IMG/VR virus record: IMGVR_UViG_3300027714_002687
Location: 1-22,882 of that record
Length of the DNA: 22,882 bases
Source: a virus
Strand: one strand, 5' to 3'
A program made the translations under genes and the position numbers. Of the stretch, positions 1-22,882 are shown piece after piece. The stretch's first letter is position 1. Every line of letters starts with the position of its first letter. The notes beneath the pieces were generated by a model. That model made no database searches. It was not told where the DNA came from and worked only from the letters and a program-made list of their open reading frames with translations.

Positions 1-1
1 T

Positions 2-1168
2 AGTGATGTTCTATATAAGAGTAGTAACAGACTTGTAAAATTAGGTAAGGAAATGGAAGTTGGATTATTCAAATCTAATGTATCAGTGATGCCACCAAAG
101 ATAAAGGGGTTGATGAAGCTATACACTAAGTTCACAGCATTGATGAGTAAACTTAGAGGAACCGGTGAACCAATTAAAACATTATCTGGAATAATGGGTC
201 CTCATTCATTCTTTGGTATCGGTCAAAGTACAATGTTTAAATCTACTTCCGGTATACATAGAGATTCATATTTCTTACACTTACCAGAAAGCCCGTACAA
301 CAAAACGGGTGCAACTAATCATCACGATTCTGACAAAATATCAGAAGCATCGAAGGGTAAAGGGAAAGATTTAAAAGACTTCACACTAGAAACAGATTTA
401 GCAGCTGGTCTATATAATCAAGTAGGTCAAAGTGAATGGCCAAAAAGTAGTGGTACTATTGCAAAAGATAGGATTGAAGAATTTAATGTGATGGAATATA
501 AAGATGTAGTTAAATTTGGAGAAGTACCCGGCAAGAAATTCAGAGATTTCAGAACGAAGGATGAGAATGATTCATACACAAAGAGCTACATATCCAGACT
601 TGGTATGCCAGATTATGGAGCAACAAAACCTGGAGAATCAGAATCAGATTTAGACATCGGTGTTGATATGGTTAAAGTGATTGTCGCTGGAATAACATTC
701 AGATCTTATATTGAAGATATTCAAGATGATTTGAGTATATCTTGGACGGGAGTGAAATATTCTGGTAATGCTGCAAGTTCATATATGTTTGATTCTATCG
801 GTAGGAATTGGGGGTTGACACTAACACTACCGGCTTTCACATCAGAAGAATTGAAACAGAATTACAAGAATGTCAATTCTATAATGGGTAAAGCTTCACC
901 CGCAATATTCGGAGAAATTGCAGGGGGACAATTCCACAACATTACTGTAGGTGATATATGGGACGATGTTCCTATTATATTGGAAAAGGTTACCCCTAAA
1001 TATAACTTAGATAGTTGGGATATAGGATTAGGAGAAGACAAAGAAACATCCAACTTAGAATTGCCTATGCATATGACATTAGAGTTGGGTGGTAAATTCT
1101 TAGTTAATAATGATAAACAAGTGTGGCAACAAGGTGGAAGATTTTTCTCTAATAGAGTTATAGATTAA
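2..1168 (+). CDS. baseplate/tail-tube-associated structural protein (5' partial)
   Basis: The reading frame is open to the first bases of the window (from base 2); the first ATG inside is at 53, so the gene probably begins upstream and at least 388 residues are seen. No signal peptide or membrane segment is visible. The second half (DNA about 670-1130) has the layout I associate with T4 gp48/gp54-type baseplate proteins: an 'SISWTGVKYSG' segment, a 'RNWGLTLTLPAFTSEELKQN' segment, then 'TVGDIW' followed by a hydrophobic strand and 'LDSWDI'. This is a pattern-level resemblance, not a proven family match. Its stop overlaps the ATG of the LysM gene (TAATG), and a hub-like gene follows, which supports a role in the baseplate or tube junction. 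It could equally be another tail adaptor. Confidence 0.6.
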   Translation, partial: SDVLYKSSNRLVKLGKEMEVGLFKSNVSVMPPKIKGLMKLYTKFTALMSKLRGTGEPIKTLSGIMGPHSFFGIGQSTMFKSTSGIHRDSYFLHLPESPYNKTGATNHHDSDKISEASKGKGKDLKDFTLETDLAAGLYNQVGQSEWPKSSGTIAKDRIEEFNVMEYKDVVKFGEVPGKKFRDFRTKDENDSYTKSYISRLGMPDYGATKPGESESDLDIGVDMVKVIVAGITFRSYIEDIQDDLSISWTGVKYSGNAASSYMFDSIGRNWGLTLTLPAFTSEELKQNYKNVNSIMGKASPAIFGEIAGGQFHNITVGDIWDDVPIILEKVTPKYNLDSWDIGLGEDKETSNLELPMHMTLELGGKFLVNNDKQVWQQGGRFFSNRVID

Positions 1169-1491
1169 TGGGTAGAAATTCAAACAATAAAACGAAAAAG
1201 ACTAGTAGGTTCAATGATAGACCTAAGATAGTATACAAGACGGTTGTATATCCAAAGATAGATAGACATGTTACGGATATATACATAGATGTGTTGCAAT
1301 CAGATAGATTAGATAATTTAGCATTTAAGTATTATAGTAATGTTAGATTGTGGTGGATTCTAGCTGAAGCAAATAAGTTAGGTAAAGGGTCACTATATAT
1401 TCCTACTGGGAGGAGAATAAGAATACCTCATCCAGACAGAGTTGGAGATATAGTAACTGATTTGAGTGATTCTATGAATAAGAGGTTATAA
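1168..1491 (+). CDS. LysM-domain baseplate wedge protein, gp53-like
   Basis: A 107-residue protein. After a basic, disordered first 25 residues comes one LysM-like unit (about residues 33-95): 'DIYIDVLQSDRLDNLAFKYY', then 'WWILAEANKL' and a closing 'IPTGRRIRIP'. This matches the LysM pattern of a YxV start, a 'GDxLxxIA'-like helix, 'LAxAN' and 'PGxxLxIP'. In T4-like phages a short LysM-bearing protein, gp53, is part of the baseplate wedge, and contractile tails in general have a LysM adaptor next to the hub and tube genes. Here it lies between two structural genes, overlapping the previous stop by one base (TAATG) and three bases before the next ATG. It acts in the virion, not on the host wall; the LysM fold serves as a protein-protein adaptor in this setting. 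The family role is well supported, the exact gp53 equivalence less so. Confidence 0.75.
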   Translation: MGRNSNNKTKKTSRFNDRPKIVYKTVVYPKIDRHVTDIYIDVLQSDRLDNLAFKYYSNVRLWWILAEANKLGKGSLYIPTGRRIRIPHPDRVGDIVTDLSDSMNKRL

Positions 1492-1494
1492 ACT

Positions 1495-3519
1495 ATGGCA
1501 GTAAATATTAATGGGAGTGCAATGCCTCCTAAATTGATGAGCGAGTTGGAGATTAGAGGAAAATCAAGTAATGCATCTCCTTGGAAAGCTAGCAAGAGAC
1601 CTTGGATTAAATTACAGTCTAATGCAATGTATGAGGGTGGTGGAGAATTACCTCTTACCACTCTATTTGGAGGAAAAGATACTTGGACGAAAGAGGGTAT
1701 GCACGATACATCTGGGAGAATTGTACCTAAGGGAGGAGTAACTGGTGTTAAGGTATCCACCACAGGAACAGCAGGTACTATGAGGAAGGTTGATGTATCG
1801 TTTAAAATGTACTCAATAGAACAGCTTAAGAATGCCAGAAAAGCATTTCTTATTCCAGGAATGACTGCAATTGTGTCTTGGGGTTGGAACATCAAATCGG
1901 ATGGTACTCCAACAACTCAACTATCCACAACATCATTTGTAAATGGAATGGGGAAGGCTCAGCAAGTAATTAACACCTGGATAGAGGGAAATGATTATGC
2001 TACTGATGCATCATTTGGATTGATATCAGATTTCGGTTGGACATTCGATCCTTCTGATGGGTCATTCGATTGTAAAATATCCATGCAAACTCCATCGTCA
2101 GCATACCTCACAACAAGTATTGATGTTGCAAGTGGAAAGAATTGCGGGTGCAAAAGTTCAGAAGATGAAGCAGAAGAAGGAGATGGAGCAGGTTCTTGGG
2201 TTAAGCAAGCGATAAAGAATCAAGCTGATGAGAAGATAAAATTAGGTAAACCATGGACGTCAGGTGGTAAATTTGCAGGTACAGCTATACAATTAGATGA
2301 AGAAGATAAAGAGGAAACCGGTTGGTGGGCAAGTAAGTGGAATTGGATGTTTGGTGCTAAAAATAGGTATGTTACTTGGGAGTGGTTCGAATCGAATGTA
2401 ATGACGTCGGGATTAGCTCCCGAAGGTTCATTCAAGGATATTATAGCTAAAGCTGGTGGATCGACGATGCAGGAAGGAAATGGATTACATAATAAAGTCT
2501 GGAGATTAGATAGTACTGGCACAAAGTTAAATCTCCCAATCGCCCATGTGGCAAACATATTCTCTGCAGATCCGTGGGTTTGTTTGATACCAGGAAATTA
2601 TCATTGGGAAATATGTGGTGGGAAATACTATGGTGTTAGTGCACAAATAGATTATACAGGAGCATTGCCAAAACAAGACAATAAAGGTGGTGAAGTGAAT
2701 CTAACAGACATGTTAATAAACACACATTTTCTATGGAACACATACTTAGAATCAGATAAGATGGACGACTTTTTAATGAAGCTCCTTAATGGTATGTCTG
2801 ATGCGTGTGGTGGGATATGGGAATTCGGTATTGTATCTGATCCAGATAATCCACATGTAATAAGAATCCAAAACAAAAGGCAAAAAGTCAAGGCTAGTGT
2901 GAAACAATTTAAGTTGTTCGGATTGAATTCACCGGCTAGAAGTTGGGGTATGACAACCGACATGCCAGCTGATTTGAAGAATTCAATAATGATGGGAGCT
3001 AATAAAGAAGCTGGTAGTGGTAATGTAAGTGATACATCGGAAAGAGTGTGGGGAATTTATGGTGGGAATATTGCAGATAAGTTATATAAGGGTATAAAAT
3101 TATCTACAACGTGCACAAAATCTGAGGGTACGGAGGATTGTCCAGGTGGTAAAGGTAATAGTGAAAAAATAACAGTTCCATTAGCAGTAAAGCGTCTGAA
3201 AAATGCGGGGAAAGAATTAGCTAGGCAGAGAGACCCCGAATCGGTGGATGAAGCTAAAGGTTGTCTGAGAGCTTTGTTGGCGGTTGGAATGGATGATGAT
3301 GAAGAAGGAGAACAATTAATACCTATTGGGTTTGAGGGTACATTTGATGGTATCGGAGGATTCAAATGGGGGCACTTATTAAAAGTAAAAGAAGTAACGG
3401 ATTTAATGTCTATTGATTACCATGCATTCCAAGTAACATCGGTAACTCAAGATGTATCCATTAGTGATTGGACAACATCTATTGAAACTGGATTAAGAAT
3501 GAGAGGGGAAGAGGGTTAG
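1495..3519 (+). CDS. baseplate hub-like structural protein
   Basis: A 674-residue soluble protein starting 3 bases after the LysM gene. Residues near 100-135 ('KVDVSFKMYSIEQLKNARKA' then 'VSWGWN') and the C-terminus ('FQVTSVTQDVSISDWTTSIE' just before the end) resemble tail hub proteins of the gp27/gpD type, whose C-terminal domain ends with a 'VxxVxHxIsxxxWxTxI' strand pair. The middle has an acidic linker after a close cysteine pair (CGC, DNA about 2144-2152) that may mark a domain border or a metal/disulfide site. There are also cysteines near 'CPGGKG' (DNA about 3138). Between these regions I do not recognise known domains. Gene order (tube-end protein, LysM wedge, this) fits a hub. An alternative is a large wedge component. 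I am confident it is a virion protein, and less sure of 'hub'. Confidence 0.55.
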   Translation: MAVNINGSAMPPKLMSELEIRGKSSNASPWKASKRPWIKLQSNAMYEGGGELPLTTLFGGKDTWTKEGMHDTSGRIVPKGGVTGVKVSTTGTAGTMRKVDVSFKMYSIEQLKNARKAFLIPGMTAIVSWGWNIKSDGTPTTQLSTTSFVNGMGKAQQVINTWIEGNDYATDASFGLISDFGWTFDPSDGSFDCKISMQTPSSAYLTTSIDVASGKNCGCKSSEDEAEEGDGAGSWVKQAIKNQADEKIKLGKPWTSGGKFAGTAIQLDEEDKEETGWWASKWNWMFGAKNRYVTWEWFESNVMTSGLAPEGSFKDIIAKAGGSTMQEGNGLHNKVWRLDSTGTKLNLPIAHVANIFSADPWVCLIPGNYHWEICGGKYYGVSAQIDYTGALPKQDNKGGEVNLTDMLINTHFLWNTYLESDKMDDFLMKLLNGMSDACGGIWEFGIVSDPDNPHVIRIQNKRQKVKASVKQFKLFGLNSPARSWGMTTDMPADLKNSIMMGANKEAGSGNVSDTSERVWGIYGGNIADKLYKGIKLSTTCTKSEGTEDCPGGKGNSEKITVPLAVKRLKNAGKELARQRDPESVDEAKGCLRALLAVGMDDDEEGEQLIPIGFEGTFDGIGGFKWGHLLKVKEVTDLMSIDYHAFQVTSVTQDVSISDWTTSIETGLRMRGEEG

Positions 3520-3524
3520 TAAGA

Positions 3525-4118
3525 ATGAGAGTATATAGAAAAAAATACATATCCAAATCTTATACCCCCGGTAAGGAGTATATGGTGTTAGATAAAGATG
3601 GGGTGTATCAAGAATATATAGGTACAATAACATCATATTCAAATATACATTATGGGTGTAACGAATTGTCTGTAGAGAACGAAAGAACTCAAAAATTATT
3701 CCCGTACAGAGATAATGTAAATGGTGGTATATATGGTCAACTGAAAAAGGCTTATAAGGTAGATTTTGAAGAGCCAATACCTTTCCAACATAAGCTAACA
3801 GAGAAGGAAATGGAGGATAATAAATACTCTGTGTTTTTTGTATTGAATACTACAACCAAAAGTATTATGGAAGTAAGCAAAGGTACATACAAAAGAATAA
3901 ATAAATCAAATTCCCCATACAGTAAAATATATAAATTGGTAGAATTGAAATTGAAACTAGATAACTTTTCAGCTGATGCTAACCTTGCTGCTTTGGTGGA
4001 AGGATTAGATGTTATCCCAGAACTAGATGAACATATCACAACATTAGAATATCTATCTAATCCATACATATCTCCATCCGAAGGATCTTATGTACCAGAT
4101 ATCACTATACCAAAATAA
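3525..4118 (+). CDS. unknown protein at the end of the structural module
   Basis: A 197-residue protein that I do not recognise. It starts 5 bases after the hub-like gene and is the last gene before the first strong promoter-like region, so it is probably co-transcribed with the baseplate genes and may be a virion or assembly protein. The first half is rich in Tyr, Lys and Gly with alternating strand-like pattern; the middle ('VFFVLNTTTKSIMEVSKGTY') looks like a beta hairpin; residues near 140-175 are helix-like; the C-terminus is Pro/Ser-rich. There is no signal peptide, membrane segment or cysteine cluster. Function unknown. Confidence 0.7.
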   Translation: MRVYRKKYISKSYTPGKEYMVLDKDGVYQEYIGTITSYSNIHYGCNELSVENERTQKLFPYRDNVNGGIYGQLKKAYKVDFEEPIPFQHKLTEKEMEDNKYSVFFVLNTTTKSIMEVSKGTYKRINKSNSPYSKIYKLVELKLKLDNFSADANLAALVEGLDVIPELDEHITTLEYLSNPYISPSEGSYVPDITIPK

Positions 4119-4130
4119 ACCCAACCTTTG

Positions 4131-4161
4131 TTGCATATTCGAGTTTTTTTCATTATATTTA
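4131..4161 (+). promoter_or_regulatory. Bacteroidota-type promoter upstream of the polymerase gene
   Basis: TTG at 4131-4133 (within GTTGCATATT), exactly 20 bases, then TATATTTA at 4154-4161. This fits the known Bacteroidota -33/-7 pattern. It lies in a 133-base gap with no other gene. The leader to the ATG at 4252 is about 90 bases, almost pure A/T with repeated AGTAATA units. Confidence 0.65.
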
Positions 4162-4251
4162 ATTAAAAACTAAATTAATAGTAATAGTAATAGTTAATAA
4201 ATAATAAGTTAATAAAACATAATCTATTACACATAGATAAAATAGTTATAT

Positions 4252-5253
4252 ATGAAAGCAGAATACACGAATACCCAGATCAAGTATTACTTGGACAACA
4301 ATAAGGCATTAGATATGGATACAATCTATACTAAAGCACACATACACTTCCTTAGGATGTATGGAGACAGATCGGATATTATGGATATCATTCCTCAGTG
4401 TAAACATAGGGAATTATCTAGTGATATTAAACACCTCATATCTTCAGAAATTACAGACAATGATGTTTTAAATTACACTAACAACACAATCAACCAATTC
4501 AGAAAGATTGAAGAAGCAGGACTATATACTTCAGCTGGATTAGAGTTTACAAGATACAATCTATTCACAAGAACTGGAAGACCATCTAATTCAAACAACG
4601 GTATCAACTATGCAGCATTGAAAAAGGATGATGGATCGAGAGATAGGTTCATCAGTAGGTTTCCAGGAGGAGTTTTAGCTGACTTCGATTTTGATGCTTA
4701 CCACCTCAGATTGATATGTAACCTTATAGATTACAAACCACCTACTGAAAGCTTCCATGAACATTTGGGAGAAATTTACTTTGATACAAAAGAAATAACC
4801 CCCGAACAATATGACGAGTCCAAAAAGATAACATTCAGAATACTTTATGGTGGGGTACCGAAAGAATTAGAATCTGTACCATACTTCTATGCAGTGAAGG
4901 AATATATAGATAAACAGTGGATATCATTCAAATCAAATGGATACATAGAGACACCTATATTCAAACGTAAGTTGTATCAAAAGAATTTCGATAAGATGAA
5001 TTCTCAGAAACTATTCAATTATATGATTCAAGCTTACGAGACGGAAATGAATGCAACGAAACTAAAAGAATTGTTTGGACTATTGGATGGTAAGGATAGT
5101 AAAATGATCCTATACACATACGATTCATTCTTGTTCGACATAAGCCCTAATGATGGGAAAGGCTTGATCAAGAAGATACAAAAAGTTTTAGAATATCCAA
5201 CGTCAATTCACATAGGTAAGAACTATGGGAATATGGTGATCTATACTGGGTAG
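4252..5253 (+). CDS. family A DNA polymerase, palm/fingers only
   Basis: A 333-residue protein that carries the polymerase core motifs of PolA and little else. Before motif A is 'TRTGRPSN', the 'TGRxSS' element. Motif A is 'DFDFDAYHLRL' with the metal-binding Asp at 146 (Pol I D705). Motif B is 'KKITFRILYGG' with Lys191, Phe195 and Tyr199 matching Pol I K758, F762 and Y766. Motif C is 'YTYDSFLF' with Asp291 matching D882. Odd features: Pol I Glu710, the steric gate, is His151 here, and Glu883 after the motif C Asp is Ser292. There is no 3'-5' exonuclease domain and hardly any thumb; phage PolA enzymes are usually 550-750 residues. The missing part may be a separate gene outside the window. 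Family assignment is firm; whether it is the replicative polymerase by itself is not. Confidence 0.85.
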   Translation: MKAEYTNTQIKYYLDNNKALDMDTIYTKAHIHFLRMYGDRSDIMDIIPQCKHRELSSDIKHLISSEITDNDVLNYTNNTINQFRKIEEAGLYTSAGLEFTRYNLFTRTGRPSNSNNGINYAALKKDDGSRDRFISRFPGGVLADFDFDAYHLRLICNLIDYKPPTESFHEHLGEIYFDTKEITPEQYDESKKITFRILYGGVPKELESVPYFYAVKEYIDKQWISFKSNGYIETPIFKRKLYQKNFDKMNSQKLFNYMIQAYETEMNATKLKELFGLLDGKDSKMILYTYDSFLFDISPNDGKGLIKKIQKVLEYPTSIHIGKNYGNMVIYTG

Positions 5254-5256
5254 ACA

Positions 5257-5264
5257 TATATTTA
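5257..5264 (+). promoter_or_regulatory. -7 box-like TATATTTA, no clear -33 box
   Basis: TATATTTA four bases after the polymerase stop, followed by an A-rich leader to the next gene. The -33 position holds TGG, not TTG, so it is weaker than the promoters at 4131, 7598 and 8008. Confidence 0.3.
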
Positions 5265-5290
5265 TATCAGAACAAACAATAGTTATATGA

Positions 5291-7177
5291 ATGGGACGAT
5301 ATATGAACATAGATAAAATAATTACCGAACTAAGTTATAGGGTTTCAGATGGAACTCCCAACTTATCAAATCACATACACATATTAGAATTGAAATCCAT
5401 ACTATTGGAATTCGGTTACAGTCCTACATTTATAAAATCTTTCATCAACGAAATAGATGATAAAGAAACATTCCTAGCCATCAACAAAGACACAAAACAA
5501 ACCTCAACATTCTCGTCAGAAGAAAATAGAGATAAAGCTATAAAATCTGGAACACATACAGAGCATGAACCTAAGGAGGATGGCAAAAGTGAATTACATG
5601 GTGATGAGACAGTAAAGGGTGCTCATATGTTTCAAGATGATGAGAATAGTAACGGTAAACCTAAAGGTAAAGGGGAAGTAGATTCAAGTGATGACATCAG
5701 TTATCATGACGAATTAAAAAACGAGCATAAAGCCAGTGAAGTATTTAAAAAACAGTTTGCTGATGTGGAGAGTCAATTACAGACTGGATTGGATGTCGTC
5801 AACTCGAAGGAAACACAACAAAGAATAGTTGACACAAAGAAGAATGTCAGCACAGTAAGCAATCTACTTCCAAGTGGAGTAAAGTTATCTTTGGGATCTA
5901 AGAGTAGTGATATATCTAAAACAAATATAATGGATGTTATGTTCAACGATCGTAAACAATTCAATTTTCACTTTGAAGTTGGTGATACAAAAAGATCTGC
6001 AACTATCGAAAAACTAGTAAATGAGTTGGAAAGTAAAGGGTGGGAAATATCTAATTTCGACTCAAAAAAACTAACCGCAATATCTCCAGAAGGTAAAAAA
6101 TATTCCATCCATTCTAAACCATCGAGAGAGAATAGTAAAAAACAAGCAGGGGAAGCAACCGCTTACGAAGGCACAGTTGCATTGTCATATGCAATAGCAG
6201 CATCTGGCATAGACTCGTCGGAATGGGGTAATGTTATAGAAGAGTTAGTTAAGAATGGAACCTATACGACACCAGAAGGTGTTACTGTAGATACAAACGA
6301 CTTAAGAGCAGACGCAGGGCTTTGGTTTTCCAATGTAGATAATATATCTAAGGTGAAGGAAAATCTTGATGAATTACTAAGGAACGAAAAACTAGCGGTA
6401 GAGATGGCGACAGCAAAAGATTTAATGAGCAAGATGAATCTACCCAAAGGAACCAAATTAAAGATTAATTGTGAGGGTGGTTTAGATACAGATGAATTTA
6501 GAGCCGACATAGTTATATATGCAGAAACTCCTAAAGGTGAGAGAGTAGCACTAATAGGATCTTCGGTGAAGGATGGTAGTTCGATGCAGTTAGGACAATT
6601 GGGACCACGAAGAGCTGTCGATGCAATAGAGAATACCGAAGCTGGAAGTGATGAAAGAAGAGAAGCTATCCGTGATGGTGGTTACGAACAACAAATCCAA
6701 AAACTCCCAGCAAAGATGAGAGATAAATTCAGAGATAGTATTGTCAACCTCGAAGATCCAGAACAAATCCATCAAGCTATGTTGGATAGCCTATTAGAAT
6801 CAGCAGAAGAAACTCCTGAAGTTTTATATGATTTTATGGTGTTCAATATAGTTGGTACAAATCCACCTGAGGGACTTCAAGGGTTTATGTACCAGAATAA
6901 AGATAAGATAAGAAAAATTCCATTACCAGGAAGTGAAGATGGTGATAAGATATTAGACAACATTAAAAGATTATCCAAAGAAGGTAGGATCAGAAAATCG
7001 AAAGATCCTAAAAAGTCATCATTCTTGATGTATGTAGATGAAGATGGTAAAGAGCACCCAATAATGAAAACGAGAACTAAGAAAACGAGAGATGGGAAAA
7101 TTGAAAGAACATATATCGAAAAAGGTGGTACAAAGTCAGTACTATTCAAATTGTTGGAAGGTGAAATAGGTAATTAG
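5291..7177 (+). CDS. large unknown phage protein with a possible endonuclease-like core
   Basis: A 628-residue soluble protein. A second in-frame ATG at 5303 ('MNIDKIITELSYRV') may be the true start. The first ~90 residues look like a compact helical N-terminal domain with a following 'KETFLAINKDTKQTSTFSSE' strand pair. Residues ~90-150 are a low-complexity, charged linker (Gly, Lys, Asp, His). In the second half, 'EFRADIVIYAETPKGERVAL' followed by 'IGSSVKDGSSMQLGQLG' has the order Asp - beta strands - xxK seen in restriction-endonuclease-like (PD-(D/E)XK) folds, although the acidic residue before Lys is not standard, so it may be degenerate. The C-terminus is very basic (about residues 585-615). 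It lies between the polymerase and an unknown gene. Role could be nucleic acid binding, packaging or defence; I do not assign one. Confidence 0.6.
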   Translation: MGRYMNIDKIITELSYRVSDGTPNLSNHIHILELKSILLEFGYSPTFIKSFINEIDDKETFLAINKDTKQTSTFSSEENRDKAIKSGTHTEHEPKEDGKSELHGDETVKGAHMFQDDENSNGKPKGKGEVDSSDDISYHDELKNEHKASEVFKKQFADVESQLQTGLDVVNSKETQQRIVDTKKNVSTVSNLLPSGVKLSLGSKSSDISKTNIMDVMFNDRKQFNFHFEVGDTKRSATIEKLVNELESKGWEISNFDSKKLTAISPEGKKYSIHSKPSRENSKKQAGEATAYEGTVALSYAIAASGIDSSEWGNVIEELVKNGTYTTPEGVTVDTNDLRADAGLWFSNVDNISKVKENLDELLRNEKLAVEMATAKDLMSKMNLPKGTKLKINCEGGLDTDEFRADIVIYAETPKGERVALIGSSVKDGSSMQLGQLGPRRAVDAIENTEAGSDERREAIRDGGYEQQIQKLPAKMRDKFRDSIVNLEDPEQIHQAMLDSLLESAEETPEVLYDFMVFNIVGTNPPEGLQGFMYQNKDKIRKIPLPGSEDGDKILDNIKRLSKEGRIRKSKDPKKSSFLMYVDEDGKEHPIMKTRTKKTRDGKIERTYIEKGGTKSVLFKLLEGEIGN

Positions 7178-7186
7178 GATATATAA

Positions 7187-7585
7187 ATGAGAACCCAATT
7201 ACTCTGTACATTCACTAATGTGGAAACACTAAATCAAACAGTAGATACTATTCAAAGATCATATGAGATAGTTTATGGAAAGATATTCATACTATCTAAT
7301 ACAGAAAACAAAGAAGATGTAATGTGTACATACAATATAGAATATGGCAACTCAAGAAGTGGAGTAGCGGGGACAATATCACTACACAGAAAGAAACATA
7401 CAAACACACTATATACGATCAATGCTTTGAATGAAGCTATCAAATCTCACAACAACGGACTACTAGATAAGTCTTTCCAATTAGATTGGGAGACGTATAA
7501 GGATTGTATACTCTTAACCAATGACAATGGGTTAAAGAAGATCAACACTACGATAAGGGATATAATCAGAACCAATAGGAAATAA
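7187..7585 (+). CDS. unknown conserved-looking protein
   Basis: A 132-residue soluble protein starting 9 bases after the 628-residue gene, last of that operon. It begins with an alternating strand/helix pattern ('RTQLLCTFTNVETLNQTVDT', then 'KIFILSN' and 'VMCTYNIEYGN'), then 'GTISLHRKKHTNTLYTINAL' and a basic C-terminal helix. It has two cysteines in strands, no signal peptide and no membrane segment. I do not recognise a catalytic motif; an RNA- or protein-binding role is possible. Function unknown. Confidence 0.65.
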   Translation: MRTQLLCTFTNVETLNQTVDTIQRSYEIVYGKIFILSNTENKEDVMCTYNIEYGNSRSGVAGTISLHRKKHTNTLYTINALNEAIKSHNNGLLDKSFQLDWETYKDCILLTNDNGLKKINTTIRDIIRTNRK

Positions 7586-7597
7586 TCACTCTTTCTG

Positions 7598-7628
7598 TTG
7601 CATATTTAATTCTTTTTCCTTATATTTA
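7598..7628 (+). promoter_or_regulatory. Bacteroidota-type promoter upstream of the membrane protein gene
   Basis: TTG 7598-7600 (GTTGCATATT context), 20-base spacer, TATATTTA 7621-7628, followed by TAGTAATAATAA. It is 37 bases before the ATG at 7665 and is one of the clearest members of the repeated set. Confidence 0.7.
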
Positions 7629-7664
7629 TAGTAATAATAACAATTAATAAATAAACTATACAAA

Positions 7665-8006
7665 ATGAATAAACTAGTTTTATCGATAGGATTATTCCTA
7701 TTCGCTCAAACCATTACTTGGTTCCAAACCAACGGACAATTCGTCTGGAAATGGTTTCATCAAAATCCACTTATATTATCTATAACTGGAGGTACAATAA
7801 TTTCATACACATTTATATTAGGAACTGGATATGCCTACGAATACTTCGGTACCGTTTGGCCTGGTAGGTTCTTGGCATTCTCTATGGGAATATCATCGTA
7901 TGCTTTATTGACGTGGTTGATAATGGGTGAAGGAATTACAATCAAAACAGCCATATCATTATTGTTAACGTTGTGTATAGTTTGTATACAAATATTTTGG
8001 AAATAA
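7665..8006 (+). CDS. small four-helix membrane protein
   Basis: A 113-residue very hydrophobic protein with four probable transmembrane helices: about residues 3-18, 30-52, 64-86 and 90-111, with short polar turns. The second helix starts after 'WFHQNP' and contains 'GGTIISYTFILGTGYAYEYF'; the third contains 'SMGISSYALLTWLIMGEG'. The length and four-helix form recall small multidrug-resistance/DMT-type half-transporters, but I see no diagnostic SMR glutamate in helix 1, so this is shape similarity only. It has its own promoter upstream and is followed at once by the promoter of the Hc1-ssb-recA operon. Likely in the host inner membrane during infection; function unknown. Confidence 0.7.
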   Translation: MNKLVLSIGLFLFAQTITWFQTNGQFVWKWFHQNPLILSITGGTIISYTFILGTGYAYEYFGTVWPGRFLAFSMGISSYALLTWLIMGEGITIKTAISLLLTLCIVCIQIFWK

Positions 8007-8007
8007 G

Positions 8008-8038
8008 TTGGTAAAGTGAGGAATATTCCTTATATTTA
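8008..8038 (+). promoter_or_regulatory. Bacteroidota-type promoter for the Hc1-ssb-recA operon
   Basis: TTG 8008-8010, 20-base spacer, TATATTTA 8031-8038, then TTAGTAATAATTAATAATA and a purine-rich AAAAAGGAGA ending 6 bases before the ATG at 8074. This is one of the few real Shine-Dalgarno-like sequences in the window. Confidence 0.7.
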
Positions 8039-8073
8039 CCTTAGTAATAATTAATAATAAAAAGGAGAACAAT

Positions 8074-8247
8074 ATGATTTCAATTGAAAACATGCAAACT
8101 ATTCTTACAGAACTACAAGGAGACATCGATAAGTTTAACGGTGGTAATGCTTCAGCTGGTACTAGGATTAGAAAAGCAATGCAGGAAATGAAAGGTCAAG
8201 CACAAGATCTTAGAAAAGAAGTGCAAACAATTAAAAATAACAAATAA
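8074..8247 (+). CDS. histone H1-like (Hc1-type) small basic protein
   Basis: A 57-residue protein with an upstream AAGGAGA. It has the layout of the Hc1-like 'histone H1' family found in Bacteroidota: an N-terminal amphipathic helix ('NMQTILTELQGDIDKFNGG'), then 'NASAGTRIRKAMQEMKGQ' with the typical 'GxRxRKAxxEM' element, then a Lys/Arg-rich end. Members are DNA-associated small basic proteins. It is the first gene of a tight operon with the ssDNA-binding protein (25 bases downstream) and RecA, so it may coat or compact replicating phage DNA or compete with the host homologue. It may have been taken from the host; its base composition is like the neighbours. Confidence 0.75.
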   Translation: MISIENMQTILTELQGDIDKFNGGNASAGTRIRKAMQEMKGQAQDLRKEVQTIKNNK

Positions 8248-8272
8248 TTAATAACTAAAAAGAGAAAAAATT

Positions 8273-9031
8273 ATGGCATTAGATTTAGATGCAATCAGAC
8301 GTAAACTTTCAGGTTTACAACAACAAACAGGAAAATCAAATACACTTTGGAAGCCTGAGGCTGGAAAGAATCAAATTAGAATCGTTCCTTACCAATACAA
8401 TAAAGCAAACCCATTTTTGGAAATGTACTTCCACTATGATATCGGAAAGAAGAATTACTTATCTCCAGTAACATATGGCGAAGCAGATCCAGTAGAAGAA
8501 TTTGCACAACAATTAAAAGCAACTGGAAAGTCCGATGACTGGAAGTTAGCTAAAAAATTAACACCTAAGATGAGAGTGTATGTACCAGTAATTGTACGTG
8601 GACAAGAATCAGAAGGTGTTAAGTTATGGGGATTCGGTAAACAAGTATATACAGAATTATTAGGTTTCGTAGCAGATCCAGATTATGGAGACATTACTGA
8701 CTTAACTAGTGGTAGAGATATCACCGTTGAATACACTCCAGCAGAAGGTGTAGGAAACTTCCCTAAAACTGGAATTAGAGTTAAACCAAACCAATTACCT
8801 GCTACGACAGATCAAGGACTAGCTGATAAGATTATGAACCAACAAAAAGATATCTTCACGATATTTAAGAAGGTTTCTTATGACGAATTAAAAGGTCACT
8901 TACAAACTTGGTTAGAAGTTGGAGACGATAATGCAGAGCCAGTTGTTACAAATAATGCTCCTGCGGCTGCAACTAACACTACGGGTACTGGTGATATCAA
9001 TACAGCATTCGATAGTTTATTTAACTCATAA
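8273..9031 (+). CDS. gp32-like single-stranded DNA-binding protein
   Basis: A 252-residue protein. The basic N-terminus ('DAIRRKLSGL') corresponds to the cooperative-binding end of T4 gp32. The core opens with 'LWKPEAGKNQIRIVPYQYNK', typical of this family, and continues with 'KLTPKMRVYVPVIVRGQE' and 'KLWGFGKQVYTELLGFV', strands of the OB fold. The C-terminus is Ala/Asn/Thr-rich with acidic residues and ends 'FDSLFNS', fitting the acidic tail that recruits partner proteins. T4 gp32 has a structural zinc held by His and three Cys; this protein has no cysteine at all, so it lacks that zinc site. It lies 14 bases before recA/uvsX. Expected role: coats ssDNA in replication, recombination and repair. 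Confidence 0.88.
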   Translation: MALDLDAIRRKLSGLQQQTGKSNTLWKPEAGKNQIRIVPYQYNKANPFLEMYFHYDIGKKNYLSPVTYGEADPVEEFAQQLKATGKSDDWKLAKKLTPKMRVYVPVIVRGQESEGVKLWGFGKQVYTELLGFVADPDYGDITDLTSGRDITVEYTPAEGVGNFPKTGIRVKPNQLPATTDQGLADKIMNQQKDIFTIFKKVSYDELKGHLQTWLEVGDDNAEPVVTNNAPAAATNTTGTGDINTAFDSLFNS

Positions 9032-9045
9032 AGGGGAATATTAAT

Positions 9046-10200
9046 ATGGCAAGAAAAGTAAAAGAAGAAGAAGTCGGAGCTTTAAGTAAGCACGATGAGT
9101 TGGCAAATGTATTGGCAGATTCGTTAAACAAGAAGTTTAAAAAGGATGGTAAGGTAGCTTACTTCCTGGATGGATCAGAAGATACACCAACAGATTTAAC
9201 TGAATGGATTTCCACTGGATCTTCATTACTAGACTTAGCAATATCTAATAGACCTAATGGTGGTATTCCGGTTGGGCGTATCACAGAGTTGACAGGGTTA
9301 GAAGCAAGTGGGAAGAGTTTAATAGCTGCCCACTTGCTAGCTAACACTCAGAAACAAGATGGGTTAGCAGTTTACATCGATACTGAAAATGCAATGAATG
9401 AAGAATTCTTGAGAGCAATCGGTATTGATTTGAATAAGATGTTGTATATACAATTGGAAGCGATCGAAGATATCTTTGATGTTATTGAGAATATTATCAC
9501 TAAGGTGAAGGAATCAAACAAAGATAAACTAGTTACTGTTGTTGTAGATTCAGTTGCTGCAGCTACAACGAAGGTAGAACAAGCTGCTGATTATGAAAAA
9601 GATGGTTGGGCTACATCCAAAGCAATTATACTATCCAAAGCAATGAGAAAAATTACTCAGATGATTGGAAGAGAAAGAGTTGCTTTAGTATTCACAAATC
9701 AGTTGAGAGTTAAGCTGGGTGTAAGTTTTGGAGATATCTATACTACGAGTGGGGGGAAAGCTTTAGGCTTTCATGCATCTTGTAGACTTAGGTTAAAAGC
9801 TGTAGGTCAAATCAAAGCTAAGATAAATGGATTTGAACAAGTTATAGGAATCAAAACAAGAGCTAAGATTGTTAAGAATAGGATGGGACCTCCTTTAAGA
9901 GAGGCAGAGTTTCACATATTATTCAAGTCAGGAATAGATGATTATGGATCTTGGTTACAAGTAATGAAAGACTACAACCTAGTAGCTCAAGGAGGAGCAT
10001 GGTATACCTATACAGACGAAAAAACTGGCGAACAAATTAAATTCTTATCTAAAGATTTTGAAAGCAAAATTTTAAGTGATGAATCTCGTAAGGATGATAT
10101 TTATAGTAAGATATGTGATGAGCTAGTTATGTCTTATGATATAGACAGTATTGGAATAGATGATGTAGAAGTTGGAAATGATGATGTACCTATTGGATAG
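9046..10200 (+). CDS. uvsX: RecA/UvsX-type recombinase
   Basis: A 384-residue ATPase. Walker A is 'GLEASGKS' (residues 84-91), Walker B 'VTVVVDSVAA' (about 165-174), and the L2/DNA-binding region is 'TTSGGKALGFHASCRLRL'. The catalytic Glu is in 'YIDTENAM' (about 115-122). The first 45 residues are a helical N-terminal part used for filament assembly, and the C-terminus is acidic ('IGIDDVEVGNDDVPIG'), like other RecA proteins. It makes the presynaptic filament on ssDNA and performs strand exchange; in T4-like phages this also starts replication forks. It is third in the operon after Hc1 and ssb, so it is probably co-expressed with its ssDNA-binding partner. RecA versus UvsX naming is a matter of lineage; context favours UvsX. 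Confidence 0.9.
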   Translation: MARKVKEEEVGALSKHDELANVLADSLNKKFKKDGKVAYFLDGSEDTPTDLTEWISTGSSLLDLAISNRPNGGIPVGRITELTGLEASGKSLIAAHLLANTQKQDGLAVYIDTENAMNEEFLRAIGIDLNKMLYIQLEAIEDIFDVIENIITKVKESNKDKLVTVVVDSVAAATTKVEQAADYEKDGWATSKAIILSKAMRKITQMIGRERVALVFTNQLRVKLGVSFGDIYTTSGGKALGFHASCRLRLKAVGQIKAKINGFEQVIGIKTRAKIVKNRMGPPLREAEFHILFKSGIDDYGSWLQVMKDYNLVAQGGAWYTYTDEKTGEQIKFLSKDFESKILSDESRKDDIYSKICDELVMSYDIDSIGIDDVEVGNDDVPIG

Positions 10201-10209
10201 GTAAAAATT

Positions 10210-10417
10210 TTGGGTGTGGCGGAAAGTTCACTGATATCTAACCGATTGAAGTAAACTATGGAAGACGCAAAATCTCAGAGTATCGAGATTATATAATGAG
10301 AGACTTAACGGAAACTCACAATTCTTAAAGACTATAAGAATTGAATAATGGTTTTTTAAGTGTTTAACCAACCAAGCAATAGTTGAAACACTGGGGGTTC
10401 GAATCCCCCCACCCAAT
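10210..10417 (+). ncRNA. 208-base RNA with tRNA-like acceptor and T arm (unusual)
   Basis: The ends are those of a tRNA: TTGGGTG (10210-10216) pairs perfectly with CACCCAA (10410-10416), and next to it is a perfect T arm, GGGGG-TTCGAAT-CCCCC (10393-10409). After the 5' acceptor come TGGCGGAA and, 34 bases later, TGGAAGACGC, which together look like a tRNA-Leu D arm split by an insert. The rest holds three hairpins: AATCTC/GAGATT (10271-10290, 8-base loop), CAATTCTTA/TAAGAATTG (10319-10343, loop AAGACTA) and AGTGTTT/AAACACT (10359-10392). No 7-base anticodon loop with U33 is seen, and CCA is not encoded. It could be a tRNA interrupted by a small intron, a decayed tRNA, or a structured RNA using tRNA ends. 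A match to group I cores (GAGACTTAACGG at 10300-10311) is suggestive only. Confidence 0.5.
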
Positions 10418-10432
10418 CAAAATAAGTAAATT

Positions 10433-10657
10433 ATGAATAGACACCAATACACAGTAATGAGAACTAATGGTCAGTTTGACACCAGTCTATTGTATAATCA
10501 CTTTGTAACCAAAGGTGGGAATCTTCCATCGAACATATTTACATTGGCAATACAAATGCTACCAGAATTACCAGGGATTATGTTAGAATCGTTGGATCAA
10601 GAATTCAATGTAACTAGATTGGAGGATAGTATGGGTCGTACTATAAAAGTGTATTAA
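10433..10657 (+). CDS. small unknown protein between two RNA genes
   Basis: A 74-residue protein lying 15 bases after the tRNA-ended RNA and ending 3 bases before tRNA-Glu. 'HQYTVMRTNGQFDTSLLYNH' reads as a strand followed by a helix, then a hydrophobic helix ('NIFTLAIQMLPELP') and 'MGRTIKVY' at the end. No signal peptide, cysteine or known motif. The close packing between RNA genes suggests a shared transcript that is processed. Function unknown. Confidence 0.6.
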   Translation: MNRHQYTVMRTNGQFDTSLLYNHFVTKGGNLPSNIFTLAIQMLPELPGIMLESLDQEFNVTRLEDSMGRTIKVY

Positions 10658-10660
10658 AAT

Positions 10661-10732
10661 GGTCCCTTCGTCTAACGGTTAGGACATATGGTTTTCATCC
10701 ATAAAATAGGAGTTCGATTCTCCTAGGGACTA
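10661..10732 (+). tRNA. tRNA-Glu (anticodon UUC)
   Basis: A complete cloverleaf: acceptor GGTCCCT (10661-10667) with AGGGACT (10725-10731), first pair G-U; D arm GTC-TAACGGTTAG-GAC; anticodon stem TATGG/CCATA with loop TTTTCAT, so anticodon TTC reading GAA/GAG; T arm AGGAG-TTCGATT-CTCCT (10708-10724); discriminator A at 10732. CCA is not encoded, so the host must add it. GAA is a very frequent codon in these genes, which fits a supplementary role. Confidence 0.92.
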
Positions 10733-10756
10733 CAAATCAAATTCTAAGAGATCTAA

Positions 10757-11143
10757 ATGAAAAAGCTAATCACAATACTAATGTTAATCACTTCTGTTTG
10801 CTATAGTCAAACTATGTATGAATCTAATGTATCCAAATTGTGGGAATGGAATGGGGAAACATACAAACTAGAAAAGAAGGAAGATATTAAAGTAGTTGTG
10901 TCTGTACACAAAGAATATATTGTGGTAATTCTCAACAGAGAAGAGATATTCCAAACTTGGTGGATACTAATCCCAGAGTGTGACGAAGCATTCGATTGTT
11001 ACATTACAGAAGGAGATTTATCTAAGGTGTGTATATTTTACGATAGAAAATCTATAATATTCTGGACTAGATCTAATGGTGCAGGAAGATTCACGAGGGG
11101 ATTAGAAATGGTAGACATAAAAGAATATACAGATAAACAGTAA
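10757..11143 (+). CDS. small exported protein with signal peptide
   Basis: A 128-residue protein with a clear N-terminal signal peptide: 'MKK', a hydrophobic stretch ('LITILMLITSVC') and a likely signal peptidase I site after 'CYSQ' (about residue 18). The cysteine lies close to the site but the preceding residues (TSV) do not make a good lipobox, so a soluble periplasmic protein is more likely than a lipoprotein. The mature part looks beta-rich ('IKVVVSVHKEYIVVILNREE', 'TWWILIP', 'KVCIFYDRKSIIFWT') with two further cysteines in 'ECDEAFDCY' that could form a disulfide after export. It follows tRNA-Glu by 24 bases with no clear promoter of its own. It may act on the host envelope, such as in superinfection exclusion, but nothing in the sequence shows this. 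Confidence 0.7.
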   Translation: MKKLITILMLITSVCYSQTMYESNVSKLWEWNGETYKLEKKEDIKVVVSVHKEYIVVILNREEIFQTWWILIPECDEAFDCYITEGDLSKVCIFYDRKSIIFWTRSNGAGRFTRGLEMVDIKEYTDKQ

Positions 11144-11145
11144 AA

Positions 11146-11209
11146 AAGTTGCTAGTCTCATTTATTAGGGTGATCTTTATAGTATAAAAAGGGAAGAGGT
11201 CTCCTTAAT
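11146..11209 (+). repeat. 64-base promoter/leader module, copy 1
   Basis: AAGTTGCTAGTCTCA (11146-11160), 10 variable bases, then a 39-base block (11171-11209) identical to copy 2 at 13142-13180. It holds a promoter: TTG at 11149-11151, 20 bases, GATCTTTA at 11172-11179, followed by TAGTATAAAAA. Past the -7 box the shared part would be in the 5' leader (purine-rich GGGAAGAGG then TCTCCTTAAT). It ends 27 bases before the ATG at 11237. Confidence 0.75.
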
Positions 11210-11236
11210 TCTGATCTCATCGTAAAAAATAAAACT

Positions 11237-11548
11237 ATGAAGAAGGTAACAAAAAAAGAAATAGGAAAACAAATCACTAATGGGGTTGTAAACTTCATGG
11301 CAAGCAAAGGTTTTACAGAAGTAGATGATCAAGGTTATACTATAGAATTCCTCAATCCTGACTATACTGGAGATGATGATTATATGGAAGCAACAATAAT
11401 ATTCTATAAAGGAACACTTGGCTGTAATTCAGATCCTTATTTAACTGCAGGTCCTGGCTACGGTAATTACACAGCACCAGAAGACTTTGAAGAAGTTACA
11501 ACTGAAGTGGAATACTATTTAGATCAACTAATTAAAAAATTATCGTAA
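11237..11548 (+). CDS. small acidic unknown protein
   Basis: A 103-residue protein, first gene after promoter module copy 1. A basic, helical N-terminus ('KKVTKKEIGKQITNGVVNFM') leads into an acidic body ('NPDYTGDDDYMEATIIFYKG') with a beta hairpin, a Gly/Tyr-rich turn and a C-terminal amphipathic helix ('EVEYYLDQLIKKL'). One cysteine, no export signal, no membrane segment. It is followed by the ligase ATG after one base, so the two are very probably co-transcribed. Function unknown. Confidence 0.7.
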   Translation: MKKVTKKEIGKQITNGVVNFMASKGFTEVDDQGYTIEFLNPDYTGDDDYMEATIIFYKGTLGCNSDPYLTAGPGYGNYTAPEDFEEVTTEVEYYLDQLIKKLS

Positions 11549-11549
11549 A

Positions 11550-12845
11550 ATGTCAATAGAAACAACTAAAAACTTAATGAAGCTAGATAGATTCGTGCTT
11601 CAAATGAAATCGACATCATCTCTATTGAAGAAGAAGGAGATAATAGAATCGATTAAAGGTGATGAATTCATCACGAAAGTATTACACTATACATACAACA
11701 CATTCTTAAAATTTAATGTCACATCTAAGAATTGCAAAAAGAACACAGGCTTATTCAAGTATAATACACACAAAGATATTTTTAGTTTATTGGATGGTCT
11801 AAATAATAGAACATTCACTGGTCATGATGCAATAGCACAAGTTAATGGGTTTGTAATTAATCATATCCAATATCGTGATCTAATTTATTCCATAATTGAT
11901 AGAAATCTAGAAATTAGAGCTTCTGAATCAGTTATCAATAAAGTTATACCAAATTTAATTCCAACATTCGATGTAGCCTTAGCAACCAAATACGAACCTA
12001 AATTCTGTGACTTCGAGAATGAAGAGTGGGTTGGAAGTAGGAAACTAGATGGTGTGAGATGCATCATCAGGAAGGAAAATAATAATATAAAAGCATACTC
12101 GAGGCAAGGGAATGAACTGACTACAATACAAAGAGTTTTAGATGATGTGAGTACTATACCAGGAGACTTTGTATTAGATGGAGAGATCTGTTTGATGGAT
12201 AATGATGGGAACGAACACTTCCAAGGTTTAATGAAACAGATCAAAAGGAAGAACCATTCAATCAAAAATCCTAAGTATGTTATATTCGATTATCTAACAT
12301 TAGAAGAATTCGATACAAAGGTTGGAACAACTAACCTAGAAGAAAGATACACAAATATTCAGGGATGTGATTTAACTGAAACAAATACGTTGAGTTTACT
12401 GGAACAACATCCAATCGAATCGAACGAACAATTATCTGAAATGATTGCTGATGCTGAAGAGAAGGGATATGAAGGAGTGATGCTAAGGAAGAACTCGGGG
12501 TACGAAGGAAAGAGATCTAAAAACTTACTGAAGTGTAAGAAGTTCTTCGATGCAGAATATGTAGTACAAAGTGTAGATTTCGAGACACATAGAATAATCA
12601 GAGAAGGTAAAGAAGTGTTGATGCCTATGTTAGCTCAAGCATACATAATGCATAAGGGTAATGAGGTTGCAGTAGGATCTGGGTGGTCTCAAGAACAAAG
12701 AATAAGATATGAAGCTAAGCCACAGGATTTGATTGGTAAGACTATTACGGTTCAATATTTTGAGGAAAGTAAAAATAAGAATGGAGAATTGTCTTTAAGA
12801 TTTCCAACAGTCAAGTATGTATACGAAAATGGAAGAAACGTTTAA
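11550..12845 (+). CDS. ATP-dependent DNA ligase
   Basis: A 431-residue protein. The nucleotidyltransferase motif I is 'SRKLDGVRC' with Lys165 as the residue that takes AMP. Motif III/IIIa follow as 'FVLDGEICLMD' and 'KYVIFDYL', motif IV as 'EGVMLRKNSG' and motif V as 'KNLLKCKKF'. The last ~100 residues are an OB-fold domain ('EVAVGSGWSQEQRIRYE', 'GKTITVQYFEES', 'LRFPTVKYVYE'). The first ~140 residues are an extra helical N-terminal region, like the DNA-binding region of T4 gp30. It seals nicks in DNA, including Okazaki joins, with ATP. It lies one base after the 103-residue gene and is followed by a 63-residue gene one base later, so the three form an operon under module copy 1. Family assignment is firm. 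Confidence 0.92.
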   Translation: MSIETTKNLMKLDRFVLQMKSTSSLLKKKEIIESIKGDEFITKVLHYTYNTFLKFNVTSKNCKKNTGLFKYNTHKDIFSLLDGLNNRTFTGHDAIAQVNGFVINHIQYRDLIYSIIDRNLEIRASESVINKVIPNLIPTFDVALATKYEPKFCDFENEEWVGSRKLDGVRCIIRKENNNIKAYSRQGNELTTIQRVLDDVSTIPGDFVLDGEICLMDNDGNEHFQGLMKQIKRKNHSIKNPKYVIFDYLTLEEFDTKVGTTNLEERYTNIQGCDLTETNTLSLLEQHPIESNEQLSEMIADAEEKGYEGVMLRKNSGYEGKRSKNLLKCKKFFDAEYVVQSVDFETHRIIREGKEVLMPMLAQAYIMHKGNEVAVGSGWSQEQRIRYEAKPQDLIGKTITVQYFEESKNKNGELSLRFPTVKYVYENGRNV

Positions 12846-12846
12846 T

Positions 12847-13038
12847 ATGACAAAAGAAGAATTGAAAGATATGATGAAAGGATACATACAAGATGCCACT
12901 CAACAAGATGTACCTAAGCTAGCTCTGTTAGATAGGATGATGGAAGACATAGAGTCGTATGCAAACAAGAGGGTAGTAACAGGAACCAAGAGTGGTCCGT
13001 ATTGGGATAGAATCAATATATCCCCCAACAAACAGTAG
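12847..13038 (+). CDS. small unknown helical protein
   Basis: A 63-residue protein. An in-frame upstream ATG at 12817 lies inside the ligase gene; the ATG at 12847, one base after the ligase stop, gives a normal N-terminus ('MTKEELKDMM') and is preferred. Nearly all helix: 'TKEELKDMMKGYIQDATQQD' and 'LALLDRMMEDIESYANKRVV', with a polar C-terminus. It may be a helical hairpin that binds a partner, perhaps co-expressed with the ligase. No known motif. Confidence 0.6.
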   Translation: MTKEELKDMMKGYIQDATQQDVPKLALLDRMMEDIESYANKRVVTGTKSGPYWDRINISPNKQ

Positions 13039-13055
13039 TGTTGTTTAACATACTC

Positions 13056-13118
13056 ATGTACTATGTGGTATTCGCCATAATAGTGTCTCTATTGACCAGA
13101 AAAATAAATCGGAAATAA
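13056..13118 (+). CDS. possible 20-residue membrane peptide
   Basis: ATG at 13056 gives 20 residues, 'MYYVVFAIIVSLLTRKINRK': one transmembrane-length hydrophobic run and a strongly basic end. A TTG start at 13041 would give 25. Such peptides are seen in phages (holin- or inhibitor-like), but at this length the frame may be chance. It ends just before the second promoter module. Confidence 0.3.
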   Translation: MYYVVFAIIVSLLTRKINRK

Positions 13119-13180
13119 GTTGCTAGTCTCAATTATATTTCTGATCTTTATAGTATAAAAAGGGAAGAGGTCTCCTTAAT
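13117..13180 (+). repeat. 64-base promoter/leader module, copy 2
   Basis: AAGTTGCTAGTCTCA (13117-13131), 10 variable bases, then the same 39-base block as copy 1 (13142-13180). Promoter parts: TTG 13120-13122, 20 bases, GATCTTTA 13143-13150. The spacing of all elements is the same as in copy 1 although the 10 bases between them differ. It ends 24 bases before the ATG at 13205. Confidence 0.75.
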
Positions 13181-13204
13181 GGTCTCAAAATTAAAAAAAT
13201 TAAG

Positions 13205-13468
13205 ATGAACACATTACCAAAAACTACAGAGATGTTACATACATTATCTATAGAGCAATTAAAAGAATTAAAAGGACAGATCAATCAGATGATCGAATTG
13301 AAGGGAGGAACCAAAAGTACACTAAAGTTGGGGCAAGAAGTGATGGTTAATCATCCTAGATTGATGGGGCGTGAAGGTGTAATCACAAAGATAAACAAAA
13401 CTAAATGTAAGGTTAGCTTTGATGGAGAAATCTTCAATGTACCATTTGAAATGATTGAATCAATATAA
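13205..13468 (+). CDS. small protein with KOW/SH3-like C-terminus
   Basis: An 87-residue protein. Residues 10-35 form a helix ('MLHTLSIEQLKELKGQINQM'). From about residue 44, 'GQEVMVNHPRLMGREGVITK' followed by 'INKTKCKVSFDGEIFNVPFE' is the KOW-type beta-barrel pattern (V-x-V ... G-x-x-G-x-V) found in ribosomal and transcription-elongation proteins, a fold that binds RNA or protein. It is the first gene after module copy 2. It may act in transcription or translation of phage genes; the fold is reasonably supported, the function is not. Confidence 0.65.
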   Translation: MNTLPKTTEMLHTLSIEQLKELKGQINQMIELKGGTKSTLKLGQEVMVNHPRLMGREGVITKINKTKCKVSFDGEIFNVPFEMIESI

Positions 13469-13483
13469 ACTAAAACAATAGAT

Positions 13484-13642
13484 ATGAAAGATACATACAC
13501 ACTACAATCATACTCAGAATCATTCAACTCAATAAATAGCTTGGTCAATTTTGCCATCGAAGAAGGTATATGTCCAAGCTGTGAAATCCTGAAAAACGGA
13601 GAGAAAACAGGAGAATATATACAAGAGTACCTGAGACAATAG
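13484..13642 (+). CDS. 52-residue protein with a CxxC motif
   Basis: A 52-residue protein starting 15 bases after the KOW-like gene. It has a polar N-terminus rich in Ser/Tyr/Asn, then 'EEGICPSCEILKNGEKTGEY', a CxxC pair in a turn that could be half of a zinc site or a redox pair. It is in the operon of module copy 2. Function unknown. Confidence 0.5.
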   Translation: MKDTYTLQSYSESFNSINSLVNFAIEEGICPSCEILKNGEKTGEYIQEYLRQ

Positions 13643-13720
13643 ATGCACCACCCAATAATTATTATTTCCGATCCAGGAGATGAACAACAAGGAGAACACA
13701 TAACTATTCAAATAAAATAG
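13643..13720 (+). CDS. possible 25-residue peptide abutting the previous gene
   Basis: The ATG directly follows the previous stop (TAG-ATG), giving 25 residues with 'HHPIIIISDPGDEQQGEH'. The exact abutment suggests translational coupling or a gene split by a stop, but the length makes this weak. Reading through the TAG would yield one frame of 78 codons, since the two are in the same frame. Confidence 0.3.
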   Translation: MHHPIIIISDPGDEQQGEHITIQIK

Positions 13721-13721
13721 A

Positions 13722-13761
13722 TTGTTTTCCTTTTTTATTCCAATTAATTTCCGTATATTAT
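13722..13761 (+). promoter_or_regulatory. promoter-like region very close to the 5' nuclease start
   Basis: TTG 13722-13724, 20 bases, TAATTTCC 13745-13752; also TATATTAT at 13754-13761 with TTT at its -33 position. Either way transcription would start within about 10 bases of the ATG at 13766, giving a leaderless or nearly leaderless message. Confidence 0.4.
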
Positions 13762-13765
13762 ACAT

Positions 13766-14821
13766 ATGAAAAAAGACTACATAAGCATACTAGCTAACCT
13801 AAAAGAATCAGATTCAGCTAGTTTAGAACCAAACGATAGAATACTAATCGTAGATGGACTAAATACATTCATCAGAGCATACACAGTAAACCCAGCAACC
13901 AATGATGATGGAGTACATATCGGAGGTATATCTGGATTCTTAATGTCAGTTGGTTTTGCAATCAAGAATATAAAACCAACAAGAGTTATTATTTGCTTTG
14001 ATGGCAAGGGGGGATCAGCCAAACGCAGAAAGATATTCCCAGACTACAAAGCTAATAGAAGAGTTAAGAAACACATATCGAGATTTGGATCCACACTATG
14101 TCAATCAGATGAAAGGATTTCTATGGGACAACAGATACATAGACTAACTGAATATCTAGATCAACTTCCAGTAACAGTTATGGCTCCGGAGAACATTGAA
14201 GCAGATGATGCAATAGCATATCTAAGTCAACAAGTTTATCCTAAGAGTGATTGTTTTATTATGTCATCGGATAAAGATTTCCTACAATTAGTAGACGATA
14301 GGGTTCAAGTTTGGTCTCCAACAAAGAAAATATTATACTTTGAAGATACAGTTAAGAATGAATTCGATATCCCGATAGACAACTTCCTACTATTCAGAAC
14401 AATGAAAGGAGATCCATCAGATAATATTCCTGGAATAAAAGGAGTTGGTGTGAAGACTTTGAAGAAGGTAATGCCTATGTTATTTGAACACAAGAAACTA
14501 ACTATCGATGATATCATAAACCACGCAAACGATAACAGAGGGAAGAAAAAGATATACGATAAGATAGCGGATAGTGAAGATCTATTGAGATTGAATTATG
14601 ACCTAATGCAATTGGGAGATGTCGATATACACGGAATTGCAAAGACTACAATTATGGAAGTAGCGAGAGGTCCAATATCAAGGTTGAAGAAGATTAAATT
14701 TATGACTATGGTATTAGAAGACAAGATTAATTCATCCATAAGAAATCCAGATTTATGGTTAAGACAAGTATTCACTACACTGGATGCAATGGCAGATAAG
14801 AAAGATAAAGATGACAGATAG
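13766..14821 (+). CDS. 5'-3' exonuclease / RNase H (FEN family)
   Basis: A 351-residue protein of the FEN/PIN-like 5' nuclease family, like T4 RNase H. Metal-binding acidic residues appear in order: Asp30 in 'ILIVDGLNTF', Asp in 'VIICFDGKGG', the Asp pair in 'ENIEADDAIAYL', the Asp pair in 'IMSSDKDFLQL', and Asp in 'MKGDPSDNIPGIKGVG', which begins the helix-hairpin-helix that binds DNA. Between the second and third lies the basic 'RRKIFPDYKANRRVKKH' arch region. It removes RNA primers and flaps during lagging-strand processing, working with the ligase encoded upstream. Its stop overlaps the helicase start by 11 bases. Family assignment is firm. Confidence 0.9.
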   Translation: MKKDYISILANLKESDSASLEPNDRILIVDGLNTFIRAYTVNPATNDDGVHIGGISGFLMSVGFAIKNIKPTRVIICFDGKGGSAKRRKIFPDYKANRRVKKHISRFGSTLCQSDERISMGQQIHRLTEYLDQLPVTVMAPENIEADDAIAYLSQQVYPKSDCFIMSSDKDFLQLVDDRVQVWSPTKKILYFEDTVKNEFDIPIDNFLLFRTMKGDPSDNIPGIKGVGVKTLKKVMPMLFEHKKLTIDDIINHANDNRGKKKIYDKIADSEDLLRLNYDLMQLGDVDIHGIAKTTIMEVARGPISRLKKIKFMTMVLEDKINSSIRNPDLWLRQVFTTLDAMADKKDKDDR

Positions 14822-16169
14822 ACTAAGTGAATTTGGTTACACGTTCCAAATAAAGATCATAACGTGTTTATTTAATGATAGGAATTTCTTGCAACAATCA
14901 CTGGACATACTAGATCCCATGTTCTTTGAGAATGAGTCTAATCAATACATAGTTAGAATCATACGAGACTACTTTACAGAATATAAGTCACCTCCTACAA
15001 TGGAAGTGATGAAAGTTAAGTTAGCTGATATTGATGACAAGCTACTGAGATCCACTATAGTTGATAATATGAAGGAGTCTCTGAAATACTTAGGATCAGA
15101 AGATTTAGAATTCATTAAGGAAAAGACCATTGAATTCTGCAAAAACCAACAGATAAAAAAAGCAATACTTTCATCGGTTGAATTACTTAAGAATGGTCAG
15201 TATGATGAGATCAAGTATAAGATTGATGCTGCAATGACGGCAGGAGGTGATAGACAGATTGGACACGAATGGGCTGAAGATATTGATGCTAGATATGAGG
15301 AATCTGTTAGGGATGTTAAAACTACTGGATGGTCAGAGATAGATAATTTGATGGACGGTGGTTTAGGAAAAGGTGAGTTGGGAGTTGTTGTAGCACCTGC
15401 AGGTATTGGGAAGTCTTATCTCCTAGTTAATTTAGGGGTAGCAGCTGTAAAAGCTGGATTGAATGTGCTACATTATACTTTGGAATTAAATGAAGCGTAT
15501 GTGGGGTTAAGATATGATTCGGTTATTACAGGAATTGCAAATCAAGAACTTAAGTATAACATAGATGACATTAAAAAGCAGGTTGAAAAGATTCCAGGTG
15601 ATCTTGTTATCAAACACTATCCAACCAAAGGAGCTTCGATCAATACAGTTAGGTCACATATTGAGAAGTATAAGATACTTGGGAAGAAGCCAGACATAAT
15701 TATATTAGATTATGCCGATCTACTCAAAGGTAATAGTAGTATGAGAGGGAAAGATCTAAGACACGAACTTGGAAATATATATGAAGAGTTGAGAGGGTTA
15801 GCTGGGGAATTGGAAGTACCGGTTTGGACAGCATCACAATCAAACAGAAGTTCAGCGTCGGAAGATATTATAGAAGCAGATAAGATTGCTGAGTCATACT
15901 CTAAGATTATGATCGCAGATTTTGTAATGTCGTTGTCAAGAAAGATAGAAGATAAGGTTAATGGAACAGGAAGAATTCATGTCATCAAGAATAGATTTGG
16001 ACCCGATGGAATAACATTCCCATCTACAATCAATACCAACAATGGTAGTTTTGAGATAATGAACCAAGCTTCGGTACAAGGAGCAGTAGTACAACAAAGT
16101 ATGGATAATAGTGAGGAAACTATTAGAAGAATATTGAAAAAGAAAATGGATAATTTCAACACTAACTAA
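14811..16169 (+). CDS. DnaB/gp41-like replicative helicase
   Basis: A 452-residue protein. The ATG at 14811 gives 'MTDRLSEFGYTFQ' and is preferred over one 27 bases upstream. The first ~150 residues are helical, like the DnaB N-terminal domain. The RecA-like motor has Walker A 'APAGIGKS' (about 195-202), 'HYTLELNEAYVGLRYDS' with the catalytic Glu, Walker B 'PDIIILDYADLL', the 'VWTASQSNR' sensor and 'HVIKNRFGP' with the arginine finger. These are the DnaB-family motifs in the usual order. It unwinds DNA 5'-3' as a hexamer at the phage fork. It overlaps the 5' nuclease gene, so they are co-expressed. No primase domain is present; a primase should be encoded elsewhere. Confidence 0.9.
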   Translation: MTDRLSEFGYTFQIKIITCLFNDRNFLQQSLDILDPMFFENESNQYIVRIIRDYFTEYKSPPTMEVMKVKLADIDDKLLRSTIVDNMKESLKYLGSEDLEFIKEKTIEFCKNQQIKKAILSSVELLKNGQYDEIKYKIDAAMTAGGDRQIGHEWAEDIDARYEESVRDVKTTGWSEIDNLMDGGLGKGELGVVVAPAGIGKSYLLVNLGVAAVKAGLNVLHYTLELNEAYVGLRYDSVITGIANQELKYNIDDIKKQVEKIPGDLVIKHYPTKGASINTVRSHIEKYKILGKKPDIIILDYADLLKGNSSMRGKDLRHELGNIYEELRGLAGELEVPVWTASQSNRSSASEDIIEADKIAESYSKIMIADFVMSLSRKIEDKVNGTGRIHVIKNRFGPDGITFPSTINTNNGSFEIMNQASVQGAVVQQSMDNSEETIRRILKKKMDNFNTN

Positions 16170-16177
16170 CTGTGAAA

Positions 16178-16185
16178 TATATTTA
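16178..16185 (+). promoter_or_regulatory. -7 box-like TATATTTA upstream of the ribonucleotide reductase gene
   Basis: TATATTTA nine bases after the helicase stop, followed by TACTAACACAAC and 16214 ATG. The -33 position has TTC (16155-16157) instead of TTG and lies inside the helicase gene. Moderately convincing. Confidence 0.35.
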
Positions 16186-16213
16186 TACTAACACAACAAT
16201 AAATTAAAAGAGA

Positions 16214-18088
16214 ATGAAGGTTATGGATATATCGAATCAGATATTGTCGGATCTTACGGTCCACATGAAATACGCAAAATATTTACCAGAAGAAAAAAGA
16301 AGAGAGTCTTGGACAGAGTTAGTAGATAGAAATAAAGCTATGCATCTAAAAAAGTTTCCAGACTTGTCAGATCAGATTGAAGAAACATACAAACTAGTTT
16401 ACAATAAGAAAATAGCACCATCTATGAGATCACTACAATTCGGTGGAAAGCCAATTGAAATATCTCCAAATAGATTATACAATTGTGCATACCTACCAAT
16501 CGATAGCTTAGAATCATTCAGTGAAACTATGTTCCTATTATTAGGTGGTAGTGGGGTTGGATTCAGTGTACAAAAACATCACGTGGAAAATCTACCGGAA
16601 ATTAATAAACCGTATCCGAATAGAACGAAAAGATACTTAGTTAGTGATAACATTGAAGGATGGGCCGATACAATTAAACTATTAATGAAATCTTATATGG
16701 GTGGTAGATCATCAAGAGTTATATTCGACTTCAGTGATATTAGACCGAAAGGTGCAAGACTAATTACGTCGGGAGGTAAGGCTCCAGGACCTCAACCATT
16801 AAAAGAATGTGTACTAAAGATCACAGGATTATTAGATGCTGTTGAAGATGGCGAGAAACTTTCAACAATTCAAGCACACGATATCATGTGTCACGTAGCT
16901 GACGCAGTATTAGCTGGAGGTATAAGAAGAGCAGCTTTAATTTCTATATTCAATGCTGACGATGATGATATGATTAGTGCTAAGGCTGGTAATTGGTGGG
17001 AGAATAATCCACAGAGAGGTAGAGCAAATAATTCTGCCTTACTAATCAGACACAAAGTAACCAAGGACTTCTTTATGGATTTATGGAAGAGAGTTGAACT
17101 AAGTGGAGCAGGTGAACCTGGCATACTATTCAGTAATGATAAGAATTATGGTACAAATCCTTGTGCTGAAATTGCTTTGAAACCAAATCAATTCTGTAAC
17201 TTATGTGAGGTAAATGTAAGTGTATTAGATTCACAGGAAGACTTGAATGAAAGAGTTAAGGCAGCAACATTCTTAGGAACACTGCAGGCTTCGTATACCG
17301 ATTTTCATTACTTGAGATCTGTATGGAAAGAAACAACCGAAAAGGAAGCTCTTGTTGGAATATCAATGACTGGTATTGGCTCGGGTGCAATATTAAAAAT
17401 GGATATGGTTGAAGCAGCAAAGGTTGCTAAGAAAGAAAACGCAAGAGTTGCTAAGATATTGGGTATTAACAAAGCAGCTAGAATTACAACTGTGAAGCCA
17501 TCGGGTACAAGTAGTATCGTAATGGGTACATCATCAGGTATCCACGCTTGGCATGCTAAATACTATATTAGAAGACTACGTGTAGGAAAGAACGAGTCTA
17601 TATATGGATACCTTCAAGCATACCATCCAGAATTATTAGAAGATGATTACTTCAGACCACACGATACTGCAATCATTAGCATACCTCAAAAGGCTCCAAA
17701 GGGATCTATATTAAGAACTGAATCACCGATGGACTTATTGGAAAGAGTGAAAAGGGTAGCTATAGAGTGGGTTAAGACAGGTCACAGGAAGGGTAGTAAT
17801 GGTCACAATGTATCAGCCACTATCTCCCTTAAGGATGACGAATGGAATGGTGTTGGAGAATGGATGTGGAGCAATAGAGATCACTACAACGGATTGTCAG
17901 TGTTACCATATGATGGAGGTACATATGTACAAGCTCCATTCGAAGATATTACAAAAGAGAAGTATGATGAAATGGCAAAGTCACTGAACAACATTGACTT
18001 GACAAGAGTTGTAGAATTAGAAGACAATACTGACCTCAAAGGAGAACTAGCTTGTGCTGGTGGTGCTTGCGAGATTAGCAGTCTATAA
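16214..18088 (+). CDS. nrdJ: class II (adenosylcobalamin-dependent) ribonucleotide reductase
   Basis: A 624-residue protein. Key cysteines fit the monomeric class II enzyme of Lactobacillus type: Cys91 in 'RLYNCAYLPI'; 'NPCAEIAL' with Cys317 as the radical cysteine, Asn315 and Glu319; Cys328 in 'FCNLCEVNVS' as partner of Cys91; and a C-terminal Cys614/Cys619 pair in 'CAGGACE' that passes electrons. 'LLLGGSGVGFSVQ' and 'TVKPSGTSSIVMGTSSGIHA' are also typical. It reduces ribonucleotides to deoxyribonucleotides using a radical from coenzyme B12 and needs no oxygen and no NrdB subunit, so the phage depends on host cobalamin. It is about 115 residues shorter than the Lactobacillus enzyme; I have not placed the missing part. 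The gene stands alone between two promoter-like regions. Confidence 0.88.
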   Translation: MKVMDISNQILSDLTVHMKYAKYLPEEKRRESWTELVDRNKAMHLKKFPDLSDQIEETYKLVYNKKIAPSMRSLQFGGKPIEISPNRLYNCAYLPIDSLESFSETMFLLLGGSGVGFSVQKHHVENLPEINKPYPNRTKRYLVSDNIEGWADTIKLLMKSYMGGRSSRVIFDFSDIRPKGARLITSGGKAPGPQPLKECVLKITGLLDAVEDGEKLSTIQAHDIMCHVADAVLAGGIRRAALISIFNADDDDMISAKAGNWWENNPQRGRANNSALLIRHKVTKDFFMDLWKRVELSGAGEPGILFSNDKNYGTNPCAEIALKPNQFCNLCEVNVSVLDSQEDLNERVKAATFLGTLQASYTDFHYLRSVWKETTEKEALVGISMTGIGSGAILKMDMVEAAKVAKKENARVAKILGINKAARITTVKPSGTSSIVMGTSSGIHAWHAKYYIRRLRVGKNESIYGYLQAYHPELLEDDYFRPHDTAIISIPQKAPKGSILRTESPMDLLERVKRVAIEWVKTGHRKGSNGHNVSATISLKDDEWNGVGEWMWSNRDHYNGLSVLPYDGGTYVQAPFEDITKEKYDEMAKSLNNIDLTRVVELEDNTDLKGELACAGGACEISSL

Positions 18089-18111
18089 AAAATTAAAAAT
18101 TAATCGTTATA

Positions 18112-18145
18112 AAGTTTCTAGTCTCAAATATTTTTCGTATATTGT
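18112..18145 (+). promoter_or_regulatory. promoter upstream of folE, sharing the AAGTTnCTAGTCTCA element
   Basis: AAGTTTCTAGTCTCA (18112-18126) matches the first 15 bases of the two 64-base modules with one change. A -7 box TATATTGT lies at 18138-18145, 20 bases after TTT at 18115-18117. The 39-base leader block is not present here. ATG follows at 18170. Confidence 0.55.
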
Positions 18146-18169
18146 ATATAAATAAAAAATAAATATACT

Positions 18170-18844
18170 ATGGGTGAACAGAAGCAAACTAAAGAGAAAA
18201 AGGTTATGGAATTATTAAAAAAAGCAAATGGCAATATGCCAAGAACAGAAGCTGAAAAAGCTACTATGATTGAGCAAGCATCAGTACATTATGGAAACTT
18301 CTTAGAAGCATTGGGCTTCGATTGGAGAGCAGATCAACACAGTGATAGAACTCCACAGAGAGTTGCTAAAGCTTGGGTAAATGATTTGATTGCAGGATCG
18401 ATTGGAAAAGAACCTGAGATCACAGCATTCCCTAATGACGAAGGATATACTGGACTAATATGTCAAACAAGAATACCAGTAATGAGTATGTGTGCACATC
18501 ACAACTTAACATTCTCGGGGGTAGCTCACGTAGCTTACATTCCAGGAAAAGAAAAGACTGATATGGTAGTTGGTTTAAGTAAACTGAATCGTATTGTTGA
18601 CTTCTATTCGAGAAGACCAAACATTCAAGAATCATTAACAAAACAAATTCATGATCATATCGAAGGATTGTGTGAAGGACATAGAGGTGTAGCAGTGGTA
18701 GTTGAATCACAACACAACTGTGTTAAGTGTAGAGGAATCAAACACGATAGTGTAATGAAGACTTCTCAGATGTCAGGTTACTTCTGGGATAGTGCTACAA
18801 CAAGATCGGAATTCTTTAGCTTAATCGATCAAAGTAGACTGTAA
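18170..18844 (+). CDS. folE: GTP cyclohydrolase I
   Basis: A 224-residue protein with a Lys/Glu-rich first ~20 residues, then the FolE core. Zinc ligands are Cys108 and His111 in 'SMCAHHNLTF' and Cys184 in 'QHNCVKCRG'. Also seen are 'RTPQRVAKAW', 'VVGLSKLNRIVDFYSRRP' and 'RGVAVVVES', all family hallmarks. It converts GTP to dihydroneopterin triphosphate, the first step toward both folate and 7-deazaguanine. Its stop overlaps the ATG of queE (TAATG), which shows that its product goes to the deazaguanine route. Regulated by the promoter just upstream. Family assignment is firm. Confidence 0.93.
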   Translation: MGEQKQTKEKKVMELLKKANGNMPRTEAEKATMIEQASVHYGNFLEALGFDWRADQHSDRTPQRVAKAWVNDLIAGSIGKEPEITAFPNDEGYTGLICQTRIPVMSMCAHHNLTFSGVAHVAYIPGKEKTDMVVGLSKLNRIVDFYSRRPNIQESLTKQIHDHIEGLCEGHRGVAVVVESQHNCVKCRGIKHDSVMKTSQMSGYFWDSATTRSEFFSLIDQSRL

Positions 18845-19617
18845 TGAATAAAAGAATAACAGATTATAATAAAGTACTCCCTATACTAGAATTGTATAGG
18901 TGTGTACAATCTGAGGGTAGTAGGTTCGGAAGACCAACGATAGCAGTTAGAACTACCGGATGTACTCATAGATGTTATTTTGGAGCTGGTGGATGGTGTG
19001 ATAGTTGGTATACTTCTATTCATCCCGAAAAGGGAGGACATACATTCCAAGACATAATTGATATATACGACGAAAATCCTCATGTAAAGGAAATGATGTT
19101 AACTGGAGGATCTCCTACGATGCATCCATCAATTGTAAACGAATTAACTCACTTTTGTAATGAGAGAGGAATAATCATGACAATTGAAACTGAAGGATCT
19201 CATTTCGTAAAGACAGATCATCCAATAGATCTAATATCACTAAGTCCTAAATTCAGTAACTCTATTCCAAAACTAGGAGCTAAGACACCTAAGGGAGTTG
19301 AAGTAACTGAGAAGATGATATCAACTCACAATAGAAAAAGGATGAATATCGAAGCGATAAAACAGACTTTAGATTATCATACCGATTATCATTACAAACC
19401 AGTTTGGGATGGAACTATGTCAAATTTAGATGAAATTGAAGCATTGAGATTAGAACTAAATATTCCTAAGGATAAAACTTATATTATGCCAGCAGGGGAT
19501 AATAGAGAGACATTGATTATTATGTATCCAATAGTGTTTGAGATGTGTGCTGAGCATGGATACAATATGACTGGACGAGATCACATTATTGCATACGATA
19601 CTAAGATAATGGTGTAA
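18844..19617 (+). CDS. queE: 7-carboxy-7-deazaguanine synthase, radical SAM
   Basis: A 257-residue radical SAM protein. 'YRCVQSEGSRFGRPTIAVRT' is the QueE N-terminal substrate region ('QGEGxxxGxPxxFxR'). The [4Fe-4S] cysteines are Cys40, Cys44 and Cys52 in 'GCTHRCYFGAGGWCDSWYT': spacing CX3CX7C, where the standard enzyme has CX3CX2C. 'MMLTGGSPTMHP' is the SAM-binding GGE-like segment and 'TIETEGSH' follows, both typical of QueE. It turns 6-carboxytetrahydropterin into 7-carboxy-7-deazaguanine. It overlaps folE by one base and is followed by a 49-residue gene with ATGA-type overlap. Regulation is with folE. Family assignment is firm; the cluster loop is unusual. Confidence 0.88.
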   Translation: MNKRITDYNKVLPILELYRCVQSEGSRFGRPTIAVRTTGCTHRCYFGAGGWCDSWYTSIHPEKGGHTFQDIIDIYDENPHVKEMMLTGGSPTMHPSIVNELTHFCNERGIIMTIETEGSHFVKTDHPIDLISLSPKFSNSIPKLGAKTPKGVEVTEKMISTHNRKRMNIEAIKQTLDYHTDYHYKPVWDGTMSNLDEIEALRLELNIPKDKTYIMPAGDNRETLIIMYPIVFEMCAEHGYNMTGRDHIIAYDTKIMV

Positions 19618-19766
19618 TGACTGTAAAAGAAGTGTATGCTATATTAAAGGAAATTGAAGATCACGTAGAAGACACTTGCTGTACTGTAACTATGGATTCA
19701 GATGAAGTGAAAGACTTAATAACAAAATTAAGAAAAGCAATACATACCTACTCTCAACAAAAATAA
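19617..19766 (+). CDS. 49-residue unknown protein coupled to queE
   Basis: A 49-residue protein whose ATG overlaps the queE stop (TAATGA), too short for many gene finders. It is almost all helix ('VKEVYAILKEIEDHVEDT', then 'SDEVKDLITKLRKAIHTY') with a Cys-Cys pair in the turn between the helices. This looks like a helical hairpin. The tight coupling suggests a partner of the deazaguanine enzymes or a chance cistron in the operon. Function unknown. Confidence 0.5.
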   Translation: MTVKEVYAILKEIEDHVEDTCCTVTMDSDEVKDLITKLRKAIHTYSQQK

Positions 19767-19785
19767 ATATTATCAAGTGAAAAAC

Positions 19786-19816
19786 TTGCATAATTCAAAT
19801 ATATTCCGTATATTTA
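19786..19816 (+). promoter_or_regulatory. Bacteroidota-type promoter upstream of queD
   Basis: TTG 19786-19788 (CTTGCATAATTC), 20-base spacer, TATATTTA 19809-19816; the ATG of queD is at 19840. It likely drives queD and the following nuclease-like, phosphoribosyltransferase and dUTPase-like genes. Confidence 0.65.
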
Positions 19817-19839
19817 ATATATAAACAAAGAAGAATAAT

Positions 19840-20331
19840 ATGGCAAAATATCAATCAACAAAAATATTCGATAACTATTCTGTAGCACTAAGACAATGGA
19901 GAGCTCAACATTCACATTGTCAATTACTTCATGGATATGCTTTGAAGTTTAAAGTGTGGTTTGAAGCAAACGATACATCTGAGAATGATGGCTTGGATGA
20001 GATGAACTGGATTGTAGATTATGGTGGGTTTAAGAATACAGACGCTGAACCAACTCCTGGTAATGGATTGAAGAAGTGGATGAATAGTATGTGGGATCAC
20101 ACTACACTAATTGAGAAGGATGATCCTCAGTTAGAGACATTCAAGTATATGGAAGAACTTGGATTATGTAAACTTGTCGTTATGGATAAGATGGGAGCTG
20201 AGTCTTGTGCAAGAATGGTGTACGAACACTTCAACGAACGATTAGCATTAACAGATGGAGGTAGATGTAAAGTAGTTAAAGTTGAGTGTTGGGAAAACAA
20301 TAGTAATTCGTCAATATATAAAGAACAATAA
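19840..20331 (+). CDS. queD: 6-carboxytetrahydropterin synthase (QueD/PTPS family)
   Basis: A 163-residue T-fold protein. Near the start, 'WRAQHSHCQLLHGYALKFKV' holds His24/His26, the catalytic-type Cys27 and His31. The usual 'HGH' is 'HGY' here, so the third zinc His is Tyr33; I recall HGY in a phage/marine QueD subgroup, but cannot check it. 'NWIVDYGGFK' and 'WDHTTLIEKDD' (Asp86, His87) and 'VECWENNSNS' (Glu149) are family features. It turns dihydroneopterin triphosphate into 6-carboxytetrahydropterin, linking FolE to QueE. It has its own promoter and is followed by a nuclease-like gene after one base. Family assignment is firm; chemistry could be altered by the Tyr. Confidence 0.86.
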   Translation: MAKYQSTKIFDNYSVALRQWRAQHSHCQLLHGYALKFKVWFEANDTSENDGLDEMNWIVDYGGFKNTDAEPTPGNGLKKWMNSMWDHTTLIEKDDPQLETFKYMEELGLCKLVVMDKMGAESCARMVYEHFNERLALTDGGRCKVVKVECWENNSNSSIYKEQ

Positions 20332-20332
20332 T

Positions 20333-20761
20333 ATGAGTATTTTAGAAAAAAAGTTTGGATCAGTAGGAAAAAAGGGTGATAGTGCTGAGGAGTGGGTTAT
20401 GAATAAACTATCGTCTGTATATCAAGTGGAAGACTTGAGGAATGATTGGAAGTCACAGATTGATGGAATTGATTTTGGTATTACAAAAAGTGCTTGGAAG
20501 AATACATACTACCTAGATAGTAAAGGTAATTTGAATGGTGACATATTCTACTTGGAAATGGAAAAGAATGGTAAGCCAGGTTGGTTTATGAAATCAAAGT
20601 CCGATAGAATATATCACATTGACGTTAATGCCGGTAGAGGATACTGGTACAGTTTACCTGATATGAGATTGTTGATGTCTAAGATGGGGGTGACCAGTGG
20701 ATTATATAAGATAGATGTTACAGATATTAAATTTAAAAACTTACTAAGGATAATTTACTAA
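20333..20761 (+). CDS. possible PD-(D/E)XK nuclease-like protein in the deazaguanine cluster
   Basis: A 142-residue protein. The ATG at 20333, one base after the queD stop, is preferred over an in-frame ATG at 20282 inside queD. 'KKGDSAEEWVMNKLSSVYQV' is a helix with a Glu, as in the first helix of restriction-endonuclease-like folds. Then come 'RNDWKSQIDGIDFGI' with an Asp at the strand end, and 'YYLDSKGNL' giving a D-x-K motif on the next strand: the order Glu - Asp - (D/E)xK expected of this fold. 'MEKNGKPGWFMKSKSDRIYH' follows. It could cut unmodified DNA, or process replication intermediates. The fold call is by pattern only. Its stop overlaps the next ATG (TAATG). Confidence 0.5.
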   Translation: MSILEKKFGSVGKKGDSAEEWVMNKLSSVYQVEDLRNDWKSQIDGIDFGITKSAWKNTYYLDSKGNLNGDIFYLEMEKNGKPGWFMKSKSDRIYHIDVNAGRGYWYSLPDMRLLMSKMGVTSGLYKIDVTDIKFKNLLRIIY

Positions 20762-21267
20762 TGAGGGTATTGATTACAAAAAAGCAATTAGCTAAAAGAA
20801 TTAAAGAATTGGGACAAGAGTTATCTAGACACGATGAGAATAACATCAACCCATTACCTCCCGTATTTATCTGTGTACTTAATGGAGCTTTCATGTTCTT
20901 CACAGACTTGGTTAGGAATTATGATAAGACTTGTGAACTAGATTTCATTAGAGCTAAATCGTATGAAGGAAAAGATAACTCAGGTGGAGTAAGCATTACT
21001 AAGGATATTGAAGTTGATATTCAAGGTAGAGATATTTACATAGTTGAAGATATTATAGACACAGGAAATACAATGAAGGAACTAATCATTCACCTTAATC
21101 AGAAATCACCTAAAAGTATTAAGGTGGTGACTATGTTGAAAAGGAAAGGAGACGATCATCCCATAGATTATTGTGGGTTTGAAATAGGTGATGAATGGGT
21201 GATTGGATTCGGACTCGATGACAATGGCTTAAGTAGGAACTTACCAGATATTTACGACATAAATTAA
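20761..21267 (+). CDS. hypoxanthine-type phosphoribosyltransferase
   Basis: A 168-residue type I PRTase. The PRPP-binding loop is 'VEDIIDTGNT' (residues 95-104), and upstream is the hydrophobic 'FICVLNGAFMFFTDL' strand that ends in the first PRPP loop. 'DFIRAKSYEG' corresponds to the flexible-loop region, and the C-terminal 'WVIGFGLDDNGLSRNLPDIY' is the base-recognition end typical of hypoxanthine-guanine PRTases. It joins a purine base with PRPP to give a nucleotide. Overlaps the preceding nuclease-like gene by one base. In this setting it may salvage hypoxanthine/guanine, or, more speculatively, put a 7-deazaguanine base onto ribose-5-phosphate. Family assignment is firm; substrate is not shown by the sequence. 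Confidence 0.82.
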   Translation: MRVLITKKQLAKRIKELGQELSRHDENNINPLPPVFICVLNGAFMFFTDLVRNYDKTCELDFIRAKSYEGKDNSGGVSITKDIEVDIQGRDIYIVEDIIDTGNTMKELIIHLNQKSPKSIKVVTMLKRKGDDHPIDYCGFEIGDEWVIGFGLDDNGLSRNLPDIYDIN

Positions 21268-21279
21268 AAGAGACAATAA

Positions 21280-21759
21280 ATGTTATTAAACGCAAAACAA
21301 GTGGAAGCGATGCTTACCACAAACAATAAAGGAAAGAAGGCTCAAGTAGGATATGACCTAACTGTATCAAACATAAGCATGATCAATGGAGGAATACTAT
21401 ATTCAGATAAAACAGAAATAGATGACTATATTCCAATGAATACTACCAGTGAGGATGGGAAAGAATTATGGAGACTGACACCAGGATCTTATAGTATTAC
21501 ATTTGAGCAAGGATGCAAACTGGATGATAAGACAACAGCATTTATTCGTCAAAGATCTTCACTATTAAGAATGGGAGGAATAGTTACGAGTGGTGTATAT
21601 GACCCAGGATTTGAAACTGATTTAATGGGAGGTGTTATGATTCTAAGTGACTCGATCAAGATAGAGAAGGGAGCTAGAATTGCACAAATCATTATGCATG
21701 AGAATAGTCCTTCTGAACTTTATGATGGGCAATTCCAAGGAAATAAAGATATCAAATAA
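21280..21759 (+). CDS. dUTPase / dCTP deaminase-superfamily protein
   Basis: A 159-residue protein. 'QVGYDLTV' (about 22-29), 'RQRSSLLRMGG' (residues 90-100, with the R-S-S motif), 'GVYDPGFETDL' (Asp108), 'KGARIAQIIMHE' and 'ELYDGQFQGN' are the ordered motifs of the trimeric dUTPase/Dcd superfamily. In E. coli Dcd the deaminating Glu lies ten residues after the Asp of 'DPG'; here that place is Gly118, so deamination is doubtful and dUTP hydrolysis, or another nucleotide, is more likely. It keeps uracil out of phage DNA or feeds dUMP to dTMP synthesis. It starts 12 bases after the phosphoribosyltransferase, in the queD operon. Confidence 0.75.
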   Translation: MLLNAKQVEAMLTTNNKGKKAQVGYDLTVSNISMINGGILYSDKTEIDDYIPMNTTSEDGKELWRLTPGSYSITFEQGCKLDDKTTAFIRQRSSLLRMGGIVTSGVYDPGFETDLMGGVMILSDSIKIEKGARIAQIIMHENSPSELYDGQFQGNKDIK

Positions 21760-21783
21760 TTAGGATATATGGATTATATTTTG

Positions 21784-21791
21784 TATATTTA
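21784..21791 (+). promoter_or_regulatory. -7 box-like TATATTTA with TAGTA downstream
   Basis: TATATTTA 21784-21791 followed by TAGTACATAAAAAATAATAG; ATG at 21814. The -33 place is TAG (21761-21763), not TTG. The shared downstream TAGTA supports it. Confidence 0.4.
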
Positions 21792-21813
21792 TAGTACATA
21801 AAAAATAATAGAT

Positions 21814-21996
21814 ATGAAACCGATTGAAAAGGTACACCTAAATGGATTAGACAAAAAGACTAAAGCCATACTAATGAAAGAATGTTTCTTCGTAAAGGAG
21901 TATATAGCCGACGACGGTGTTATGTTCTACGAGTTACAAAATGTTGATGGGGAAGTTGTTAGAGTGTTTCCAGAACGAGTTGAATTTAAAGATTAA
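21814..21996 (+). CDS. 60-residue unknown protein
   Basis: A 60-residue protein that begins a new unit after the -7-like box. 'LDKKTKAILMKECFFVKEYI' is a helix leading into a strand, then 'DDGVMFYELQNVDGEVVRVF' is a beta hairpin. It resembles the small alpha+beta proteins common in phage nucleotide-metabolism operons; one cysteine, no export signal. It is followed by the PTPS-like gene after 6 bases. Function unknown. Confidence 0.6.
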   Translation: MKPIEKVHLNGLDKKTKAILMKECFFVKEYIADDGVMFYELQNVDGEVVRVFPERVEFKD

Positions 21997-22002
21997 GAAT
22001 AT

Positions 22003-22350
22003 ATGAATACAAACGTAATAGTAAAGCTAGAATTAGATGGTATGCATAACTGGCCTGGTGCCAAAGACTTGTTTCCTGAGGTAGCATTCCTTTCGGATAT
22101 GCACAGACATAAATGGTTCATCACAGCAAAGAAAGCAGTTAATCATGATGACAGAGATGTTGAATTTATTATGTTCAAACGAGACATAATCGATTATCTA
22201 AATGAAGAGTATTATGACTCAATAACAAGAACCCATGAGTTCGGCTCAAGGTCCTGTGAGATGTTAGCCAAGGAGATCATGGAAGCATTTGATTGTGTTT
22301 ATGTCTCAGTCTTTGAAGATAATGAAAATGGAGCTGAAGTCTATGTATAG
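22003..22350 (+). CDS. second PTPS/QueD-like (T-fold) protein
   Basis: A 115-residue protein. His15 in 'ELDGMHNWPGA', then His34 and His36 in 'SDMHRHKWF', are spaced much like the three zinc histidines of QueD (16, 31 and 33 in E. coli), and the C-terminal 'SVFEDNENGA' recalls the catalytic-Glu strand. 'HDDRDVEFIMFKRDIIDYL' and 'SRSCEMLAKEIMEAF' would be the two central helices. It lacks a Cys just before the HxH. I infer a pterin/purine-binding T-fold protein; it may be an accessory to, or a substitute for, the cluster's HGY-type QueD. It overlaps the kinase gene by 8 bases. Fold assignment is by pattern and needs a structural check. Confidence 0.45.
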   Translation: MNTNVIVKLELDGMHNWPGAKDLFPEVAFLSDMHRHKWFITAKKAVNHDDRDVEFIMFKRDIIDYLNEEYYDSITRTHEFGSRSCEMLAKEIMEAFDCVYVSVFEDNENGAEVYV

Positions 22351-22810
22351 GGATAATATAATATTTGTAGCTGGTACCATATGTAGTGGTAAAAGTTATT
22401 TCGCATCAAACTTAGCAGACGATTTAGATTTTGACTTCATTGAAGTATCTAGATTGGTTGGTAGTATACTGAGTAGTAGTGAAAGGAATGACTTACAAGG
22501 TCATCCAGAATTATTAGATCAAATCATTCATGCTATAGGAGACATCAGAACAAGCACAAGGAAGAAGGGACTAGTTATTAGCGGACCTAGACAATGGGAA
22601 ATACTAAGAGCTTATCCAGACTCAGAATGTATTTGGATGGATACTCCAATGGATGTTTGTTTTGAAAGATTTCAAAATAGGAAGGATGAGAAGGATGGTG
22701 ATTTAACACAAGAAGCTTTCGATAATTATTTACGAAAGGATGATGAGTTAGGATTACAAGAAGTAAAACAATATATAACATTACAAAATTTTAAAAAAGA
22801 TAAAGTATGA
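22343..22810 (+). CDS. P-loop nucleotide/nucleoside kinase-like protein
   Basis: A 155-residue protein. The ATG at 22343 overlaps the stop of the PTPS-like gene by 8 bases and gives 'MYRDNIIFVAG' directly before the P-loop; earlier in-frame ATGs (22289, 22322, 22328) lie inside the preceding gene. Walker A is 'GTICSGKS' (residues 11-18). 'LVISGPRQWEIL' and 'IWMDTPMDVCFERFQNR' are the central strand and LID-type arginine region of nucleoside monophosphate or dephospho-CoA kinases; 'DGDLTQEAFDNYLRKDDELG' follows. It likely phosphorylates a nucleotide, maybe a dNMP or the modified nucleotide made by this cluster. Substrate cannot be read from the sequence. Its stop overlaps the start of the last gene (ATGA). 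Confidence 0.7.
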   Translation: MYRDNIIFVAGTICSGKSYFASNLADDLDFDFIEVSRLVGSILSSSERNDLQGHPELLDQIIHAIGDIRTSTRKKGLVISGPRQWEILRAYPDSECIWMDTPMDVCFERFQNRKDEKDGDLTQEAFDNYLRKDDELGLQEVKQYITLQNFKKDKV

Positions 22811-22882
22811 TAAAGAAAACAAGATTCGGGTACATTGCCCCAACAGAGTATCTACACTTGATACCAGAGAGTGCAACATTCC
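22807..22882 (+). CDS. 3'-partial gene at the window edge
   Basis: The ATG at 22807 overlaps the kinase stop (ATGA) and the frame is open to the end of the window: 25 residues, 'MIKKTRFGYIAPTEYLHLIP' and then 'ESATF'. The text is too short to identify. Its tight coupling to the kinase and PTPS-like genes places it in the deazaguanine/nucleotide unit, so a transglycosylase (DpdA-type) or another nucleotide enzyme is possible, but this is a guess. Confidence 0.45.
   Translation, partial: MIKKTRFGYIAPTEYLHLIPESATF

Follow-up and report, generated by a model that had tools for sequence, protein, structure and literature searches.

A structured RNA behind the recA gene

The window analyzed here is the whole stretch of a 22,882-base viral record, and all coordinates of the RNA refer to it. 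A structured RNA lies at positions 10210 to 10417 on the plus strand, as do all of its parts described below. Its existence and limits had been proposed in a first-pass annotation; the coordinates were found to be exact, and both the fold and covariation in relatives bear the proposal out. Directly upstream lies a gene for a RecA/UvsX recombinase (9046 to 10200, plus strand; Pfam RecA, E value of 1.9e-57), and the RNA starts 9 nt past its stop codon. This arrangement is constant: in all 19 members of the family for which this distance was measured, 5 to 10 nt separate the recA stop codon from the start of the RNA on the same strand. L098 has the arrangement of those 19 members, and in L144 and L147 the RNA likewise adjoins recA. 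On its 3' side, the window harbors an open reading frame of 74 amino acids (10433 to 10657), followed by a gene for tRNA-Glu(UUC) (10661 to 10733, plus strand), which was called by ARAGORN, scores 62.8 bits in Rfam, and is an ordinary tRNA that neighbors the RNA without being part of it. The RNA had been described as lying directly before this tRNA. That is true of L001 and L002, where tRNA-Glu begins 6 to 7 nt behind the RNA; in the window, the distance is 243 nt and the open reading frame intervenes.

A run of nucleotide-metabolism genes was found at 18170 to 21759 of the window. It comprises GTP-cyclohydrolase-like, QueD-like/6-pyruvoyl-tetrahydropterin-synthase, and dCTP-deaminase-like open reading frames, assigned by eye, as well as a radical SAM protein (QueE-like) and a phosphoribosyltransferase, both domain-tested. 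These genes suggest 7-deazaguanine DNA or nucleotide modification.

Collection of relatives

Relatives were located by scanning with the RecA protein and inspecting the sequence downstream of recA. More were obtained with two degenerate-pattern scans, one for the D arm plus T loop and one for the loop of hairpin P6 (see below) plus pseudoknot and T loop, and two further RecA scans enlarged the set. In total, 25 distinct sequences of 194 to 263 nt were collected, with the window among them and the others from IMG/VR viral contigs; the carriers are uncultured, mostly marine phages. The counts given below refer to 23 of these sequences, as L144 and L147 were found later and held out.

tRNA-like parts of the RNA

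The 5' strand of the acceptor stem (10210 to 10216) pairs with 10410 to 10416 at 7 of 7 positions, and double changes occur among relatives at six of these seven pairs. The segment that follows (10217 to 10224) holds U8, G9, the 5' strand of the D stem (GCG, 10219 to 10221), G13, A14, and A15; a second segment (10260 to 10268), placed by the fixed-frame alignment described below, holds G18, G19, and the 3' strand of the D stem (CGC, 10266 to 10268). The D stem has 3 bp and occurs as GCG/CGC, GTG/CAC, and ATG/CAT among the 23 sequences. The T arm, GGGGG-UUCGAAU-CCCCC (10393 to 10409), is fully paired (10393 to 10397 with 10405 to 10409, 5 of 5); two of its pairs co-vary, and its loop, UUCGAAY, is invariant. 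The complete pairing of both arms agrees with the initial description, as does the presence of two D-arm pieces, TGGCGGAA and TGGAAGACGC, which lie 34 nt apart. The 3' end (10410 to 10417) consists of the acceptor 3' strand and a U at discriminator position 73, and CCA is not encoded.

Across the 23 sequences, U8, A14, A15, G18-G19, U48, and the T-loop sequence UUCGAA are invariant. The discriminator position is not fixed (U in 9, A in 6, G in 4, and C in 4 sequences), and five members depart from strict conservation of A20a, a base used by leucyl-tRNA synthetase (LeuRS). The acceptor stem is mismatched or bulged in 5 of the 23, namely L037, L038, L039, and L100, which form one lineage, and L020 from another. 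Such stems, e.g., AATCA-AAC-GCG with CGC-TGATT, are unusual for anything acting as a tRNA. The D arm had been called leucine-like, and this reading holds: among the 32 tRNAs that ARAGORN found in the collected loci, admittedly a small set, the motif UGGYGGAA..GG..AGACRC occurs in tRNA-Leu only.

Added hairpins and two pseudoknots

Three hairpins between the arms and the lack of a normal anticodon loop had been noted before, and both were seen. P3 (10225 to 10259) is a hairpin inserted in the D loop, with 35 nt in the window and 33 to 58 nt in relatives; its layout is shared by almost every member. P4 (10271 to 10290) stands at the position of the anticodon arm and has an 8-nt loop in place of an anticodon loop; in relatives, P4 loops measure 4 to 11 nt and share no common sequence. 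In the compact members, P4 follows directly after the D stem and is reduced to a 5-bp stem with a tetraloop of the UACG, UAAG, UGCG, or UUGC type.

At the position of the variable arm, the RNA instead carries two hairpins (P5 and P6), an H-type pseudoknot, and a kissing pseudoknot. P5 (10298 to 10317) has a conserved loop, (U)UARCG, in which UARC is present in 23 of 23 sequences; its inner stem is weak in the window and varies as CGG/CCG, CAG/CTG, AGG/CCT, GTC/GAC, and ATC/GAT in relatives. P6 (10319 to 10343) is an 8-bp hairpin with the 9-nt loop AAAG-ACUAU, which has the form AAAG-N5 in the layout of the family. All seven counted pairs of P6 change on both sides, and 100% of its cells (a cell being one pair in one sequence) are paired.

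The H-type pseudoknot (10350 to 10369 plus a distal strand) is formed by a 4-bp stem S1, GGUU (10350 to 10353) with AACC (10366 to 10369), a U-rich loop (10354 to 10358; 5 to 7 nt across members), and a 7-bp stem S2, whose 5' strand AGUGUUU (10359 to 10365) pairs with AAACACU (10386 to 10392). The latter strand abuts the T arm, and its last base is U48. Variants of S1 are GGUU/AACC, GGGC/GCCC, GGCU/AGCC, and AGGU/ACCU, and those of S2 are AGUGUUU/AAACACU, AGUACUU/AAGUACU, and AGUUUUU/AAAAACU. The kissing pseudoknot joins GACUAU of the P6 loop (10330 to 10335) to AUAGUU (10379 to 10384) in the last loop of the H-type pseudoknot by 6 bp; it appears as GACUAU/AUAGUU, GAUUAC/GUAAUC, and GAGUAC/GUACUU, and as GAGCGC/GUGCUU in a held-out sequence. 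A triple helix of the U-rich loop with S2 is possible; it rests on one lineage and is not claimed here.

Statistical support for the fold

Folded as a single sequence, the RNA reaches -50.5 kcal/mol (z = -3.1), a value equaled by 1 of 200 shuffles. For the comparison among relatives, members were cut into segments and aligned by a fixed frame, in which partner segments were first chosen by score. In this frame, 97.9% of the cells of the 23 sequences pair, compared with 81.2% in shuffles; of 39 base pairs, 24 show changes at both positions with pairing retained (shuffle mean, 15.8); and 148 cells are changed on both sides, compared with 40 in shuffles. None of 500 shuffles reached any of the five measures, and sliding the register by 1 to 3 columns lowered pairing to 37 to 48% and the number of pairs with double changes to 5 to 8.

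Because the partner segments of the fixed frame had been chosen by score, the fold was also checked with MAFFT and RNAalifold. In a full-length MAFFT alignment, 23 of 40 pairs change on both sides, and all measures lie above the shuffle mean, with 0 to 5 of 500 shuffles as high. RNAalifold, given no structure, predicted the acceptor, D stem, P6, S2, and T arm, with compensation at 17 of 28 pairs. The held-out L144 and L147 fit every helix tested, and GAGCGC/GUGCUU in L147 is a double change at a kissing pair that was invariant beforehand; S2 and the kissing pair vary in few lineages, and changes shared by related sequences are non-independent events. The compensatory changes in relatives that the first-pass annotation had called for are thus present by all three approaches, which refutes drift without function. 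Judged by this comparison of sequences, the fold is kept by selection.

Distribution among phages and bacteria

A covariance model (R1) built from 20 members gave every member 119 to 218 bits and true tRNA-Leu genes about 23 to 34 bits; the best nonmembers among the collected loci, including the tRNA-Leu(UAG) of L087, scored about 23 bits. With this model, one copy was found per carrying record, and large relatives without the RNA behind recA had no copy elsewhere in the record. Many close relatives do without the RNA altogether and have other elements, or nothing, behind recA; therefore, the RNA is dispensable for this phage group. On the RecA tree, whose deep branches are poorly supported, its presence requires a minimum of two changes (16 rows; 14.2 expected after shuffling), and the carriers are the window lineage, the L001/L002 lineage, and a clade of 13.

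BLAST comparisons of the RNA with phage records yielded either no match or none that was convincing, and a pattern scan of GTDB contigs gave eight matches, all by chance. Among 199 genomes of the bacterial family to which an Algibacter metagenome-assembled genome belongs, 7 had weak matches to model R1 (25 to 35 bits). Five of these loci were inspected and none was a member of the RNA family: they comprised a true tRNA-Leu, an oversized tRNA-like gene, two loci of glutamate dehydrogenase (by eye), and one match that was taken as chance. The bacterial genome G060 contains two consecutive oversized tRNA-like genes (L292:199-328 and L292:402-518), the second of which resembles a tRNA-Glu(UUC) whose D arm and anticodon arm are set apart by about 45 inserted nt.

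Two other conserved elements were observed near recA. The first is an RNA of about 115 nt ('AAAGGCCACCTTCNCGTGGT...AGAGCCTTT') in more than 20 viral loci (e.g., L009:6137-6262, L020:3627-3752, L040:2451-2576, and L048:2611-2736), with compensation at 6 of 23 predicted pairs. The second is a stretch of about 150 nt ('AAGCTGAWACCAA...CTAGAAAATA...TAGCT') just after recA in L051 to L054, L057, L058, L063, L073, and L075 to L078, followed in several by a terminator-like hairpin; it shows weak covariation in a poor alignment. Neither had an Rfam match in the examples tested.

Comparison with known RNA classes

ARAGORN called the tRNA-Glu as the only tRNA of the window, leaving 10210 to 10417 uncalled, and Rfam searches at an E value of ≤10 gave nothing there, the tRNA model RF00005 included. 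Both results accord with the earlier view that the RNA is neither a normal tRNA nor a tmRNA. The acceptor, D arm, T arm, and bases for tertiary contacts of a tRNA are in place, apart from the five imperfect acceptors; a 5-bp anticodon stem with a 7-nt loop, U33, and a readable anticodon were not found, P4 loops having 4 to 11 nt.

With bacterial class II tRNA-Leu, the RNA shares the 7-bp acceptor, U8-A14, the 3-bp D stem with GGYGGAA..GGNAGACRC, A15-U48, G18G19, the T loop UUCGAAY, and an enlarged variable region. However, tRNA-Leu has about 82 to 84 nt, compared with about 194 to 263 nt here, and the RNA differs by its D-loop hairpin, the absence of an anticodon loop, a discriminator that is not fixed, the two hairpins and two pseudoknots replacing the variable arm, and its escape from ARAGORN. 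The LeuRS of Escherichia coli needs A15-U48, G18G19, and A73, while neither the anticodon arm nor the long variable arm is required (PMC9976931). This identity set is incomplete in the family: A15-U48 and G18G19 are kept in all members, and A73 is present in 6 of 23. Since the elbow features are kept and the discriminator is not fixed, leucine charging is unlikely as a conserved function.

The tmRNA family (RF00023, including forms without a coding sequence [CDS], e.g., that of phage DS6A) resembles the RNA in that a tRNA-like acceptor and T arm close a larger, pseudoknotted molecule and in its occurrence in phages. In contrast to tmRNA, the RNA has a real D stem and a leucine-type D arm, and no P2 helix was found. 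The tmRNA model gave no match in the window at an E value of ≤10, and in L001 it gave a 17-nt piece of the T arm at 13.3 bits, compared with a gathering threshold of 47. The G3-U70 pair is absent in 23 of 23 sequences, where pair 3 is G-C, A-U, or U-A or, in four, a mismatched A-G. By eye, the conserved stretches are stems and the length varies freely between 194 and 263 nt, and a coding sequence was rejected on these grounds; no tag reading frame was seen by eye, and tmRNAs lacking a CDS exist.

Plant-virus tRNA-like structures form the 3' terminus of RNA genomes and, as a rule, undergo aminoacylation. They too are viral tRNA mimics with pseudoknots, but the RNA described here is encoded downstream of recA in DNA phages, and its acceptor stem is of the ordinary, unknotted kind. 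Elaborate folds and an origin in phages or metagenomes are also typical of GOLLD and the other large ornate RNAs; these are much larger, and the RNA has no match to Rfam models.

Three further candidates were discarded. A tRNA with a very small intron, one of the first suggestions, does not account for the extra bases, which are conserved, co-varying helices including two pseudoknots; moreover, the compact members have a 5-bp arm with a tetraloop in place of the anticodon arm, so splicing restores no anticodon. A group I intron, for which a model search had been advised, had no Rfam match at an E value of ≤10, and the R-element-like AGAGACUUAACGG of the window is not common to relatives. The spacing would fit a recA readthrough or frameshift signal, but the frame past the stop closes in fewer than about 20 codons in the window and about 12 in L001 (by eye).

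The architecture, i.e., a class II tRNA core without anticodon, with a D-loop hairpin, an H-type pseudoknot, and a kissing pseudoknot, is outside every family tested, and we found no description of such an RNA in the open-licence full-text literature. We call the RNA categorically new because its architecture fits no tested family and lacks defining features of tRNA and tmRNA. If every tRNA-derived RNA were counted as one kind, it would be a variant of that kind.

Possible origin and role

We tentatively favor, at slightly less than even confidence, a non-decoding RNA that arose from a class II tRNA-Leu, is carried at the 3' end of the recA (uvsX) transcript, is freed by host tRNA enzymes, and acts in trans as a competitor or decoy. 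It may be, although we are somewhat doubtful, that a tRNA-Leu was turned into a non-decoding mimic with a double-pseudoknot body that, after tRNA-like processing, traps or blocks a host factor handling tRNA. Transcription would place the RNA at the 3' end of the recA message, and host RNase P, 3'-processing enzymes, and CCA-adding enzyme would take it as a tRNA. RNase P and CCA-adding enzymes recognize an intact acceptor and T arm, which makes tRNA-like processing, as predicted from these two parts, likely. Excision from the recA transcript would leave a stable free RNA, whose pseudoknot body may provide stability and specificity and which would offer its tRNA elbow and acceptor to a tRNA-binding factor of the host or its defense, as a competitor or decoy barred from decoding. 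LeuRS would be the first candidate target because it recognizes tRNA-Leu by the elbow and not by the anticodon. There are precedents for decoys of tRNA type in phages: phage DS6A has a tmRNA without a CDS that inhibits the host tmRNA in E. coli (PMC11915505), and a tRNA-Tyr of phage origin acts against Septu, perhaps by serving as a decoy (PMC13096335).

Several findings count against parts of this proposal. The imperfect acceptors in two lineages are odd for a substrate of RNase P and the CCA-adding enzyme, the need of LeuRS for A73 speaks against this target, and the strict linkage to recA suits a role in cis equally well. Such a role is the main rival, though we consider it rather unlikely: the RNA would be a 3' element of the recA message that blocks 3'-to-5' exonucleases by its compact, pseudoknotted fold or lets RNase P set the 3' end of the message by cleavage there, and nothing would act in trans. 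The constant spacing from the recA stop codon argues for it, but 5 to 10 nt is also normal phage gene packing. Also in its favor, other lineages have terminator-like hairpins or different conserved elements immediately past recA, but in several relatives the next gene follows straight after recA with nothing between, and two pseudoknots plus a leucine-type elbow exceed what a roadblock needs.

The retention of the acceptor, elbow, and enlarged variable region together with the loss of the anticodon would also suit a counter-defense decoy for a tRNA-acting toxin or nuclease that does not target the anticodon loop, e.g., a variable-loop cutter or 3'-end modifier; we consider this improbable, and the RNA is not tied to a particular enzyme. 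A tag-less tmRNA relative that interferes with host trans-translation is very improbable. The CDS-less tmRNA of phage DS6A (PMC11915505) is a precedent here too, and the tRNA-like ends and pseudoknots fit, but the sole match is the 17-nt T-arm piece at 13 bits, and the missing G3-U70, the true D stem, and the leucine-type D arm point elsewhere. That the locus is a functionless, decaying tRNA-Leu gene or a functionless tRNA interrupted by small introns is hardly credible: oversized tRNA genes with apparent short insertions do exist elsewhere (e.g., L292:402-518), but covariation is strong in parts absent from tRNA, and the most compact members have no anticodon arm to restore.

RNAs in which a domain was added to a tRNA core and decoding was dropped are rare, with tmRNA as the outstanding case. 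If our reading as a non-decoding, tRNA-Leu-derived RNA that acts in trans is true, the family would be a second such RNA, this time in phages, and would provide a test object for viral tRNA mimicry against bacteria. It would also imply that viral genomes contain oversized tRNA relatives that escape both Rfam and the tRNA gene finders. Structural and binding studies can start directly from the fold as it is now defined.
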